Positions 1 to 64,000 of a stretch of 64,000 bases of DNA are shown in pieces. Within the stretch, counting starts at the first letter, position 1, and every line of letters starts with the position of its first letter. The translations under genes were made by a program, and so were the position numbers. The notes beneath the pieces were generated by a model, which saw only the letters and a list, made by a program, of their open reading frames with translations, was not told the DNA's origin and searched no databases. Origin of the DNA: a virus; IMG/VR virus record IMGVR_UViG_3300032770_000005, positions 1 through 64,000 of that record; one strand, 5' to 3'.

Positions 1-330
1 ACGGCCGGCGATCGGGGCACGGCCACGGCCGGCTACGCGGGCACGGCCACGGCCGGCGATCGGGGCACGGCCACGGCCGGCTACGCGGGCACGGCCACGG
101 CCGGCTACGCGGGCACGGCCACGGCCGGCTGCGCGGGCACGGCCACGGCCGGCGACTGGGGCACGGCCACGGCCGGCGACTGGGGCACGGCCACGGCCGG
201 CGACGCGGGCACGGCCACGGCCGGCGACTGGGGCACGGCCACGGCCGGCGATCGGGGCACGGCCACGGCCGGCTACGCGGGCACGGCCACGGCCGGCTGC
301 GCGGGCACGGCCACGGCCGGCGAGGGTGGC
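1..330 (+). repeat. 24-bp tandem repeat, in frame
   Basis: Fourteen units of 24 bp (the first cut by the window edge) share ACGGCCACGGCCGGC followed by a variable 9-bp part ending in GGC. Variants are GATCGG, TACGCG, TGCGCG, GACTGG and GACGCG. The period is a multiple of three and stays in the frame of the octapeptide-repeat CDS, so this is a coding repeat. Confidence 0.95.
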
Positions 331-474
331 ACACTGTCCGTGCGCTGGTGGGACGGCGACGCCTCGCGCTACCGCATCGCGAGCGCGGACGTCGGCGAGC
401 GCGAGGAGTGCAAGCCCGGCGTCGCGTACGTCGTGCGTGGCGGCAAGCTCGTGCGGAAGGACGGCCAACCGTGA
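1..474 (+). CDS. Octapeptide-repeat protein, C-terminal part
   Basis: Frame 1 is open from the window edge to TGA at 472-474, so the start lies upstream. Residues 1-110 are about 14 copies of an eight-residue unit TATAG[DYC][RWA]G (first copy partial). The last ~48 residues form a different domain beginning GGTLSVRWWDGDASRYRI and ending in a Lys/Arg-rich tail. The same layout, a long TATAGDRG-type repeat capped by a short R.R....G.KPG..Y domain, is familiar from bacterial and phage hypothetical proteins and probably forms an extended beta-solenoid. No enzymatic function can be given. The next gene's GTG overlaps the stop (GTGA). Confidence 0.8.
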   Translation, partial: TAGDRGTATAGYAGTATAGDRGTATAGYAGTATAGYAGTATAGCAGTATAGDWGTATAGDWGTATAGDAGTATAGDWGTATAGDRGTATAGYAGTATAGCAGTATAGEGGTLSVRWWDGDASRYRIASADVGEREECKPGVAYVVRGGKLVRKDGQP

Positions 475-629
475 CGCTGAAGGACCCGCGCACGACGCTG
501 GTCGCGGATCTCGCGGTCGACGCGATCGCGATCGACGATCTGCTCGACACCTACCGCAGCGCCGCGCGCGACGCGGGCCGACATCGTGACCGACCTCGAA
601 GGGGACTCAACGGTCTGGATCGTCCGTGA
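471..629 (+). CDS. Small protein, probably frameshifted
   Basis: GTG at 471 overlaps the previous stop. The first ~38 residues (VTLKDPRTTLVADLAVDAI...) look like a real protein, but the rest of this frame is Arg-rich and stops at 629. Removing one G from the GGG near 577-579 joins the frame to one that reads ADIVTDLEGDSTVWIVREE and stops at 699, overlapping the next gene. Either one base is an assembly error or the gene is broken. Function unknown. Confidence 0.5.
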   Translation: MTLKDPRTTLVADLAVDAIAIDDLLDTYRSAARDAGRHRDRPRRGLNGLDRP

Positions 630-685
630 AGAGATCGTCAAGTCATTCGCCTTCAAGGCGCAGCACCACGACGAAGGAGTCGACG

Positions 686-1012
686 ATGTTCGACGATGAC
701 GAGATCGAAGGTTGCGAGAACGAGGACGGCGACTGGGAGTCGTTGGGGCTCACGCCACTGGAGCGCGCGATCGAGCAGGAGCGCGAGATGCTCCGTACGA
801 TCCGCGATCAAGATCGCGAGATCCGCAAGCTGCGCAAGGAGCTTGCGAAGACGCTGACGCAGGCGGTGGCTGCGACGGAGCGCTCGTCGGCGATGCTGCT
901 GCACGCGGCGCTTGCCGGCGCGTTCACAAAGGAGTCCGTAGCTGCAATGCCCGAGGATCGTCCCGCCACCATGGGAGCGGCGCTCGCGGCCGCCGCGGCG
1001 CGCCGACGATGA
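686..1012 (+). CDS. Small acidic coiled-coil protein
   Basis: 108 aa. The ATG at 686 has an AAGGAG ribosome site at 673-678. The N-terminus is very acidic (FDDDEIEGCENEDGD), residues ~28-62 form a predicted coiled coil (EREMLRTIRDQDREIRKLRK), and the C-terminus is Ala-rich ending ARRR. Function not recognised. The stop overlaps the next ATG. Confidence 0.7.
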   Translation: MFDDDEIEGCENEDGDWESLGLTPLERAIEQEREMLRTIRDQDREIRKLRKELAKTLTQAVAATERSSAMLLHAALAGAFTKESVAAMPEDRPATMGAALAAAAARRR

Positions 1013-1434
1013 CCACGAAGCCGCGACGGCTCTCCGAGAAGACGGTGATCCGCATCCTCGCGGAGTACAACCTGCCACGACGCGTGCGCGATCACCTCGC
1101 CACGCTCGGCGATCTCGTGTGGACGAACCAACATCTCGACCGCACCGACGTGTTCTGGTGTTCCGCTTCCTATCGCGGCCTGGTCGTGCTCACGACGTGC
1201 GGGCCGCTCGGTGTCACCGTGTACGAAGACTGGATCGCGTGCGTCTTCGACGATGCCGACCTCGGGCACGCCGCCGTCGACGCCTCGATGCCGAGCGGCA
1301 AGTGGAACCATCACGCATTCGTCGGCTACTGCCATCGGCCCACCTCGCGCGACGAGATCATCCAGAAGCTCGACACCATGCTCGCGAACTTCAAGAGGCG
1401 CCTCGGGTGGATCACCGACCGGAGCGCCACGTGA
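1009..1434 (+). CDS. Hypothetical protein, 141 aa
   Basis: The start is set by the ATGA overlap with the preceding gene. The protein has mixed alpha/beta character (LGDLVWTNQHLDRTDVFWC, LVVLTTCGPLGVTVYEDW), three cysteines and no motif I recognise. It belongs to a run of translationally coupled genes from 471 to 3,817. Confidence 0.7.
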   Translation: MTTKPRRLSEKTVIRILAEYNLPRRVRDHLATLGDLVWTNQHLDRTDVFWCSASYRGLVVLTTCGPLGVTVYEDWIACVFDDADLGHAAVDASMPSGKWNHHAFVGYCHRPTSRDEIIQKLDTMLANFKRRLGWITDRSAT

Positions 1435-1676
1435 AGCCGCCGCGAAGCCCTACGACACCGTCATCGTCGCCCGCCCTCGACTTCGCTCGCGGCGCGCTGA
1501 CTGGCTTGCGCGCCCGGTACGGCAGCTGGCCGAAGGTCCGCGAGGCCGTCCGGCGTCTGGCGGCCGATCCCCACAGCCCGCTCCAGGGCCCCGACGTGTT
1601 CCTCCGCGACCTCGGGGCTTCGATCGGCTGGGAGAAGGTGCTGCGGCTGATCGCCGAGCTGGAGCAAGCGTCATGA
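1431..1676 (+). CDS. Hypothetical protein, 81 aa
   Basis: GTG at 1431 overlaps the previous stop (GTGA). A Pro/Ser-rich N-terminus is followed by a helical region (WPKVREAVRRLAADPHSP, IGWEKVLRLIAELEQ). No recognised family. Confidence 0.65.
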   Translation: MKPPRSPTTPSSSPALDFARGALTGLRARYGSWPKVREAVRRLAADPHSPLQGPDVFLRDLGASIGWEKVLRLIAELEQAS

Positions 1677-2140
1677 AGCGGCACGCGGCGATCATGGAGG
1701 CGCGCGACTTCCGGCACGCGCTGGGACTCCGCGGCTACAGCCTCAAGAACAGCCAGGACGGTGCGCACGAGCTGTACCACGCACTCACGTGCGGCCTTCC
1801 GCTGCACGGCGGTACGTGGTTCGAGCGCGAGTGCCTCAACTACGCAATCGAGCGCCGCTTCCCTGGCATCGAGCGCTGGTGGAACGAGGTGGAGGCCCGC
1901 GTGGTCGAGCGCCTCGTCTGCACGCGACTCGGAGCCGAGGACGAACTGCTCGGCTTCGACGAAGCGCTGTACCTCTCGCTCGACGAGGCGAAGCACTTCG
2001 GCGTTCCCTACGCCAGCTTCGCCAGCACACGCCGATACGCGATCACCTTCGGGACGTCCAAGCGCGCCCGCGCGGCGGTCGATCTCTTGCTCGCGTACGC
2101 AAAGCGCGAAGCGTCCATCGGAGCCTCGGACTGGACATGA
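1673..2140 (+). CDS. Hypothetical protein with HExxH-like motif
   Basis: 155 aa, ATGA overlap at the start. Residues 31-37 read AHELYHA, giving H32-E33-x-x-H36, the zinc-binding pattern of zincin metallopeptidases. A third ligand cannot be assigned and one HExxH can occur by chance, so protease function is only a suggestion. The rest is helical with several Trp/Tyr residues. Confidence 0.7.
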   Translation: MKRHAAIMEARDFRHALGLRGYSLKNSQDGAHELYHALTCGLPLHGGTWFERECLNYAIERRFPGIERWWNEVEARVVERLVCTRLGAEDELLGFDEALYLSLDEAKHFGVPYASFASTRRYAITFGTSKRARAAVDLLLAYAKREASIGASDWT

Positions 2141-2424
2141 AGCGCAAGCCGAACATGCACGAGCGTCGCGCGCTGATGTATCTGCGTCGCGGCAACATGA
2201 TCGGCGGCCGGACCGTCGAGGCGCTGGTGCGCGAGGCGGCGGACGCCATCGATCCCGAGGTCACCCACGGCATTCGCGGCCTCGGCGTCGCGCTGCCGGC
2301 GATGGCCTCGGCCCTCAGGCTTCTCTCGGAAGCGTACGCCGAGGCGGCCTCCGCGCTGGCCGTGCAGCAAGAGCGAGATGCGGCGCGAGCGCGAGCCAAG
2401 AACAGGAGCAGGAGCGAGCGATGA
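2137..2424 (+). CDS. Hypothetical protein, 95 aa
   Basis: The ATG at 2137 overlaps the preceding stop. The protein is basic at both ends and helical in the middle (TVEALVREAADAIDPEVTHG). No known domain was recognised. The stop overlaps the next ATG. Confidence 0.65.
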   Translation: MKRKPNMHERRALMYLRRGNMIGGRTVEALVREAADAIDPEVTHGIRGLGVALPAMASALRLLSEAYAEAASALAVQQERDAARARAKNRSRSER

Positions 2425-2633
2425 TCCACTACAGCGGCGATCGGATTCGTGTCACGCGCGGCACGCATGCAGGGGAGCGCGGCGTCATCGTCAGCGCCAA
2501 CCAGCGCAAGGTGCGCATCCTGCTCTTCAACGGCGAGCGCATCACGCTCACCAAGCTCCGCAGCGCGGGGCGCGACTCGTTCGTGAACATCTCCGGCGAG
2601 CGCGAGGCGCAGAACGCGCGAGGTGGACGGTGA
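2421..2633 (+). CDS. Small KOW-like protein
   Basis: 70 aa. The segment GDRIRVTRGTHAGERGVIVS resembles a KOW motif (RVxxGxxxGxxGxV), as in RNA- and ribosome-binding SH3-like barrels. This is a pattern-level call only. It starts by ATGA overlap. Confidence 0.6.
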   Translation: MIHYSGDRIRVTRGTHAGERGVIVSANQRKVRILLFNGERITLTKLRSAGRDSFVNISGEREAQNARGGR

Positions 2634-3817
2634 GCCCGACCAGCAAGACCGCGCCCAGCGAGGCCGCGCCGGCGCTCATCGCCGTGCAGCTCTGCATCGA
2701 GGCCCACATCCCCGTCATGCTCCGCGGAGGCTCGGGCTCGACGAAGAGCGCGACCGTCAAGGCGCTCGCTCGGGCGCTCGACCGGAAGCTCTGGACGATC
2801 TGCCTCTCGACCCGTGAGCCGCACGACCAGGGCGGCCTGCCTGCCGTCGTGACCAACCAGCTCGGCGAGAAGCGCCAGCAGCATCTACCGCCGCAGTGGG
2901 CGAGCGAGCTGTGCGAGGCCGGCGGCGGCATCGTGTTCTTCGACGAGATCACCGCGGCCTCCGCGCAGGTCATGAACAGCGCCCTGCGCGTGATTCAGGA
3001 CGGCATGGTCGGCGACAGCACTGCGCTCCCAGCAGCGACGTCGTTCGTGCTCGCGGGCAACACGCCTCAGACGAACGTGGGCACGATCGATCTGACGGCC
3101 GGCGTCGCCAATCGTAGCTGTCACGTGCGCTGGATGCCGCCGTACGCCAGCTGGCGGCGCGGCATGCTGACGGGCTTCGCTCCGCTCTCCATCACCCCAC
3201 TGCCGGCCACGTGGAAGGACGGCGTCCAGGCCATGCGCGAGCTGGTCATCGACTTCCTCGACGCCGAGCCGACCATGGCCTACGCGGAGCCCGAGGACCC
3301 CCAAGAACAGGGCCGCGCCTGGCCCTCGTATCGCACGTGGGAGCTGACGGCGACCGCGCTCGCGGCAGCGAAGGCAGCTGGGCACCAACCGACGGGCGTC
3401 GTGGCCCGGCTCTTGGTGGGAGGGCTCGTCGGCGAGGCCGCGCAGCGTGCCTTTGCGTCGTGGCTCACGAGGCCCGCGTTGCCGTCGCTCAGCTCGCTGT
3501 TCGCCGCGCCCCAAACGGTCGCGCTGCCGATGAAGCAGGACGAGCTGATCGCAACGCTGGCGATGGTCGCGGACGGCTGGCGCCCTCCGGAGGGCCAGCT
3601 CGGCGCCGTCGAGCAGCGCTACCAAGCGGCCTGGACGATCGTCGGCCGCGTGCTCTCCAGCAACCAGCCCGGGCTCGGCATCGCGGCTGCTCGCGCGCTC
3701 ATGGCCGAAGCGCCCGAAGCGCTCAACCGCAAGCCCGCCGGCGCCTACGCCGAGGGCCTCAAGCTCGCGGGCAAGCACCTCCGCCGCGCTGGCGTCGACC
3801 ACGGGCGCGCGCGATGA
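2630..3817 (+). CDS. MoxR/CbbQ-type AAA+ ATPase
   Basis: 395 aa, GTG start overlapping the previous stop. The Walker A loop is unusual: GGSGSTKS at residues 33-40 instead of GPPGTGKT, but K39 is kept. Walker B is IVFFDEI (D105, E106), followed by sensor-like VLAGNTP. The overall order matches MoxR-family ATPases, which remodel or activate partner proteins together with a VWA-domain protein. Such a partner lies 1.6 kb downstream (5376-6611). The long C-terminal half is helical. Substrate unknown. Confidence 0.8.
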   Translation: MSPTSKTAPSEAAPALIAVQLCIEAHIPVMLRGGSGSTKSATVKALARALDRKLWTICLSTREPHDQGGLPAVVTNQLGEKRQQHLPPQWASELCEAGGGIVFFDEITAASAQVMNSALRVIQDGMVGDSTALPAATSFVLAGNTPQTNVGTIDLTAGVANRSCHVRWMPPYASWRRGMLTGFAPLSITPLPATWKDGVQAMRELVIDFLDAEPTMAYAEPEDPQEQGRAWPSYRTWELTATALAAAKAAGHQPTGVVARLLVGGLVGEAAQRAFASWLTRPALPSLSSLFAAPQTVALPMKQDELIATLAMVADGWRPPEGQLGAVEQRYQAAWTIVGRVLSSNQPGLGIAAARALMAEAPEALNRKPAGAYAEGLKLAGKHLRRAGVDHGRAR

Positions 3818-3903
3818 CCTTCGTCGCGCTTGCGCTCCGCGTGCAACATACGCTACATACGCAACACACCGCGCACGGCGCGACACGAGAGGCCCGACGA
3901 TGA
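3814..3903 (+). CDS. Possible leader-like small ORF, 29 aa
   Basis: This ORF overlaps both neighbours by ATGA, which supports translation, but it is short and His/Thr-rich (HTLHTQHTAH). The DNA 3849-3869 is the exact reverse complement of 21 bases in the promoter at 35,920-35,940, so the stretch may instead be regulatory DNA. Confidence 0.35.
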   Translation: MTFVALALRVQHTLHTQHTAHGATREARR

Positions 3904-4193
3904 CGATCAGGAGCGATGCGCGGCGCGAGTATGAAGTCACGCTCCGCGACGGAGAACTGCGGGCCATCGTGGCGGTCGAGGGGCGCTGGGTCGCGGGCTC
4001 GATCGCGTACGGACCGCCAGAGAGCCCCGACGCGTGGGTCATGAGGGCGTGGCAGAGCTACGACGACGGGCACGAGGACGGCGTGAGGCAGGAGCGCAAG
4101 CTCGACCCCGACGCGCTCGACGAAGATGACCGGGAGGCGCTGCTCGACGAGGCGCTCATGAGGGACGAGGCAGTGCTCGCCGGCGCTCGATAG
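3900..4193 (+). CDS. Hypothetical acidic protein, 97 aa
   Basis: The ATG at 3900 overlaps the upstream small ORF. The N-terminal half is beta-like (YEVTLRDGELRAIVAVEG) and the C-terminal half is acidic and helical (DPDALDEDDREALLDEAL). Function unknown. Confidence 0.65.
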   Translation: MTIRSDARREYEVTLRDGELRAIVAVEGRWVAGSIAYGPPESPDAWVMRAWQSYDDGHEDGVRQERKLDPDALDEDDREALLDEALMRDEAVLAGAR

Positions 4194-4203
4194 GGAGACA
4201 GCC

Positions 4204-4730
4204 ATGACCGAACACGCTCAGATGGTTCAAGACCAGCGCAAGAAGATTCGGAAGGCGCTGGCCAAGGCGCTCGCCGAAGAGCCGACCTTCAAGGTCGAAG
4301 GCGAGTACATCAACGACGAGGTGAGGTGCGCGTTCTGCGCGGCCTCATCGTACTTCATCAGTGGTCGTGGTGATCGCATCGAGGTAGCGCCGCGTCGCCA
4401 CGGCACGTTCCGCCGTCGCGCCTGGCGACTGATGCTGGGGACCCCCGACGGGCTCAAGGCGGCGCTCGCCACGATTCCCAAGGTCATCGAAGCCGTCAAG
4501 AAGGGGCTCGCGACAACCGAGGAGCTGAGGGCCGACGCTCGTGCTGTGGACGCGGCCAACGGGAGGGCGCGGGCCACGTTCGCCGCGTACGGCATCGACG
4601 TGGAGGGCCTCGCCGCTGATGGTCCGCAGGTCCGCATCTACGGTGGCAGGGCGCGCGTGTCCTTCAACGCGTCCTACGACGATCCGGAGCAAGCGGCGAG
4701 GGTCTACGTCGCGCTTCGGGAGGCGCTGCG

Positions 4731-4734
<4 letters not shown>
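4204..4734 (+). CDS. Hypothetical protein, 176 aa
   Basis: ATG at 4204 follows a GGGAGA ribosome site. There is one CxxC (CAFC) near residue 43, a helical middle (LKAALATIPKVIEAVKKGL) and a C-terminal domain beginning VRIYGGRARVSFNASYDD. No recognised family. The stop overlaps the next ATG. Confidence 0.7.
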
Positions 4735-5348
<614 letters not shown>

Positions 5349-5375
5349 CGACGCATCTCCGGCAGGACGAACGCG

Positions 5376-6611
5376 ATGTCTGAAGATCTGCTCGCCAAGT
5401 TCGAGGAGGCGCGATCGCGGCTCACGTTCGCACGACCGTACTTCACGGCCGCTGCGTACAAGCTGAAGCTGATCGTCACGCCCGAGGCTGCGAGCCTGCA
5501 CGTGGACACGTACGGCCGGCTGTACGCGGCGCCGGGCTGGCTCGCGCGGTACGACGTGGGCGTCGTCGCGACGGGCATCGCGCACGAGCTGCATCACATC
5601 CTGCGAGACCACGCGGGCCGCGGGAAGACCATCGGCGTAGTGCCGGCCACGCGGGCCGCATGGAACGAAGCATGCGACTGCGAGATCAACCCCGGCCTCA
5701 TGGACGACTGCGTCGGCCAGCAGCCCGTCCTGCCCGTGCTCCCGCCCGAGTGGTGTCTCCGGCCCGAGCAGTTCGGCATGGAGGTGGGGTCCGTCGCCGA
5801 GCGGTACTTCTCCGAGCGAGTGCGGCAGCGCGCGATGAGCATGGACCGTGGCGAAGAGCGCGGACGCACGGCGGACGGCTGCGGCTCCGGGGCCACCGGG
5901 GTCGAGGCGCCGTGGGAGGTCGCGCAGAGCGCGGCCGAGGGCCTTGATGACGCTCAGCTCTGGCAGCTGCGGCGCGACACTGCGCAGGCTGTGATCGAGC
6001 ACACTGCGCGAGGCTCTGTGCCCGGAAGCCTCGTCGACTGGGCAACGGACCTGCTGCGGCCGAAGCAAGTGCCGTGGGACCGGATGCTCGGATCGCTGAT
6101 GCGGCGTGGGGTCCAGCAGGGCGGCAGTGTGCTGCACTCTAGCTACTCGCGCCTCTCGCGGCGGCAAGACGTCTACGGCGAGCTGCTCATGCCGAGCTAC
6201 AGGCGGGTGTCGCCGACGATGGCGTTCGTCCGAGACACCTCGGAGAGCATGCAGCACGTCACCGCGCTCGTGCGTGGAGTGGTCGAGCAAGTCTGCGCCC
6301 ACACGGGCAGCGCGCTGACGCTCATCGACGTGGACGTGGAGGTTCAGGAGGTCCGGCAGGTCTCGTCTGGGCGCATCGCCGCTCACGGCGGCGGCGGGAC
6401 GGACATGCGCGTAGGCATCGAGCGAGCCTTCGCTCATCCTCGCCCGGTGGACGTCGCCATCGTGTGCACCGACTGCGACACGCCTTGGCCGGCGCGACGG
6501 CCTCGCGGTCACGTGATCGTAGCGGCTGTCGGAGCCGCGGATGCCTACCTCGACATGGTGCCGAGCTGGGCGCAGGTGGTGCGGGTCGAACAAGCAGGAG
6601 AAGCTCTGTGA
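5376..6611 (+). CDS. DUF2201-type metallopeptidase/VWA protein
   Basis: 411 aa. The N-terminal domain has a zincin motif HELHH (residues 70-74) followed by N.AC.. (WNEACDCEIN), typical of putative metallopeptidase domains. The C-terminal third is von Willebrand A-like: MIDAS DTSES at 287-291, GGGGTDM and a late DCDTPW. This pairing matches the DUF2201/VWA family, which works with MoxR-type ATPases, here encoded at 2630-3817. The ATPase/VWA pair is likely a chaperone or activation module. Confidence 0.85.
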   Translation: MSEDLLAKFEEARSRLTFARPYFTAAAYKLKLIVTPEAASLHVDTYGRLYAAPGWLARYDVGVVATGIAHELHHILRDHAGRGKTIGVVPATRAAWNEACDCEINPGLMDDCVGQQPVLPVLPPEWCLRPEQFGMEVGSVAERYFSERVRQRAMSMDRGEERGRTADGCGSGATGVEAPWEVAQSAAEGLDDAQLWQLRRDTAQAVIEHTARGSVPGSLVDWATDLLRPKQVPWDRMLGSLMRRGVQQGGSVLHSSYSRLSRRQDVYGELLMPSYRRVSPTMAFVRDTSESMQHVTALVRGVVEQVCAHTGSALTLIDVDVEVQEVRQVSSGRIAAHGGGGTDMRVGIERAFAHPRPVDVAIVCTDCDTPWPARRPRGHVIVAAVGAADAYLDMVPSWAQVVRVEQAGEAL

Positions 6612-7063
6612 AGAAGAAGAACGAGATGGCCGGTGATTCCTTCGACGAGATCCACGAGAAGCGGATGGCTGCGGCGCACCGCCTCTCCGGCGCCGAGTGC
6701 GAGGTCGACCGCCTCAAGAAGCGTCGGGAGGTCGCGGAAGCGGAGATGAAGCGGACGAACACGCTCGTGCGCGAACTGCGGGCTCAGATCCGCCATCTGA
6801 GCGCCTGCGCGCTGTCAGCGCCCCTCGACGAGCGAGAGGCCGCTCTCATGCTGCTGTCGTCGGCCGAGCGGCAGGAGCCCGAGCTGGCGCTGGAGATGCA
6901 CCGAGCGCAGACGGAGGGCGGAACGGCGGCGGCGCTGCTGCGCCGTGCCGAGGGCGAGCTGGAGGTCGCTGCGAAGCAGTACCGAGCGCTCCTGTCGCGG
7001 CCCGAAGACGACGCGGAAACCGACAGCGTGCAGGCCGAGGCGCAGGTCGAGGTGCAGTCGTGA
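6608..7063 (+). CDS. Coiled-coil protein, 151 aa
   Basis: GTG at 6608 overlaps the previous stop. Predicted coiled coil over most of its length (SGAECEVDRLKKRREVAEAE, EMHRAQTEGGTAAALLRRAE). Function unknown. Confidence 0.7.
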   Translation: MKKKNEMAGDSFDEIHEKRMAAAHRLSGAECEVDRLKKRREVAEAEMKRTNTLVRELRAQIRHLSACALSAPLDEREAALMLLSSAERQEPELALEMHRAQTEGGTAAALLRRAEGELEVAAKQYRALLSRPEDDAETDSVQAEAQVEVQS

Positions 7064-7728
7064 AGAGCCTGGCCAAGAGCAAGATCTGCTGCGGCACGAC
7101 GCGCCACACGGTCGAGCTGTTCGCGGACGGTTCGCTGACGTGCGAGTGCGGCACGGCGGGGCTCGACCATGGCGCGGCGATCGCCGGCACGCTGGCGCTC
7201 GGTGGCGCTGGCGGCGTGCGCGGCTGCGCGGGGCTCGCGGCACTCGTGCACGGTGCGCCCGCGCTCGCGCGAGAGGTCTGCGGAGCGAAGGAGCCGGCGT
7301 ACGGCAGCTGGCGTCCGCTCGTCGAGGCGTACCGGACCAACCCGGTGTTCGTGGCAGCGATCGCGCTCGCCGCCGCTGCGCGCGAGCCGGTCCACGAGCG
7401 CATCCGGGACGCGACGCGGCAGGTGAGCTTCGGGCACGGGCTCAGCCAGCGCGCGTTCGAGCGACGGCACCTCCGCTTCATGTGGGACGTCACGCCGAGC
7501 GAGCTGAATCGCTTCGTCGTCGCCTCGTTCGCCGACGATCGCTGGGACATCCCGTACACGCCCGACTGGCTCAGCTCGGTGACCGAGCCGGTCGTGGACG
7601 GCCGGTTCGTCTGCGGGCGCGGCGAGGACGGCACGCTCTTCGTCATCACCCAGCATCCCGACGGCGAGGCCTGGTGGGTCATGCCGCATCGGCTCGTCGA
7701 CGGGCGGCTGGTGGAGGCGGCTGCATGA
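7060..7728 (+). CDS. Hypothetical protein, 222 aa
   Basis: GTG at 7060 overlaps the previous stop. The N-terminus has CC...CEC cysteines (KICCGTTRH, LTCECGTAG), perhaps a small metal site, followed by a Gly/Ala-rich segment. The C-terminal half is Trp-rich and globular. No family recognised. Confidence 0.65.
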   Translation: MKSLAKSKICCGTTRHTVELFADGSLTCECGTAGLDHGAAIAGTLALGGAGGVRGCAGLAALVHGAPALAREVCGAKEPAYGSWRPLVEAYRTNPVFVAAIALAAAAREPVHERIRDATRQVSFGHGLSQRAFERRHLRFMWDVTPSELNRFVVASFADDRWDIPYTPDWLSSVTEPVVDGRFVCGRGEDGTLFVITQHPDGEAWWVMPHRLVDGRLVEAAA

Positions 7729-8150
7729 TCCCCGTCGAACGCCTGGACGCTCTCGATGTTGCTATCAAGCGCGATGAGGTGCTGCGGGGCGCATGGGCTC
7801 GCAAGCGCAACGGGCGCCAGCTGGCGTGCCTGCTCGGGCACATCTCGCCTGAGGCTGCCGCAGCGAAGGATGCGAGCGCATGCCCGGCCGAGACGCTCGA
7901 CCCGTGGTTGGCGCACCTGCTGCCGTACATCGACGACGCATGCTCACGCCGTCGTCGCTACGAGTTCCTGCGACGCACAGCGGCGGTGCTGCGGCGCTGG
8001 CACCAGCTGCCTGCCGGAGTGCGCCGGCGACTCGACTACGAGTGCCGCGCGATTGCGGTACGTGAGTCGCGGCTAGTTTCCGCTGCCGACCGGGTCATCA
8101 ACCAGATGCTCACCGCCATGGAGCGCGAATGCGCGAAGGTGACGACATGA
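7725..8150 (+). CDS. MIPxERLDALD family protein, copy 1 (short)
   Basis: 141 aa; starts MIPVERLDALDVAIKRDEVL. One of seven paralogues in the window. Conserved blocks are GRQLACLLGHISPEA, ACPAETLDPWLAHLL, FLRRTAAVLRRW, RRLDYECRAIAVRE and a C-terminal ADRVINQMLTAMERECAKV. This copy lacks the Ala-rich middle part found in the others. The fold is probably all-helical. Function unknown; it directly precedes copy 2 (ATGA overlap) and the Cas12m-like gene. Confidence 0.8.
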   Translation: MIPVERLDALDVAIKRDEVLRGAWARKRNGRQLACLLGHISPEAAAAKDASACPAETLDPWLAHLLPYIDDACSRRRRYEFLRRTAAVLRRWHQLPAGVRRRLDYECRAIAVRESRLVSAADRVINQMLTAMERECAKVTT

Positions 8151-8788
8151 TCCCGGTCGAACGCCTCGATGCTCTGGACCGTGCGATCGAGCACGGGCAG
8201 GTTCTGCGCCACGAGTGGGCCCTGCTCGGGCACATCTCGCCGGAGGCTGCCGCAGCGAAGGATCCGTTCGCGTGCCCAGCCGAGACGCTCGATGCGTGGT
8301 TCGCGCAGCTGCTGCTGTTCATCGACGACAGATGCTCGCTCGAACGTCGCTACGAGTTCCTGCGCCGTGTGGCGGTCGTGCTGCGCCAATGGGACAGCCT
8401 CCCGTCGGAGGTCAGGTCGCGTCTCGACTACGAGTGCCGCGCGATTGCGGTACGTGAGGCTAGACAGCACATCCCAGCGAGCGAGGAGCCGTCGCTCGCG
8501 GCGCTCGACGTCGTGCTCGCGCTACTCGATCGGGCGAGCACGAGCGGTGAAATCAGCGAGCAGGAGTGGTTGGCGGCGGGACGGGCGGCGTGGTGGCCAT
8601 GGTTGGCGGCCTCGTTCGCGAAGGAGTGGGCGGCGGTGGGGGCGACGACGTGGGCGGCGCGGGCAACGGGGCGAGCGGCGGCGGCGGCACGAGCATCCGA
8701 GGAGGCCGCAGCGTCCGCCGATCGCATGATCGACGCGATGCTCACCGCCATGGAGCGCGAGTGCGCGAAGGTGGCAGCCGGCCGATAG
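8147..8788 (+). CDS. MIPxERLDALD family protein, copy 2
   Basis: 213 aa. It has all family blocks plus a variable Ala/Trp-rich middle (EWLAAGRAAWWPWLAASFAK) before SADRMIDAMLTAMERECAKV. The segment between residues ~25 and 32 is shorter than in the other copies. It ends one base before the Cas12m-like effector, so the two are almost certainly co-transcribed. Confidence 0.8.
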   Translation: MIPVERLDALDRAIEHGQVLRHEWALLGHISPEAAAAKDPFACPAETLDAWFAQLLLFIDDRCSLERRYEFLRRVAVVLRQWDSLPSEVRSRLDYECRAIAVREARQHIPASEEPSLAALDVVLALLDRASTSGEISEQEWLAAGRAAWWPWLAASFAKEWAAVGATTWAARATGRAAAAARASEEAAASADRMIDAMLTAMERECAKVAAGR

Positions 8789-8789
8789 C

Positions 8790-10550
8790 ATGGGCACGCG
8801 AGCGTACAAGTACGTCATCCGGGCTCCGGTCTCGAACCGAGAGCTGATCGTCGAGCAGATGAAGGCGGCCCACCACTACCGCAACAAGCTCGTCGAGATC
8901 GAACGCATGCGCCGTCAGGCGCAGAGGGCGCTGCTGTCGTCGGCCACGCCGGTCGCCGAGGCCGAAGCCTCGCTCGCTTCGATCCTCCACGACCTCGAAG
9001 AGGCCGTGAAGGAGATCAAGGCCTACAAGCAGAACAAGCGCGCCGGCAAGGTTCCCGAGGAACTGCGCACGAAGGTCAGCATGCTGCGCGTGCGTCGGAG
9101 GGACGCGCTCGTCGCTCATCGACAGGCGCGGCTCGCCAGCAAGGAGACGCAGAAGACGGAGGCCATGACGGTCGACGCGCTCGCGGCCGACCAGCGCAAG
9201 GCGGCGCGGGCCTCGTGCGGCGTCTACTGGGGCACGTACCTGCTGGTCGAGAGCGCCGACCAGCAAGCGCGCAAGGACACGCCCCTCTACGACGGCGGCG
9301 AGCCGAGCGATCCTCGGTTCACCCCCTGGACGGGCGAAGGTCAGATCGGCGTCCAGCTCCAGCACGGCATGAGCGTCGGCGAGCTGTACGAGCCCAACAC
9401 GCTCGTTCAGCTCATCCCGCACGAACGCATCACGGTGAAGGGCCCGGCCACGAGCAAGCGTGCCGCCCGTCGCCAGTACTGCCATCTGCGGATGCGCATC
9501 CAGAGCAACGAGGCGCGCGATCCGATCTGGGCCGAGTGGCCCATGGTCATGCACCGACCGCTGCCGCCCGACGGCCGCGTCAAGCGGGTCATCGTTCAAC
9601 GGCGGCGTGTCGGCGCACACGAGGAGTGGAGCGTCGTCTTCTCCTGCGAGGCCGACTACCGCCGCATCGACAACGCCCGTGACGGCGTCGTGGGGCTCGA
9701 CATCGGGTGGCGCATGCGGCCCGATGGTCAGATCCGAGTCGGCGCCTGGGCCGGCTCCGACGGGCAGCGGGGCGAGGTCCTGCTCCCGCCGCGGCTGATC
9801 ACGGCGATGAGCAAGCCCGACGAGCTGCGCTCGGTCCGCGACAAGGCGTTCGACCGCGCCCGGGCTGAGCTGAAGCAGTGGATTCAGCAGGCCCCCTACG
9901 TCCCCACCTGGATGCGCGAGCGAGCGCAGTGGGTCGATCGCTGGAAGTCGCCGGGGCGTCTCGCCGGCATCGTCAGGACCTGGGCCGGGCTGCGCTTCGA
10001 GGGTGACCGGGAGATCTACGACCGCATGGAGGCCTGGCGCTACCACGACTTCCACCTCTGGAACTGGGAGTGTCATCAGCGCGAGACGTCAAAGCGGTGG
10101 CTGAAAGACTTCTATCGCGTGGTCGCCCGCGACCTCGCCCGCCGCTACGAGCGGCTCGTGATCGAAGAGTTCGACCTGCGACCCCTGGCGCGTAGGCCCA
10201 TGGTCGAGGACCACGACCCTACGCACCGGCTCACCAACGCCACGCGCCACCTCGTGGCGCCCTCGATGCTGCGCGAGTGCGCGATGCAGGCGTTCTCCAC
10301 CGTCGAGCAGGTCGACGCGACCAACACGACCCGCGCCTGCCGTCACTGCGGCACGATCAACTCCTGGAACGCCGCCGAGGAGGTCACCCACCAGTGCGTC
10401 TCGTGCGGCGCCGTCTGGGACCAGGACGACAACGCGGCAGACAACATCCGCATGCGCTCGGGCACGGGCAAGGTCGTCGGAGGAGAGAGGCCGACAGAGC
10501 GAGGAGGAAGCTGGGCACGGCGCAAGGCTGCTGCCAAGAACGCTGCTTGA
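8790..10550 (+). CDS. Cas12m-like (type V-U1/V-M) effector 1
   Basis: 586 aa. The N-terminal REC-like half starts YKYVIRAPVSNRELI and contains AAHHYRNKLVEIER and a coiled region. It matches the layout I remember for Cas12m (c2c4). The RuvC parts are VGLDIGWR (D304), LVIEEFD (E459/E460) and WDQDDNAADNI (D546). A zinc finger has C517/C520 and C536/C539. DR..W.SPGRLAG and FYRVVARDLARRY are also shared with effector 2. The D-E-D triad appears intact. A CRISPR-type repeat starts 4 bp after the stop. Role expected: crRNA-guided DNA binding or cleavage. TnpB is less likely given the N-terminal domain and adjacent repeats. Confidence 0.82.
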   Translation: MGTRAYKYVIRAPVSNRELIVEQMKAAHHYRNKLVEIERMRRQAQRALLSSATPVAEAEASLASILHDLEEAVKEIKAYKQNKRAGKVPEELRTKVSMLRVRRRDALVAHRQARLASKETQKTEAMTVDALAADQRKAARASCGVYWGTYLLVESADQQARKDTPLYDGGEPSDPRFTPWTGEGQIGVQLQHGMSVGELYEPNTLVQLIPHERITVKGPATSKRAARRQYCHLRMRIQSNEARDPIWAEWPMVMHRPLPPDGRVKRVIVQRRRVGAHEEWSVVFSCEADYRRIDNARDGVVGLDIGWRMRPDGQIRVGAWAGSDGQRGEVLLPPRLITAMSKPDELRSVRDKAFDRARAELKQWIQQAPYVPTWMRERAQWVDRWKSPGRLAGIVRTWAGLRFEGDREIYDRMEAWRYHDFHLWNWECHQRETSKRWLKDFYRVVARDLARRYERLVIEEFDLRPLARRPMVEDHDPTHRLTNATRHLVAPSMLRECAMQAFSTVEQVDATNTTRACRHCGTINSWNAAEEVTHQCVSCGAVWDQDDNAADNIRMRSGTGKVVGGERPTERGGSWARRKAAAKNAA

Positions 10551-10554
10551 TCAA

Positions 10555-11246
10555 AGAGGCTGCGCGGCGCCTTGAAGACCGCGAACACGGAGAAGGAAGG
10601 TGCCCCGATGAACGCGAAGAGTGAGACCGACACCTATGTCTACGTGGCCGGAGCGTCGGCGGAGATCGAGCGAGCCGAGCGGATGATCGCGATCGTGCGC
10701 AGCTTCGCGAAGATCGCGTACGACTGGACGGCGGCGATGCGCCGGCACGGCCCCGACTGGGCGCTGCCGATCGACGTGCTGCGAGGGGAGTTGCAGCGCA
10801 ACCTCGACGCCGTGGACTCGTGCGAGGCGCTGCTCGTGCTCGTGCCGGCGCAGCCGATCCAGACGCATGGCGCGTGGTGGGAGTGCAGCCGAGCGAAGGC
10901 GTGGAACGACCTGATCGCCGGTCCGAGCACAGCGCACGGCCCCGGCGACCCAGGCCAGCCACGCAAGTTCATCCTGGTCTCGCTACCGAACGACAAGACG
11001 CCCTGCCCGGTCTGGCTTCAGTGCTTCGCAGATCACGTGGAGGTTTCGGACGAACTGGCGGCCGCCTATCTGCGCGGCGTGGTGGAGCAACGAAGGGCCA
11101 TCGCCCGATAGCGCGAAGCGCGAGGTAGAGAGGCTGCGCGGCGCCTTGAAGACCGCGACTCATTGTTTGCGTCCTTGAAGCACGGGCCCGCGTGTGCGAA
11201 CGTTTGGGCACGCAGAGAGGCTGCGCGGCGCCTTGAAGACCGCGAC
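10555..11246 (+). CRISPR. Short, interrupted CRISPR-type repeat set
   Basis: Three copies of a ~32-bp repeat lie at 10555-10584, 11128-11159 and 11215-11246. They contain GAGAGGCTGCGCGG and end GAAGACCGCGAC. Arms CGCGG and CCGCG flank an 11-nt loop and leave AC at the 3' end, the same layout as the array C repeats. The last two copies are identical and separated by 55 bp. A gene sits between copies 1 and 2. The set directly follows effector 1 on the same strand. Too few units to be certain of CRISPR identity on their own. Confidence 0.6.
10608..11111 (+). CDS. Nucleoside deoxyribosyltransferase-like protein
   Basis: 167 aa. ATG at 10608 follows an AAGGAAGG ribosome site. The N-terminal TYVYVAGASAEIERAERMI, the central EALLVLVPAQPIQTHGAWWE and the later FILVSL strand resemble the nucleoside 2-deoxyribosyltransferase/TIR-like Rossmann fold, where GxxxE and a late Asp/Glu act. 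This is a fold-level guess. It separates repeat copies 1 and 2, so repeat 1 would sit in its 5' leader. Confidence 0.5.
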   Translation: MNAKSETDTYVYVAGASAEIERAERMIAIVRSFAKIAYDWTAAMRRHGPDWALPIDVLRGELQRNLDAVDSCEALLVLVPAQPIQTHGAWWECSRAKAWNDLIAGPSTAHGPGDPGQPRKFILVSLPNDKTPCPVWLQCFADHVEVSDELAAAYLRGVVEQRRAIAR

Positions 11247-11269
11247 GGTTGACGCCGATTGGCGAACGC

Positions 11270-11617
11270 ATGGCCATCTCGATCAAGCCCGGCCGCTGGC
11301 TCCTCGACTGCTCTCGTCGCAAGACCCGCGGCGCCATCGCGCTCGTCGGCTCCGGCGGCACGCTTCCGAAGCAGTTCGAGACGATGCTCTCGCGCATCGC
11401 TCGCGAAGAGGTCGGGCCCGCCTACCTCGGCAAGGAACGCGGCTCGATGCACGCCGCACTGCGCTCGATGCAGGGCAGCTACGTGCTCATTACGAGCGGC
11501 CGCATCATGTTCGTCAGCGACGCCAAGGGGCTCCGAGCAGCCATGCGCAGTGCAGGCTGGAGCGTGCCGCAGCACGCTCTAAGCACCGCGTTTCCGGCTC
11601 TGTTCGGTAGTGGTTGA
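11270..11617 (+). CDS. Hypothetical protein, 115 aa
   Basis: ATG at 11270 (MAISIKPGRWLLDCSRRK) lies 23 bp after the last repeat; a TTG start at 11249 is also possible. The protein is compact alpha/beta with a Gly-rich loop ALVGSGGTLPKQ. Not recognised. Confidence 0.6.
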   Translation: MAISIKPGRWLLDCSRRKTRGAIALVGSGGTLPKQFETMLSRIAREEVGPAYLGKERGSMHAALRSMQGSYVLITSGRIMFVSDAKGLRAAMRSAGWSVPQHALSTAFPALFGSG

Positions 11618-11642
11618 CTCAACTCACGCAACATACTACCGT
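11614..11642 (+). promoter_or_regulatory. Sigma70-type promoter
   Basis: TTGACT (11614-11619), a 17-bp spacer and TACCGT (11637-11642) precede the HTH gene. The spacer carries CAACTCACGCAAC, echoing motifs near other promoters in the window. Confidence 0.55.
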
Positions 11643-11686
11643 CCGAACCGCTCGCGATGCCAACTGCGAGCGGAGAGGACGAACGA

Positions 11687-12001
11687 GTGACAGCGCCGAA
11701 CGCAATGAAGCAAGCTGGTCTGCTCTCCGTCACGGAGGTCGCGCGCCAGCTCGGGCTTCATCGCACGACGGTCTGGCACAAGATCCGGCACGGGGAGATC
11801 GTAGCGACGCCGGTCACCGAGCGCTTCGTGGGCATCTCGCCGAAGGCGCTCGACGCCTATAAGGCCGAGTTCGTGGGCGTGTATCGTTCGTCGCGCAAGG
11901 GCAAGCGCGTCGCGAACGGCAGGAGCGTCAGTAGCACGAAGAAGTCGACGTCTGTCAGGAAGCCGCGTCGCACCAAGGCGCGGCAAAGGAGCGAGTCATG
12001 A
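11687..12001 (+). CDS. Helix-turn-helix DNA-binding protein
   Basis: 104 aa from GTG 11687, chosen because GGAGAGG lies just upstream; ATG at 11657 is an alternative. SVTEVARQLGLHRTTVWHKI is an excisionase/MerR-like HTH, and HGEIVATPVTERFVGIS follows as a short wing. The C-terminus is Lys/Arg-rich. Likely a transcriptional regulator or excisionase. The stop overlaps the next gene. Confidence 0.75.
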   Translation: MTAPNAMKQAGLLSVTEVARQLGLHRTTVWHKIRHGEIVATPVTERFVGISPKALDAYKAEFVGVYRSSRKGKRVANGRSVSSTKKSTSVRKPRRTKARQRSES

Positions 12002-13092
12002 GCGAGCAAGAGCAGAAGAACGAAGGCGTACCGGCCGGAGCGGAGATCGTACCCGTGCCCCCGAGGCGGGTCACCGATCAGCAGCTCGAAGACGCGGGCC
12101 TGATGATGCCCACCGTGGATCCGAGCGTGCTCCGCGCCGCATTCCAGAAGCGGATGGAGGTCCTGACGTCCATCCTCGATCCGAACCGCGACTTCGTCTA
12201 CACGATCCACTTCGTCGACCGCGAGGGCGGCGAGCAGCGCCGCTACGTCCAGCGGCTCGATCACGCGAGCGAACTCGCGACAGCGACCAAGGGCACGTAT
12301 ACCGCCCATCCGCGCAAGAGCGGCGTGCTGAAGCTCGCCCAGGCGCTCGGCATCGAGTGCCGGCTCATCGAGCGCATCGGCCTGCCGAACGACCCGAGGG
12401 CCGAGTTCTCGTCCGTGCGCTACATGGCGACCCACACCCGGACCGGCCGCAAGGAGGAGGGCATCGGGGCCTGCTATCTCTCGGAGAAGAAGGGCCTCCA
12501 GCGGCACGCGTGCATCTCCCTCGCGGACACGCGCGGCTACACCCGCGCCGTGCTTCGATGCGCGGGCTACGACAACGTGGGCGCCGAGGAGATGGAGTCC
12601 GTCGGCATCAGCACCGAGGAGGTGTCGATCGAGGCGCCTCTTCCCCCCGTCCGGCGCCGTCCGCCCGCGAGCCTCGGCGACGGCGAGCACTACGACGAGC
12701 CCGTCGCTGCGCCGGCGGCCGCTGCACCCGTTCCGGCGCACGCGCACAGGCCCGCGCACGCGTCGCCGCAGCAGGCGCCCGCGACGCAGCCGATGCGTCC
12801 GGCGACGCAGCCGGCTGCGCAGGCCAGCCAGACGCAGGCCCCGGCCAGCCCGGCGGCGGCTGCGCCGGCGCCAGATCCTGTGCCCATCTCGGAGACGTCC
12901 CCTGCCGTGGGCGGCCTCATCACCAACGCCCAGGCTGGCATCCTGTCCGATCTGCTGCTGCAAAAGCTCGGCAGCTTCGATCGCGCTCGTGGCTGGCTGA
13001 AGGAGCGCTTCGGCATCGAGCGTTCGATTCATCTGCCCGAGCACAAGCTGGGCGAGGCGACGAAGGCACTGGAAGCGATGGAGGTACCCTGA
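11998..13092 (+). CDS. Probable recombination/ssDNA-associated protein
   Basis: 364 aa. Residues ~40-215 form a conserved-looking domain. It ends in ISLADTRGYTRAVLRCAGYDN, resembling the ETRAxNRALR element of phage proteins linked to ssDNA annealing or replication. Then comes a Pro/Ala/Gln linker (~230-300) and a small helical C-terminal domain. It precedes a DUF669-like gene and a helicase, supporting a DNA-metabolism role. The family assignment is tentative. Confidence 0.5.
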   Translation: MSEQEQKNEGVPAGAEIVPVPPRRVTDQQLEDAGLMMPTVDPSVLRAAFQKRMEVLTSILDPNRDFVYTIHFVDREGGEQRRYVQRLDHASELATATKGTYTAHPRKSGVLKLAQALGIECRLIERIGLPNDPRAEFSSVRYMATHTRTGRKEEGIGACYLSEKKGLQRHACISLADTRGYTRAVLRCAGYDNVGAEEMESVGISTEEVSIEAPLPPVRRRPPASLGDGEHYDEPVAAPAAAAPVPAHAHRPAHASPQQAPATQPMRPATQPAAQASQTQAPASPAAAAPAPDPVPISETSPAVGGLITNAQAGILSDLLLQKLGSFDRARGWLKERFGIERSIHLPEHKLGEATKALEAMEVP

Positions 13093-13094
13093 CC

Positions 13095-13613
13095 ATGGTG
13101 CAGGTAACGGCGAAGCAGAACGTTCGAGACGCGGTGGCCCCACAGCGGGAGAGCATCCCACCGGGTTGGTATCACGCCCTCATCGTGGCCGCGAAGGGCG
13201 GGATGACTCGCAGCACCAAGGTGGGGCCCAAGCCGCTCCTGACGCTGGAGATCGAGTACCAGATCGTGAAGACGGACGCGGCCTCCGTGATCACCGGTGA
13301 GGACGACAAGAAGTACGCCGGTCGCCGTGTCTGGCAGGCGTACATCCTGGAGGAGATCACCACCAACCCGAGCTGGTCGCAGGGCGAGAGCTTCCGCATC
13401 CAGCAGCTGATCGCCGCCACGCACATCGAGCACGCCTTCGCGGTCGACGGCAGCGTCAGCTTCAACAGCGACCACCTCGTCAACAAGGGCGTGAAGATCA
13501 ACATCAACCAGAAGCTCGGCACACCCAAGCAGCCGAACGACCCCGTGCCGGTGTTCAACAACATCGAGAGGGTCGACTCCATCGAGCAGGTGCCCGACTC
13601 CAAGCTGGTCTGA
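13095..13613 (+). CDS. DUF669-like phage replication protein
   Basis: 172 aa. IPPGWYHALIVAAKGGMTRS, LLTLEIEYQIV and AGRRVWQAYILEE resemble phage DUF669 proteins, which are often found beside single-strand-binding and helicase genes. The position between the recombination-like gene and the SF2 helicase agrees. No catalytic motif is seen. Confidence 0.6.
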   Translation: MVQVTAKQNVRDAVAPQRESIPPGWYHALIVAAKGGMTRSTKVGPKPLLTLEIEYQIVKTDAASVITGEDDKKYAGRRVWQAYILEEITTNPSWSQGESFRIQQLIAATHIEHAFAVDGSVSFNSDHLVNKGVKININQKLGTPKQPNDPVPVFNNIERVDSIEQVPDSKLV

Positions 13614-13623
13614 GCAAAGCACG

Positions 13624-15750
13624 ATGGGCGTCGTTCGTGCACCTGCGGTCGTCCGCGCTCTGCCGCTGCGCGAACTCTCCGACCGGATGTGGACGCCGCA
13701 GCCCGACGGCTCGCCCGACGTGTACGTGACGAGTCAGATCGAACCGTCGGAGCTTGCTCTCGAAGGCATCACACCTGCGTCGGCAGAGAGCGCAGCTCTT
13801 CAGCGGCACCAGCTCGGTTGGCAGACGCCGGAGCTGCGACCGTACCAGCAGGCATCGGTGGAGGCGATCTTCGACGCCTGGGCGGCGGGCAAGAAGGCGC
13901 CTCTACTGTGCCTCGCCACGGGCACCGGCAAGACCATCGTCGCCGGCGAGGTCATCCGCCGGTACTACGAAGCGCACCGGCGGCACAAGATCTGGTTCCT
14001 CGCCCACCGCGAGGAACTGCTCGACCAGGCGCACACGAAGATCCGCGTGTTCGCCCCCATGGTCACGATGGGCATCGTGCAGAGCCGACGCAACAGCGTC
14101 GCCTGCGACGTGACCATCGCCTCGATCGACACGTTGGGGGGCGAGCGCCGGCTAGAGCAGGCGCTCAGCGGCGTGAACCTCGACACGGGACAGCACGCCT
14201 CGCCTCCCGGCCTCGTCATCATCGACGAGGCACACCACACGGTGGCGCCGAAGTACATGAAGGTCATCGCGCGCCTGCGCGAGAAGAACCCGAACGTGCT
14301 GTTCCTCGGGCTCACCGCGACGCCGGGACGAGCCGACGGCACGGCGCTCGACCAGGTGTTTGACACGGTCGCGTACCAGCTCAACGTGTTCCACGCGATC
14401 GAACTGGGCGCCCTCGTCCCGCCCGTGGGCCACAAGATCAACCTCAACGTCGACCTGCGGGTCATCCCTACCGAGAACGGCGACTTCAAGAAGGCTCCGC
14501 TCTCCAAGGTGCTGAACCAGGACAAGGTGCGGAGCCAGGTCTGTACTGGCTACCAACGCTACGGCGAGAACCGCAAGATGCTGGGCTTCGCCGTCGACGT
14601 CGCTCACGCTCACGCGCTCGCCGAGACCTTTCGGTCGGCGGGCATCGCGTCCCGTGCCATCGACGGCAAGATGGCCAAGAAGGAGCGCGACCAAGTGCTC
14701 CGGGACTTCACTGACGCCAAGACGCGCGTGCTCTGGTCGTGCGAGACCCTCACCGAGGGCTACGACGACCCCAGCATGCTGGGCATCCTCCAGGTGCGGC
14801 CCACGAAGAGCCAGGCGCTCTATCAGCAGATCGTGGGACGCGGTCTACGGCCCTCCCCGGGCAAGCTCGACTGCTTGGTCCTCGACTGCGTCGGCAACAG
14901 CGACTCGCACAAGCTCGTGCAGCTCGCGTCGCTCGCCGGCTTCGGCGAGGAGGCGTCCGGCGATGGGCCTGGGCCCGCGGCCGAAGATCCGCCGGTCATC
15001 ACCGCCGCGACCGTGGGGCAGATCAGCGCGACCGAGATCAACTTCCGGACGCTCGCGCGCCGGCGCCGGACGAAGTGGACGTGGCACGAGACGCGCTACG
15101 GGTGGACGGTCTCGCTGCCGAACGTCGGCTACTTCCTGATCAGCTGGATGGACCAGGCCCACACGACGACCAACATCCACTTCCACGACATGCGGGCGGA
15201 CAAGCGCGGCACCAAGCCTGCTCAGCTGAACCACAATCCGCTCGACTTCCAGATGGCCTACAGCCTGGTCGAGGCTGAGCTAGACCGGATGTTCACGGCG
15301 AAGGCCAATCGTACGACTGCGGACTCGCCGGACTCGGCATTGACCATGCCGCCGGAGGTGCTCGATGCGCTCTACGACGAGCAGGGCTCGCTCTTCACGG
15401 GAGAGGAGTTGGTTCGCAATGACGCCGAGTGGCGCACACGGGCCCTGACGAGTCGTCAGCGCCAGCTGCTCGACAGCCTAGGCGTGCGGCTCGATAAGAT
15501 GCCCGCCACCGCCGGCGAGGGGGCAGACCTCGCCACCGTGCTCATCGTCGAGCGCGACGCGAAGATGCGCGAGCCGGCCACGCTCAAGCAGCGGGAGTTC
15601 ATCATGCGGCACAAGCTCACGAGCAACGACGAGGCCGCAGCCATGACCAAGCGGCAGGCGAGCGCGCTCATCGTGCCGCACTTGAAGAAGCTCCAGGCAC
15701 AGCGCCGGACCGAGGGGCACGAGGACTTCGAGGCCGATGCGCCAGATTGA
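13624..15750 (+). CDS. SF2 DEAH-type helicase
   Basis: 708 aa. Motifs in order: LRPYQQASV (Q-motif-like), CLATGTGKTIVAG (Walker A, K103), IIDEAHH (200-205), LTATPGR (motif III), and QQIVGRGLRPSPGK (motif VI). This is the type III restriction/RecQ-like SF2 layout used by phage and plasmid DNA helicases. The C-terminal ~230 residues form a separate domain with no nuclease motif seen. Neighbours are an exonuclease and a primase, giving a replication/repair role. Confidence 0.9.
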   Translation: MGVVRAPAVVRALPLRELSDRMWTPQPDGSPDVYVTSQIEPSELALEGITPASAESAALQRHQLGWQTPELRPYQQASVEAIFDAWAAGKKAPLLCLATGTGKTIVAGEVIRRYYEAHRRHKIWFLAHREELLDQAHTKIRVFAPMVTMGIVQSRRNSVACDVTIASIDTLGGERRLEQALSGVNLDTGQHASPPGLVIIDEAHHTVAPKYMKVIARLREKNPNVLFLGLTATPGRADGTALDQVFDTVAYQLNVFHAIELGALVPPVGHKINLNVDLRVIPTENGDFKKAPLSKVLNQDKVRSQVCTGYQRYGENRKMLGFAVDVAHAHALAETFRSAGIASRAIDGKMAKKERDQVLRDFTDAKTRVLWSCETLTEGYDDPSMLGILQVRPTKSQALYQQIVGRGLRPSPGKLDCLVLDCVGNSDSHKLVQLASLAGFGEEASGDGPGPAAEDPPVITAATVGQISATEINFRTLARRRRTKWTWHETRYGWTVSLPNVGYFLISWMDQAHTTTNIHFHDMRADKRGTKPAQLNHNPLDFQMAYSLVEAELDRMFTAKANRTTADSPDSALTMPPEVLDALYDEQGSLFTGEELVRNDAEWRTRALTSRQRQLLDSLGVRLDKMPATAGEGADLATVLIVERDAKMREPATLKQREFIMRHKLTSNDEAAAMTKRQASALIVPHLKKLQAQRRTEGHEDFEADAPD

Positions 15751-16402
15751 CCACTTCGGCCTGTGGAACGAGCAGCCGATCGTCGTCATCGACACGGAGA
15801 CGACGGGGTTCGTCGCGACGCAGGGCGACAAGATGGTCCAGCTCGCGGCCGTTCGCGTCGAGCGTGGCGCCGTCACGGCTCGCTGGAACACGCTGCTCAA
15901 TCCGGAGCGGCCGATCCCCTCCGAGGCCAGTCAGATTCACGGCGTGTGGGACCACGACGTCTACGATGCGCCACGATTCTGCGACGTGGTCCTGTCGTTC
16001 ATCATGTTCGTGGACGGCTGTGTCCCATGCGCGTACGGGCAGCTGTTCGATCGCGGCTTTCTCCGGGCCGAGCTGTTCGATCTCGGGCTCGCCGACATCG
16101 ATGTGCCGATCGTCCAGTGGCCAAACTGGATCGACCCGCTCGTGTGGGTACGTTCGCTCGACCGGTTCGTCGCCGGCAGCGAAGGCAACTCGCTCGTGCA
16201 TGCGTGCAAGCGGCGCGGCATCGAGATCGCGAACGCGCACAGTGCGCCCGAGGACGCCGAGGCCACTGCGAAGTTGCTCATGCTGCTCGCGCCGGAGATC
16301 GGGCTCTGCACGGCCAGCGAGCTGATCCGGCGGCAGCCGTACCTGAACGATGCCCATCGACGTCGGAGGGAGGCCGCTCGGGCCCAGGGTCGCCCGTGCT
16401 AG
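15737..16402 (+). CDS. DnaQ-like 3'-5' exonuclease
   Basis: 221 aa. VVIDTETTG (D19, E21) is Exo I; the middle has YGQLFDRGFLRAEL (Exo II-like) and the end NAHSAPEDAEATAKLL gives the H...D pair of DEDDh exonucleases. It overlaps the helicase end by 14 bp. Expected to trim 3' ends, for proofreading or recombination. Confidence 0.85.
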   Translation: MRQIDHFGLWNEQPIVVIDTETTGFVATQGDKMVQLAAVRVERGAVTARWNTLLNPERPIPSEASQIHGVWDHDVYDAPRFCDVVLSFIMFVDGCVPCAYGQLFDRGFLRAELFDLGLADIDVPIVQWPNWIDPLVWVRSLDRFVAGSEGNSLVHACKRRGIEIANAHSAPEDAEATAKLLMLLAPEIGLCTASELIRRQPYLNDAHRRRREAARAQGRPC

Positions 16403-16415
16403 CGCGGGGTCGCCC

Positions 16416-17543
16416 GTGCTGACGCCAGCGGACAAGGTCCGTCTGCTGCGCGAGGCGACCCGAGGCGCCTCCGACTGCTACGCGCTCCGGGCGCAGCCAT
16501 CGTGGCGCCCCGTCTACAGCGCGCTGCCCGACGAGATCGTGCTCATGCACCTCAGCGGGGAGGTGGAGATCGGAGCCTACCCGCTGATCCCCAACGGGAG
16601 CGAGCTGCCGCGGGTCTGGTGGATCGCAGCTGACTTCGACGGGAAGAGGCCCGGCTGCAACTGGGAGAGCGACGTCCAACGCTTCATGGAGTACCTCGTC
16701 GAGACCGGTGCGAACATCCTGATCAACCGGTCGCGCTCGGGCCTCGGCACTCACGTGCGCGTGCTGTTCGCCGAGCCGGTGCCGGCATGGATGGCCCGCC
16801 GATGGATGACCGGCTGGCTGGAGGAGTCCGGCGTCGTGAGCGAGTTCGACGAGGAGGTCCCCACCAGCTTCGATCGGCTGATCCCCCCGCAGGACACGCT
16901 CCTCTCGGGCCTGACCCGTGATGGCTATCGGCGACCGGGCAATCTGATCGGAAGCCCGATGCACGCAGGCCTCGCTCGCGCATGCGGCGGCACGCTGCCC
17001 ATCGCGCCCGAGGCGGCCGTGCAAGGCGACTTCGCGCCCGACGGCAAGCACTGGGAGCACCTCATCCGAGCGCTCGATGGCCGCGCGTGGGGAGAGGCCG
17101 AGCTGGCCCGAGCGCTGGCGGACAGCCCGGGCAAGCCCGACCTCGTGCCGCCAGCCGCCGCGCCGTCACATCCGCCGGTGCGTCACCATCTTCCGGTCGT
17201 AGACAGCGACGATGCGATCTACTTCAACCGGCGCTGGTGCGAGTTCTTCGTGATGATGGAGAAGAACGGGCACCAGAGCTACAACATGTGGCTCGCGCTC
17301 GTGTCTCAGCTGCATCGCTTCGGCGCCGCTGGTCGTCAGGCGTTCCACGACATCAGCGCCGTCGATCACCGCTACGACAGCAAAGAGACCGACCGGATGT
17401 GGGACACCACGCAGAACCTACCGATGCGCTGCGACCGCATTGCTGACCGAGGATGGCGCTGTCCGCACCTCGGGACGCGTCGCTGCGCCGGCGCCGTCGC
17501 TCCTACGTACCTCTTCGAGCACGCGCGCTACGAGCCGAAATAG
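16416..17543 (+). CDS. AEP-type primase-like protein
   Basis: 375 aa from GTG 16416, 13 bp after the exonuclease stop; ATG 16350 would overlap it. YPLIPNGSELPRVWWIAADFD contains a DxD metal site, and NRSRSGLGTHVRVLF plus FDRLIPPQD follow, as in TOTE-type archaeo-eukaryotic primases. The C-terminal part has a Cys cluster (RC....RGWRCPHLGTRRC) that may bind zinc. Together with the large helicase-like protein downstream it would prime replication of the element. An 18-bp direct duplication straddles the start region. Confidence 0.75.
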   Translation: MLTPADKVRLLREATRGASDCYALRAQPSWRPVYSALPDEIVLMHLSGEVEIGAYPLIPNGSELPRVWWIAADFDGKRPGCNWESDVQRFMEYLVETGANILINRSRSGLGTHVRVLFAEPVPAWMARRWMTGWLEESGVVSEFDEEVPTSFDRLIPPQDTLLSGLTRDGYRRPGNLIGSPMHAGLARACGGTLPIAPEAAVQGDFAPDGKHWEHLIRALDGRAWGEAELARALADSPGKPDLVPPAAAPSHPPVRHHLPVVDSDDAIYFNRRWCEFFVMMEKNGHQSYNMWLALVSQLHRFGAAGRQAFHDISAVDHRYDSKETDRMWDTTQNLPMRCDRIADRGWRCPHLGTRRCAGAVAPTYLFEHARYEPK

Positions 17544-17546
17544 ACC

Positions 17547-17575
17547 TTGCGAGTTAGTTGGGTGTGTAGTAACAA
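17547..17575 (+). promoter_or_regulatory. Promoter for a leaderless transcript
   Basis: TTGCGA (17547-17552), 17 bp, TAACAA (17570-17575). The ATG of the next gene is 8 bases after the -10, so the message would start at or next to the start codon. Confidence 0.65.
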
Positions 17576-17582
17576 CCTCGCC

Positions 17583-17927
17583 ATGACCGCCAACAACTAC
17601 ATCCGCACGCAGGGTCACAACGCAGGCAAGGAGAACCCCTTCCAGCCGCTCTGGTTCTTCTTCGACGAGCGCGACCACGAGCAGGTCGACGCTGCGCGTG
17701 TCCAGATGCTGGCGATGCGCAAGCAGCGCATGGCGAGCGGCCGCTTCGTGCGCGTCGTGATCTACCGCCCCTTCCACTCTCTCGCGGTGGATGGCGTCAT
17801 CGGCTCGCTGTCGTCCTCGGCGTTCTACGAGGACGAGGACGTCGCCGTGAAGGCGGCCAACATCAAGCCGCCGCCTTCCCTGAGCGCGAACGCGCCGCGG
17901 GTCGTCGGCTCGCTCGACCAGGAGTGA
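17583..17927 (+). CDS. Hypothetical protein, 114 aa
   Basis: ATG 17583 is chosen because the promoter occupies the apparent upstream coding stretch. It contains PLWFFFDERDHEQVDAARV and FVRVVIYRPFHSL. Possibly a small nucleic-acid-associated protein, but no family is recognised. Confidence 0.7.
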   Translation: MTANNYIRTQGHNAGKENPFQPLWFFFDERDHEQVDAARVQMLAMRKQRMASGRFVRVVIYRPFHSLAVDGVIGSLSSSAFYEDEDVAVKAANIKPPPSLSANAPRVVGSLDQE

Positions 17928-17930
17928 CCG

Positions 17931-18050
17931 ATGTCAGTCGGCATCTGCTTGGGCTCGGCGGCGATCGGAATCTGGTGGGTTGTTGCTGAACTCAGCAACA
18001 TCCACAAGGCCCTGAAGCGCATCGCTGATGCGCTGGAGGAGCGGCGGTGA
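17931..18050 (+). CDS. Small membrane protein, 39 aa
   Basis: ATG at 17931 is 3 bases after the previous stop, and its TGA overlaps the next GTG. One hydrophobic helix (VGICLGSAAIGIWWVV) is followed by an amphipathic basic tail. Short, but the tight coupling on both sides supports it. Confidence 0.6.
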   Translation: MSVGICLGSAAIGIWWVVAELSNIHKALKRIADALEERR

Positions 18051-18859
18051 CGGCTCGTAGGCCCGCACGCGCTCGTAGGCCGTCGCGGGCGAGGAAGCAA
18101 GCGCGACGGGTGTACTTCAAGCGCCATCACGACGACGAGATCGTCGACGACGTACGCATCGTGTGCGTGCCGCGCTACAAGACGAGTGGGTTGAGCGGGG
18201 ACGAGTGGCGCGTCTCGTACCGCATGACGCTCTCTCGGAAGGGCACGAAGCTCTACGAGCGCTACTACAACAGCCTCTCGGACGCCATCTCGCATCTGCC
18301 GTGGGTGCGGCGGACGATGTTCGAGGAGCCCGCCGAGGGCGTGCCGGAAGACGCATGGCCGCAGCGCATCGAGCGCGACCGCATTACCTGCCACCAGCCG
18401 GGCTGTGCGGAGTTCGCGACGGTGGTGTACCGGCTCAAGGCTGAGTATGCGAGCGACGGGGAGGGCCCGCTGCCCGAGGCGGGCATCGAGCATCGCGTGG
18501 CCTTCTGCGCGAGGCATTCTACGCGTGGCAACTGCGGCCGCGAGGACTCGGACGCCAACTACGAGCTGGTATCCGGCAGCGCGATGCCGGTGCCGGCGTC
18601 CGACGTTCGAGCAAACATCTTCGGCGGAGAGGTCGACCTGACGGACGACGACGACGACGACGACGTGTCCATCGAGACATTCTCGAAGTTGACGAAGGCC
18701 GAGAAGGTCGAGTTCCTCTACGAAAGGTATGGGATCCCGAAAGGCCAGGCGAGGTCGAAGAACGCGGCTGGCCTCATCGAGATCTACGAGGACTGCGCAC
18801 GAGACGCGGAGCGCCATGCGGTGATCGCCCGCCCGGCGAGCAAGCCCCCGGGAACATGA
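18047..18859 (+). CDS. Hypothetical protein, 270 aa
   Basis: GTG start overlapping the previous stop. The N-terminus is Arg-rich; the middle has Cys/His residues (CHQPGCAEF, FCARHSTRGNC) that could form zinc sites. A seven-Asp run precedes the C-terminal helical domain (LTKAEKVEFLYERYGIPKG). The stop overlaps the next ATG. Confidence 0.7.
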   Translation: MTARRPARARRPSRARKQARRVYFKRHHDDEIVDDVRIVCVPRYKTSGLSGDEWRVSYRMTLSRKGTKLYERYYNSLSDAISHLPWVRRTMFEEPAEGVPEDAWPQRIERDRITCHQPGCAEFATVVYRLKAEYASDGEGPLPEAGIEHRVAFCARHSTRGNCGREDSDANYELVSGSAMPVPASDVRANIFGGEVDLTDDDDDDDVSIETFSKLTKAEKVEFLYERYGIPKGQARSKNAAGLIEIYEDCARDAERHAVIARPASKPPGT

Positions 18860-19032
18860 TCACCTCGGTCAACATCGGCGAGCGCGTGCGTGTCGGCAGG
18901 TCATGGTGGACGGTGATCGCCACGTTCGCGGGTGGCCAGATCGAAGTCTGCTGCACCGTTCCCACGCGCACCGGCCCAGCAGTCGAGACGCGCCGCATCG
19001 GGGTGGTGGAAGTCAGAGAGAGGCGGACCTGA
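18856..19032 (+). CDS. Small protein, 58 aa
   Basis: ATGA overlap at its start and TGATG overlap at its end. It reads MITSVNIGERVRVGRSWWTV and ends RRIGVVEVRERRT, a small beta-rich protein. Its last 42 bases are repeated just before 19,321 as part of a tandem duplication. Confidence 0.6.
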   Translation: MITSVNIGERVRVGRSWWTVIATFAGGQIEVCCTVPTRTGPAVETRRIGVVEVRERRT

Positions 19033-19277
19033 TGAGCGATACAGAGCGGGAGGATGACAACCATCGCTACATTCGTGAGGAGCTGAAGAGGCTGCGCGAA
19101 GCGGTGAAGACCAAGGGCCTCGCTCCTGGCGAGTGGGTTTGCGGCCTTCTCGCAGAGGCAATCGAACTCGCTGGCGCCATGGACGAGCTGGAGTGGTTGG
19201 ACGCGACGTATCGACTGATGTTCGGGGGCGTGACCAAGCTGCGGCAGCAGCTGAACGCCCGGAAGAGCCTGTCGTGA
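19032..19277 (+). CDS. Small helical protein, duplicated gene copy 1
   Basis: 81 aa, starting MSDTEREDDNHRYIREELKR. Highly similar to the next gene (shared REEL..LR.A, GLLAEA..LAGAMD.LEWLD.TYRLMF). A helical protein of unknown role. Confidence 0.7.
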   Translation: MSDTEREDDNHRYIREELKRLREAVKTKGLAPGEWVCGLLAEAIELAGAMDELEWLDATYRLMFGGVTKLRQQLNARKSLS

Positions 19278-19320
19278 CGCGCCGCATCGGGGTGGCGGAA
19301 GTTCGTGAGAGGCGGACCTG

Positions 19321-19557
19321 ATGAGCGACCAGACGAAGCTGGAAGAGGACCATCGGTACGTTCGTGAGGAGCTGGAGAAGCTACGCGCAGCAATGAGGGC
19401 CAAGGACGTCGCTCCTAGGGAGTGGGCGTTCGGCCTTCTCGCGGAGGCCCTCGGGCTCGCCGGCGCCATGGATGACCTGGAGTGGCTGGATGAGACGTAT
19501 CGACTGATGTTCGAGCGTGTGCGGCAGAAGCTGAACGACCGAAAGAACATGTCGTGA
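19321..19557 (+). CDS. Small helical protein, duplicated gene copy 2
   Basis: 78 aa paralogue of the preceding gene. The DNA upstream of it copies the end of the 58-aa gene, so the unit (end of gene plus this ORF) was duplicated in tandem. The stop overlaps the GTG of the methyltransferase. Confidence 0.7.
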   Translation: MSDQTKLEEDHRYVREELEKLRAAMRAKDVAPREWAFGLLAEALGLAGAMDDLEWLDETYRLMFERVRQKLNDRKNMS

Positions 19558-20279
19558 CGAAGCACTATCGGCTGCATCAGGGCGACTGCGTGGAGTGGCT
19601 CGCATCGCTCGACGACGAGAGCGTCGACATGGTCGACACCGACCCCGCCTACGAGTCGCTGGAGAAGCACCGTGCGGTCGGCACCACGACGCGTCTCAAG
19701 GAAAGCAAGGGCAGCAGCAACGTCTGGTTCCCCATCTTCCGGAACGAGCGATTCCCCGAACTGTTCGCGCAGATGTACCGCGTGCTCCGCAAGGACCGTC
19801 ACCTGTACATGTGGTGCGACTTCGAGACGGCGCTCGTCGCCGTGCCGATCGGCCGCGCGAGCGGGTTCACGTTCTGGAACGCGCTCACCTGGGTCAAGGT
19901 GAAGGAGCGCCACGTCGTGCGTGGTGATGAGCTGGAAGCCGCCGACGTCCGCGCCGGCATGGGCTACCACTGGCGACGGTCGACCGAGCTGGTCCTCTTC
20001 TTCGAGAAGGGCAAGCGGCAGCTGAACGACCGGAGCTGGGTCGACGCGCTGCCGTTCCCGCGCGTGAGCGGCTACCCGACCGAGAAGCCCGTCGGCCTGC
20101 ACCGGCGGCTCATCGAGAACAGCACGGGCCCAGGCGAGATCGTCGTCGATCCGTTCATGGGCTCGGCCAGCTGCGGCGAAGCGGCGCTCGGCCTCGACCG
20201 GAGCTTCTGGGGCTGCGATGTGACGGACCTCAGTCTCTCCATCGCCAGCAAGCGCCTGTCGAAGTATCCGACTGGATAG
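19554..20279 (+). CDS. DNA (adenine or cytosine-N4) methyltransferase
   Basis: 241 aa. DTDPAYES (D30-P31-A32-Y33) is the catalytic DPPY/DPAY motif IV near the N-terminus. PTEKPVGLHRRLIENSTGPG and VVDPFMGSASCG (F201 on) are motifs X and I, giving the permuted beta-class order. No restriction enzyme is adjacent, so an orphan methylase that protects or marks the element's own DNA is likely. Confidence 0.88.
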   Translation: MTKHYRLHQGDCVEWLASLDDESVDMVDTDPAYESLEKHRAVGTTTRLKESKGSSNVWFPIFRNERFPELFAQMYRVLRKDRHLYMWCDFETALVAVPIGRASGFTFWNALTWVKVKERHVVRGDELEAADVRAGMGYHWRRSTELVLFFEKGKRQLNDRSWVDALPFPRVSGYPTEKPVGLHRRLIENSTGPGEIVVDPFMGSASCGEAALGLDRSFWGCDVTDLSLSIASKRLSKYPTG

Positions 20280-20288
20280 GTGACCGAC

Positions 20289-20894
20289 ATGATTCCGACC
20301 GAACGCCTGGACGCTCTCGATGTTGCTATCAAGCGAGGCGAGGTGCTGCGTAGGCGATGGACCCGCAAGACGAAGGATGGGCGGGAACTGGCATGCTTGC
20401 TGGCCCACGTATCGCCGGCAGTCGCCTTACGGCAGGACGCGAGCGCGTGCCCGGCCGCGACGCTCGACCGGTGGTTCGCCTTCTTGCTGCTGTTCATCGA
20501 CGACCGATGCTCGCTACGACGACGGACCGGGTTCTGCGCCGCACAGCGGCGGTGCTGCGGCGCTGGCACCGGCTGCCCGCCGTAGTGCGCCGGCGACTCG
20601 ACTACGAGTGTCGCGCGATTGCAGTGCGTGAAGCACGGCGGCACGTAGCAGCAGGCGCGACGGGCCAGCTTGCTGCGATCGATCGCGTGCTCGCACTACT
20701 CGACCTGGCTGCGGACGGCCACAAGGTCAGCAGGCAGAGGTGGAAAGCGGCTGCCGCGGAGGCTGGGCGGGCGGCGCTAGCAGCGGACGGCGCGACGCTC
20801 GAAGCTGCGTGGGCGGCGCTAGCAGACGGCGCGACGCGCGAAGCTACGCGCATCGCAGCATTGGTAGCTGATCAGGCGGCGGTTCCGTGGACAG
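20289..20894 (+). pseudogene. MIPxERLDALD family copy 3, 5' part, disrupted
   Basis: It starts MIPTERLDALDVAIKRGEVL. The family sequence runs in one frame to about 20,520 and then continues one frame over (VLRRTAAVLRRWHRLPAVV), so one base has been lost or gained. At 20,894 it is interrupted by the IS1-type element. Removing the element with one copy of the target duplication rejoins the reading frame exactly to 24,593-24,753. Confidence 0.85.
20887..20894 (+). repeat. Target-site duplication, left copy
   Basis: GTGGACAG immediately precedes the left inverted repeat. The identical 8 bp follow the right inverted repeat at 24,585-24,592. Confidence 0.92.
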
Positions 20895-20913
20895 GGTAGT
20901 GGGTCAGTTTGAG
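20895..20913 (+). repeat. Left terminal inverted repeat
   Basis: GGTAGTGGGTCAGTTTGAG, exact reverse complement of 24,566-24,584. Confidence 0.95.
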
Positions 20914-20954
20914 TTTTAGCTGGCGCACGCGACGGTTCTGCCGACGATGCGCAC

Positions 20955-21284
20955 ATGGCCGACATCCTCAGGGCGCGGCATTCGTGGCGCCGGCAGCAGG
21001 ACCCGAACAGCGCGGTCCGCGCGAGCGACCTGACCGAGGATGAACAGCAGCACGTCCGCCGCGCTCTGCACTTCCTGATGAAGCGTCTCGGTGGCCGCAC
21101 GGCGCTCGCCAAGGCGATGCGCACGAAGCTCACGACGGTCGCCAGCTCGCTCAAGCCCCAGCGCGGCGTGTCCGCTGGAACTGCGCTCCGTGCGGCACGG
21201 GCCGCCGGGCGTCCGGTCGAGGAGCTACTCGCCGGCGCCTATCCGCCGCCAGGCGCCTGCCCGTACTGCGGTCGCTGCGACTAG
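20955..21284 (+). CDS. HTH-like regulator in the IS element
   Basis: 109 aa. RALHFLMKRLGGRTALAKAM followed by TTVASSLKPQRGVSAGTALR resembles a lambda-repressor-like HTH, with the ending PPPGACPYCGR seen in similar deltaproteobacterial regulators. First cargo gene after the left end. Confidence 0.6.
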   Translation: MADILRARHSWRRQQDPNSAVRASDLTEDEQQHVRRALHFLMKRLGGRTALAKAMRTKLTTVASSLKPQRGVSAGTALRAARAAGRPVEELLAGAYPPPGACPYCGRCD

Positions 21285-21475
21285 CGTCGACGCTGGGCCT
21301 TGCGAACCGCAGTGCGCCGCCGAGACGCGCGTACCGCACGCTTGCCTGAACGTCGCTTCGTCGTTGCGCTCGGCGGCGCGGCTTCACTGGCCTCATCACC
21401 CATCGTGGCCGCGACGACGGTCGCGAAGGCGATCTCGTTCACGTCGCGCGACGCGAGGTTCTTGCGCTGCTTCAT
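21281..21475 (-). CDS. Small basic protein in the IS element
   Basis: 64 aa. MKQRKNLASRDVNEIAFATV followed by a Lys/Arg-rich tail. Convergent with the preceding gene. Possibly DNA-binding; not recognised. Confidence 0.5.
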   Translation of the reverse strand: MKQRKNLASRDVNEIAFATVVAATMGDEASEAAPPSATTKRRSGKRAVRASRRRTAVRKAQRRR

Positions 21476-21511
21476 GCAGAGCAGGATCGCACAAGGCGCC
21501 CGAGACGTCAG

Positions 21512-21892
21512 TCAGAAGACGCGCTCGACCTGCGGCGCGATGAGCTGACACTCGCCCCCCGATTGGCCGGCCTGCGGATGCGCGTCGAAGCGGACCGTCG
21601 TGGTCTCCTGCGGCCCCAACGTCACCGAGGTCGAGCCGTCGATCTGACGGCCGCCGCCGGGATAGAAGCCGATGAACTGAACCGTGAAGATGCCGCCTTC
21701 GGGATCGAGGTTCGCGACCGTGGCGGTCACGTGAATGTTGGTCGAGAGCAGCTCGCGTTGGGGAGTGCAGGACGAGATCTGACCGCGCAGCTGCACCATC
21801 CGTGCACGCGCCTGCGATCGCGCCGTAGACCACGAGCCGCTTCCGATGAGCACCGACGAGAGCATGAGTGCGACGAGCATCCACCTGTTCAT
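21512..21892 (-). CDS. Exported small protein in the IS element
   Basis: 126 aa. The N-terminal MNRWMLVALMLSSVLIGSGS is a signal peptide, followed by a beta-sandwich-like region (IHVTATVANLDPEGGIFTVQ) with two Cys that may form a disulfide. Probably periplasmic. Function unknown. Confidence 0.65.
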   Translation of the reverse strand: MNRWMLVALMLSSVLIGSGSWSTARSQARARMVQLRGQISSCTPQRELLSTNIHVTATVANLDPEGGIFTVQFIGFYPGGGRQIDGSTSVTLGPQETTTVRFDAHPQAGQSGGECQLIAPQVERVF

Positions 21893-21994
21893 GACGCCTC
21901 CGTTCGTGCCACCAGACGTGGCAGTAACGGATACTATTCACATCGGTTGCTATCAACAACTGTTTCAAGGTCGGCGCGATGACGAGCCTGCGCG

Positions 21995-22285
21995 GTGTCC
22001 GTGCCGCGTACCTCGAAGCCCACCGCTGCCGCAATCCGCTCTCTCGCTGCGAACGTCCGCACGCTGCGCGAGCGGCGCGGCATCACGCAGGAGAGCGCCG
22101 CGGAAGCCGCGGGCGTCAGCTACATCTATTGGCGTCAGCTGGAGCGCGGCACGGCCGCGAATCCGTCGCTCGGCGTCCTCGTGGCGCTCGCTGTAGCGCT
22201 GGGCGTCGAGCCCATGGAGCTGCTCCGGACCAGAGCTGCCATGCCTCCAAGGCCGCCCGGACGACCTCGGACACGCCGGAAGTAA
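21995..22285 (+). CDS. XRE-family repressor in the IS element
   Basis: 96 aa, GTG start. VRTLRERRGITQESAAEAAGVSYIYWRQLE is a canonical XRE helix-turn-helix. The divergent space between it and the exported-protein gene contains GTTGCTATCAAC, a small inverted repeat that could be its operator. Confidence 0.8.
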   Translation: MSVPRTSKPTAAAIRSLAANVRTLRERRGITQESAAEAAGVSYIYWRQLERGTAANPSLGVLVALAVALGVEPMELLRTRAAMPPRPPGRPRTRRK

Positions 22286-22651
22286 GTTGCGTAAGTTGTA
22301 AGTACCTGGAACCGGTGACGGAGCTGATAGCGACGGCGGCACCGCGCCCACATGTCCGCACCCGTGGTCGCGGGTCGCAAAACATGCGCCGCGCTCAAAA
22401 AAGCTCGACGGCCGATCGCTAGATCGTGCGGGGATCCGCGATTTGTCTGGGCGGTAATCCCTCGGATTTTCACGAAGATCACCCGGCGACTAGTGCGGGC
22501 TCCGCGTGCAAAAGTCGATCTCCGTCCGGAACCGATCCAGATCTACGGAGCGCCGGCTAGACCGGCGTGCGGCGACGAATGTCTAGGGACAGCACCACCT
22601 GTTTCCGAGACCCGAATCGACGCGTTCCGCCACCCGCAACAGGAGTCCACG
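22286..22651. other. 366-bp non-coding stretch in the IS element
   Basis: No convincing gene. It starts with GTAAGTTG repeated at short intervals, has AAAAAAG near 22,398, and is less GC-rich than its surroundings. Bases around 22,552-22,572 (GCCGGCTAGACCGGCGTGCGG) form an imperfect inverted repeat with ~22,680-22,700. The latter lies just inside the next gene, at 127 bp distance, and may be a recombination or hairpin site. Confidence 0.5.
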
Positions 22652-22897
22652 ATGTCGTTTCACGTCGTTTCGGTTCGCTATCCGCACGCCGGCCTAGCCG
22701 GCGATCCTACTGTCCGGGTATGCGTTGCGCCGGGAGCTTGCGCCAGCGCATCCGCACCTACACCGGCAGCTGTTGGCGAGGTCATCCGCTCCGTCCTCGG
22801 TTCGACTGGAGTTACCGTGGTCGCGCTGGGCGCCGGATACCTTGGCGGACAACTGCTCGCGAAGTTGCTTAGCGGCTCGACCGGAGGCCGCCGATGA
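22652..22897 (+). CDS. Small membrane protein in the IS element
   Basis: 81 aa. ATG 22652 follows CAGGAGTCC. One predicted membrane helix near the end (VTVVALGAGYLGGQLLAKLL) and a basic C-terminus. Function unknown. Confidence 0.6.
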   Translation: MSFHVVSVRYPHAGLAGDPTVRVCVAPGACASASAPTPAAVGEVIRSVLGSTGVTVVALGAGYLGGQLLAKLLSGSTGGRR

Positions 22898-23094
22898 CCC
22901 TGTACAAGCCCGGCGAAAAGGTGCCCCGCTCGGGCATCTACAGGGTCGCGCACGATAGTCATCACGTCGAGCACGAGGTGACCTGCGTGTGGGGCGACAG
23001 GTTTCCGCCGTGCAATCACTGCGGCATGGCTCCCCGCTTCGTTCTAGTTCGCTCCGCGACCCACGTCGCCAACCACAAGCAGTTCAAGAGGTAG
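22894..23094 (+). CDS. Small YjzC-like protein in the IS element
   Basis: 66 aa, overlapping the previous gene. KPGEKVPRSGIYRVAHDSHH and EVTCVWGDRFPPCNHCG fit a widespread small family with a KPG..VP.SG.Y start and a Cys pair, probably metal-binding. Confidence 0.6.
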   Translation: MTLYKPGEKVPRSGIYRVAHDSHHVEHEVTCVWGDRFPPCNHCGMAPRFVLVRSATHVANHKQFKR

Positions 23095-23245
23095 TCGCCT
23101 CACGTAGCGCCACGGACAGCAGCCAACTCGACAGCGAGAGCCCGGATTTTCGGGCTCTCGCTGTTAGGAGCACCTTCTGCCGGACCGTCACCCGCAGCCG
23201 AATCATCTCGTCTTTCGTGGCCGGCTTCTTCTGCGATCTAGTCAT
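23084..23245 (-). CDS. Ribbon-helix-helix-like small protein
   Basis: 53 aa from MTRSQKKPATKDEMIRLRVT. RLRVTVRQKVLLTARARKSG and LSLSSWLLSVAL resemble a ribbon-helix-helix DNA-binding protein of the type found in plasmid mobilisation and toxin-antitoxin loci. Divergent from the transposase. Confidence 0.5.
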   Translation of the reverse strand: MTRSQKKPATKDEMIRLRVTVRQKVLLTARARKSGLSLSSWLLSVALREATTS

Positions 23246-23317
23246 CCGTGCAATGTAGCTACATGTGCGCCACATGCAAGCGTCAGTAGCCTGTAGTCAC
23301 AACCGTCCCACGGCCGT

Positions 23318-24181
23318 ATGCGCACTCTCTCTGCCGCTCAGCGCCGTCGGATCGTCGCAGCACTCGTCGAAGGCAACAGTATCCGTGCCACGTGCCGCAT
23401 GACGGGCATTGCGAAGGGCACAGTGCTGAAGTTGCTAGTGCAGCTGGGCGCTGTCGCTCGTGCGTACCACGACGAGCACGTCCGCGCGCTCGCGAGCAGG
23501 CGCATCCAGTGCGATGAGATCTGGTCCTTCGTTCATGCGAAGGAGAAGAACGTCCGGCCGGAGTTGCGCGGGACGCCGGGCATCGGCTCTGTCTGGACGT
23601 GGACGGCGATCGATGCGAACACGAAGCTGATCGTCGGCTACCACGTCGGCACGCGCGACGCGACATGCGCGTACGAGTTCATGCACGACGTGGCGGCGCG
23701 CCTCTCGAACCGCGTGCAGCTGACGACCGACGGGCACCGCGCGTACCTGTCTGCCATCGAGGCCGCGTTCGGCCCCGACGTCGACTACGCGATGCTCGTG
23801 AAGATGTACGGCGCGGTGCCGCAGGACGAGTCGCGCTACAGCCCGCCGGCCTGCATCGGGATCGAAATGGTGCCGGTGACGGGCGAGCCGGAAAAGAAGC
23901 ACATCTCGACGTCGTACGTCGAGCGGCAGAACCTGACGATGCGGATGAGCATGCGCCGGTTCACACGCCTCACGAACGCGTTCAGCAAGAAGTGCGAGAA
24001 CCACGAGCACGCGATCGCGCTGCACTTCCTGCACTACAACTTCTGCCGCGTGCACCAGACGCTGCGCGTGACGCCCGCGATGGAGGCCGGGCTCGCCGAT
24101 CACGTCTGGGATCTGGACGAGATCATCGCGCTCCTGCCGAAGCCGACAGTGGCGCCGTGGGGCTCGAAGAACCGCGTCTAG
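23318..24181 (+). CDS. IS1-family DDE transposase
   Basis: 287 aa. An N-terminal HTH (AQRRRIVAALVEGNSIRATC) is followed by IQCDEIW (first Asp), VWTWTAIDANTKLIVGYHVG, LTTDGHRAYLSAIEAAFG (second Asp) and HISTSYVERQNLTMRMSMRR (Glu in YVERQN), the IS1-type DDE pattern. It is intact and presumably moves the element whose ends lie at 20,895 and 24,584. Confidence 0.92.
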   Translation: MRTLSAAQRRRIVAALVEGNSIRATCRMTGIAKGTVLKLLVQLGAVARAYHDEHVRALASRRIQCDEIWSFVHAKEKNVRPELRGTPGIGSVWTWTAIDANTKLIVGYHVGTRDATCAYEFMHDVAARLSNRVQLTTDGHRAYLSAIEAAFGPDVDYAMLVKMYGAVPQDESRYSPPACIGIEMVPVTGEPEKKHISTSYVERQNLTMRMSMRRFTRLTNAFSKKCENHEHAIALHFLHYNFCRVHQTLRVTPAMEAGLADHVWDLDEIIALLPKPTVAPWGSKNRV

Positions 24182-24543
24182 CCGTGGAGCCACGACGCGA
24201 GCGCCGCCACTGCCGTAGCAACAGCGGTGAAGATCGAGACGAGGAGCGCCGTCACGGCGATGCGCCTGTCGTGAGCGCGCTGGTCGGCGAGCCTCTCCTC
24301 GGCCGCGTCAGCGCGCATCTCTGCCCGGATGGTGTGAACGTTACTACGGGCGCGTTCCAGATCATGCCGCACGAGCGCAAGCTCCCGCTCGGCACGCCAC
24401 ACCAGACCGAGCGGTGGAATGCCCTGCCGAGCGTGAAGTTCGGCGATCTTCACGAGCAGTTCGCGCTCGCGTGCTTCCAGCTTGTCCTCTTTGGCCAACG
24501 CAGTCGCAAGCTGCTCCCGCAGCGGCGTTGGATCGACCAGCAC
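24178..24543 (-). CDS. Coiled-coil membrane protein in the IS element
   Basis: About 121 aa from GTG 24543 (start uncertain). Coiled coil (EDKLEARERELLVKIAELHA...) ending in one membrane helix (VTALLVSIFTAVATAVAAL). Convergent with the transposase. Confidence 0.5.
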   Translation of the reverse strand: MLVDPTPLREQLATALAKEDKLEARERELLVKIAELHARQGIPPLGLVWRAERELALVRHDLERARSNVHTIRAEMRADAAEERLADQRAHDRRIAVTALLVSIFTAVATAVAALASWLHG

Positions 24544-24565
24544 GCGCGCGAGAGTACAGCAACAT

Positions 24566-24584
24566 CTCAAACTGACCCACTACC
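24566..24584 (-). repeat. Right terminal inverted repeat
   Basis: Exact reverse complement of 20,895-20,913 (19 bp). Confidence 0.95.
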
Positions 24585-24753
24585 GTGGACAGCCATGGAA
24601 GCTGCGTTTTTTGTGTCGTTGACGGCGCTCGTTGCAATGCGGGGAAAGAAGGCCGTGGCGCGACGAGATGAGCATCGCGTGGAAGAGGCAGCGGCCGATC
24701 GCATGATCGACCAGATGCTCGCGGCGATGGAACAGCGCGTCGGACGCTCGTAG
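24585..24753 (+). pseudogene. MIPxERLDALD family copy 3, 3' part
   Basis: It begins with the second copy of GTGGACAG and encodes ...AAADRMIDQMLAAMEQR, the family C-terminus. In frame with the 5' part after removing the element. The final VGRS differs from the usual ECAKV. Confidence 0.85.
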
Positions 24754-24757
24754 CGCG

Positions 24758-25006
24758 TCACGTCTTGTGGAGGTCGTCCGGCGGGACGTGGGGCACCGTT
24801 TCGAGCGCCTCGATGACCCTGGAGGCGCTCTCGCGTGCCGCTGCTGCATGCTGGGCAGCCTGCGCGATCGACGGCAGCATCCGCTCGCTCTGCCGACGGC
24901 GCGTCCTCAGCTCGCCGCGGAGCGCGATCCACGAGTCCCATGCCGGCTGCCCACGCAGCGCGCTGTCGAGCGCCGCGATGTGCCGGTCGAGTTCGTCCCG
25001 ATCCAT
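24758..25006 (-). CDS. Small helical protein, 82 aa
   Basis: MDRDELDRHIAALDSALRGQ followed by a long helix with Arg and Ala. A TAGCAT -10-like box lies just upstream on the - strand. Convergent with the broken family gene. Function unknown. Confidence 0.55.
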   Translation of the reverse strand: MDRDELDRHIAALDSALRGQPAWDSWIALRGELRTRRRQSERMLPSIAQAAQHAAAARESASRVIEALETVPHVPPDDLHKT

Positions 25007-25067
25007 GGGCGACAATGCTACCCGCCCTTGACTCGGAAGGCGACCTCGCGGCATCGTAACGACGAAA

Positions 25068-25127
25068 GGCTCCCCGAAGGGAGCCTCCGTCGGTCGGGGT
25101 AGGAGTATGCAGCTCCGGGTCCCCGAC
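25068..25127 (+). terminator. Two adjacent stem-loops
   Basis: GGCTCCC/GGGAGCC with a CGAA loop (25068-25085) is a tight terminator-type hairpin between a - strand gene and the helicase gene. A second hairpin, GTCGGGG...CCCCGAC (25093-25127) with inner GGAG/CTCC arms, follows. Neither has a T-run. Confidence 0.55.
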
Positions 25128-25135
25128 TAGGTGAC

Positions 25136-25164
25136 CGATGAACACCTGTCAGACACCCTACCAA
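25136..25164 (+). promoter_or_regulatory. TGTCAGACA operator with weak promoter
   Basis: CACCTGTCAGACACCCT (25143-25159) matches the window's TGTCNGACA palindrome. TACCAA (25159-25164) could be a -10, with CGATGA (25136-25141) as a weak -35 at 17 bp. This would place repression upstream of the large helicase-like gene. Confidence 0.5.
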
Positions 25165-25196
25165 CTCGCCCTGCCCGTGTCCAGCGTGGGACGCCC

Positions 25197-28100
25197 ATGA
25201 GCGTGCAGGTCCCGGTCCGCTCGGCGCCCGCGCTGCGGCGGCTCTACGACCGGTACAGGCATGCGAGCGCGGCCAGCCTCGTCGTGACCAAGCGCAAGCC
25301 GGGAGAATGGCTCCGCGTGGCCCCTGGCAGCTCCGACGGCGCTGACCTGGCGGCCGCGCTCGGTGTCGATCTCCAGGACCACGAGGCGACCGATGACGCC
25401 CTGAGAGCGATCTCCGGGCGCGACCTCGCCTGGTTCCTGAGCGTCACCTACGCGCTCGACGTGCGCCTCTCCTGGTGGCGCAGCAAGCGCAGTGCCTCCG
25501 TGAACCTCAAGTTCTGGGTCTGCCCGCCAGACAGCAGATCCACCGGGCGCGAAGCGAGCCGTCACGAGCTGCCTGAGCCAGTCGAACGCGCAATGACCCT
25601 GCAACTTGACGACACAGCAACCCAGGCCGGCATTTCGAGCGAAAACGGAATTCCAGTCGTCTGCCGGCCTGGGTATGGTGTGCCACTTTCGGACGAGTGG
25701 CCGGTGACGGAAGGCGAAGTTGTGCCACTTCCGGACGACGAGCCGGTTTCAATGACACTGCCCGACGGATCGCCGCTGCCGGACCTGTCGGACATGCTCG
25801 ACGGATGGGAGATCGCGCAGCGGACGGACCTCGTCGACGGCGACTCTCTCGACGCGCTTTTCCCCTCCGTCCCGGTCGACTTCGACGCGGTGATCGCGGA
25901 CGCCGAGGTTGAGGTTGCGCTTCGTCAGATCCGCGCGAACGCCGAGGCCATCGCGGCCTCGCCGCTGCCCAAGCGCGAGCAGCTCATCGCACCGTGGAAG
26001 ACGATCGCCGAGCGCGTCGTCGGCGAGACGGTCGACTACGCTCGCCACTTCCGTGCGACGAGCGCAAAGCAGCAGCTCGTCGTGCTCGCGCCGTCGCCGG
26101 GCACCGGCAAGACCGTCGGCATGACGCAGGTCGCGCGCGACGAACAGCTCCATCGCCGACGCGTCGGCTACGCGGTGAAAGATCGCGAGTCGATCCCCGA
26201 AGCTGTCGCTCGTCTCCAGGACGGCGACCGAGGCGTGCGGCTGATCGTGATCGAGGGACGGCACGAAGGGAACTGCGTCGCGATGCCCGAGGTCGCTGCC
26301 GCAACGAACGCCGGCTACTCGCCAGCGACGACAGTCTGCCCGTCGTGCGAGAAGTATCCGCGCACCGAGCGGTCGGCATCCTACGCGTGCGCCTACTATC
26401 GCTCGCGCATCGACGCGTACCGAGCGCATCGGCTCGCACGCTTCGGTCAGGTGCCGCCGATCATCGTCACGACCCACGCGTCGGCGGTGCAGGGCAGCAT
26501 GATCATCGACAAGCGCTGGCAGGAGTTCTGGCGCTTCGACTCGTTGCTCATCGACGAGGACCCGACCGATGCGTTCGTCGAGACCGCGCAGATCGCCGAG
26601 ACCGCCCTGACCTTCTGGAAGCTCGACGAGAAAGGACAGCCGACGGCTTCGTCGCTCGGCACGACGGTCTTGCGCGAGGCGATGCAGCTTGCTCGTGTCG
26701 AGCGCAACGAGTGCGCGAGCCGTCAGTGGTGCGCGCCACACTCCGACGAGCCGAGCCCCGTCCACACGCGCGAGTACGGGTCCGCCTACGCGGGCGTCGA
26801 GCTACACCGACTGCTCGATGCCGTCGCACGCAAGCACGGGCACAGCGCAGAAACCATCGCTGCGGCAGTGGTAAACGACTACGCCGAGCAGCCGATGAAG
26901 GGCGAGGTCATGAGCATGGATGCGGTCGCGCTCGCCGAGAAGTACCCGGTGCGCACGCTCGCGCACGTGTACGCGGCGCTGCGAGCCGAGATGACGAGCG
27001 TGCTTGAGGCGCGAGCGGCCGGCATGGCGATCGAGCCCGCCTACCAGGTGCACCTCGACCTCGTGCTCGACGACCGCGACGAGGTCCATGGCGTCGTCAC
27101 GGTAAGGCGCATCCGAACGTACGCGGTCGCCGACACGAACATCTGGATCGGAGACGCGTACGCCGACGTGAACCACTACCGTCGGCTCTTGCCGGGGCGA
27201 GAGCTGCACCTGGTCGACCATCGAGCGGTCTGGCCCGTCGACGCGACGCTCGTGCGGATGATCTGCCACGCGGGCGTGAGCGAGATCGACAACCAAGCGA
27301 AGTTCCGGCTGCACCTCGACACGAAGCTGCGTCCGGTGCTCGAACTGGAGGCGGGACGCTCCGTGCTCTTCTACGTGCACAAGGTGCTGCGCGACGAGCT
27401 ACGTGAGTGGCTCGACGCGAACGACTTCGGGCTCGACCGCTACCACATCGAGCACTGGGGCTCCGGACGCGGCAAGGACATCTACCGCGACGTCGACACG
27501 TTCGTGGCGGTGACGGAGTACGTGCCGAGCCTGAGCGGCATGCTGCACGAGGCGAACTTCCTCGCGAGCGTCGCGAGCGAGAGCAACACGCGCATCGAGC
27601 ACTGGTCGGCGACCGCACGTCAGCAGCGACGTGGACCGACGAGCTTCGCCGCGTCGCTTGCAGACGCGCACCCCATCTACGCCGCGACCGTCGCGCGCAA
27701 GGCGACCGACGAACTCGCGCAGGCCGTGCACCGCATCCGCCCTGCGATCCCCAGCGAGCGTCCCAAGCGCGCCTACGTGCTCGGGCATCGGATCCCGTGG
27801 ACTCAGGAGCTGCTCGCGGCGACGTGCGCCACCGCGATCATCGCCGAGGAGAACGACGTCGTCGTGGAGGTCGAACAGGCGAGCGTCGGTCGCGGCTCGC
27901 GCATCGAACTCGCGTCAGGACTCGTGTGTCTCTCAGCCGCCGAAGTCGCTCTGATCGTCGAGGACTCGTTCCAGCTGTACGGTTGCTGGTCGAACGCGTT
28001 CGCGCATATGCTCGTCTCGTGCCAGAGCTGGCGCGATATATCGGTGGCACAGTCTGCCCATCAGAGTGACGCGCTTTTGCTCCAATTACATGTTCTAGGA

Positions 28101-28370
28101 GCAACGCCGCGCAACCTCGCTCAAGTCCTCGCTCCTCCCAGCAACTGGCACGAGCTGTCGGAGCGCGTACGCCACAGCAGTCGCACGTACGCTCGCGGTG
28201 TGGAGCTGGCTGTGCAGCACCTGAGCGCAGCTGCACCGCTGGGCTCTGGCACAGCTCCGCACCCGGACCACCGGGGTGGCAGAGGCTACCAGTACTGGGG
28301 CTCCGGGGAGCGCTTCGAGAAGATCCTCAGGGCGCACTACACCCACACCGCAGAGAGGGTCCCCTTCTGA
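25197..28370 (+). CDS. Large helicase-like replication protein
   Basis: 1,057 aa from ATG 25197; GTG 25131 would swallow the operator. APSPGTGKTVGM (K305) is Walker A; a Cys set (VCPSCEKYP...YACAYY) follows, as in Fe-S SF2 helicases; LLIDEDPTDAF (D453-E454) is Walker B. HHASAVQ-type and late GSGRGKDIYRDVDTFVAVTE segments resemble SF2 motifs III-VI. It probably pairs with the AEP-type primase as the replication helicase of the element. The N-terminal 280 residues show no known domain. Confidence 0.65.
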   Translation: MSVQVPVRSAPALRRLYDRYRHASAASLVVTKRKPGEWLRVAPGSSDGADLAAALGVDLQDHEATDDALRAISGRDLAWFLSVTYALDVRLSWWRSKRSASVNLKFWVCPPDSRSTGREASRHELPEPVERAMTLQLDDTATQAGISSENGIPVVCRPGYGVPLSDEWPVTEGEVVPLPDDEPVSMTLPDGSPLPDLSDMLDGWEIAQRTDLVDGDSLDALFPSVPVDFDAVIADAEVEVALRQIRANAEAIAASPLPKREQLIAPWKTIAERVVGETVDYARHFRATSAKQQLVVLAPSPGTGKTVGMTQVARDEQLHRRRVGYAVKDRESIPEAVARLQDGDRGVRLIVIEGRHEGNCVAMPEVAAATNAGYSPATTVCPSCEKYPRTERSASYACAYYRSRIDAYRAHRLARFGQVPPIIVTTHASAVQGSMIIDKRWQEFWRFDSLLIDEDPTDAFVETAQIAETALTFWKLDEKGQPTASSLGTTVLREAMQLARVERNECASRQWCAPHSDEPSPVHTREYGSAYAGVELHRLLDAVARKHGHSAETIAAAVVNDYAEQPMKGEVMSMDAVALAEKYPVRTLAHVYAALRAEMTSVLEARAAGMAIEPAYQVHLDLVLDDRDEVHGVVTVRRIRTYAVADTNIWIGDAYADVNHYRRLLPGRELHLVDHRAVWPVDATLVRMICHAGVSEIDNQAKFRLHLDTKLRPVLELEAGRSVLFYVHKVLRDELREWLDANDFGLDRYHIEHWGSGRGKDIYRDVDTFVAVTEYVPSLSGMLHEANFLASVASESNTRIEHWSATARQQRRGPTSFAASLADAHPIYAATVARKATDELAQAVHRIRPAIPSERPKRAYVLGHRIPWTQELLAATCATAIIAEENDVVVEVEQASVGRGSRIELASGLVCLSAAEVALIVEDSFQLYGCWSNAFAHMLVSCQSWRDISVAQSAHQSDALLLQLHVLGATPRNLAQVLAPPSNWHELSERVRHSSRTYARGVELAVQHLSAAAPLGSGTAPHPDHRGGRGYQYWGSGERFEKILRAHYTHTAERVPF

Positions 28371-29086
28371 TGTCGCGGCTAAGTCGCTCCAGGATGCCCC
28401 AGGCCGCGTCGGAGCCCCGAGACGCCGCGAACGTCGTCGAGCACGTCCTGACGGTCCCCGAGGCGCTCCTGGCTTGGGCGGCGGAACCTGCGCGGGCGAT
28501 CGCCATGGCTCGACCCTACGCAGCGGAGGTCACGCAGCTGCTCAGCCGTGGCGAGTTGTCACAGCCCGAGACCGAGGTCTTGCTCAACCGGCTCGAAGCG
28601 ATCGCCTCGGAGGCGGTCCGCGAGGGTCGCGCGGACCTGCTCGTCGGGCTCGACGTCCAGACGGCGGAGTGGCTGGGGCTCACGTTCGTCGTCGAGGCCG
28701 CCCACGGGCCGATGGAGGTCGGGCCGGACCCGGCGACCCAAGCGTTCCCCGCTCGCGAGCCCGAGTGGACCTTCGGCGAGGTCGCGGTCGTTGCCGCCGC
28801 CGGGCCCGATGCCGTCGATCTCGCCGTGCGCGCCAAGGCCCTGCTCGCTCAGGCGTTCGGTCCGGATGCCGACGAGGACGGTCGAGACTTCACGTGCCCC
28901 CGCATCCGGGCCGTGACGCTCGCGGAGCCCGAGTCGTGCATCGCTTGCGCTGGTCCGCTTCGGGCTGTTAGTGTTCGCAGCAGCGCGGGCGCCTACTGCG
29001 TGCGCTGCTGGAGCGAGCTGACGTCGCGCTTGCCCAGCCACCTCGTCGAGATCTTGCAGAAGGCCCCGAAGTCGAAGCGCACATGA
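28370..29086 (+). CDS. Hypothetical protein with C-terminal zinc site
   Basis: 238 aa, TGATG overlap with the helicase. The main part is helical and acidic. The end, CIACAGPL...AYCVRCWSEL, has two CxxC pairs for a zinc knuckle. Confidence 0.65.
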   Translation: MSRLSRSRMPQAASEPRDAANVVEHVLTVPEALLAWAAEPARAIAMARPYAAEVTQLLSRGELSQPETEVLLNRLEAIASEAVREGRADLLVGLDVQTAEWLGLTFVVEAAHGPMEVGPDPATQAFPAREPEWTFGEVAVVAAAGPDAVDLAVRAKALLAQAFGPDADEDGRDFTCPRIRAVTLAEPESCIACAGPLRAVSVRSSAGAYCVRCWSELTSRLPSHLVEILQKAPKSKRT

Positions 29087-29841
29087 GGGACTCCTCCGGA
29101 ACAGGGACACGTGGCGCCGAGTTCGGCGAGGTGCAGCCGACTCTGCCGAATGCGCTGCTGAGGGTTGGCGGCAAAGACCCCACCGTACGCATCGACCTCG
29201 GCAACGATCAGGACACGCTGGAGAACGGGCTCATCGTCCAGGTCACGCCCGACGGCGCGTTCAGACCTGGCCAGCAGGTGATCTTCTACCTGACGGTCTA
29301 CAACGGATCGGCGACGCAAGATCCTGCCGCGCCCTGGATCAACTTCGTCCGGCTCAAACCGTGGTTCAAGAGACCGACGCTGGAGAAGCGCGGTCCGGGC
29401 GACGCCGGCAACACCGCGGTCGTGCCTCCGGGCTTTGGGTGGATCGGCCCGGACGAGAACACGTTCGGTTCTGGTCCGATCGCAGCGCCCGCGCAGTCGT
29501 CCGTGAAGGCCGAGAACAACAGGCTCGTGTGGTTCCCCGTCCCGAAGATGTTCGACACGAACGAGTGGTCGACGAACACGCCGCCGCCCGCGATCGCGCC
29601 TCCGCGGCACTCCGACTCGATCTTCCTCGACGACGTCTGGACGATGTACCTCCAGGACCCGAACAACCCCGCCTACGCGGCGACGCGGGGCCTCACGCAG
29701 CCGAACTACGGCCGTAGCGCGAGCTTCATGTACGTGTCGCACGGCTACGCGCTCGGCCTGACTCACCAGTTCACGCTGAACACGACCGGAACAGTGCCGC
29801 ACCTGTTCATCGACATCTCGTGGGTGACAGGGACTCTCTGA
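29083..29841 (+). CDS. Probable virion-associated beta protein
   Basis: 252 aa, ATGA overlap. Beta-strand-rich (GQQVIFYLTVYNGSATQDPA, SASFMYVSHGYALGLTHQFT). It begins the virion-type block before the beta-helix proteins. Structural role inferred from context only. Confidence 0.5.
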   Translation: MRDSSGTGTRGAEFGEVQPTLPNALLRVGGKDPTVRIDLGNDQDTLENGLIVQVTPDGAFRPGQQVIFYLTVYNGSATQDPAAPWINFVRLKPWFKRPTLEKRGPGDAGNTAVVPPGFGWIGPDENTFGSGPIAAPAQSSVKAENNRLVWFPVPKMFDTNEWSTNTPPPAIAPPRHSDSIFLDDVWTMYLQDPNNPAYAATRGLTQPNYGRSASFMYVSHGYALGLTHQFTLNTTGTVPHLFIDISWVTGTL

Positions 29842-29845
29842 GGTG

Positions 29846-29867
29846 TTGCCGCCACGGTGGCGGGCAA
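29846..29867 (+). terminator. Stem-loop between structural genes
   Basis: TTGCC-GCCAC pairs with GTGGC-G-GGCAA, giving a short hairpin with one bulged base. A TACAAC box follows at 29,880-29,885 and may be a -10 for the next gene. Confidence 0.45.
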
Positions 29868-29899
29868 GGACGCGACTCGTACAACCGTAGAGAGACCTG

Positions 29900-31585
29900 A
29901 TGGGCTCCAGATACGAAATCCACATCGGGCCGCAGGGCTCTGGAGGCAGCGGGCCACCGCCAACCGTGGACGACCACTTCGCTCCCAAGTATCTCGTGGG
30001 CAACGTGCCAGCCGGTGATCCGAACGCCGCGCAGGCAGCGCCGTTCGTGTACATCCCCGATCCGGGCGACGGCAGCGGCATCGCTGCCGCGCTGGCCCAG
30101 CCGAACGGCCCTGGCGATGTCTGGATCAGACCCGGGACCTACGACCTCGGCGCGGGCACCACTCCGCCGCTGTTCGTGCCGACTGGTGTGCGCGTGCAGG
30201 GCTCGGGGCAGTCGACGATCGTGAAGGGCAAGACGACCGGCGACCAGGGCGTCTTCGTGCTGTCGCTCGGCTCGACGCTGTCGCACCTTCAGTGCGAGGT
30301 CACGGCATCGGACGCGGGGAGCGTCACGTCGATCGCACTGATCCGCTCGATCAGCGCGCTGCTCATCGAGGACGTGCAGGTCACGTTCGCGACCGCGGCT
30401 GGCGGTGTGCTGCGACAGGGCATTCGTCTGGAGGCGACAGCTGGCGCTCCGAAGCAGACGAACGTTCGGAACGTGAACATCGTGTGCACGACGACACCGA
30501 CTGGCATCGGCAGCCCGACGGCGTGTATGTGGGTCGATGGTACGCCGCCCACGCAGGCATACGGAGATCTCGATACCGTCTTCTGCCAGGGTGGTGACGT
30601 CGGCGTCATCAACAACGGCCTGTTCATCGGCGACAACATCGTCCTGTTGAACTGGTACCAGTACGGCATCTGGACCCAGCCCGGCTCCGGTGGCGCGCTC
30701 AGTCAGATCCTCAACGGGTACGTCATCGCGAACCCGGCTCCGTCCGCCAACCCCATAGGGGTCTACGTGCAAGCAGGCGGTCTGGCCGCTCGATCGGTCT
30801 CGCTTCAGCTCGGCGCGACTGCTGGAGGCGTCGGTGTGGCCATCGACGGGGCGAGCGGGCAGGTCAACTTCGGCACCATCGAGAACTGCACGATCAGCTG
30901 CGACACGATCGGCGTCAAGCTGGGCAGTTCCGGCGGCCTCGCGGTCAACGGCACTACGGTGCGCGACTGCGAGATCGTCACGGGTCAGTACGGCGTGCTG
31001 GGCGGCAACCTGTCGACCTCGCACATCACCGACAACGACATCACGTTGAACTCGGGTGGCAGCCAGTCTCCGGTCGCCGGCATCCAGCTCGTGAGCGGTG
31101 GCACACGCGACACGGTCGAGGACAACGCGATACAGGTGAACGACGGCGCCGGCGCAGCGTACGCCATCGACAGCGCCGCGGCGGAGGTCACGATCTCGGG
31201 CAACGCGATCATCGGCACCGGGGCGGGCGGGATTCACGTGCACGGCCAGCGCCACACGTGCGTCGGCAACGTCATCCAGGCCAACGCCATCGGGACCCCG
31301 TGGACTGCGATCCGTGTCGAGGCCGGTGCTGGCTGCACCGTCGTCGGCAACTCGTGCAGCAACTCGAACGCCTACACGCTTGCTCCCATCGTGATGGCGG
31401 CCGACCTCTGCACGATCGGAAACAACATCACGTCCGTGACGTCTGGTGCTCCGGGCGCGACGCCGGGCATCTCGATCAGCGGCAGCAACAACACCTGTCT
31501 CGGCAACACCTGCAACGGGTCGAACACGGTGCCGGTGTCCGACACAGGCCTCGGCAACGACGTCGCACACAACATCGGCGTGTAA
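29900..31585 (+). CDS. Parallel beta-helix protein 1
   Basis: 561 aa. Regular turns rich in Gly, Asn, Val and Ile (for example GIHVHGQRHTCVGNVIQANA) over residues ~75-550 indicate a right-handed parallel beta-helix like tailspikes and pectate lyases. The N-terminal ~50 residues are Gly/Pro-rich and could anchor it in the virion. A receptor-binding or polysaccharide-active spike is likely. Confidence 0.75.
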   Translation: MGSRYEIHIGPQGSGGSGPPPTVDDHFAPKYLVGNVPAGDPNAAQAAPFVYIPDPGDGSGIAAALAQPNGPGDVWIRPGTYDLGAGTTPPLFVPTGVRVQGSGQSTIVKGKTTGDQGVFVLSLGSTLSHLQCEVTASDAGSVTSIALIRSISALLIEDVQVTFATAAGGVLRQGIRLEATAGAPKQTNVRNVNIVCTTTPTGIGSPTACMWVDGTPPTQAYGDLDTVFCQGGDVGVINNGLFIGDNIVLLNWYQYGIWTQPGSGGALSQILNGYVIANPAPSANPIGVYVQAGGLAARSVSLQLGATAGGVGVAIDGASGQVNFGTIENCTISCDTIGVKLGSSGGLAVNGTTVRDCEIVTGQYGVLGGNLSTSHITDNDITLNSGGSQSPVAGIQLVSGGTRDTVEDNAIQVNDGAGAAYAIDSAAAEVTISGNAIIGTGAGGIHVHGQRHTCVGNVIQANAIGTPWTAIRVEAGAGCTVVGNSCSNSNAYTLAPIVMAADLCTIGNNITSVTSGAPGATPGISISGSNNTCLGNTCNGSNTVPVSDTGLGNDVAHNIGV

Positions 31586-31588
31586 CCC

Positions 31589-33244
31589 ATGGCGATCAGA
31601 ACACCGGGTCTTCAGGTCAGATCTCAGTACCACGCGTACTGGGGTCAGTACGCCACGACGACGGCGCTGCCGAACGGGTCCGGAGCGCCACTGCCGGCGG
31701 CCGACTTCGATCTCGAAGCGGGTGATACGGCGTATGTCACTGGGGCGCCGGCTGGGCTCTACGAGTGCATTTCGGCGGGCACGCCTGGCGGCGGTGACGC
31801 GGTCTGGGCGGGCGTCGGCATCGGTCCCTGGTCGAGCGTGCTCTACGTGGACGGCGTGCGCGGCAACGACACGACCGGCCAGCGGGGCAACATGAGCTTG
31901 CCGTTTTTGACGCCGCAGGCCGCGCTCAACGCGATGCAGACTGGCGATGTGGTGACCCTGGCGCCGCAGACGTTCGTCCTGAACGCGCCTCTCACGGTGC
32001 CGGCGGCGGTCAGCTATGGGTCCTGCTACGGCTACCTCGGCGCGACATTCGGGCGGGCCAACTCGTTCTCCGATGGCATGCGCACCGTGCTCGTGGCGAA
32101 CGGCATCGCGGAGCAGTGGAATCTGAGCGCGACCGGCGCGGGCGTCGGGCTCTCGGCCTTCACGATCGGCGCGATGCTGCTCGGTCCGACAAACAACCAC
32201 TTCGTCTTCGCGACGACGCAGAACGTGCTGTGCGATGGGACGCTCTACGGAGCGCCGACGTCGACGTTCATGAACAATGGTCTCTGTCTCGACAGGATCC
32301 AGATCAACGACGCGCCGTCGCTGTCGGTCGTCTTCAAGTACGTCCGAACGGCCACGATTCAGGACTGCAACTTCGCTTCTGGTGCCATCTCTCTGACGGG
32401 TGGTGCCACGACCATCATGCGAACGTTCGCCCGTGCGCTGCCGTGTACGATCATCGGTGACACGACGGATCCGCTGTCGCCTACCAACTTTCCGCAGCTG
32501 TCCATTCTGATTGCCAGCATCGTCGGTGGATCTGGCGCCTCGGCGACGGTTACGTTCACCGGACAGAGCGCGCTCGTCGTCGACGACACGAGCAGCGTTG
32601 GTGGTCTACGTAGTCAGAACTTGGCGGTCAACGGTGCGTTCGTGCCGTCGATGTCGTGTACAGGCAACATTGGAGGCGCAGGCGCAAGCGGGGGGTTCCA
32701 GGCCGGCATCGACTTCAAGACGAGTGGACTACCGGATACGGCCACGGTGCTCACCTTCGACCTGCGGGGATCCAAGTGGATGGATCTTGGTGGCGCGGGC
32801 ATCGGCGGCGTACCTGCGATTCGCGCCATCGTCACGGGGGCTGCTCCGGCGAACTTCCAGACGATCAAGTGTGACGACACCACGGCGCTTCCGGGTATCC
32901 TCATCCTCGCTGACAGCAAGATTCACATCACCGGTCGCGGGGCCATCTGGCCGCAGATGGTGCTCCAGACCCCGGGGACGACGACCGCAGACGGCGACAT
33001 CATCCCGCCTGCGATCTCGGGCACCATCGACCTGCACGCCGGCGGCACCGTCGCGCAGACCTGGGTGGGCCTCGGCTACGCGGGCTTCGTTCGTGCGGGC
33101 GCGGCGCCCGACGTCGTGCTCCTCACGTCGAGCGCTCAGGGCGCCGACGCCGTCGTGAAGTCGCCTGCGACCACGGGCTTCACCACTGTCTCGACCGCGG
33201 TCGCGGGCAACACCGCAGCCAACTGGGAAGCGATCTGGAAATGA
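31589..33244 (+). CDS. Beta-helix/spike protein 2
   Basis: 551 aa. The N-terminus contains QYHAYWGQY, shared with spike protein 3, then GDTAYVTGAPAGLYECISAG. The rest is a beta-helix-like repeat with Gly/Asn turns. The shared N-terminal adaptor suggests both attach to the same virion part. Confidence 0.7.
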   Translation: MAIRTPGLQVRSQYHAYWGQYATTTALPNGSGAPLPAADFDLEAGDTAYVTGAPAGLYECISAGTPGGGDAVWAGVGIGPWSSVLYVDGVRGNDTTGQRGNMSLPFLTPQAALNAMQTGDVVTLAPQTFVLNAPLTVPAAVSYGSCYGYLGATFGRANSFSDGMRTVLVANGIAEQWNLSATGAGVGLSAFTIGAMLLGPTNNHFVFATTQNVLCDGTLYGAPTSTFMNNGLCLDRIQINDAPSLSVVFKYVRTATIQDCNFASGAISLTGGATTIMRTFARALPCTIIGDTTDPLSPTNFPQLSILIASIVGGSGASATVTFTGQSALVVDDTSSVGGLRSQNLAVNGAFVPSMSCTGNIGGAGASGGFQAGIDFKTSGLPDTATVLTFDLRGSKWMDLGGAGIGGVPAIRAIVTGAAPANFQTIKCDDTTALPGILILADSKIHITGRGAIWPQMVLQTPGTTTADGDIIPPAISGTIDLHAGGTVAQTWVGLGYAGFVRAGAAPDVVLLTSSAQGADAVVKSPATTGFTTVSTAVAGNTAANWEAIWK

Positions 33245-33861
33245 CGCCCACGCACGATCTCTTGCTCGCGAGCCGTGGTTGGTGCGCAACCATCCGGGAG
33301 CGGCACGCGCTCGACCAGCTCGCGCACAAGGAAGGCCGCGCTCATCAGAAGGTCGACCCCGAGGCGCATCCCGACCTCGTGCCCGGCATCGGCGAGAACG
33401 GCCAGGTGACGGCGTGGGTCACGAACTGGATCGCCTTCCGCATCCGGCGCGTGGCCATCGAGCAGTCGCAGGCCAAGAGCAACGCCGAGCGCGTCCTCGC
33501 CGAGCTGCCGGAAGAGCACGCTGCACGCGTGCGTGACGAGTGGGCCATGCGCGACTACGGCGCGACGCACGAGGTCACGCGTGCCCGTATCGCCGCACTG
33601 AGGGCCAAGGTCGAGGTCGACCCGAACCGCACCGAGGCAGATCGCGCGGAGATCCTCAAGATGCTCGACGAGCAGCAGTCGTTTCTCACGCGGCACGAGA
33701 CGACGGCGGTCGGACGGGCAGCGCTGGAGCGCAGCGAGGCGGAGCAGACGCTCGCTGATGCGAATGCGTACCTGAGCGTCGCGCAGAACGACCTCATCCT
33801 GCACTACCGGACGCAGCTCGAAGGAGAGCTGAAGGCCGCCGGCGCGACGAGCACGACATGA
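33241..33861 (+). CDS. Helical protein between two spike genes
   Basis: 206 aa, ATGA overlap. Mostly alpha-helical and charged (TEADRAEILKMLDEQQSFLT). Could be a spike chaperone or assembly protein by position. Function inferred from neighbours only. Confidence 0.55.
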   Translation: MTPTHDLLLASRGWCATIRERHALDQLAHKEGRAHQKVDPEAHPDLVPGIGENGQVTAWVTNWIAFRIRRVAIEQSQAKSNAERVLAELPEEHAARVRDEWAMRDYGATHEVTRARIAALRAKVEVDPNRTEADRAEILKMLDEQQSFLTRHETTAVGRAALERSEAEQTLADANAYLSVAQNDLILHYRTQLEGELKAAGATSTT

Positions 33862-35582
33862 GCACTACGACGGCCGGCGCCTACCAGAAGATCATCCAGT
33901 ACCACGCGTACTGGGGCCAGTACGTGTGGAACGCGGGCGCCGTGAACACGTTCGACGGTCGGACTTCCGACGTCGGCTCGACCAATCTGCCGAATGCGCC
34001 GGGCAACCCGCTGGCAGCGCCGTTCTTCCAGAAGCTCCAGTCGGGCGACACGGCTTCGACGACGGAGGCGAGCGCGGACGGGAGTCAGATCGGCCTCTGG
34101 GTCTGCATCTACCCGGGCGCAGCGCCTGGGGACGGGCTCGCGGTGTGGGCCCGCAGCGACAACGCGCACACGATTCGCGATGCTCACGTCATCGTGGTGG
34201 GCCAGAGCGGATGGCTCGCGGGGCTGGCGAATGCCGGGCAGCCGCCGCTCCCGGCCAACAACCTCGACCTTAGCCTCGCGACGGGCGACGTCGCCTCGGT
34301 GACGTGCGACTACCTCGACGCGGGCGACGGCGCGGAGTTCGAGCAGGCGCTGCTCGCGGCCGCGGCGTCGGGCTCTCCGATCGACGTGCGCTTGCGCCCG
34401 TGCGACATCGAGCTGACGGGAACGACGACGGTGCCGGTCACGCTGCCCGCCGGCTGCCGGCTCATCGGCGCTGGCATGCACGTGAGCACGATCGCGAGTC
34501 GCTCGGCCGTCGGAGACGACCAGAGCACGCTGATCGTCGAGGCCGAGGCCGAGTGCATCGACGTCGGGTTCGTGAGCCCGAAGGTGACGGGTGGCGCGCC
34601 CGGCGGCACGAACACGTTCGTCGTGAGCGCCGGCGGCGCGTACACGCGGTTCAAGAACTGCTACTTCGAGCTGGATGGTGCAGCGCGAGTCGCTTACGTC
34701 GCGCTCCTCGATGCGACGGCGACCGCGCTCGTGATGGACTGCTCGTTCCTCGGTGAGGACCAGACGAGCAACGCGACTCCGGGCACCGCGGTCTGGATGG
34801 GAGATCCGAGCGGCAGCTTCGTCACGCCCGACCACGACTTCGTGGTGCGCGGGTGCACGTTCGACACGTGGAACCGGCTGCTGTTCGTGTACGAGGCGAC
34901 CCGGGGCTCGATGTACGACTGCGAGGGCATCGTCGTGCGTCCGAACGACGGCGCCATCGGCGTGACGTGGACGGGGACTGGCGGCGGTGGGGGCGATCCT
35001 ACGGTGCGGGTCGACAACGTGCGCGTCTACGTCTCGCCCACCGAGGCCGGCGGCGACACGGCCTACTACGGCATCCTGCTCACGCAGAACCGTGGCAGCG
35101 ACACGATGGAGGCGCTCCAGTTCAGCGGCGTGCAGGTCATCTTCCTCGCGGGTGGCACGACTGTTCCTCGGTACGGCTACAGCATCAACGCCGGCTCCAG
35201 CGGCGTGCTCCAGGGCATGACGCTCGTCGGCGGCTCGGTGTTCGGGCACACGATCGGCATCGCCGTGAACGCGAACGGCGGCGGCACGGTCGAGGACGGT
35301 TCGATCGCCGCCGTGGCGCTCGGGACCCCGACCACGCTGGGCGGCGTCCCGGGGACGCAGATTCGCCTTCAGCAAGGCGGCGGCCTACTGTCGACGTTCG
35401 GCGTCTACAACTGCGCCGCACGCAACGCGCCTGCCGGCGGCTACGGCATCGACCTCGAAGCGGCTACGCCGTCGCTGCTCAAGAACACGATCGTCGTCGG
35501 CAACAACATCGTGCCCTCGGGCGGCACGGCGTTCCGCGACCAAGGGACCGGCACCGAGGCCGGCCACAACATCGAGTCGTGA
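33858..35582 (+). CDS. Beta-helix/spike protein 3
   Basis: 574 aa. N-terminal YQKIIQYHAYWGQYVWNAG matches the adaptor of spike protein 2. The body is a beta-helix (repeated Gly, Asn, Val turns such as FVVRGCTFDTWNRLLFVYEA). Likely a second receptor-binding spike with different specificity. Confidence 0.72.
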   Translation: MSTTTAGAYQKIIQYHAYWGQYVWNAGAVNTFDGRTSDVGSTNLPNAPGNPLAAPFFQKLQSGDTASTTEASADGSQIGLWVCIYPGAAPGDGLAVWARSDNAHTIRDAHVIVVGQSGWLAGLANAGQPPLPANNLDLSLATGDVASVTCDYLDAGDGAEFEQALLAAAASGSPIDVRLRPCDIELTGTTTVPVTLPAGCRLIGAGMHVSTIASRSAVGDDQSTLIVEAEAECIDVGFVSPKVTGGAPGGTNTFVVSAGGAYTRFKNCYFELDGAARVAYVALLDATATALVMDCSFLGEDQTSNATPGTAVWMGDPSGSFVTPDHDFVVRGCTFDTWNRLLFVYEATRGSMYDCEGIVVRPNDGAIGVTWTGTGGGGGDPTVRVDNVRVYVSPTEAGGDTAYYGILLTQNRGSDTMEALQFSGVQVIFLAGGTTVPRYGYSINAGSSGVLQGMTLVGGSVFGHTIGIAVNANGGGTVEDGSIAAVALGTPTTLGGVPGTQIRLQQGGGLLSTFGVYNCAARNAPAGGYGIDLEAATPSLLKNTIVVGNNIVPSGGTAFRDQGTGTEAGHNIES

Positions 35583-35908
35583 TGCGCAGCCGACTCAGCG
35601 CCGCGGAGCGCGCAGCCACCTTGCGCCCGGTGCTCTTGAGCGGCATCGGCCGCGGCGGCGGCTACGTCGACCCGAAGACGCTCGCGGAAGTCGCAGAGCT
35701 GCTCGGCACGACCGAGGAAGACATCAGCGTGCTCCGCTACGGCCGCGCCTCGACGGCCGTGATGCTGATGTCGTTCACGCAGCAGCTCGATCGGGAACGC
35801 GGGCCGAACAAGAGCGCGACGCTCGTGCTCCAACGGTTCGCAGGCAAGCCGGTCACGGTGCGCGGCGACGTCGTCTGCTTTCCCGCAGGCGCTCCGTTCA
35901 GCTGCTGA
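35582..35908 (+). CDS. Hypothetical protein, 108 aa
   Basis: ATG overlaps the preceding stop (TGATG). Helical with a central Gly stretch (GIGRGGGYVDP) and a beta C-terminus. Not recognised. Confidence 0.6.
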   Translation: MRSRLSAAERAATLRPVLLSGIGRGGGYVDPKTLAEVAELLGTTEEDISVLRYGRASTAVMLMSFTQQLDRERGPNKSATLVLQRFAGKPVTVRGDVVCFPAGAPFSC

Positions 35909-35915
35909 ATGTGAG

Positions 35916-35944
35916 TTGCGTGTGTTGCGTATGTAGCGTACGCT
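35916..35944 (+). promoter_or_regulatory. Promoter for a leaderless transcript
   Basis: TTGCGT (35916-35921), 17 bp, TACGCT (35939-35944). The ATG at 35,951 follows by 7 bases. Bases 35,920-35,940 recur inverted at 3,849-3,869. Confidence 0.7.
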
Positions 35945-35950
35945 CCGCGC

Positions 35951-36838
35951 ATGATGACTGGTGTCCCGATGCGCTCCGAGAGGTGGTTGGTGGCGTGCGG
36001 CGCGTTCTGCGCGGCAGCGTGCTGGGTGGCTGGGTGCGCGCCGACGCCTGACGTTCTGCTCGACGTGTCGCCCGCGGCAGACGCTGCGCCGACCGGCGAT
36101 GCCGGCTTCGTGGTCGACGCAGCGGATGCGGGCATGCTCGATGTCGACGGGGCCGTCGCGGGCGACGCGGATGCGCTCGGTGCGATCGACGCTGCCACGA
36201 GCGATGGTGACGGCGGCGCGACTGACGCCGCGAGTGCGAGCGATGCCGGCGTCGACGCGTCGTCGCCGGCGGTCGACGCCGCGAGTGCACTGTGCGGCAA
36301 CGGCTACATCGACCCGGGCGAGGTCTGTGACCCGGGCGAGGTCTATCCGGATGGCGGCACCATGCCGATCACCGACTCGCCGTGGTGCCACGGGTGCACT
36401 GTGATCGGATGTCCTGGCGGCGGCATCGATCCCGTCACGAACTGGTGCGTGGTGGTCGCCGAGGGCATGGCTCCAGATCCGTCCACGATCAGGCCCGCAA
36501 CGCGATGGCCGATGGTCTACTGGGACACCGCTGCCGAGCTGACGGGGCTGCTCACGGCGATCGCGGCGATTGGTCCGGACGAGCAGGGCCAGGTCGCGCT
36601 CAGGCGATTCGGCGGCGTGACGGGCACCTGGTACATGTACCGAGAGGACGGGACGTCGTTCGTTCCTACCGACATGCCCGCGTGGGTCGAGCGCTTTCCG
36701 CTGGCAGATCCGTCCTACTGCGCCGAGCTGCACCAGGCGGCTTCCGGCGCCCTGAGCCTCCAGCAGACGACGTGCGGGCGCGCCACTGACGTGAGCGCGC
36801 AGTTCGTGTTCTCGCCGCCGCCCGGCATCGCTCATTGA
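35951..36838 (+). CDS. Lipoprotein with CGNG..DPGE.C motif
   Basis: 295 aa. MMTGVPMRSERWLVACGAFC ending CWVAGC is a lipoprotein signal with a lipobox. An acidic Asp/Ala linker follows, then CGNGYIDPGEVCDPGE, a Cys-rich motif common in Myxococcota surface proteins. The rest has several Cys pairs. Likely surface-exposed; it may be a cargo or superinfection protein. It supports a Myxococcota host. Confidence 0.8.
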   Translation: MMTGVPMRSERWLVACGAFCAAACWVAGCAPTPDVLLDVSPAADAAPTGDAGFVVDAADAGMLDVDGAVAGDADALGAIDAATSDGDGGATDAASASDAGVDASSPAVDAASALCGNGYIDPGEVCDPGEVYPDGGTMPITDSPWCHGCTVIGCPGGGIDPVTNWCVVVAEGMAPDPSTIRPATRWPMVYWDTAAELTGLLTAIAAIGPDEQGQVALRRFGGVTGTWYMYREDGTSFVPTDMPAWVERFPLADPSYCAELHQAASGALSLQQTTCGRATDVSAQFVFSPPPGIAH

Positions 36839-36857
36839 AAAACAGAGAGGCCTGTGC

Positions 36858-37898
36858 GGCGCGAGGCCAGTGCGGGGGCTTCGTGCCTGCGACTACTGCG
36901 CCGCATGCCGCGCTGTGGTCCCAGCCGCCGCCGAGCGAGCCAGTGCGGGGGCCTCATGCCCGCGACATGCCAGCGCAGTGGCTTGGTGCCTGCGACGCTT
37001 GTCTCCTCGGCCGTCGGTGCCGTCAGTCGCGAGGCCAGCGCAGGGGCCTGATGCCTGCGGCCGTGTTGCGAAGCCTGCGCAGAGCCGAGTGCCTGCGACT
37101 GGCGCGTGACGAGATCGGCTCTACCTTAGGCGGTAAGCCGCGAGGCCGGCGCGGGGGCTTGGTGCTCGCGACGTGCGGTCCGAGCACGCACCGGCAACGC
37201 CTGTGTTTGCAGGGCCAGCGCGGGGGCCGAGTGCCCGCGACCCCACTTCTGCGATCCTTCGAGGCCAGCGCGAGGGCATCGTGCTCGCGACCGCGGATCC
37301 GTGCTCGCGACCGCGGATCGCGGTGAGGATCAACGAGCCCGGCCGCAGGGGGCATCGTGCCGTCGCGAAGCCAGCGCGGGGGCCGAGTGCTCGCGACGAG
37401 GTCGTGGGGTGCCCGTGCTCGTGGTCATGAAGCCAGGCCGGCGCGAGGGCTTAGTGCTTGCGACGAGAACTGTGAGCACCACGTCGGCTCAGCAGAAGGC
37501 CAGCGCGGGGGCCGTGTGCCTGCGACGGCGAGCCGGGCGCGCACCGACAGTGGACCGTCATCCGTCGCGAGAGGCCAGCGCGGGGGCCGAGTGCCCGCGA
37601 TTGTCTCGTCGCGGTCATGTTGTTGCGACGACATCATCGTTGCAGGGCCAGCGCGGGGGCCTGATGCCTGCGACTGGGCCGTTGCAGCGCGGTGCGAGTG
37701 CCTGTGTCGCGAGGCCAGCGCGAGGGCTTCGTGCTCGCGACGCAGGGTTCGCCTCCAGAAGCGCGCGGCGCGTGCTCCTCCTCGTCGCGAGGCCAGCGCA
37801 GGGGCCTGGTGCCTGCGACTGGAGATCTGCCATTGTCGTTGCCGGCGCCGTCGATGAGGCCGGAAATCACGCCAGCGCGAGGGTCTCGTGCTCGCGAC
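36858..37898 (+). CRISPR. Array A: degenerate CRISPR-type repeats (16)
   Basis: Sixteen repeats, mostly 36 bp (e.g. 37206-37241, 37362-37397, 37706-37741, 37784-37819, 37863-37898), all ending GCGAC or a variant. Gaps are 2-70 bp. The inner arms CGCxxG...CxxGCG vary in concert (CGCGGG/CCCGCG, CGCAGG/CCTGCG, CGCGAG/CTCGCG). Two tandem, spacer-less pairs and a 20-bp local duplication (37281-37320) show decay. Its first repeat starts 19 bp after the lipoprotein stop, the same gap as array C. No effector is adjacent, so it may be served in trans or be a relic. Confidence 0.7.
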
Positions 37899-37920
37899 AT
37901 CACAGGAACGCGACCACGGC

Positions 37921-37949
37921 TTGGCGCCGAGGGGCCGGCCCGGTACGAT
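37921..37949 (+). promoter_or_regulatory. Promoter after array A
   Basis: TTGGCG (37921-37926), 17 bp, TACGAT (37944-37949); the ATG at 37,957 is 8 bases on. Same layout as the other near-leaderless promoters. Confidence 0.65.
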
Positions 37950-37956
37950 GCGAGGC

Positions 37957-38727
37957 ATGACGACCCGCCGAGGCATGCTCTGGAAGACGCCGTGGAAGAG
38001 AGATCGCAACAAGGCGCCCCTGCCTCCCGGCGGCGAGATGGCCTTCTTCCAGAACTTCGACTCCGGCGCGAACAGTTCCGCGTACAAGAGCGTCGGCAAC
38101 ACGATGCTCGGGCAGTCGCTGCCGTTCTGGTTCGGCGCAGTGAGCGCGCAGCAGAACACGCTCACCAACTTCTTCGGCGCGGTCCCCGGCGCCGGCTTCG
38201 GCTTCTCAGCAGGGCTGCTCGGTGGCACGGCTGGCCTCGTCTCGGGCAATGCTGAGGCGGCTCCGAGCCTCGTCTCCAACGGCCAGCTCGCGGTCAGGCC
38301 TGCCGCCGGCACGATCGCGGTCGTCGCCATCCTGGCGATCGTCGAGCAGGCCGGCGCGGGCTACCGGCTCACGACGTACTTCTGTCGGCTCGGGCAGCCG
38401 ATCAAGCAGACCGTGACGCCCTACGCGCCGCCCGGCGCGACGCAGCTCGTTCTGTCCGCGAGCACCGGGCTGATCCACGGCGCAGCCGGCGGAGCCGGCG
38501 TGCCGACCGCCGCCCAGGTCCAGTCGTGGTTCCAGCAGCTGAAGCTGAACCGCGAGGTCGGGGAGATCCCCGGCCTCACGTCGCACCTCTACTCCGCTAC
38601 GAGCGTCTATCCGCTCGTGCCGGCCGTGCTACCGAACGGAGCGGGCGGCCAGAACATGGACTACACGGTGATCGCTGGCGCGCCGACACCGACCAACGTG
38701 CTGCTCGCCGTGTCGTTCCCCTGGTGA
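37957..38727 (+). CDS. Probable virion protein, 256 aa
   Basis: The start is set by the promoter. Gly-rich hydrophobic segment (AGLLGGTAGLVSGNAEAA) and beta-rich remainder (TIAVVAILAIVEQAGAGYRL). Structural role suggested by composition and neighbourhood only. Confidence 0.5.
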   Translation: MTTRRGMLWKTPWKRDRNKAPLPPGGEMAFFQNFDSGANSSAYKSVGNTMLGQSLPFWFGAVSAQQNTLTNFFGAVPGAGFGFSAGLLGGTAGLVSGNAEAAPSLVSNGQLAVRPAAGTIAVVAILAIVEQAGAGYRLTTYFCRLGQPIKQTVTPYAPPGATQLVLSASTGLIHGAAGGAGVPTAAQVQSWFQQLKLNREVGEIPGLTSHLYSATSVYPLVPAVLPNGAGGQNMDYTVIAGAPTPTNVLLAVSFPW

Positions 38728-38750
38728 ACGTGTCGGACACGTTGTAGGCT
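38722..38750 (+). promoter_or_regulatory. Promoter with central 17-bp palindromic operator
   Basis: AACGTGTCGGACACGTT (38727-38743) is a perfect palindrome around G38735. It fills the gap between TGGTGA (38722-38727) and TAGGCT (38745-38750), and the ATG lies at 38,759. Repressor binding here would block polymerase. Confidence 0.75.
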
Positions 38751-38758
38751 GCTCGTCC

Positions 38759-39205
38759 ATGAGCAACGACGCCTTCAACCGCGGCATCTTCAGCGAGCAG
38801 AAGGGCGTGCTCGACGACGCCTTCCAGAACGCGACGGGCGTCGAGCACGCGACCGGCGATCTCAAGGAGGGCATCAGAGAGAACGTCGAGATGGGCGGCG
38901 TGCGCCTCATGAGCGACTGCAACTACTGCGGGCTCCAGTGGCGCGGCATCGTGAAGTGGCCCGAGATCGCCGGCTTCTTCACCGGTCAGCAGGTGCCGGG
39001 CACCCAAGCGATCAGACCCGGCGTGGCCAGCGCCTTCGGTTGCAGAAAATGCAACAGCGTCAACAAGTTCCTGATGCCGTGGGCGGACATCAACCGGTAC
39101 GTGGCGATGGGCGTGGAGATGGGTGCGCTGCCGCGAGACATCTACAAGGTCCGCGAGCAGATCATGGCGCAGCGCGCCGCGCAGAGATCTGCACGCGGCA
39201 GATGA
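38759..39205 (+). CDS. Zinc-ribbon protein, 148 aa
   Basis: CNYCGLQW and CRKCNS form a four-cysteine zinc ribbon split by ~50 residues. The rest is helical. It is under the strongest operator of the window. Role unknown; a zinc-ribbon protein of similar style is at 63,171. Confidence 0.7.
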   Translation: MSNDAFNRGIFSEQKGVLDDAFQNATGVEHATGDLKEGIRENVEMGGVRLMSDCNYCGLQWRGIVKWPEIAGFFTGQQVPGTQAIRPGVASAFGCRKCNSVNKFLMPWADINRYVAMGVEMGALPRDIYKVREQIMAQRAAQRSARGR

Positions 39206-40118
39206 CCGACATGCCTGCGCAGGGCCTCGTGCCTGCGACGCACAGCGCCGTGCATCGGCCTCAATCGCGAGGCCAGCGCGAGGGCCTCATGCTCGCGACG
39301 ACCCACGCGTGCTCTACAGGCAGGGGCCGAGGCCTGCGACCAAGAAAAGCGAGGCGCATCCGAAAGTCTGTCCGCATGCAGAAGTCTGTCCGCATGCAGA
39401 AGTCCGTCCGCAGATCGGCAGTCGCCAGGCCAGCGCGGGGGCTTCGTGCCTGCGACTTGCAGTGGGAGATCATGTCCGCCGTTGCATGCCAGCGCAGGGG
39501 CTACCTGCCTGCGACGCCCAGGCTCCGCGCGTGTTTGAGGCCAGCACGAGGGCCTCGTGCTCGTGACTCCCGTGCGGCCAGTTCTTGCTCGCTCGCGAAC
39601 CGTCCGCTTGACGACGGACGCCCCAAGGCCAGCGCGGGGGCCGAGTGCCTGCGACTTGCAGTGTGAGCAGTGTGAGATCAGATGGCGGCGCGCATGTAGA
39701 GAGCGTGGCGGCAAACACGGCCGGCGAGGCCGGCCCGTGACCGAGCGAGCGGCAGCGAACGGTAGCTCATTGCATCTTCTTCCGGGGACGATGGGTGGCC
39801 GCGCTGTCGTGGCTGCGACGGAGTTGCTGCTCCGTGGTAGTCCGGCGAGATCACGGGTCGGCCTCACCGACCGACTGCCGATCCTGCGACGCAGATCTGA
39901 GAACGACGCGCATCACGCCAGCGCGAGGGCCGCATGCTCGCGACAAGCGCTCGAACTCTACTAAGCCAGCGCAGGGGCCGCATGCCTGCGACGAGCACGC
40001 TCGCGATGACGCTCGCCGTCGCTCGGCTCGAAAGGCCATCGCGGGGCATCGTGCCCGCGACATGTGGACGGACGAGTTTCTTTTACAAGGCCAGCGCAGG
40101 GGCCCGTGTACCTGCGAC
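39205..40118 (+). CRISPR. Array B: degenerate CRISPR-type repeats (~11)
   Basis: About 11 repeats, 35-36 bp: 39205-39239, 39264-39299, a truncated one ending 39340, 39421-39456, 39481-39515, 39532-39567, 39620-39655, 39909-39944, 39957-39992, 40027-40061, 40083-40118. Gaps range from 12 to 253 bp. The 39532 copy has CACGAG and CTCGTG arms, a two-sided change that preserves the stem. An 18-bp slip repeat (39365-39400) sits in one gap. Clearly related to arrays A and C but more decayed. The 253-bp gap (39656-39908) holds no clear gene. Confidence 0.65.
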
Positions 40119-40138
40119 GTCTATGGAGGCTGGGCCTC

Positions 40139-40549
40139 CTAGTCGGTCCACCCAAGAGCGAGCAGGCGCCGACGCGCGACGTCTCGATACCCCTGGACCG
40201 CACCGATCGCGTAGATCAGCGTGCCGCGCTCCTTCAACGTGAGTCCGCGAGTGGCCGCGGCGGCATCCATCATCGATAGCCTGGTGATCCAGGCCTCGAA
40301 GAACACGACATCGCCTCTGCGGATGGCATCGTAGGCATCACGCTCGCTGGTGTCGTAGAGGTTCTTGCCCCAGAGAACCACGAACTGCGGCAGTCTGCTG
40401 TACGGCACCGTGTGGCCGGGGCCCCACATCGCGTCTCGCAGGTTGCGCCACTGCGACAGAAAGCCGTGTGCCGAGCGCGAGCGCTTGAGTGAGCGCGGAA
40501 CCGCGTCGATGACCTTGGGCAGGTGATAGACGCTGGGCCTGCCGCTCAT
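40139..40549 (-). CDS. Hypothetical protein, 136 aa
   Basis: It starts MSGRPSVYHLPKVIDAVPRS, overlapping the phosphatase stop by ATGA. Basic with a helical C-terminus. Not recognised; co-transcribed with the phosphatase. Confidence 0.65.
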   Translation of the reverse strand: MSGRPSVYHLPKVIDAVPRSLKRSRSAHGFLSQWRNLRDAMWGPGHTVPYSRLPQFVVLWGKNLYDTSERDAYDAIRRGDVVFFEAWITRLSMMDAAAATRGLTLKERGTLIYAIGAVQGYRDVARRRLLALGWTD

Positions 40550-41001
40550 CGCTGGGCGAGAAGAAACTGCTCGAACATGGGGTTCGCGAGCGCCTCTTCT
40601 CCACCGCCGAGCTTGCGATGTCGGCGCACGACCGCGATCGCCTGCTGTGGCGTCCAGGTCGGGTAGAGCTGGAGCAGCGTCAGGGCGACGAGGAGGCCAG
40701 ATCTGTTCTTCCCTTGCATGCACGTCACGAGCACGCGCTTGCCGTGGCGCACAGCGCGGGCGATCTGCGCCGCGCTTTGCCAGAGCACGGGGATGACGTC
40801 GCGCGGGACGGGACGGTAGATGTCGTCGTCCATCGGCACGCGCAGGACCATCTTCCCGGCTGGCGCCACGAGCTTCGGCTGCGCTTCCATCGCCGAGTAG
40901 ACGATGACGTCGAAGAAGCTGAACAGCCGAGGGTCCGCGCCCGGGTACGCGCCCTGCGCGAGGTGATCGCGTACGATCCAGTTCCAGTCCCGGTAGCTCA
41001 C
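40546..41001 (-). CDS. PTP/dual-specificity phosphatase-like protein
   Basis: 151 aa from GTG at 41,001, chosen because it lies exactly 7 bases after a -10 box (41008-41013); GTG 41,028 is inside the operator. VTCMQGKNRSGL is the CX5R catalytic loop (C94, R100), and VPMDDDIYR upstream fits the general acid loop. A phage-encoded protein phosphatase that could act on host signalling or on the element's own kinase (42,265-43,464). Confidence 0.8.
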   Translation of the reverse strand: MSYRDWNWIVRDHLAQGAYPGADPRLFSFFDVIVYSAMEAQPKLVAPAGKMVLRVPMDDDIYRPVPRDVIPVLWQSAAQIARAVRHGKRVLVTCMQGKNRSGLLVALTLLQLYPTWTPQQAIAVVRRHRKLGGGEEALANPMFEQFLLAQR

Positions 41002-41007
41002 GAGCAG

Positions 41008-41046
41008 ATGGTAGAACTTGTCCGACACCGTCGCAACGGGTACGGT
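41008..41046. promoter_or_regulatory. Divergent promoters sharing one TGTCNGACA operator
   Basis: - strand: TTGCGA (41031-41036), 17 bp, TACCAT (41008-41013) for the phosphatase. + strand: TTGTCC (41018-41023), 17 bp, TACGGT (41041-41046), ATG 7 bases later at 41,053. The palindrome AACTTGTCCGACACCGT (41015-41031) lies in the - spacer and covers the + strand -35. One repressor would switch both off. Confidence 0.75.
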
Positions 41047-41052
41047 CGGGAC

Positions 41053-41352
41053 ATGCCCGTGTACTCAGACACCGAGAGCGTCGACGAAGACCTGATGCGA
41101 GTGCTGACTGGCATCCGTGACCGCCAGCTCGACCTCGTGATCCTCATCGGCGCTGCGTGCGTCGACCGTCCGAACGGCGGCGCACTCGCCGAGTACGTCG
41201 TCGCCCGACCTCGAACCGGCGAGCCCGAGGTGCCGCCCGACCGGCTCTACGCGATGCTCAAGTCGTCGGCCCAGCACCTGCGGGCGATGGCGGCGAGCAT
41301 GGACCAGATGGCCGACACGATCGCGTCTCCGCCGTCCGAAGACCTGAACTGA
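41053..41352 (+). CDS. Hypothetical protein, 99 aa
   Basis: ATG 41053 follows the operator-controlled promoter. It is helical (LMRVLTGIRDRQLDLVILIG...) and ends in a possible coiled coil (HLRAMAASMDQMADTIA). Function unknown. Confidence 0.65.
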   Translation: MPVYSDTESVDEDLMRVLTGIRDRQLDLVILIGAACVDRPNGGALAEYVVARPRTGEPEVPPDRLYAMLKSSAQHLRAMAASMDQMADTIASPPSEDLN

Positions 41353-41976
41353 TCACGCGCGGGCGCGTCGCCGGCGAACGACCGCGACCAGGACGAGCGC
41401 GAGCGCCCCGACCGCGGTAGCGCCGATGGCGATCGCGACGCCCATGCCGGCGCCTCCACGGGCCGCCTGGTCCATCACCGTCGCCATCGCCTGACCCCAG
41501 CCCTGCGCGGAGGTGGGCGTGAGGTGCCAGCCGAGCGAGTCGCGCGGCAGCGAGGTCGGCGTGCTCGGGTACGCGTCGATGTAGTTCGCGCCGAAGATCG
41601 CCTGGTTCTGCGTCCGCAGCGCATCTCCCACTTGCTGCGACGGCTGGCCGCTGCTCGTCGGCGAGGCGTCCGGCGGGTACTGCGGCGGACCGCTCATGTA
41701 GACGGGCGCGTGCACGCTGTCACGCATCTGGACGAGCGCGTTGCTCGTGGCCGTGCCGGCCGGGCTGTTGTGCCCGAAGATGAGCAGGACGAGATCGTTC
41801 TGAGCGGCCAGCGACGTGTACTGGTTCCAGAGCGACGGCGTGTTGACGTACGTGACGGGCGAGTCGCCGTCGTTGTGGATCTGCGTCACGGTGTGCCCAA
41901 GCGCGACGAGCGCGGCCTTCGCGGCGGCGCCGGGGTTGCCGGCCTGCGAGTCGCCGATGATCAGGATGTTCGCCAC
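41353..41976 (-). CDS. Membrane-anchored SGNH-type hydrolase
   Basis: 207 aa. IIGDSQAG near the start has the Ser nucleophile (S10), LIFGHNS is the GxN block and DSLGWHLTP the DxxH block. A C-terminal membrane helix ends in VVRRRRARA. Esterase/lipase or polysaccharide deacetylase activity is possible. The Arg tail is shared with other membrane proteins here. Confidence 0.75.
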   Translation of the reverse strand: MANILIIGDSQAGNPGAAAKAALVALGHTVTQIHNDGDSPVTYVNTPSLWNQYTSLAAQNDLVLLIFGHNSPAGTATSNALVQMRDSVHAPVYMSGPPQYPPDASPTSSGQPSQQVGDALRTQNQAIFGANYIDAYPSTPTSLPRDSLGWHLTPTSAQGWGQAMATVMDQAARGGAGMGVAIAIGATAVGALALVLVAVVRRRRARA

Positions 41977-41977
41977 G

Positions 41978-42268
41978 TCAGCGTCTCCGCTTGCTCGTCC
42001 GACGACCGCGAGGCGAGGACACGTTCTTCTGCACGACCGGCACGACGTACTGAGCTTCGAGCGCCGACAGTGTCGGCTTCGGCGCCGGCGACGGCGTGAC
42101 GTAGACCGCGTATGAGGTCTTGCTCGCTCGGCTCCGCGAGGGCAGCTCCTCGATCTTGCCGAACCAGTTGCCCACGCTCTGGAGCTTCCAGCCTATGAGC
42201 GCGTTGACCGCGTTCGCGGGCGTGGTCCAGCGTCCGATCTCCAGCCAGTTGTCGTCGTCCTTGCTCAT
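41978..42268 (-). CDS. Small basic protein, 96 aa
   Basis: It starts MSKDDDNWLEIGRWTTPANA and ends RGRRTSKRRR. Its ATG overlaps the stop of the kinase-metallopeptidase gene. Function unknown. Confidence 0.6.
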   Translation of the reverse strand: MSKDDDNWLEIGRWTTPANAVNALIGWKLQSVGNWFGKIEELPSRSRASKTSYAVYVTPSPAPKPTLSALEAQYVVPVVQKNVSSPRGRRTSKRRR

Positions 42269-43464
42269 CCGAGTCTCCGTGGTCGCGACGGCCGCCCGCC
42301 GCAGCTGATGCACTGTACGTCGTTCACGCCGTACTCGATCGACCGACCGAACACGTGTTCGGCGATCTTGTCGGCGCGACGCTCGATGCTCTCGGGCAGC
42401 CGTCCGTAACGGCGCTCGACCGCGGCGCGTCCGAACCGGAACTCCACCGCGTGCCCGAACTCGTGCGCCACGAGGCCATCGATGTACGCCTGCGGCAGCT
42501 GCTCCGTCTTCGCGGCGAACGCGATGACGAGCGGGTCACCCTTCTTGCAGTAGCCGAACTGCCGCTCGGAGCCGTGGCCGTTGTCGCTGGCCGCATGCTC
42601 GTCGAGGTGCAGCTCTACGGTGCCGAGGTCCGGCCACTCGCGCGCCGCCGCATCGAAGTGCCGATCGAAAGATCGGCGCACGCGCTCCATCGAGCCGTTG
42701 TGGGCTAGTGGCACCTGGGGGCCACGGACTCGGCGCACGCGCTCGTGAACCGACGGCTCACCGAAGTCGATGATGACGGGCATGTCGCGCTGGATCGACC
42801 ACCTGACGTTCTCGATGTGCAGGTCTTCCGCGTGCACGCCACGCGCGGCCAGCCAATCGTAGCCCGCCAAGATGGTCCCCATCATGGCGTCAGCGTAGGC
42901 GCGCTCGCGCTCCCGAACGCGAGCCTCCTTGGGGTCGTTGCCAAGACGGGCTGTCCACTGCGGCACCACAGCATGGAGGCTCTTGATACCGCCGACACGG
43001 TCGAAGCACTGCCACTCGGACATCCGTTCGAGAGCTAGCTGGAGCAAGAGGAAGGCATGGGCGCGCTGCTCTTCTCCGGGTTGCTCGGCCGTGCCTTCGG
43101 CGAGGATCAGGTATCCGCTGGCACGACCCGGCATCCGCCAGACGCCGTAGACCTGAACGAGGCCCGGCACGGGTGCCTTGGCTCCGGCCACTAGCGCCGC
43201 GGCCCGGGCGTCGCTGACGTCGAACGTGTACTTGAGCACGCGACCGTTGGGTAGCCACCAGGCACGTGCGTACGCGCCTTTGCCAGCGAGGTGCTCGTCG
43301 TCCAGCCAGTCGGGCGGCACGTCCAGCTCGCGCAGCAGCCCGGTCATCGACCGCAGCTTGAGGGTCCAGTAGCCCTCGTCGGCCGGAGGCTGTCCGTTCG
43401 CGGTGACCCCCGCAGCGGCCTGGAGCGCTGGCGACAGGCTGACGATCTTCGGGTTCGACCGCAC
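42265..43464 (-). CDS. Kinase-like/metallopeptidase fusion
   Basis: 399 aa, GTG start. A kinase-like domain: GKGAYARAWW (Gly loop), K78, HAEDLHIEN (211-219, catalytic D214 and N219) and DFG (233-235), as in aminoglycoside/choline-type kinases. The C-terminal domain has HEFGH (334-338), a zincin site. CISCGG near the end adds a Cys pair. The combination in one protein is unusual. It could phosphorylate and cut the same target, or use the kinase domain to regulate the protease. Confidence 0.72.
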   Translation of the reverse strand: MRSNPKIVSLSPALQAAAGVTANGQPPADEGYWTLKLRSMTGLLRELDVPPDWLDDEHLAGKGAYARAWWLPNGRVLKYTFDVSDARAAALVAGAKAPVPGLVQVYGVWRMPGRASGYLILAEGTAEQPGEEQRAHAFLLLQLALERMSEWQCFDRVGGIKSLHAVVPQWTARLGNDPKEARVRERERAYADAMMGTILAGYDWLAARGVHAEDLHIENVRWSIQRDMPVIIDFGEPSVHERVRRVRGPQVPLAHNGSMERVRRSFDRHFDAAAREWPDLGTVELHLDEHAASDNGHGSERQFGYCKKGDPLVIAFAAKTEQLPQAYIDGLVAHEFGHAVEFRFGRAAVERRYGRLPESIERRADKIAEHVFGRSIEYGVNDVQCISCGGRPSRPRRLG

Positions 43465-43473
43465 GAGGCGATC

Positions 43474-44301
43474 TTACCGCAGGGACATCGTGCCGTCCTT
43501 CTTGAACTCCACCATCGCGCCCGGGTGCAGATGCGTGAAGCCGACCTGCGCGAGCACCGTCATGCCGCTCGGGCTCGCGAGCAGCATGTCGAGGACCACG
43601 GCGTCCATCTGCATCTCGCGGTGCAGCGTCAAGATCAGCTCGGTCCAGTCGGCGGGACGCCAGCCGCGGTGATCCAGGATGTGCTCGCGCACGCGATCGA
43701 GCAGCTGGGGCGACTCCGCCGGCGGCCTCGTAGGCTCGCCATCGTCGGTCGTCTCGCCATCGTCGGGCTGCTTGCTGAACCAGAGGAGCGACTCGACGTC
43801 CAGATCTTCGGGGTCTTCCCCCGCGGCCAGCGCGTCGAGCGCTTCCTGGGGCCGCTGGATGCGCACGGGTGCACGCGGTGCGGGCGCCGGCGCCGGGGCC
43901 GCGATCGCGGGCTCGATCGCGCCAGCGGCGACGGCTTCCGCGAGCGTCGTAGGAGGATGCTCGACGGGCATGCGCGCGAGCCAGGGATGGTCGCGCATGC
44001 GCTCGGGGGCTGCGGTCAGCACCAGGTCTTCGGCTCGCGTGAGCGGCGTTGCCGCGTCCCGATAGAGGTCGAGGTGCACGGCGAGCGGCGACTTCTTGTG
44101 GTCGGCAGCCCCGGCAAGCGCCGCGGTCGCCATGCCCTGGCGAACGCCCTCGCTGAAGGCCCAGGTCTCCATCTTGGCGACGTTGCGGAGCACCTCGGAG
44201 ATCACCTGTGGCGATGCTCCGCAGGTTGCGAGGCGCAGGTACATCTCGACCTTGAGCGCCGAGTATCGCCGTTCGTCTTCTTCGAGTCGGAAGTTCGGCA
44301 T
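43474..44301 (-). CDS. Hypothetical protein, 275 aa
   Basis: Mostly helical, with an Ala/Pro linker (IAAPAPAPAPRAPV) separating the N-terminal domain from a smaller C-terminal one. It belongs to the same - strand operon. No family recognised. Confidence 0.6.
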   Translation of the reverse strand: MPNFRLEEDERRYSALKVEMYLRLATCGASPQVISEVLRNVAKMETWAFSEGVRQGMATAALAGAADHKKSPLAVHLDLYRDAATPLTRAEDLVLTAAPERMRDHPWLARMPVEHPPTTLAEAVAAGAIEPAIAAPAPAPAPRAPVRIQRPQEALDALAAGEDPEDLDVESLLWFSKQPDDGETTDDGEPTRPPAESPQLLDRVREHILDHRGWRPADWTELILTLHREMQMDAVVLDMLLASPSGMTVLAQVGFTHLHPGAMVEFKKDGTMSLR

Positions 44302-44323
44302 CAGCTGACCGCCGCCACGATGG

Positions 44324-44560
44324 TCACAGCTCTTCCTCGTCGAGCGCGTCGCCCAGGCCGCCGCTCTCGTCGTCGTCGTCGGGATCGAAGATCCCGGCCT
44401 TGCCCTTGTCCTCGCCGTACTCGGCAGCGCGCTCGCGCAGCGCTCGCGCGAACATGATCGACCACGCCTCGATGGTCTTCGGCTTCTGGTCGAGCCCCGC
44501 GATGATGTCGCCGGCGTTGGCTTCGAGCCACTCCTCGAACTCGTCGAATAGCACGCGCAT
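44324..44560 (-). CDS. Small acidic protein, 78 aa
   Basis: ATG at 44,560 is 7 bases after the - strand -10. The protein ends in an Asp/Glu-rich tail (DPDDDDESGG...DEEEL). First gene of the - strand operon under a TGTCNGACA operator. The acidic tail recalls DNA mimics, but that is speculation. Confidence 0.65.
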   Translation of the reverse strand: MRVLFDEFEEWLEANAGDIIAGLDQKPKTIEAWSIMFARALRERAAEYGEDKGKAGIFDPDDDDESGGLGDALDEEEL

Positions 44561-44566
44561 GCGGCG

Positions 44567-44635
44567 AGAGTATGAAGAACGTGTCCGACAGGTCAAGTCC
44601 CAGATCTCGCCTCGCCTGTCCTCGCGGTGTAACCT
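44567..44635. promoter_or_regulatory. Divergent control region with operator
   Basis: - strand: TTGACC (44591-44596), 18 bp, TACTCT (44567-44572), ATG 7 bases on. The palindrome AACGTGTCCGACAGGTC (44578-44594) covers this spacer. + strand: TAACCT (44630-44635) is a -10 8 bases before the muramidase ATG; its -35 is weak. Confidence 0.7.
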
Positions 44636-44642
44636 CTCGGAC

Positions 44643-45479
44643 ATGAGCTACAGGGCCGTCCGACTCGTGCGTTCGGCGCCACGCCGCGTCTACGTGCGGC
44701 GCGGCCTTGGATTGCGGCGCGGCCTTGGGCAGTCGGTCCCAGCGACACCGGACCTCACGCAGTGGCGGCAGGACGTGTCGCTGGCCGCGCAAGCCGGCAT
44801 CCCGGTACTCGCGCTCAAGGCGATCCGCTCGAACGAGTCCGGCGGCGACCCGAGCGTCATCCGCTTCGAGTCGAGGATCTTCAACGACCTGACGAACAAC
44901 CAGTACGCCTCGCAGCCGGCGTTCTCGGGCGGTGCTGGCTACAGCGGGACGGGCACGTCGCTGCCGAACGCCTTTCAGCAGGCCTACCGGCTCGATCCGA
45001 CGAACGCCGTGAACGCTACGTCGTGGGGCGCCTACCAGGTGCTGCTGCGTGACGCGGGGCCGCAGATCTGGGCGCAGGCCGGCAACGACCCCGCCCGCTT
45101 CATCCAGATGTTCAACGCCGACCCCGCGAGCGTGAGCGAGCAGATCTTGGTGAGCTGGTTCAAGAACCCGCAGCACGCTGCGGCACAGCAGGCGGCGCAG
45201 CAGTACGACTGGGTCACCCTTGCGCATCACTACAACGGCTGCGCGCTGCCGTGCGACACGTACGCAGGCCGGCTGGAGGACGCCTACAACGCGTGGCTGC
45301 CGCAGTGGCAGATCGTGCAGCCCGAGCTGGCCCAGCAGGCCGCCTACATCGCGATCGGCGTGGGCGCGGTCGGCATCCTCGCGCTCGCGGGGCTCACCTA
45401 CGCGATCATGCGCCGCCGTCGTCAGCGAGCTGCGGCTGCGGCGGCACCCGCTCCAGCGGCGGCACCTGCCGCGGCCTGA
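44643..45479 (+). CDS. Muramidase with C-terminal membrane anchor
   Basis: 278 aa. ALKAIRSNESGGDPSVIRFE (E65) followed by SWGAYQVLL and LAHHYNGCALPCDTYAGRLE matches the N-acetylmuramidase (DUF3380-type) lysin layout. The C-terminus has one membrane helix (AYIAIGVGAVGILALAGLTY) and an Arg/Ala/Pro tail. Likely a membrane- or virion-tethered peptidoglycan hydrolase for entry or lysis. The Arg-rich N-terminus is unusual. Confidence 0.8.
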   Translation: MSYRAVRLVRSAPRRVYVRRGLGLRRGLGQSVPATPDLTQWRQDVSLAAQAGIPVLALKAIRSNESGGDPSVIRFESRIFNDLTNNQYASQPAFSGGAGYSGTGTSLPNAFQQAYRLDPTNAVNATSWGAYQVLLRDAGPQIWAQAGNDPARFIQMFNADPASVSEQILVSWFKNPQHAAAQQAAQQYDWVTLAHHYNGCALPCDTYAGRLEDAYNAWLPQWQIVQPELAQQAAYIAIGVGAVGILALAGLTYAIMRRRRQRAAAAAAPAPAAAPAAA

Positions 45480-45480
45480 C

Positions 45481-45669
45481 CTATCGGGGACCGAACACGA
45501 GAGCGCCGATCGCCGCGACCTCTCTTGGTCCGACGATGCCGCCTGCTTCCGAGGCGTTCGCGCGTTGCTCCCAGGTCTTACGTGACATCGCGAACGCCCG
45601 GCGCTCGGCATCGTCGAGAAGCGCGATGCGGCAGCGCTGCTTCAGCTCGTGGCGCTCCTCATCCGTCAT
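45481..45669 (-). CDS. Small protein, 62 aa
   Basis: MTDEERHELKQRCRIALLDD..., helical. It overlaps the integrase stop by 11 bases, so the two are coupled. Function unknown; perhaps an integrase accessory protein. Confidence 0.5.
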   Translation of the reverse strand: MTDEERHELKQRCRIALLDDAERRAFAMSRKTWEQRANASEAGGIVGPREVAAIGALVFGPR

Positions 45670-46708
45670 CGATCGCGGCCGCCGCCTGCGCGGCAGCCTT
45701 CGCTCGGACCTGGTTCAAGAGGTCTTCGACGCTCTTCGGGGGGCCCTTCATCCGACCGAGGTAGATCGCGGTCGTGTTCGGGTTCTCCTGTCCGAGCTGC
45801 TGCTGGATGGACTGGATCACCTCGCCGGCCTCGTCGAGGTCGTGGGCGAAGGCGTGACGGATGCCGTGCGTGTGCACTCGGTCGGGCGAGATCCCCGCCG
45901 TGACGGCGGCGCGCTTCACGATCACTCCGATCTGGTTCGGGTTCATGCAGCGGTGCGGGTCGAGGTGCATGTAGGAGCCGGGCCGGATCATCGGGCCGAA
46001 GACAGCGGAGTCGGGTCTGAGCGAGGAGAGGCGGTTGCTCGTGATCCAGTGCTTGCGCATCGCGTTGTAGGCCACCGTGGGCAGGTGGAACTGCTTGACC
46101 TTGCCGCCCTTGACCTTGATCCGGTACGAGCGCGGCTCGGTCTCGATGTCGAGGTCGCGCACGCGTAGGTTTGCGGCTTCGGCACGCCGGCGTCCTGTGA
46201 AGGCCAGGAACACGAGCACGGCGTAGTCGCGGCGCCCGATGGGATCGGTCGGGAGCGCACGGAGCATCTTCTGGAGGTCGACACGGTCGACTGGTTTGCT
46301 GCGTCCGTACGGAGACGGCGTGATGTCCTTGCGTGGGACGAGGCGGAAAGGGTTCGACGTGAGGAGCGGCTTTCCGCTCGTGTCCGGGGGCCGAGCGAGG
46401 AAGTCGAAGAACGCGGTGCACGCGGCGAGTCTCGTGCTGATCGTGCCGTCACTGAGGTCACGGCTGCGGAGCCACTTCTTGTAGTAGGCGGCCTCGGCGA
46501 CCGTGATGTTCTCTGGGCAGCGCCAGTTCCACAGCTCGAAGAACTCGCGGATCGCAAAGCCGTAGGTCTTGGCGGTGTTGGGCGTCTTGCTCATCAAGAA
46601 GCCCGCGAGCGCGATCATGTAGAGCTTGGACGCTCCGGGGTCGCCACCTCCGAAGGCCAGCATGTCGGCCGCAGACCCGGGCGCCGTGCTTCGTACGACG
46701 ATGTCCAC
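45659..46708 (-). CDS. Tyrosine recombinase (integrase/Xer-like)
   Basis: 349 aa. The SAM-like N-terminal domain is at ~30-125. Catalytic residues: R in FTGRRRAEAANLRVRDLD, K in KGGKVKQ, HTHGIRH (HxxR), and the Tyr in NTTAIYLG. The usual LGH is LGQ here. It probably integrates or resolves the element. The start is 7 bases after a TAACCT box (46715-46720, - strand). Confidence 0.88.
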   Translation of the reverse strand: MDIVVRSTAPGSAADMLAFGGGDPGASKLYMIALAGFLMSKTPNTAKTYGFAIREFFELWNWRCPENITVAEAAYYKKWLRSRDLSDGTISTRLAACTAFFDFLARPPDTSGKPLLTSNPFRLVPRKDITPSPYGRSKPVDRVDLQKMLRALPTDPIGRRDYAVLVFLAFTGRRRAEAANLRVRDLDIETEPRSYRIKVKGGKVKQFHLPTVAYNAMRKHWITSNRLSSLRPDSAVFGPMIRPGSYMHLDPHRCMNPNQIGVIVKRAAVTAGISPDRVHTHGIRHAFAHDLDEAGEVIQSIQQQLGQENPNTTAIYLGRMKGPPKSVEDLLNQVRAKAAAQAAAAIDDG

Positions 46709-46714
46709 TGTCCA

Positions 46715-46757
46715 AGGTTAGCATGCACTTGCAGGCCGAGAACCTGTCTGACACCAT
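46715..46757. promoter_or_regulatory. Integrase promoter region with operator
   Basis: On the - strand TAACCT (46715-46720) is the -10; the -35 (46738-46743, GTTCTC) is weak. The palindrome AACCTGTCTGACACCAT (46741-46757) overlaps the -35 and also the start region of the divergent small gene. Confidence 0.55.
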
Positions 46758-47007
46758 GTCGCTGTCGTCGGAGAAGCTGAAGGAGCACATGAACATCGGC
46801 GAGCTGGTCGAGAGCGGACGCGTGAAGAGCGACCTGAAGCTCAAGGTACGGGTTCCGGCGCGACTCCAGGACAAGTACGGCGTGCACACGCGCGGCATCT
46901 ACGCGGGGCTCAAGCCGAAGGAGCCGGGCAGCCGCGTCCAGCTCGTGTACGTGCGCGTGAACGGCAGGCGCCTGACCTTCCGGCCGCAAGATCTCGAACT
47001 CGCATGA
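46756..47007 (+). CDS. Small protein, 83 aa
   Basis: MSLSSEKLKEHMNIGELVES..., with ATG 46,723 as an alternative (94 aa) that would run through the operator. The C-terminal half is beta-rich and basic (GVHTRGIYAGLKP). The stop overlaps the next ATG. Confidence 0.6.
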   Translation: MSLSSEKLKEHMNIGELVESGRVKSDLKLKVRVPARLQDKYGVHTRGIYAGLKPKEPGSRVQLVYVRVNGRRLTFRPQDLELA

Positions 47008-47255
47008 CGGCCTCCGCGCTCGTCGTCGCGCTCGTCACGTTGGTGATGGTGCTCGGGACGGCCTGGGTCGTCGGTCAGGCGATGCTCGCGTATTGGATCG
47101 TGCGCGCGTCTCCGCCGCGGCCGGTCGCGGTAGCCGTGTGTTGGCGCTGGGACTCATGGGTTGCGACAGATGCGCCGCAGCAGCCTGGCCTGTGCGTAGT
47201 GCATGACGTGGGGCCCGTGCGCGTCTTCGTGCTCTACGGCGCGCCGAGCGAGTGA
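47004..47255 (+). CDS. Small membrane protein, 83 aa
   Basis: One strong N-terminal helix (ALVVALVTLVMVLGTAWVVG) then a soluble Trp/Cys-containing domain. Function unknown. Confidence 0.65.
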   Translation: MTASALVVALVTLVMVLGTAWVVGQAMLAYWIVRASPPRPVAVAVCWRWDSWVATDAPQQPGLCVVHDVGPVRVFVLYGAPSE

Positions 47256-47268
47256 GTTGAAAGAACGC

Positions 47269-47297
47269 TTGACGCTCCCGTCTGCGTAGGGTACGGC
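47269..47297 (+). promoter_or_regulatory. Promoter with GAGTTGAAAGAA upstream box
   Basis: TTGACG (47269-47274), 17 bp, TACGGC (47292-47297); GTG start 7 bases later. GAGTTGAAAGAAC precedes the -35 and recurs before the promoter at 55,560; a shorter form occurs at 51,739. Confidence 0.65.
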
Positions 47298-47303
47298 GAC
47301 AGA

Positions 47304-47993
47304 GTGATCCCCACAGAGCGACTGGACGCGCTGGACCGGGCCATCGAGCGCGGGGAAGTGCTGCGCAACGACTGGGCCCGGGAACAGGATGGTCATCAGC
47401 TGGCGTGCCTGCTCGCACATCTTTCGCCAGAGGTGGCGGTGGAGAAGTCGGCGGACGCCTGCCCCGCCAAGACCCTCGACCCGTGGTTCGCGCACCTGTT
47501 GCCGTGGATCGATGACGCGTGCTCACTCGAACGACGCGACGAGTTCCTGCGTCGCACGGCGGCGGTCCTGCGGCGCTGGGACGCACTGTCAGCCGAGACG
47601 CGTTGCCGGCTCGACTACGAATGTCGCGCGATTGCGGTGCGAGAGTCGCGGCTACGTGTGTCCGCGAGCGAAGAGCAGGCGCTTGCGGCAGTCGACGGCA
47701 TGCTTGCGTTGCTAGACCGGGCGGCCGTGGGCGGTGAGGTCAGCGCGCAGGAGTGGTCGGCGGCGGCGGCGACGGCGCGGGCGGCGGCCGCACAGGAGTG
47801 GTCGGCGGCGGCGGCGGCGGCGGCCGCGCAAGTGCGGGCGGCGGCGGCGGGGGCGGCCGCGTGGGCGGCGCGGGCGGCACCGGCTTCGGCGCGGGCGGCA
47901 GCAGCGGCTTGGGCGCGGGCGGCGGCGTCCGATCGAATGATCGACCGCATGCTCACCGCCATGGAGCGCGAGTGCGCGAAGGTGACGCCATGA
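47304..47993 (+). CDS. MIPxERLDALD family protein, copy 4
   Basis: 229 aa, GTG start right at the promoter. Full set of family blocks with an expanded Ala-rich middle (AQEWSAAAATARAAAAQEWS). Nearly identical in sequence to the next copy, which overlaps it by ATGA: a recent tandem duplication. Confidence 0.8.
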   Translation: MIPTERLDALDRAIERGEVLRNDWAREQDGHQLACLLAHLSPEVAVEKSADACPAKTLDPWFAHLLPWIDDACSLERRDEFLRRTAAVLRRWDALSAETRCRLDYECRAIAVRESRLRVSASEEQALAAVDGMLALLDRAAVGGEVSAQEWSAAAATARAAAAQEWSAAAAAAAAQVRAAAAGAAAWAARAAPASARAAAAAWARAAASDRMIDRMLTAMERECAKVTP

Positions 47994-48673
47994 TCCCTAC
48001 GGAACGGTTGGACGCGCTGGACCGGGCCATCGAGCGCGGGGAGGTGCTGCGCAACGACTGGGCTCGGGAGCAGGACGGTCGCCAGCTCGCGTGCCTGCTC
48101 GCGCATCTTTCGCCAGAGGTGGCGGTGGAGAAGTCGGCGGACGCCTGTCCGACCAAGACGCTCGACCCGTGGTTCGCGCATCTGCTGCCGTGGATCGACG
48201 ATGCGTGCTCGCTGGAGCGCCGCGACGAGTTCTTGCGTCGCACGGCGGCAGTGCTGCGGCGCTGGGACGCGCTGTCGGCAGAGACTCGGCGGCGTCTCGA
48301 CTACGAGTGCAGGGCGATCGCGGTGCGAGAGGCGCGGCTGCACGTGTCTGCGAGCGAAGAGCAGGCGCTTGCGGCGATCGACAGCATGTTCGCGTTGCTC
48401 GACCGCGCGATCGCGGGCGGTGAGGTCAGCAAGCAGGAGTGGTCGGCGGCGGCGGCGTCGGCGCGGGCGGTGGTCGCACAGGAGTGGTCGGCGCCGGCGG
48501 CGGGGGCGGCAGCGGCCGCGCAAGTGCGGGCGGCGGCGGCGCGTGCGGCACAGCTGGCGACTGAGGCGGTGTTGGCGCCCGAGGTGGCGGCTCAGGCGAT
48601 GGCGTCCGATCGCATGATCGACCAGATGCTCTCCGCCATGGAGCGCGAGTGCGCGAAGGCGGCGGTGACATGA
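47990..48673 (+). CDS. MIPxERLDALD family protein, copy 5
   Basis: 227 aa. Very similar to copy 4 but with a different Ala-rich segment length and content (EWSAPAAGAAAAAQVRAAAA). Suggests that GCG-repeat slippage diversifies the family. Confidence 0.8.
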   Translation: MIPTERLDALDRAIERGEVLRNDWAREQDGRQLACLLAHLSPEVAVEKSADACPTKTLDPWFAHLLPWIDDACSLERRDEFLRRTAAVLRRWDALSAETRRRLDYECRAIAVREARLHVSASEEQALAAIDSMFALLDRAIAGGEVSKQEWSAAAASARAVVAQEWSAPAAGAAAAAQVRAAAARAAQLATEAVLAPEVAAQAMASDRMIDQMLSAMERECAKAAVT

Positions 48674-48882
48674 AGCTCGTGCATGCGATCAAGCTGGCGC
48701 GTCAGTGCAGCCTGAACGAGCCGCTCACGCCTGAGCAGATGATCGCGATCTTCGTACTAGCCGAGCTGGGCGACCGGGTCGCGAAGGCAAAGCCGACCGT
48801 GCGAGCGCTGTATCGTGCCATCGACACGGAAGACCTGAACCAGCAGGAGCTGTTGGTCGGGACCGAGAAGGTCGAGGAGTAG
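48670..48882 (+). CDS. Small helical protein, 70 aa
   Basis: MKLVHAIKLARQCSLNEPLT..., ATGA overlap with copy 5. Helical, function unknown. Confidence 0.6.
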   Translation: MKLVHAIKLARQCSLNEPLTPEQMIAIFVLAELGDRVAKAKPTVRALYRAIDTEDLNQQELLVGTEKVEE

Positions 48883-49104
48883 GTGGAGGAGTGCGAGCTG
48901 TGCGCTCAGCCGGTCTCCGTCGAGCGTGTGATCGAACGCCCGAGCGCGGGGGAGATCGCCTACCTGACGAAGTTCTTCTGGGTCATCGACCCGGCGCGGC
49001 TCGTGTTCTGCAACGCCATCTGCCGGCGCCGCTGGCACAGCTTGCGGCGGCGAGCTACATGGATGGCCCATTCGGCCGACTGCATGTGCGCTGAGTGTCT
49101 GTAG
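48883..49104 (+). CDS. Small Cys-rich protein, 73 aa
   Basis: GTG directly after the previous stop. CELCAQ near the start and FCNAICRRRWH, then ADCMCAECL at the end, give a zinc-finger-like Cys pattern. Confidence 0.6.
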   Translation: MEECELCAQPVSVERVIERPSAGEIAYLTKFFWVIDPARLVFCNAICRRRWHSLRRRATWMAHSADCMCAECL

Positions 49105-49109
49105 GGTTC

Positions 49110-49130
49110 GAGAGGAGACAGGCTCCTCTC
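49110..49130 (+). terminator. Perfect 8-bp stem-loop before the RRM gene
   Basis: GAGAGGAG (49110-49117), loop ACAGG, CTCCTCTC (49123-49130). It could be a terminator or a 5' leader element of the RRM gene. Being purine-rich with GGAG, it might sequester a ribosome site. No T-run. Confidence 0.55.
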
Positions 49131-49145
49131 CTGATGGAGTGTGCG

Positions 49146-49532
49146 ATGGGTAAGAAGGTGTTCGTGGGCGGTCTGCCTTGGGCGATCGACGATCAAGAGC
49201 TGGCGAACGTGTTCAAGCAGGTCGGTGCGGTCGTCGAAGCGAAGGTCATCACCGACCGCGAGACCGGCCGGTCCCGTGGGTTCGGGTTCGTGACGTTCGC
49301 GAGCGAAGATGCGGTGCCGCTCGCCATCAAGGAGTTCGACGGCGCCGAGCTGCAAGGTCGCAGGATCAACGTCAACGAGGCGCAGGAGCGCTCGGGCGGT
49401 GGTGGCGGCCCACGGCACTCCGGCGGCGGGGGCGGCCATCAGCAGGCGCCGCGTGGCGGAAACAGCGGCGGCGGGCGCCGCGATCGCGACGAGGGTCGCC
49501 GCGGCCGACGGCGCGAGCACGACGACTGGTAG
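49146..49532 (+). CDS. RRM RNA-binding protein with Gly/Arg tail
   Basis: 128 aa from MGKKVFVGGLPW. RNP2 is VFVGGL and RNP1 RGFGFVTF (44-51), a single RRM as in cyanobacterial/proteobacterial Rbp proteins. The tail is Gly/Arg/Asp-rich (GGGGGPRHSGGGGGHQQ). Bacterial RRMs often respond to cold or act as RNA chaperones. In this element it may bind element transcripts. ATG 49146 fits the RRM start. Confidence 0.9.
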   Translation: MGKKVFVGGLPWAIDDQELANVFKQVGAVVEAKVITDRETGRSRGFGFVTFASEDAVPLAIKEFDGAELQGRRINVNEAQERSGGGGGPRHSGGGGGHQQAPRGGNSGGGRRDRDEGRRGRRREHDDW

Positions 49533-49570
49533 TCCTGGGCTGCGCGACGGGAGAAGCGGACCGGCTGTAG

Positions 49571-49576
49571 TACAAT
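49571..49576 (+). promoter_or_regulatory. -10 box of a leaderless gene
   Basis: TACAAT, a near-consensus -10, is followed 7 bases later by the ATG at 49,583. The -35 at 17 bp (CGGGAG) is weak. Confidence 0.55.
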
Positions 49577-49582
49577 CCGTCC

Positions 49583-50032
49583 ATGGCCCTCGACGCGCAG
49601 AAGGACTTGATCTGGCTCTGGGGACAGCTCTGGACGACGCTGGCCGTGTCGATGCTCATCTACGGCGGCGACGTGACGAGCGAGCGGCTGTGGCGCACCC
49701 TGGTCCCGGCGACGCGAGAGGTCTTCGGCGGCAAGGAACCGGACAGCCTGCCGATGTACTTTCGCGTCTGGTACGCGACCCGGGCCGCTCATCCGCTCGT
49801 CGCCGGCGCGCTCGCCAGTCTTCTCCCGATTCCGCATCCCGTCTGGGTAGCGAGCCCGGTCACGGCGATGATCTGGTTCGCGCTCGCCGGCATGGGCAAC
49901 GGTCAGGTGCACCTGCTGGTCGACGGCCTCACCGAGCAGACGCAGAAGATCGTGGGCCTGCTTGCGGACTGGGTGCGCCGTAGGCTGGGGCTCCGCTCGT
50001 CAGAGCCTCCGAGGGAAGACCGCGACCGATGA
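49583..50032 (+). CDS. Membrane protein, 149 aa
   Basis: Two to three hydrophobic stretches (LWTTLAVSMLIYGG, VAGALASLLPIPHPVWVASP, AMIWFALAGMG) and a basic C-terminus. Function unknown; possibly lysis-related by neighbourhood (50,238 and 50,884 genes). Confidence 0.6.
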   Translation: MALDAQKDLIWLWGQLWTTLAVSMLIYGGDVTSERLWRTLVPATREVFGGKEPDSLPMYFRVWYATRAAHPLVAGALASLLPIPHPVWVASPVTAMIWFALAGMGNGQVHLLVDGLTEQTQKIVGLLADWVRRRLGLRSSEPPREDRDR

Positions 50033-50241
50033 CGACGCCCGAGACGTACGCCGCTCGCGTGAACAAGCTGCTCGACCAGCTCGACGTGCCGCTGGTGAAG
50101 CTGCACGTGTACCCGGAGGATGTGACCGTGGCGGGCGAGCAGGTCGTGATGTCGATGAGCGTGCTCGATGCCCGCTTGCGACTGGAGGTCAGCTGCTCAA
50201 CGCTCGAACTGGTCCTTGCGCTACTTGAGGAAGTACAGTGA
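50029..50241 (+). CDS. Small protein, 70 aa
   Basis: MTTPETYAARVNKLLDQLDV..., ATGA overlap. Helical N-terminus, beta C-terminus. Unknown. Confidence 0.6.
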   Translation: MTTPETYAARVNKLLDQLDVPLVKLHVYPEDVTVAGEQVVMSMSVLDARLRLEVSCSTLELVLALLEEVQ

Positions 50242-50606
50242 CGCGTACCGAAGTGGCTCTGCTCGTGACCGCCGCCGTGATCCTCGTGGTCCTCGGCTTC
50301 GCAGCTGGTCACGGTTGCCGGCCGCCGCCCCCACCGCCGCCGTCCTCCACCGTCACCGGCATCGATGCGGGACCGGGCGAGCGCACGATCGACGACCGCC
50401 TCGATGGGTCGGTGCAGTACAACGAGCAGCTCATGCAGGGCATCGAGCACAAGTTCCAGGACGACATCGCTGCCTTCGACGACCAGCAGCGCGCTGACTA
50501 CCAGCGCTTGCGTGGGCAGGACCTCGAAGCCGCGGCGCGGAGCCTCAGCGACTGGAATCACCAGCGACGAGCCGATGCGGGCGCGTCGAGCACGACCTCG
50601 CCATGA
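50238..50606 (+). CDS. Single-pass membrane protein, 122 aa
   Basis: GTG overlapping the previous stop. N-terminal helix VALLVTAAVILVVLGFAAGH followed by CRPPPPPPP and a long helix with Gln/Arg. The layout (membrane anchor, Pro linker, coiled coil) resembles an inner-membrane spanin-like protein, but no proof. Confidence 0.55.
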   Translation: MTRTEVALLVTAAVILVVLGFAAGHGCRPPPPPPPSSTVTGIDAGPGERTIDDRLDGSVQYNEQLMQGIEHKFQDDIAAFDDQQRADYQRLRGQDLEAAARSLSDWNHQRRADAGASSTTSP

Positions 50607-50851
50607 GGACGACGGGCATGCCTCCGTACGACGAACGAGAGCGGACGGAGCATCAGTACGTCTGCGAGCAGTGCGGGCGTGCCGGATACGAGTGGCCTAC
50701 GGAGCTTCTGGCGAACGAGGTCGAGTGCATGGCCTGCGTGGAGTTGCGTCGGCGCGTCGCGCGACGCGAGGCTGAGTGGATCTTGTGGAAGGCGATGGTG
50801 AAGCTCGGCCGTCTTCCGGATCCCTTTGCGCCAGCGATCGCCAGTCGGTAG
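50603..50851 (+). CDS. Small zinc-ribbon protein, 82 aa
   Basis: VCEQCGRAG and ECMACVE provide two CxxC pairs. ATGA overlap. Not recognised further. Confidence 0.6.
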   Translation: MRTTGMPPYDERERTEHQYVCEQCGRAGYEWPTELLANEVECMACVELRRRVARREAEWILWKAMVKLGRLPDPFAPAIASR

Positions 50852-50854
50852 CCG

Positions 50855-50877
50855 CGCTCCGCGGAGCGCGTTACGCT
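50855..50877 (+). promoter_or_regulatory. Hairpin plus -10 before a secreted protein gene
   Basis: GCGCTCC-GC-GGAGCGC forms a palindrome around 50,855-50,870 and TACGCT (50872-50877) lies 7 bases before the ATG at 50,884. Palindrome may be an operator or terminator. Confidence 0.55.
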
Positions 50878-50883
50878 GCGCCG

Positions 50884-51399
50884 ATGCGGTACGTCACCGT
50901 CGCGGTGCTGTTCTGGTTGGTCGCGCCTGTGATCTGCGCGCAGGCGCCTGCTGCGCCGCCGTCCGCTGCTTCAGCGGTCGCTGCGGTGTCGACCGACCAG
51001 TTCCAGCTGCCGGTCCCTGGCGACATCCTGCCGCTGCATCGTGGTCAACCGGCGCCGCAGGACGGCCTGCTCGTCGCTGAGGACGACATGCTGCACATCC
51101 GGCAGGAGTACGACCGGATGCGGTTCCTGCTCGGGCTCATGACCCAGCACGACAGCGAGGTCTGCGACGTGCGCGTGCAGACCGAGCAGGCACGCACGCA
51201 GGCGGCGACCGACCGCCTGACGCTGACCAATCAGCTGTGGACGGCGCGGCAGCAGGAGCTGCTCGCTTCGATCCAAGCCGCCCAGCATCAGGCGCAGCAG
51301 GCGGCGCAGCGCGAGTGGTACGAGTCGCCGGCGCTGTGGGCGGCCATCGGCGTGGTGCTTGCCACCGTCGTCTACGCCGCGGTCGTAGAGGTGCGCTGA
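50884..51399 (+). CDS. Exported coiled-coil protein with C-terminal helix
   Basis: 171 aa. Signal peptide MRYVTVAVLFWLVAPVICAQ, a Pro/Ala/Gln part, a coiled coil (QEYDRMRFLLGLMTQHDSE..., QAAQHQAQQAAQREW) and a C-terminal membrane helix (WAAIGVVLATVVYAAVVE). Envelope-spanning; spanin- or tail-associated role possible. Confidence 0.6.
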   Translation: MRYVTVAVLFWLVAPVICAQAPAAPPSAASAVAAVSTDQFQLPVPGDILPLHRGQPAPQDGLLVAEDDMLHIRQEYDRMRFLLGLMTQHDSEVCDVRVQTEQARTQAATDRLTLTNQLWTARQQELLASIQAAQHQAQQAAQREWYESPALWAAIGVVLATVVYAAVVEVR

Positions 51400-51400
51400 G

Positions 51401-51733
51401 GTGCGCCACGCCAGTGTTCAGGTCCCCGGGCGCGTGCTGTCAGTGCTGGTGCCCGAGACGTCCGCCGAGTTCCGCGACGGGGTGAACACGAGGGACTTCC
51501 GCGGCTACGACGGCATGCTGTTCGACTACCGCAGCCCGCAGCTCGTGGCGATCACCATGGAACAGACGCCCATCCCGCTTCAGCTGACGTTCTTCGGCGC
51601 GGACCGGCTCGCGCACACGGTCATTGCGGCCCCGCCCTTCAGCGGCATCTATCGGGCAAACTGGCCGTCGCGGTGGGTCATGGAGACGCGCACGCCCACG
51701 TACCGCGTCGGCGATGAGTTGCGTGTGTTGTGA
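51401..51733 (+). CDS. DUF192 protein
   Basis: 110 aa. GYDGMLFDYRSPQLVAITME followed by QTPIPLQLTFFGADR is the DUF192 core (MLF....V.I.M..T.IPLD..F). Function of the family is unknown. GTG start right after the previous stop. Confidence 0.75.
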   Translation: MRHASVQVPGRVLSVLVPETSAEFRDGVNTRDFRGYDGMLFDYRSPQLVAITMEQTPIPLQLTFFGADRLAHTVIAAPPFSGIYRANWPSRWVMETRTPTYRVGDELRVL

Positions 51734-51738
51734 GAACC

Positions 51739-51767
51739 TTGACGCCGCTGCCACGGCAAGGTACACG
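51739..51767 (+). promoter_or_regulatory. Promoter with GAGTTG upstream box
   Basis: TTGACG (51739-51744), 17 bp, TACACG (51762-51767). GAGTTGCG and GAGAACC upstream mirror the promoters at 47,269 and 55,560. GTG start 10 bases on. Confidence 0.6.
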
Positions 51768-51776
51768 CGTTCTCTT

Positions 51777-52235
51777 GTGAGCGACGTGCGCCCGGAGATC
51801 GTCTCGTTCGCCTGGCTGATGGAGCAGAAGCTCCGACAGAGCGACGTGGCGGACGCGGACGAGCGCGAGGCCGAGCAGATGGTGACGCGGCTGATGGCAT
51901 CGTCGCGTGAGCTGGTCTCGGCGATGCGCCGGAAGTCCGGAGTGGACGTCATTCGTCGCGAGGCCGCGGGGCTCGCCACCGACGCCATGAAGATCGCGTC
52001 GTTTGCAGAGCGCGTCGACGGCTACGACGGGCCGGACGTGTTCGAGCTGTTGAAGGGGAACAGCGCCGTCGTCTTCGACCGTGACGGGGAGGTCGTTGCG
52101 GCGGTGATCCCGGGCCCGCCTAGCGACGACATCGTCAGTCGCGGCGCGCTGATCGCTGCATGGCTGATGTGTGTGGACCGCGACAAGCTCGACGTGCTGG
52201 TGGCGGAGATCTTCCCGTCCGGAGCGAAGAGCTGA
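51777..52235 (+). CDS. Hypothetical protein, 152 aa
   Basis: VSDVRPEIVSFAWLMEQKLR..., helical N-terminal half and a beta segment (SAVVFDRDGEVVAAVIPGPP). GTG start. Unknown. Confidence 0.65.
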   Translation: MSDVRPEIVSFAWLMEQKLRQSDVADADEREAEQMVTRLMASSRELVSAMRRKSGVDVIRREAAGLATDAMKIASFAERVDGYDGPDVFELLKGNSAVVFDRDGEVVAAVIPGPPSDDIVSRGALIAAWLMCVDRDKLDVLVAEIFPSGAKS

Positions 52236-52489
52236 TGGCGATGTCTCTCGTCGAGCGCGTTCGCAGGTTCAAGAACACGACCGGCACGTGCTCGTGGGGC
52301 GGCGCGCACGCAGGGCTCCATCCGGATGCGTGCGTCTGCAATCGAGAACCGGATGCGTATCCGGGGACGCCGCACACGCACTACGATGAGCCGCCGCACG
52401 AGTGTGCGCGCTGCGGGTGCACGGCGTACCAGCCGTGGCTCACGCTCGACTTCGTCATCCCGGGTCTGACCGTGGAGCCTACGACATGA
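52235..52489 (+). CDS. Small Cys/His-rich protein, 84 aa
   Basis: TGATG overlap. CSW..H..LHPDACVC and ECARCGCT suggest a zinc site. Unknown role. Confidence 0.6.
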   Translation: MAMSLVERVRRFKNTTGTCSWGGAHAGLHPDACVCNREPDAYPGTPHTHYDEPPHECARCGCTAYQPWLTLDFVIPGLTVEPTT

Positions 52490-53265
52490 TTCCGCTCGAA
52501 CGCCTCGATGCCCTTGATGCCGCGATCGAGCGCGGGGAAGTGCTGCGTGGTGAGTGGACTTGCGAGGAGGACGGGCGCCAGCTGGCGTGTCTGCTCGCGC
52601 ATGTCTCGCCTGAGGTGGCGACGGCGAAGTCGGTGTCCGCCTGCCCCGCCAAAACGCTCGACCCGTGGTTCGCGCATCTGCTGCTGTACATCGACGATGA
52701 GTGCTCGCTCGAACGTCGCGACGAGTTCCTGCGACGCACGGCAGCAGTGCTACGGCAGTGGCACCGGCTATCCACGGAGACGCGCCGGCGGCTCGACTAC
52801 GAATGCAGAGCGGTTGCGGTCCGTGAGGTGAGGCCACACGTGCCGCTGAGCGAGGCGCAGATGATTGTGGCGATCGACAGCGCCCTCTTGCTGATTGCCA
52901 GAGCATGCGCAGGCGAGGTACTCAGCGAGCAGGAAGGGGAGGCGGTGCGCTGTTCGTTGTTCGCCGTAGACGAGGCGATGCAGTTGGCAGCGACGGCGGC
53001 GGTCCGGTCGGTGGCAGCTAGCGCGTTGCCGTGGGCAGAGCGAGCGGTGTGGTCGTCGTCGTCGACGGTGGATCCCGCGGCAGCTGCGAATGCTGCGCGA
53101 GCGGCAACGCGAGCGGTGGTGGCATTCGCGTTCGATGTGCTGGAGCCGGCAGGCTCGGCGGCGGCGGTCGCGGCGTGGACTGCGTCCGCAGAGGCGTCCG
53201 CAGATCGAATGATCAACCAGATGCTCTCCGCCATGGAGCGGGAGTGCGCGAAGGTGGCGGCGTGA
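52486..53265 (+). CDS. MIPxERLDALD family protein, copy 6
   Basis: 259 aa. All blocks present (GRQLACLLAHVSPEV, ACPAKTLDPWFAHLL, FLRRTAAVLRQW, RRLDYECRAVAVRE, ASADRMINQMLSAMERECAK). The variable part is longer and less repetitive than in copies 4/5. Confidence 0.8.
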   Translation: MIPLERLDALDAAIERGEVLRGEWTCEEDGRQLACLLAHVSPEVATAKSVSACPAKTLDPWFAHLLLYIDDECSLERRDEFLRRTAAVLRQWHRLSTETRRRLDYECRAVAVREVRPHVPLSEAQMIVAIDSALLLIARACAGEVLSEQEGEAVRCSLFAVDEAMQLAATAAVRSVAASALPWAERAVWSSSSTVDPAAAANAARAATRAVVAFAFDVLEPAGSAAAVAAWTASAEASADRMINQMLSAMERECAKVAA

Positions 53266-53582
53266 TCTCCGTGGTCGACGTCGCAACGGAGAAGGAGTTC
53301 CTCGACCGCGCGACGGCCGCCGGCACTACGGTCCACGTTCTTCGGACCACCGCGGTTGCTCCTGTGCCGCTCGGAGGCGGGACAGTGCTCCTGCGTTCTG
53401 CCATCGCGCTCCAGTACTCGTTCGAGACCCATTCCGAGAACGGTGATACGCGGTGGGTGTATCGCGAGCGCTGCGTCGCGGATGAGCATGGCATCGTGGA
53501 CCTCTCGAACGTTTTGCTCACGCGGATCGCGGACGCAGGCGTTCCTACGGTCGTGTTCACGCAGCGCAGCGGGTCGCTATGA
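53262..53582 (+). CDS. Hypothetical protein, 106 aa
   Basis: GTG overlapping the previous stop. Beta-rich (TTVHVLRTTAVAPVPLGGGT). Lies between two family copies. Confidence 0.6.
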   Translation: MISVVDVATEKEFLDRATAAGTTVHVLRTTAVAPVPLGGGTVLLRSAIALQYSFETHSENGDTRWVYRERCVADEHGIVDLSNVLLTRIADAGVPTVVFTQRSGSL

Positions 53583-54385
53583 TTCCGGTCGAACGCCTCG
53601 ACGCCCTTGATGCCGCGATCGAGCGCGATGAGGTGCCGCTTGCATGGAAGAAAGAGCAGGGCGGACGGGTACTCTTGTCCTTCCTCGCTCACCTTTCTCC
53701 GGTGTTTGCGGCGCAACCGTCTTGGGGGCTCCTGACGAGCCGACCCGGCGACTCGTTCTACTACGGCTTGGTCGAGGGGACGCTCGACCCGTGGCTTGCT
53801 GAGCTACTTGAGTGGATCACGCGTACCGGCTCGCCTGAGCGGCGCGACCGCGTTCTGCGTCGCACGGCGGCAGTGCTGCGGCGCTGGGACGCGCTGTCGG
53901 CAGAGACGCGACGCCAGCTCGACTACGAGTGCAGGGCGATCGTGGTGCGCGAGGCTAGACAGCACGTACCGGAGAGTGAAGAGCGCTCGCTCGCGGCGAT
54001 CGACAACGTGCTCGCGTTGCTCGATCGCGCGATCGCTGGTGGCGAGGTCGGCGAGCGGGAGTGGTCGGCGGTGGAGGCGAGCGGGATTGCAGAGGCGCAG
54101 GCATTGAGCGCACGAGGGGGGAGCGTTCGCGCGCGAGGAGGGGACATTCATGACATTCGCGTAGCGTGGCAGGCTACACAGGCCGCATACGTTGCGTGCG
54201 AGCGGTTGCCAAGGGCCGCCAAGTACGCAGTGTATCGTGCAGTAGATGCGGCGCCGTTGACACTGGTACCGCGGCCGCCTGACGGGACACATTGGTACTT
54301 TTATGCACAATGTGTAGTTGCCGACCGGATCATAGACCAGATGCTCACCGCCATGGAGCGCGAATGCGCGAAGGTGACGACATGA
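53579..54385 (+). CDS. MIPxERLDALD family protein, copy 7
   Basis: 268 aa, most diverged copy. The GRQLACLL block reads GRVLLSFLAHLSPV, but FLRRTAAVLRRW (as VLRRTAAVLRRW), RQLDYECRAIVVREARQHVP and VVADRIIDQMLTAMERECAK are kept. The middle is not Ala-rich. Confidence 0.78.
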   Translation: MIPVERLDALDAAIERDEVPLAWKKEQGGRVLLSFLAHLSPVFAAQPSWGLLTSRPGDSFYYGLVEGTLDPWLAELLEWITRTGSPERRDRVLRRTAAVLRRWDALSAETRRQLDYECRAIVVREARQHVPESEERSLAAIDNVLALLDRAIAGGEVGEREWSAVEASGIAEAQALSARGGSVRARGGDIHDIRVAWQATQAAYVACERLPRAAKYAVYRAVDAAPLTLVPRPPDGTHWYFYAQCVVADRIIDQMLTAMERECAKVTT

Positions 54386-55275
54386 GTCAGCCCGTGTGGC
54401 GTGAGTTCCGTGGGTACTCCGGATGTCTGGTCGCAGGCAGCCTGCGCGTGCTCGATCCACGTCATCCGAGCGAGCACTTCTCGTGCGCGGCGTACCTGAC
54501 GGCGCAGGTCGAAGCTCCCTACTACGGCATGGTGCAGTCCTACGACGGTGCCGGCATCAGCGCTGGGCTCTTGCACAGCATCCTCATCTATCCCGCCACC
54601 ATGGAGCAGGGTGAACTGGGGCCGGTGACGGCATCGCTGCTCGACGCGCTCGGGCCAAGCGGCACCTCGCTCACGAGCCTGCTCGCGGCACAGGGCTGGC
54701 ACCTCGACCAGGGCGGCGTCTTCCGTGACGCGTCCGGCGCGGCGGTATCTGGACAAGCGCTCCGCAACTGGGCCGCGCCGCCTGACGGCAAGGTGCCGCA
54801 GTCGGGGCCCGAGTGGGATCAGGCATGCCAGGTCGCCTCCGCGTTCCATGCCTGCTTTTCGGACCCTGTCGGATTCGACGTCCAGGAGCAGCAGGCCGTG
54901 AAGTGGCTGCTCGCACGCTGCGGGCACGGCGTCGCGCTGAGCGCGTATCAGCACTTCCTGCCGGCCGGCAAAGCGCTGGACGGTCTCGCCGTCGCGGACC
55001 TGCCGCCGCCGGTGCACGTCGCCATGTGCGTCTTCAACAGTTTTCTCGTGAACAGTCCGGCAGTCGCGCTGCGCTGCTTGTCGGTGACGAGCCTGAACCA
55101 AGACCCGTCGTCGTTCGCGCACCAGCTGATCCGACGGCTCGGGACCGAGGGGCGCGACGTCTGGCACGACCAGCCGGGCGACGGGAACGACCGCTACGAT
55201 CGCACGCGCGTCGCGGCGTGGATGCGGCCAGATCTGTTCCCCGGCTGCCACGACCTGATGCCGCAGGACCTGTAG
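54382..55275 (+). CDS. Hypothetical protein, 297 aa
   Basis: It starts MSQPVWREFRGYSGCLVAGS. QSYDGAGISAGLLHSILIYP recalls glycoside-hydrolase-like domains, and the C-terminal DVWHDQPGDGNDRYDRTRVA is polar. A cell-wall hydrolase is possible, not shown. Confidence 0.55.
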   Translation: MSQPVWREFRGYSGCLVAGSLRVLDPRHPSEHFSCAAYLTAQVEAPYYGMVQSYDGAGISAGLLHSILIYPATMEQGELGPVTASLLDALGPSGTSLTSLLAAQGWHLDQGGVFRDASGAAVSGQALRNWAAPPDGKVPQSGPEWDQACQVASAFHACFSDPVGFDVQEQQAVKWLLARCGHGVALSAYQHFLPAGKALDGLAVADLPPPVHVAMCVFNSFLVNSPAVALRCLSVTSLNQDPSSFAHQLIRRLGTEGRDVWHDQPGDGNDRYDRTRVAAWMRPDLFPGCHDLMPQDL

Positions 55276-55533
55276 GTGAGCGAGCCGGTCCCCGTGTTTC
55301 TGGGTCCCGTGCTCCTCGGCCGTCGCGTCGAGCTGGTGCTGGCCGGCAGCTACAAGGAGGAGCGTGGCGTCGTGATCGGGCTGTCGCCGCACAGGTCCAT
55401 CCGGCTCGTGCCGGAGCATGCTGCGCGATACGACGCGAAGATCGGCGCCTGGCTGCCGACGAGGCCGCTGTCGGGCGAGTGGGTCCGCCATCGAAACGAG
55501 CTGCTGCGTGTCACCGTGCTCGACGTTCCGTGA
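55276..55533 (+). CDS. Small protein, 85 aa
   Basis: GTG directly after the previous stop. Small beta-type protein (RVELVLAGSYKEERGVVIGL). Unknown. Confidence 0.6.
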   Translation: MSEPVPVFLGPVLLGRRVELVLAGSYKEERGVVIGLSPHRSIRLVPEHAARYDAKIGAWLPTRPLSGEWVRHRNELLRVTVLDVP

Positions 55534-55559
55534 GCCGACGCGAGTGAGTTGAAAGAACC

Positions 55560-55588
55560 TTGACGCCGCGCCCGCGACTACGTAGAGT
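55560..55588 (+). promoter_or_regulatory. Promoter of the Cas12m-2 operon
   Basis: TTGACG (55560-55565), 17 bp, TAGAGT (55583-55588), preceded by GAGTTGAAAGAACC. It is the nearest promoter upstream of five coupled genes that end in the second Cas12m-like effector and array C. Confidence 0.7.
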
Positions 55589-55606
55589 CGGCGTTGCGGA
55601 GTCAAG

Positions 55607-55813
55607 GTGAAGTCCGAGCACGACATGGATGAGGCGAAGGAGGCGGAGCACGCGCGCCGGTCCTTGGCACTCGCTGCTGGCGTGTGGCTCACCATCGGCG
55701 TCGTCACGATCGTCCTCCTTTCTGCCAGCATCGATCCACCGTGGCCGCGGTGGCTGGTTGGCGGATCATTCTTCGTGGCCGGCTGCTGGGCGCAGTGGAA
55801 GTCGCTGCCGTGA
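55607..55813 (+). CDS. Small membrane protein, 68 aa
   Basis: GTG with GCGGAG upstream. Two hydrophobic helices (LALAAGVWLTIGVVTIVLLS, WLVGGSFFVAGCWA). First gene of the Cas12m-2 operon. Unknown. Confidence 0.65.
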   Translation: MKSEHDMDEAKEAEHARRSLALAAGVWLTIGVVTIVLLSASIDPPWPRWLVGGSFFVAGCWAQWKSLP

Positions 55814-56577
55814 CGCCGGAACGCAAGGCCGAGTGCTACCGCATCGTCAGCGAGCGGTTCGCCGCGGGCGAGTACGACTACGTGAGCCGAGATCTGCTCG
55901 ACGCCCTCGACGAGGCGCTCGCGGTGCAGGTGAGCATCGCGGAGGCCATGGGCCGCGAACCTTCGGACGGCAGCGACCTCGTGGAAGCCGTGCGACGGCT
56001 GGTGCGAGAGCGAGGCGAAGCGCTCGAAGACGCCACGCTGTGGCGGCAAGAGCAGGCGGAGATCGACGCAGATCAGAGCGCGGTTGACGACTGGCTCGCC
56101 GAGAACGCGCGCATCCGCGCCATGCCGGAGGCCGAGCGAACCGCCGCCGTCGCCGATGCGGTTGCCCGCGGCGTGTTCGAGGACGAGTCAGATCCGTCCC
56201 GGTACGTCGACATCGAGAACCACACGAAGCAGATCGCGGCGGCGATGCCTGCGTTTGTTCGCGCGCTCACGGCCGAGAAGGAGCAGCGTCGTCGGGCGGA
56301 GAAGGCCGAGCGCGAGCGCGATGAGGCGCGGCAAGCGGCCGAGACGTGGGAGCGTAACGAGACGCAGGCTCTCGTCGACGGGGCACGGATGCAGGAGCGC
56401 GCAGAGCGAGCCGAAGCCGCACTGCGCGACACGTGCGTCCGGGTCGCGGACGCGGTGCGGTTCGCCGTGATCCTGCGAGGGGCCGCGCCGCCCTCCGACG
56501 AGGACCTTGCGGCGATCGTGGACAACGTGCTCCGAGGTCAGCGGGGGACGACGACGACGCGTGGAGGTGGTCAGTGA
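55810..56577 (+). CDS. Coiled-coil protein, 255 aa
   Basis: GTGA overlap. Acidic helical N-terminus, long coiled coil (EKEQRRRAEKAERERDEARQ). Unknown; part of the effector operon. Confidence 0.65.
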   Translation: MTPERKAECYRIVSERFAAGEYDYVSRDLLDALDEALAVQVSIAEAMGREPSDGSDLVEAVRRLVRERGEALEDATLWRQEQAEIDADQSAVDDWLAENARIRAMPEAERTAAVADAVARGVFEDESDPSRYVDIENHTKQIAAAMPAFVRALTAEKEQRRRAEKAERERDEARQAAETWERNETQALVDGARMQERAERAEAALRDTCVRVADAVRFAVILRGAAPPSDEDLAAIVDNVLRGQRGTTTTRGGGQ

Positions 56578-56921
56578 CCTCGGAAGAACGTGAAGCCAGC
56601 ATTCGAGACATGTGCACGCTCGTGCTCGCGGGCGAGCGCGTGCCAGCGGCGTGGGGAGACGTGGCGTTCTTGCTCACTCTGCTCGACGCCGCCCGGAAGC
56701 AGTCGGTCGTCACCGAGCAAGGCCCGGCGGGCGCGTGGAGCGAGACCGGAACCGTCATCGAGCGCGCCCATCAGGCGGGCAAGGTAGGCGACTTCGCGGC
56801 ACTCGTGAGGCTGTGCCTGGACCGCGGGACGGATGCGCTCTTCTACGCAGTGTCCGAGGGCGGCAGCGTGTTCTGCTTCGCCGAGAGCGACATCGTCGAC
56901 CTGCTGGCGGCGGATGACTGA
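56574..56921 (+). CDS. Hypothetical protein, 115 aa
   Basis: GTGA overlap. Helical and acidic at the end (DIVDLLAADD). Unknown. Confidence 0.6.
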   Translation: MTSEEREASIRDMCTLVLAGERVPAAWGDVAFLLTLLDAARKQSVVTEQGPAGAWSETGTVIERAHQAGKVGDFAALVRLCLDRGTDALFYAVSEGGSVFCFAESDIVDLLAADD

Positions 56922-57352
56922 TGAACGCGCCCGACATGACGTCCCTCTCGCGCCGAGATCGCGCCGCCATCTTGCTGGCGTTGACGTGGATTCGCGTCAC
57001 GCCTGGTCGCGGTGGCGGTCCGCTGCTGGCGCGGGAGCAGGCGTGCGAAGCGCTGCGGATGGGAGGCAAGGGGGCGAAGGCGATCGCTGAGGCCGTGGCC
57101 AGCGCGAACTCGGAACTGGCGTCCGAGATGGCACGCAACGGCGACTTGTCATCGGAGGCACGCTATCTGGACGTGCTCGCCACGAACCGGCGGCTGGTCC
57201 GCGCCCGCCTCGCGCTCTTCCTGCGGACCGTCGTGCGCGTTGACGACGACGATTACGGATGTTGGGACGGAGACCGCGGTGGATGGTTGCCGCGGCCGTA
57301 TCATGCTCTCTGGGAATCCGCACCACCGCATCGAAAGAAGGTCAGCCAATGA
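56921..57352 (+). CDS. Hypothetical protein, 143 aa
   Basis: TGATG overlap with the previous gene; its stop overlaps the Cas12m-2 ATG by ATGA. Helical, Ala/Arg-rich, with a Trp/Asp-rich end (DDYGCWDGDRGGWLP). Coupling to the effector makes an accessory role possible. Confidence 0.6.
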   Translation: MNAPDMTSLSRRDRAAILLALTWIRVTPGRGGGPLLAREQACEALRMGGKGAKAIAEAVASANSELASEMARNGDLSSEARYLDVLATNRRLVRARLALFLRTVVRVDDDDYGCWDGDRGGWLPRPYHALWESAPPHRKKVSQ

Positions 57353-59214
57353 GCGTCAAGGTCTATCGCTATGGTTTGGGCGCACCGGTCGAGAACGAAG
57401 CGTTGGTGCGGGCGCAGCTGCGTGCGGCGCATCACTACCGCAACGCGCTCGTCGAGGTCGAGCGGTGGCGCCGCGCCGAGCACCGACGACTGCTCGGTGC
57501 GCATCCGGGCGTCGGGCCGGCGGAGGCCGCGGTGACGCTCGCCCATGCGGTGCTCGACGAGGCGTTGACCGCCGTCAAGCGCGTGAAGGGGGCGAGTCGC
57601 AGCGGTGCGGTGCCGTCGGAGTTGCGCGCTGCGCTCCATGTGGCGCGCTCCCGCAAGGCCGATGCCGTGCGAGCGTTCCGAGAGGCGCGAGCGGCGCTGC
57701 GCGGAGACGAAGCGCTGAACGCCGAGCGGGCGCGCGTCGACGAGACGGCTGCTCAGCGGCGGAAGGCCCTCCGAGCGTCCTGCGGCGTCTACTGGGGCAC
57801 GTACCTCGGGATCGAAGCGGCGGATGAGCAGTCGCGCAAGCAGCCGCTCTACGACGGCGCGGAGCCGCTCGACCCGCGGTTCATGCCGTGGACGGGCGAA
57901 GGACGTGTCGGCGTTCAGTTCCAGGGCGGCCTCGCGGTCGACCAGGTGGTGGACGACACGCGCATGAGGATCGAGGACGCGCAGCCGGTGCGCGTCTCAA
58001 AGCTCGGGCGCGTGCTGCCTCAGCGTGATCCGTCGAGCAAGCGATCCGCCCTCCGCCGCTACGCGACGCTCGCGCTGCGCGTCGGGTCCGACGACGATCG
58101 TGGGCCCGTGTGGGCTCGCTGGCCGCTCGTGCTGCACCGGCCGCTCCCCGAGGGCGGCGTCCTCAAGTGGGCACACGTCTCGCTCCGGCGGATCGGTCCG
58201 CGCGAGGAGTGGTCGCTGCTTTGCACCGTCGAGAGCGAGGACCGTCGCCCGCTGCCGCCGCTCGAAGCCGGAGCGGTCGCGGTCGATCTCGGGTGGCGGC
58301 AGATGGACGACGGCTCCGTGCGCGTCGCCTACTGGCTGGGCCAGGACGGGCAGGAGGGCGAACTGCGGCTCTCGCCGCGCGACCTCTCCGGGCTCTCGAA
58401 GGCGGACGAGGTGCGGGCTGTCCGCGACCGCGCCTTCGATGCCGCGCGCCGCGAGCTGCGTGAGTGGCTCGCCACGAACCCTGGTCGACCGTGGCTGAGG
58501 ACGAGGTGCGAGTGGATCGACCGGTGGAAGGCGCCGGGCCGGCTCGCCGCGACGGTCGTGCAGTGGCGCGCGGACGGCTTCCGCTTCGAGGGCGACAAGG
58601 AGATCTTCGTGAAGCTCGAAGCGTGGCGCAAGCAGGACAAGCACCTCTGGTGCTGGGAGACGTCGCAGCGCACGGGCGCGCTGCGAGCGAGGAAGGATCT
58701 GTACCGCCGCTTCGCGTGTGACCTGGCGCGTCGCTACCGCACGCTCGTGATCGAAGACTTCGACATGCGCGAGGTGTCGCGCCGACCTGCCGCGGACGAA
58801 GCGGCCGGCAACGCTGCCGCGCGGTCGATGAGGCAGCGGGCAGCGCCGAGCGAGGCTCGTCTCGCGCTCGTGCACGCGTTCCGCGACGTGTCGAAGCAGG
58901 ACCCCGCCGACACGACCCACGACTGCCACTCGTGCGGGTCGCGCGAGCAGTTCGATCAGGCGGCCGAGCTGGTCCATCGCTGCGGAGCGTGCGGCACCGA
59001 GTGGGACCAGGACCGGAACGCGGCTATCAACCTGATGCGTCGCGCGAGCGATGCCGGTGCTCTCGGAGAAGGCGGGGTCGCTCGCGAGCCGCGAGAGGCC
59101 AACGATTTCGAGGCGAAGCCCGCGGGCCGATGGGCGCGAGCGAAGGCGAAGAAGGCCGCTCGCATCGCGCAACAGGCGACCGCTCGCGAAGCGGCGCCCA
59201 GTGACGCGGAATGA
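57349..59214 (+). CDS. Cas12m-like (type V-U1/V-M) effector 2
   Basis: 621 aa from ATG 57349 (ATGA overlap). YRYGLGAPVENEAL, AAHHYRNALVEVERW and KALRASCGVYWGTYLGIEAA match effector 1 and the Cas12m N-terminal plan. RuvC: VAVDLGWR (D313), LVIEDFD (E469), WDQDRNAAINL (D555). Zinc finger: C526/C529 and C545/C548. The bridge-like RWKAPGRLAA and LYRRFACDLARRYR are also shared. From memory, a studied Cas12m has lost part of the triad and binds DNA without cutting it; here all three acids seem present. Array C starts 19 bp after the stop. Confidence 0.85.
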   Translation: MSVKVYRYGLGAPVENEALVRAQLRAAHHYRNALVEVERWRRAEHRRLLGAHPGVGPAEAAVTLAHAVLDEALTAVKRVKGASRSGAVPSELRAALHVARSRKADAVRAFREARAALRGDEALNAERARVDETAAQRRKALRASCGVYWGTYLGIEAADEQSRKQPLYDGAEPLDPRFMPWTGEGRVGVQFQGGLAVDQVVDDTRMRIEDAQPVRVSKLGRVLPQRDPSSKRSALRRYATLALRVGSDDDRGPVWARWPLVLHRPLPEGGVLKWAHVSLRRIGPREEWSLLCTVESEDRRPLPPLEAGAVAVDLGWRQMDDGSVRVAYWLGQDGQEGELRLSPRDLSGLSKADEVRAVRDRAFDAARRELREWLATNPGRPWLRTRCEWIDRWKAPGRLAATVVQWRADGFRFEGDKEIFVKLEAWRKQDKHLWCWETSQRTGALRARKDLYRRFACDLARRYRTLVIEDFDMREVSRRPAADEAAGNAAARSMRQRAAPSEARLALVHAFRDVSKQDPADTTHDCHSCGSREQFDQAAELVHRCGACGTEWDQDRNAAINLMRRASDAGALGEGGVAREPREANDFEAKPAGRWARAKAKKAARIAQQATAREAAPSDAE

Positions 59215-59233
59215 TGGCGGATGCGAGCGGTCA

Positions 59234-60206
59234 GTTGCAGGGCCAGCGCGGGGGCCGAGTGCCTGCGACGCGTCCGCGAGCCCAACGACGCGATCCGCCT
59301 GCGCTGGCGTTGCAGGGCCAGCGCGGGGGCCGAGTGCCTGCGACGGGCGATCTCCGCGGCGTTCCGTCGCCGCTAAATCAGCGGGTTGCAGGGCCAGCGC
59401 GGGGGCCGAGTGCCTGCGACACGCCTGCGGACCTTCGAGTTCGGCTGCATGTCGCGAAGTTGCAGGGCCAGCGCGGGGGCCGAGTGCCTGCGACGTTGAG
59501 CAGATTGAAGGTGTTCACCCGCTTCGTCGCGGTTGCAGGGCCAGCGCGGGGGCCGAGTGCCTGCGACGTGGAGGCGGCGAAGACGAGCCGCCGGGGAATC
59601 TTTAGTTTGCAGGGCCAGCGCAGGGGCCTGGTGCTTGCGACTTCTGTCCGTGCTGCGGGCACAAGCCTGCGGAGTAGAGGTGCGAGGCCGGCGCGGGGGC
59701 CTGGTGCTCGCGACCCTCGGTAGCAATCGACCTTCGCGAGCGCGAGCGCCCAGTTGCATGGCCAGCGCGGGGGCCGAGTGCCCGCGACACCTCGGTGATG
59801 TAGCGCTTAGCGCCCGCGTCGCAGGGCCAGCGCGGGGGCCGAGTACCTGCGACCTCTCCAACTGCTCTTGCTCGGTCACGGTGATCTCCTGTTGCAGGGC
59901 CAGCGCGGGGGCCGTGTGCCTGCGACAAACCCCGCGTCGATGAGATCGTACTCGCCCACTCCGGTCGCGAAGCCAGCGCAGGGGCTTTGTGCCTGCGACG
60001 CCAGGCTCGCGAAGGTTGGGCGTGTCGATAGGCCGGCGCGGGGGCCTTGTGCCTGCGACCGTAGGTAGTCCTTCGTGACGCCCAGCATCTGGGCGACGTT
60101 GCAGGGCCAGCGCGAGGGCTTGGTGCTCGCGACAGCCGCTTCACGATCTCGAAGACCCTCTTCTCGTTGTGTGGCGAGGCCTGCGCAGGGGCCTTGTGCC
60201 TGCGAC
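59234..60206 (+). CRISPR. Array C: 14-repeat CRISPR array after Cas12m-2
   Basis: Fourteen 36-bp repeats starting at 59234, 59309, 59385, 59459, 59532, 59606, 59679, 59753, 59818, 59891, 59964, 60024, 60098 and 60171. Spacers (bp): 39,40,38,37,38,37,38,29,37,37,24,38,37. Repeats 1-5 are identical; later ones diverge. Each begins GT[TC]GC or similar, has an inner hairpin (CGCGGG...CCTGCG and matched variants) and ends GCGAC. The 5' GTTGCAGG can also pair with the 3' CCTGCGAC. Several spacers read as plausible coding sequence on the opposite strand. No cas1/cas2 is in the window. Confidence 0.85.
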
Positions 60207-60236
60207 CTCACGCCGCAGGGTGCATGCCTCGCCCAC

Positions 60237-60527
60237 TCAGAAGCCGTTGCGCATGAGCCAGAGCGCGCAGGCGCGGTCGGGATCACCGTACAGATCTGGC
60301 GTCGTGCACGGGTTCACGTCGTAGTAGTAGCCGTCGCTGTACCAGGGCCCGGTTCCCCACCACGGACCTCCCCACCATCCGCCCCCGCCGCCATAGAAAC
60401 GGCGCCCCCTGCGTCCGCGTCCGCGACCTCCGCCGCCATGCCAGCCCCCGCCGCCGTGGCCGCCCCCGCCACCTCCATGGCCACCGCCTCCGCCGCCCTT
60501 GCCGAGCCCGCGGTCGTGGTAGCTCAT
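60237..60527 (-). CDS. Gly-rich small protein, 96 aa
   Basis: MSYHDRGLGKGGGGGGHGGG..., Gly/His-rich then aromatic (GWWGGPWWGTGPWYSDGYYY) and a Cys pair near the end. Similar Gly/Trp/Tyr proteins occur in phage capsid surfaces. Role unknown. ATGA overlap with the membrane gene. Confidence 0.6.
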   Translation of the reverse strand: MSYHDRGLGKGGGGGGHGGGGGGHGGGGWHGGGGRGRGRRGRRFYGGGGGWWGGPWWGTGPWYSDGYYYDVNPCTTPDLYGDPDRACALWLMRNGF

Positions 60528-60769
60528 CGACGCGCCCGTCGACGGTTCGACGACATGTGGCGCGCAAGCCCGCGGCCCCACCAGCCGAGCCCGAAGCCGA
60601 CGAGGCCGGCGGCTGCGATGCCGAAGCCGGCACCGAAGGACAGCACCGAGGTCGTGACGTCTTGCCCGAGACCGGCGACCGCTGGCGGAGCGGCTGCCTG
60701 GCAACCGCAGCCGAGGCCGGCGAATGGGTAGCGGGCAGATCGCATCGCGCTCACGGAGGCGTAGGCCAT
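60524..60769 (-). CDS. Small membrane protein with Arg tail, 81 aa
   Basis: ATG 60769 lies 8 bases after a - strand TACCAT box. One or two helices (VLSFGAGFGIAAAGLVGFGL) and the ending RRRARR. Shares the Arg tail with other small membrane proteins here. Confidence 0.6.
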   Translation of the reverse strand: MAYASVSAMRSARYPFAGLGCGCQAAAPPAVAGLGQDVTTSVLSFGAGFGIAAAGLVGFGLGWWGRGLARHMSSNRRRARR

Positions 60770-60776
60770 GGCGAGC

Positions 60777-60786
60777 ATGGTAGCTC
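60777..60786. promoter_or_regulatory. Overlapping divergent -10 boxes
   Basis: TACCAT on the - strand (60777-60782) and TAGCTC on the + strand (60781-60786) sit 7-8 bases before the two diverging starts. -35 boxes are weak. Confidence 0.45.
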
Positions 60787-60792
60787 AGGACC

Positions 60793-61722
60793 GTGTACGC
60801 TTCCAAGCGCGTGCACCCGCTGGCAAAAGTAGCGCTGGGGATCCTCGGCACAGCGTACGCGCACGAGGTGATCGTCAAGCCGGGGCAGTATGCACGGCTC
60901 GCACGCTCGTACGCCGATCGCCGTGGCAAGCCGATGCTGGCCTTCGTTCCGCCGCGAGGTCACACGATCCAGTCGATCGTGTCTGCGCCCCTCGCGCTCG
61001 GAGACGTGAACCTGCATCCGGCAGCAGCAGCGGGACCGACAGGTCGCGGCCGAGTCGCGCGAGGCAACCCCTACGACATGCGCGGCGTGCCGAACAAGCA
61101 CTTCGCCTCGATCTTCAGCCACGGCCTTCTGGAGAACCTCGACCGACCAGACCTCGTGCTCGCTGAGTGGCACCGCGTGGCCGAGCGGCTCTTCATCGTC
61201 GTGCCGTCGTGGTGGACGCCGAACGCGTGGACCGCGAAGTGGAGGATCGATCCTCGGCTTCAAAGCGCGACGCCCGTCTGGGCGAAGTCGCCGCGATCTG
61301 TGCGGTTGCCGCAGCCGGCGCCGCGTGGCTATGCTCTTCCGACAACATGTCCGACACCTTCTCGTCCGACCCCGAAGACAGCTCCGGCCGCACGCCGGCC
61401 GCCGCGCCTGCCGGCGGTGAGACCTCAGGCCTCGGCGTCTCCGAGCCAGAGCCCGCCGTTCGACAGCGGGCCGTCTCCAGCATCGCCAGCGATGACGATG
61501 CCTCTTCTGCCGGAGGCCGCCCCTGGCCCCGGAACGGAAGTGCCGAGGATGTCGTCGGCGACCCAGCAGGACCTGGAGGAGCTGGCGCAAGCGAGCCGGA
61601 TGAACCAAGCGTCGCCGTCGATGGACGAGGAGCCGTTCCTGCCCGATCTGGTTACGCCCTCGTCCGAGTCGGTGGTCTCCTCGATGATGGTCGTGAGTGG
61701 GTCCGACGACACGGACTACTGA
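60793..61722 (+). CDS. Methyltransferase-like protein, C-terminus uncertain
   Basis: The frame is open for 309 aa from GTG 60793. Residues ~1-155 include SIFSHGLLENLDRPDLVLAE and RLFIVVPSWWTPNAW, as in class I SAM methyltransferases (SHVLEH.....EW.RV...). After about 61,260 codon use suggests the true reading frame changes, so the listed C-terminus may not be real. The function is tentative. Confidence 0.5.
   Translation: MYASKRVHPLAKVALGILGTAYAHEVIVKPGQYARLARSYADRRGKPMLAFVPPRGHTIQSIVSAPLALGDVNLHPAAAAGPTGRGRVARGNPYDMRGVPNKHFASIFSHGLLENLDRPDLVLAEWHRVAERLFIVVPSWWTPNAWTAKWRIDPRLQSATPVWAKSPRSVRLPQPAPRGYALPTTCPTPSRPTPKTAPAARRPPRLPAVRPQASASPSQSPPFDSGPSPASPAMTMPLLPEAAPGPGTEVPRMSSATQQDLEELAQASRMNQASPSMDEEPFLPDLVTPSSESVVSSMMVVSGSDDTDY
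61306..61360 (+). promoter_or_regulatory. Promoter with TGTCNGACA operator
   Basis: TTGCCG (61306-61311), 18 bp, TATGCT (61330-61335). The palindrome AACATGTCCGACACCTT (61344-61360) spans the ATG at 61,347. It lies inside a longer open frame, so its use depends on which frame is real. Confidence 0.5.
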
Positions 61723-61969
61723 GCGATCAGATCTTCACGCGGTCCGTCGCCGTGAAGTACGCGCAGCAGAAGGCGCGGGAGGAGCAGGACGGGTACCTGA
61801 CCGTGATCGATCCGCACGGCCGTTGCGCCGCGATCTTCACGCGCACCGGCAGCGCTCCGACATCCGACACGGCGCGCTACATCAAGCGCGTGCTCGCGCG
61901 GAGCGGCCTGTTGGTGAAGCGCACGAGCCGTCCGAACCGCGCGAAGAGACGCACGAGCCGACGGTATGA
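61347..61969 (+). pseudogene. Frame-disrupted coding region
   Basis: ATG 61347 begins MSDTFSSDPEDSSGRTPAAA with strong GC at third positions until ~61,490. Then another frame is coding-like to TGA 61,722 (SSATQQDLEELAQASRMNQA). Then the first frame is again coding-like (TRSVAVKYAQQKAREEQDGY) to ~61,960. Either small assembly indels or real frame decay broke one or two genes. Confidence 0.4.
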
Positions 61970-62247
61970 CGATGCTGGAGAGCAGGGTCAACGCGGTCGA
62001 AGCGCGACGCGTGCTGGGCGTCACGCAAGAAGCGTTCGCTGGCATCCTCGGCGTGTCGTTCGTGACCGTGAACCGGTGGGAGAACGGTCACGCGGTTCCT
62101 CTGCGGCCGGTGCAAGATCTCCTCGACGCCCTGCTTGCCGCCTCGTGTCGCGTCAGCCGCGAGAAGCTCAGGTCCGTGTGCACCCTCGATCGTCCCTCGT
62201 TTCTGCGAGAGCTGTACGCGCTGGCGTACCCGAGGCGGCGCAGGTGA
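61966..62247 (+). CDS. XRE-like HTH protein, 93 aa
   Basis: EARRVLGVTQEAFAGILGVS and FVTVNRWENGHAVPLRPVQD form a typical HTH with the NRWENG recognition region. Candidate regulator for the TGTCNGACA palindromes, since it lies near one of them, but that link is unproved. Confidence 0.75.
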   Translation: MTMLESRVNAVEARRVLGVTQEAFAGILGVSFVTVNRWENGHAVPLRPVQDLLDALLAASCRVSREKLRSVCTLDRPSFLRELYALAYPRRRR

Positions 62248-62311
62248 CACAGCACCCGCGTTCGGTCGGACCACCTTGCTTCGACCACTGTTTCCAGCGA
62301 AACTGCTCGAC

Positions 62312-62659
62312 ATGATGGCCAGAGGCTCGGCCGCGCTGCCTTCCTACACGCCCTCGCTGTACCTGCCCGGCTCGATGGGCCGCTACCGGCAGTACCCGCG
62401 CACCGTCGTCACACGCATCCCCGGCGCCGGCTACAAGGTCGGAAAGCTGGTCTGGGGCGAGCAGGTCCTGAACCTCGACGGCGCCGCGGTCGCGCCGTTC
62501 AACTACGCGTCCGTGCCTCTGCTCGGCCTGGGGCAGATCTTGCCGGCCGCGATGACGGCGAGCCCGCTGCTCGTGGCTGGCGCGCTCATCCTCATCTCGA
62601 ATCTCGCAAAGTCACGCGGCTCGGTCGCGAGCAACGCGCGCCGCCGGAGCCGACGATGA
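62312..62659 (+). CDS. Virion-type membrane protein, 115 aa
   Basis: Soluble N-terminal half (PSYTPSLYLPGSMGRYRQYP), one helix (QILPAAMTASPLLVAGALIL) and the ending RRRSRR. Same layout as several other small proteins. The stop overlaps the next ATG. Confidence 0.6.
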   Translation: MMARGSAALPSYTPSLYLPGSMGRYRQYPRTVVTRIPGAGYKVGKLVWGEQVLNLDGAAVAPFNYASVPLLGLGQILPAAMTASPLLVAGALILISNLAKSRGSVASNARRRSRR

Positions 62660-63147
62660 GCTACGCGAAGGTGCTCACGGCCGCGCAGGCGAACGCTCAG
62701 ATGGGCTGGACGCCGGCGAAGATGCAGAGCTACTGGCGCCAGCGGGCGCAGCGATGCAGGGGCTTCGCCGACGAGGGCGCCTGCCTCGCTCGTGTCGCGC
62801 GCCATGCGCCGGTCACGATCGTGCCCGCAGGGCTTGGTCAGACGACCGCAGCTGACGTCGGCACGACGATCGCCGACGTCACGTCGGTCGTCGCCGGTCT
62901 GCTCGCGAACCCGGACCAGACGCTCCAGCAGCGGGGGCCGGCGATCGTGACCGCGCTCGACTCGTACGTCGTCGGCCCGCTCGTCGACGCGGCGGCGGCG
63001 CGTGCGACGCCCTATCTGGTCGGCTACCTGGGCCCGCCGGTCGTCGCGATGTACGTCATGGTCGCGCTGAGCACCTGGTTCTCGTACCAGGTCTTCGTTC
63101 AGAACCGCGACCGAGGTGTCGCGAAGAACAGGCGACGACGACGCTGA
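62656..63147 (+). CDS. Virion-type membrane protein, 163 aa
   Basis: N-terminal charged domain (QMGWTPAKMQSYWRQRAQRC), two hydrophobic parts (GTTIADVTSVVAGLLANP; PVVAMYVMVALSTWFSYQVF) and a C-terminal NRRRRR. Function unknown. Confidence 0.6.
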   Translation: MSYAKVLTAAQANAQMGWTPAKMQSYWRQRAQRCRGFADEGACLARVARHAPVTIVPAGLGQTTAADVGTTIADVTSVVAGLLANPDQTLQQRGPAIVTALDSYVVGPLVDAAAARATPYLVGYLGPPVVAMYVMVALSTWFSYQVFVQNRDRGVAKNRRRRR

Positions 63148-63170
63148 GGGAAGGAGAGTCGGGGCACGCC

Positions 63171-63782
63171 ATGGCGATCAATCAGATCTCGAAGCAGGAC
63201 ATCATGCAGCTCGACCCGGTGCGTGCACGCGCAGGGCAGCGCTGGTGGCAGGAGACGGAACAGCGCGGCCGCATCGGCCGGCAGTCGGTGAACGCCGAGG
63301 AGGCAGCGCCGAAGACGTGGCTGCTCTGGAAGAACGCCTGGCAAGGCGAGGTCGAGGCGGTCATCGAGTGCGAGATCTACATCCAGCCGCGGGCGTCGGA
63401 CCCGCGTGAGATGGTCGGCGTCCTGCACGGGATGTGTCCGAAGTGCGGCGAGACGTTCCTCGTGCGTGAGGACAACAAGGAGATGGCGCTCGACTGGGTG
63501 ATCTATCGCGAGAGCAAGGGGCACCTCAGGGCATCGTGGGCGCAGTTCTGCCGCGAGCGAGGTCGATCGCCGCGGCAGGAGGACAAGATCGCAGTCGTGT
63601 CGTCGCCCGAGCGATGGCAGTGCGACTACTGCAAGAGCTGGTGCGTGCGTGTGACGGACTCCATCGCCATCACCGACATGACCGGCGCTACGCAGCTGTA
63701 CGTGACGGGCTCTCTCCGCAAGCGAGAGGACGGCACGGACGAGCTGGTGGTGGCGACGAAGGAGTCCGAGATCCTCCTCTGA
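63171..63782 (+). CDS. Zinc-ribbon protein, 203 aa
   Basis: MCPKCGETF and QCDYCKSWC give two CxxC pairs. The rest is beta/alpha. It recalls the shorter zinc-ribbon protein at 38,759-39,205. GGAGAG ribosome site upstream. Confidence 0.65.
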   Translation: MAINQISKQDIMQLDPVRARAGQRWWQETEQRGRIGRQSVNAEEAAPKTWLLWKNAWQGEVEAVIECEIYIQPRASDPREMVGVLHGMCPKCGETFLVREDNKEMALDWVIYRESKGHLRASWAQFCRERGRSPRQEDKIAVVSSPERWQCDYCKSWCVRVTDSIAITDMTGATQLYVTGSLRKREDGTDELVVATKESEILL

Positions 63783-63794
63783 CCGGAGAGCCGC

Positions 63795-64000
63795 ATGTCC
63801 TACCAGATTCAGTCGCGCACGTATCCCATCGGTCCCGGCTACTACCGGGAGCCGCAGACCTATCCGCTGTCGTACGGCATGCGGGGCATGGGCCAGCTCG
63901 CGCCGGCGCCGCCCGTGGCCACCGGCATCGGGGGCGCGGGCATCACGGTGCAGCAGATCGTGATCGGGGTCGTCGTGGTGATCATCGCGATCGTGGCGCT
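63795..64000 (+). CDS. Small membrane protein, cut by window end
   Basis: ATG 63795 after GGAGAG. Tyr/Pro-rich start (MSYQIQSRTYPIGPGYYREP) and a hydrophobic helix (QQIVIGVVVVIIAIVA) running off the edge. Same style as its neighbours. Confidence 0.6.
   Translation, partial: MSYQIQSRTYPIGPGYYREPQTYPLSYGMRGMGQLAPAPPVATGIGGAGITVQQIVIGVVVVIIAIVA

What the first reader, a model, noticed from the sequence alone, without database searches (positions are those of the whole stretch)
42265..43464. Kinase-like and metallopeptidase domains fused in one protein
HxxDLHxEN and DFG of a kinase fold precede a HEFGH zincin site in a 399-aa protein. A CX5R phosphatase is encoded 1.3 kb away under the shared operator type. 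A kinase, a phosphatase and a protease in one regulon suggest control of host signalling or toxin activity.
Basis: partly seen in the sequence, partly recalled or inferred. Interest (0 to 1): 0.62.

Follow-up and report, generated by a model that had tools for sequence, protein, structure and literature searches.

The report
Viral kinase-protease fusion with swappable partner
A large uncultured bacterial-type virus encodes one protein that joins a trimmed-down kinase-like domain to a zinc-protease-like domain, and in related viruses the same protease-like domain stands alone or is joined to other enzyme domains instead, as if the virus swaps the tool attached to it.

Summary
Window 42265-43464 (minus strand, 399 aa) encodes a kinase-like domain (G61/G63, K78, D214, N219, D233-F-G) followed by a zincin-like domain (H334-E-F-G-H338, then E361). 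Both are conserved in relatives, so neither motif is a chance hit. The window is part of a 152,857-bp virus record; five other IMG/VR records hold homologues. In G004 the kinase-zincin fusion is kept. In G003 the zincin is alone; in G005 it is joined to DUF5661; in G001 and G006 to ADP-ribosyltransferase (ART-PolyVal-like) domains. The zincin is therefore the constant core and the kinase one of several exchangeable partners. The surrounding locus, including the CX5R phosphatase (all six records), is conserved. A palindrome, AACNTGTCNGACANNTT, is enriched near gene starts across the clade, but serves many unrelated genes. Best reading: a small polyvalent-protein-like effector, with a trans-acting zincin plus a kinase that modifies host (or viral) proteins: a new variant of a known kind that matches neither Kinase-PolyVal nor MPTase-PolyVal. 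Enzymatic activity, packaging or injection, and targets are not shown.

The parts
42265..43464 (-). kinase-like/zincin fusion gene, 399 aa
   Evidence: homologue with the same architecture in G004
42745..43326 (-). kinase-like domain, residues about 47-240: G-loop G61/G63, K78, D214, N219, D233-F-G; no C-terminal lobe after DFG
42808..42834 (-). HAEDLHIEN catalytic loop (D214, N219)
42760..42768 (-). DFG motif (residues 233-235)
42325..42693 (-). zincin-like domain, residues about 258-380
42451..42465 (-). HEFGH zinc-binding motif (residues 334-338)
42370..42384 (-). ERRAD, with E361 as probable third zinc ligand
   Evidence: invariant in six homologues; ligand role inferred from the zincin topology in PMC5512222
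43429..43455 (-). NPKIVSLSP, N-terminal motif identical in G000 and G004 fusions, in a segment of low predicted confidence; role unknown
43474..44301 (-). 275-aa conserved neighbour (RLEEDERRY), upstream gene of the apparent operon
44324..44560 (-). 78-aa acidic protein (FDEFEEWL), probable first gene of the operon
   Evidence: start chosen at the ATG 26 bp from the palindrome centre
44578..44594 (.). operator-like palindrome AACGTGTCCGACAGGTC in front of the operon
44631..44647 (.). imperfect second palindrome at the start of the divergent muramidase gene
41978..42268 (-). 96-aa protein of unknown function
   Evidence: no family; no homologue found in the other loci
41353..41976 (-). SGNH-like protein with C-terminal membrane segment and basic tail; conserved in all six loci
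   Evidence: L036 homologue DUF459 E 1.4e-4 and Lipase_GDSL_2 E 0.002
41015..41031 (.). operator-like palindrome over the phosphatase start
40546..41028 (-). dual-specificity-like phosphatase, CX5R (TCMQGKNRSG)
   Evidence: DSPc E 9.7e-8; conserved in six records
40139..40549 (-). conserved protein downstream of the phosphatase, function unknown

Best explanation
The protein is a compact two-domain effector of polyvalent-protein style in an undescribed clade of large viruses. The C-terminal zincin-like domain is the constant core and probably cleaves a protein in trans. The N-terminal domain is a C-terminally truncated kinase, related to a second stand-alone kinase of the same viruses, that probably phosphorylates host (or viral) proteins; the partner is exchanged in relatives for ADP-ribosyltransferase domains, another protein-modifying activity. 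A conserved neighbouring phosphatase could reverse or complement the phosphorylation. Shown: motifs, kinase fold model, conservation, partner exchange, conserved locus, shared palindrome. Inferred: enzyme activity, host targets, delivery into the host, link between kinase and phosphatase.
For: Catalytic residues of both domains are invariant across homologues. Kinase fold: AF2 with an 11-sequence alignment, pLDDT about 85-92 for residues 41-110; Foldseek E 3.5e-5, VIA Z 10.1; the profile of the stand-alone relatives matches 1,656 PDB sequences at E<=1, best 1.4e-6, the 60 listed all being protein kinases; hhalign links it to the fusion kinases at 93-96%. Partner exchange around one zincin: kinase in G000 and G004, alone in G003, DUF5661 in G005 (E 7e-17), ART-PolyVal in G006 (E 3.6e-17, two stretches) and G001 (E 6.3e-7). 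A stand-alone 145-aa zincin with all ligands argues for a substrate of its own. The locus is conserved. PMC5512222 describes zincins as the hub domain of injected multidomain phage proteins, with ARTs and with kinases that have lost the C-terminal subdomain.
Against: No match to Kinase-PolyVal or MPTase-PolyVal; the zincin assignment rests on motif, ligands and predicted topology, with weak profile matches only. No evidence of packaging or injection; the gene is far from the putative virion gene cluster (about 109-147 kb). The fusion kinases sit on very long branches, so activity may be altered. The catalytic loop reads DxHxxN, as in ABC1/aminoglycoside-type kinases, so the substrate need not be a protein.
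Confidence: 0.55

Rival explanations
1. The zincin is an autoprocessing domain: it cuts the polypeptide to release the kinase (or ART or DUF5661) domain after synthesis or delivery, as proposed for phage P1 DdrB.
For: The zincin is attached to a variable cargo; PMC5512222 proposes self-processing for zincins in polyvalent proteins. The linker 236-256 has low predicted confidence.
Against: G003 keeps a 145-aa zincin with all ligands and nothing to release. In G001 and G006 the cargo is C-terminal rather than N-terminal.
Confidence: 0.2
2. The kinase-like domain no longer transfers phosphate: it is an ATP- or partner-binding regulatory domain that switches the protease.
For: Very long branches of the fusion kinases, loss of the C-terminal lobe, acidic residue at the probable alpha-C position changed from E to D, HRD histidine absent in G004.
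Against: K78, D214, N219 and D233 are all kept in both fusions and in the stand-alone family; truncated kinases with intact active sites are described for polyvalent proteins.
Confidence: 0.15
3. The zincin is a virion maturation protease, perhaps trimming the many proteins with a MSYRR...GLGQ start; fused domains are assembly factors.
For: It is present in every record that covers the locus; the muramidase encoded next door has a GLGQ start.
Against: The locus lies outside the putative virion gene cluster, some fused partners are of a host-modification type (ART), and no cleavage evidence exists.
Confidence: 0.1

Closest known systems
Polyvalent proteins of phages and conjugative elements (Iyer et al. 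2017, PMC5512222)
   Same: Disparate enzymatic domains in one virus-encoded polypeptide; zincin as hub; ART-PolyVal partners; kinases without the C-terminal subdomain
   Different: Small (145-451 aa, one to three domains); zincin and kinase match neither Pfam polyvalent family; delivery not shown; no ArdC-N found in these proteins
Kinase-PolyVal (PF18762)
   Same: Truncated kinase with active-site residues kept
   Different: No match to the Pfam model in any of seven records
MPTase-PolyVal (PF18818) and zincins such as YgjP, M57, M78
   Same: HExxH, downstream glutamate, helix-strand-helix order
   Different: No significant match; own signature DNGxGxxRQ[FY]xxC and, in four of six, a C-terminal CxxC
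Phage T7-type protein kinases
   Same: Foldseek finds phage protein kinase models
   Different: No sequence match found; fused to a zincin; C-terminal lobe missing

Membership tests
Polyvalent proteins | two or more domains of disparate activity in one virus-encoded polypeptide | tested here: met
   (activities inferred from motifs)
Polyvalent proteins | shares domains with known polyvalent proteins (ART-PolyVal) | tested here: inconclusive
   met for the homologue in G006 (3.6e-17, above cut-off) and nearly in G001 (30.7 against 31.2 bits), not for the window protein itself
Polyvalent proteins | injected into the host with the viral DNA | not testable with these tools
   needs virion proteomics
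MPTase-PolyVal (PF18818) | match to the family model | tested here: not met
   0 of 7 records at E<=10
Zincin-like metallopeptidases | HExxH helix plus glutamate in the following helix, behind a small beta sheet | tested here: inconclusive
   ligands invariant in six homologues; AF2 secondary structure fits; no significant profile match; weak hhalign to YgjP and YggI, P 0.004-0.006 against 0.27 for a control; the domain's fold was not searched alone
Protein-kinase-like superfamily | glycine-rich loop, beta-3 lysine, catalytic D and N, DFG, kinase N-lobe fold | tested here: met
Protein-kinase-like superfamily | complete C-terminal lobe | tested here: not met
   zincin starts about 23 residues after DFG; AF2 model
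Kinase-PolyVal (PF18762) | match to the family model | tested here: not met
   0 of 7 records at E<=10
Kinase-PolyVal (PF18762) | conserved Glu before strand 2 and Gln in the last N-lobe strand | not tested
   family alignment not available here
Dual-specificity phosphatase (neighbour 40546-41028) | CX5R loop and DSPc model | tested here: met
   E 9.7e-8, 32.3 bits against a cut-off of 33.5; homologues in G004 and G005 above the cut-off; TCxxGxNRSG conserved in six

The most novel reading that the evidence does not exclude
A new zincin family anchors a partner-swapping effector locus in an undescribed large-virus clade: the virus keeps one protease and exchanges the attached protein-modifying enzyme (kinase, ADP-ribosyltransferase, other) together with a dedicated phosphatase, so that host proteins are cleaved and reversibly modified by one system.
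Probability: 0.3. Interest if true: 0.68.

Novelty: new variant of a known kind. Interest (0 to 1): 0.5.

Why it matters
If true, it gives small, separable examples of the zincin-hub design described mainly for large injected phage proteins. Natural single-domain, kinase-fused and ART-fused versions of one zincin make the question of what these proteases do (self-cutting or cutting other proteins) directly testable.

Tried and rejected
Single-sequence searches found no relative in phages, plasmids, viral or genome contigs; relatives came only through a conserved protein of the putative virion cluster. AF2 without an alignment was useless (pLDDT 33). Profile search of the zincin against PDB sequences found nothing. 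Zincin scan of genome contigs found nothing. In the PDB rows shown the matches are to the kinase part, so the zincin fold was not tested there. The enlarged zincin rescan added no new record. No motif like NPKIVSLSP was found in other proteins of the loci held. The paper searches run here showed no described kinase-zincin fusion of this kind; that library is partial. Control of a toxin: nothing found in the locus supports it.

Full report
What is there. The ORF at 42265-43464 is on the minus strand and encodes 399 aa from a GTG start. The window is bases 1-64000 of a 152,857-bp virus record. The record carries integrase and muramidase genes, but its candidate virion proteins match no Pfam family, and PHROGs only weakly. 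The host is unknown.

Relatives. Direct searches with the protein found nothing. A conserved 291-aa protein of the putative virion cluster (119247-120122) led to four related IMG/VR records, G001-G004. A profile of the zincin segment then added two more, G005 (locus L036) and G006 (locus L038). Three of G001-G004 hold a homologue of the window protein; the fourth, G002, is a 62-kb record.

Architecture. G004 keeps the full kinase-zincin fusion (415 aa; 36% identity over the whole length). In G003 the zincin is a separate 145-aa protein. In G005 it follows a DUF5661 domain (E 7e-17). In G001 (341 aa) it precedes an ART-PolyVal-like domain (E 6.3e-7), and in G006 (451 aa) it precedes ART-PolyVal (E 3.6e-17, two matched stretches). 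The zincin segments are 47-58% identical to that of the window protein. The constant part is thus the zincin, and the kinase is one of several partners.

Kinase. Seven sequences (two fusions and five stand-alone kinase-like proteins, one from each of the five records tested) share G61, G63, K78, D214, N219, D233 and G235. The stand-alone family's profile matches protein kinases in the PDB (best E 1.4e-6), and hhalign joins it to both fusions (93.4% and 96.4%). An AF2 model from an 11-sequence alignment gives a kinase-like structure up to residue about 240, and Foldseek against viral models lists phage protein kinases. No C-terminal lobe follows DFG. The loop reads DLHxxN, a form also seen in ABC1 and aminoglycoside-type kinases (own knowledge; the ABC1 model matches P0002 at E 5.8e-4), so a protein substrate is probable but not certain.

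Zincin. HExxH and the glutamate of the later ERRAD are invariant in six sequences, with a signature DNGxGxxRQ[FY]xxC in front. The model shows helix 260-276, short strands, the long HEFGH helix 325-353 and the ERRAD helix 360-372, mostly at pLDDT above 80. This is the order given for zincins of polyvalent proteins in PMC5512222. Known family models match only weakly. E. coli YgjP and YggI align at the active-site helix with P 0.004-0.006 against 0.27 for an unrelated control.

Surroundings. The 275-aa upstream protein, the SGNH-like protein, the phosphatase and the integrase have homologues in the other loci; the phosphatase is in six of seven records. The palindrome TGTCNGACA occurs 15 times in G000 and 11-28 times in each relative, against 0-3 for the reversed control pattern. 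Of 61 sites in the DNA held, 32 lie within 90 bp upstream of a gene start against 6.9 +/- 2.5 for random positions; some of these loci overlap, so the counts are approximate. It precedes the phosphatase here and in G004, the zincin-ART gene in G006 and several stand-alone kinase genes, but also many unrelated genes.

Interpretation. PMC5512222 describes multidomain phage and plasmid proteins in which zincins are the hub, joined to ARTs and to kinases without a C-terminal subdomain, thought to be injected. The locus looks like that at small scale. It cannot be filed under MPTase-PolyVal or Kinase-PolyVal, whose models do not match, and injection is untested. The stand-alone zincin in G003 favours a trans-acting protease over pure self-processing. 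The exchange of kinase for ART favours modification of proteins of the host (or the virus). Which proteins, and when, is unknown.

Both domain calls and the phosphatase neighbour are right, the zincin with the reservation that its fold was not searched alone. The shared-operator remark is right in kind, but the element is a clade-wide one. Control of host signalling remains a reasonable inference; toxin control has no support.

Noticed in passing
G000 (15 sites; window 25147, 25786, 31536, 38731, 41019, 44582, 46745, 61348): Palindrome AACNTGTCNGACANNTT, enriched near gene starts and present across seven virus records; the regulator is unknown.
   Followed up: partly
G000 73412-74182 (L002:9412-10182): Stand-alone kinase-like protein, also short after the DxG motif, with homologues in all related records tested; in several records the palindrome sits just upstream.
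   Followed up: yes
window 44643-45479, 62656-63147; G000 63795-64166, 72964-73374, 127194-141473: Many proteins start with MSYRR-like sequence followed by GLGQ/GMGQ, and many end in a probable membrane segment plus an Arg-rich tail; possible sorting or processing signal.
   Followed up: no
G000 119247-120122 (L004:15247-16122): Very conserved 291-aa protein (62-68% identity across records) without any family match; candidate virion protein marking an undescribed virus clade.
   Followed up: partly
L037:9005-10348 and L038:9341-10678: A 445-aa gene follows the zincin in both ART-type loci and was not found in the other loci held.
   Followed up: partly
window 43429-43455: NPKIVSLSP is identical in the two fusion proteins at an otherwise diverged, low-confidence N terminus.
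   Followed up: partly
window 8129-8788, 20280-20585, 47304-47993, 47753-48673, 52402-53265, 53579-54385: Six ORFs share a MIP(T/V/L)ERLDALD stretch near their start; a paralogous family of unknown function.
   Followed up: no
window 5376-6611: 411-aa protein with HELHH, a second possible metallopeptidase.
   Followed up: no
window 49095-49532: Short protein with a stretch that looks like an RNA-recognition motif (KVFVGGLPWAIDDQEL).
   Followed up: no
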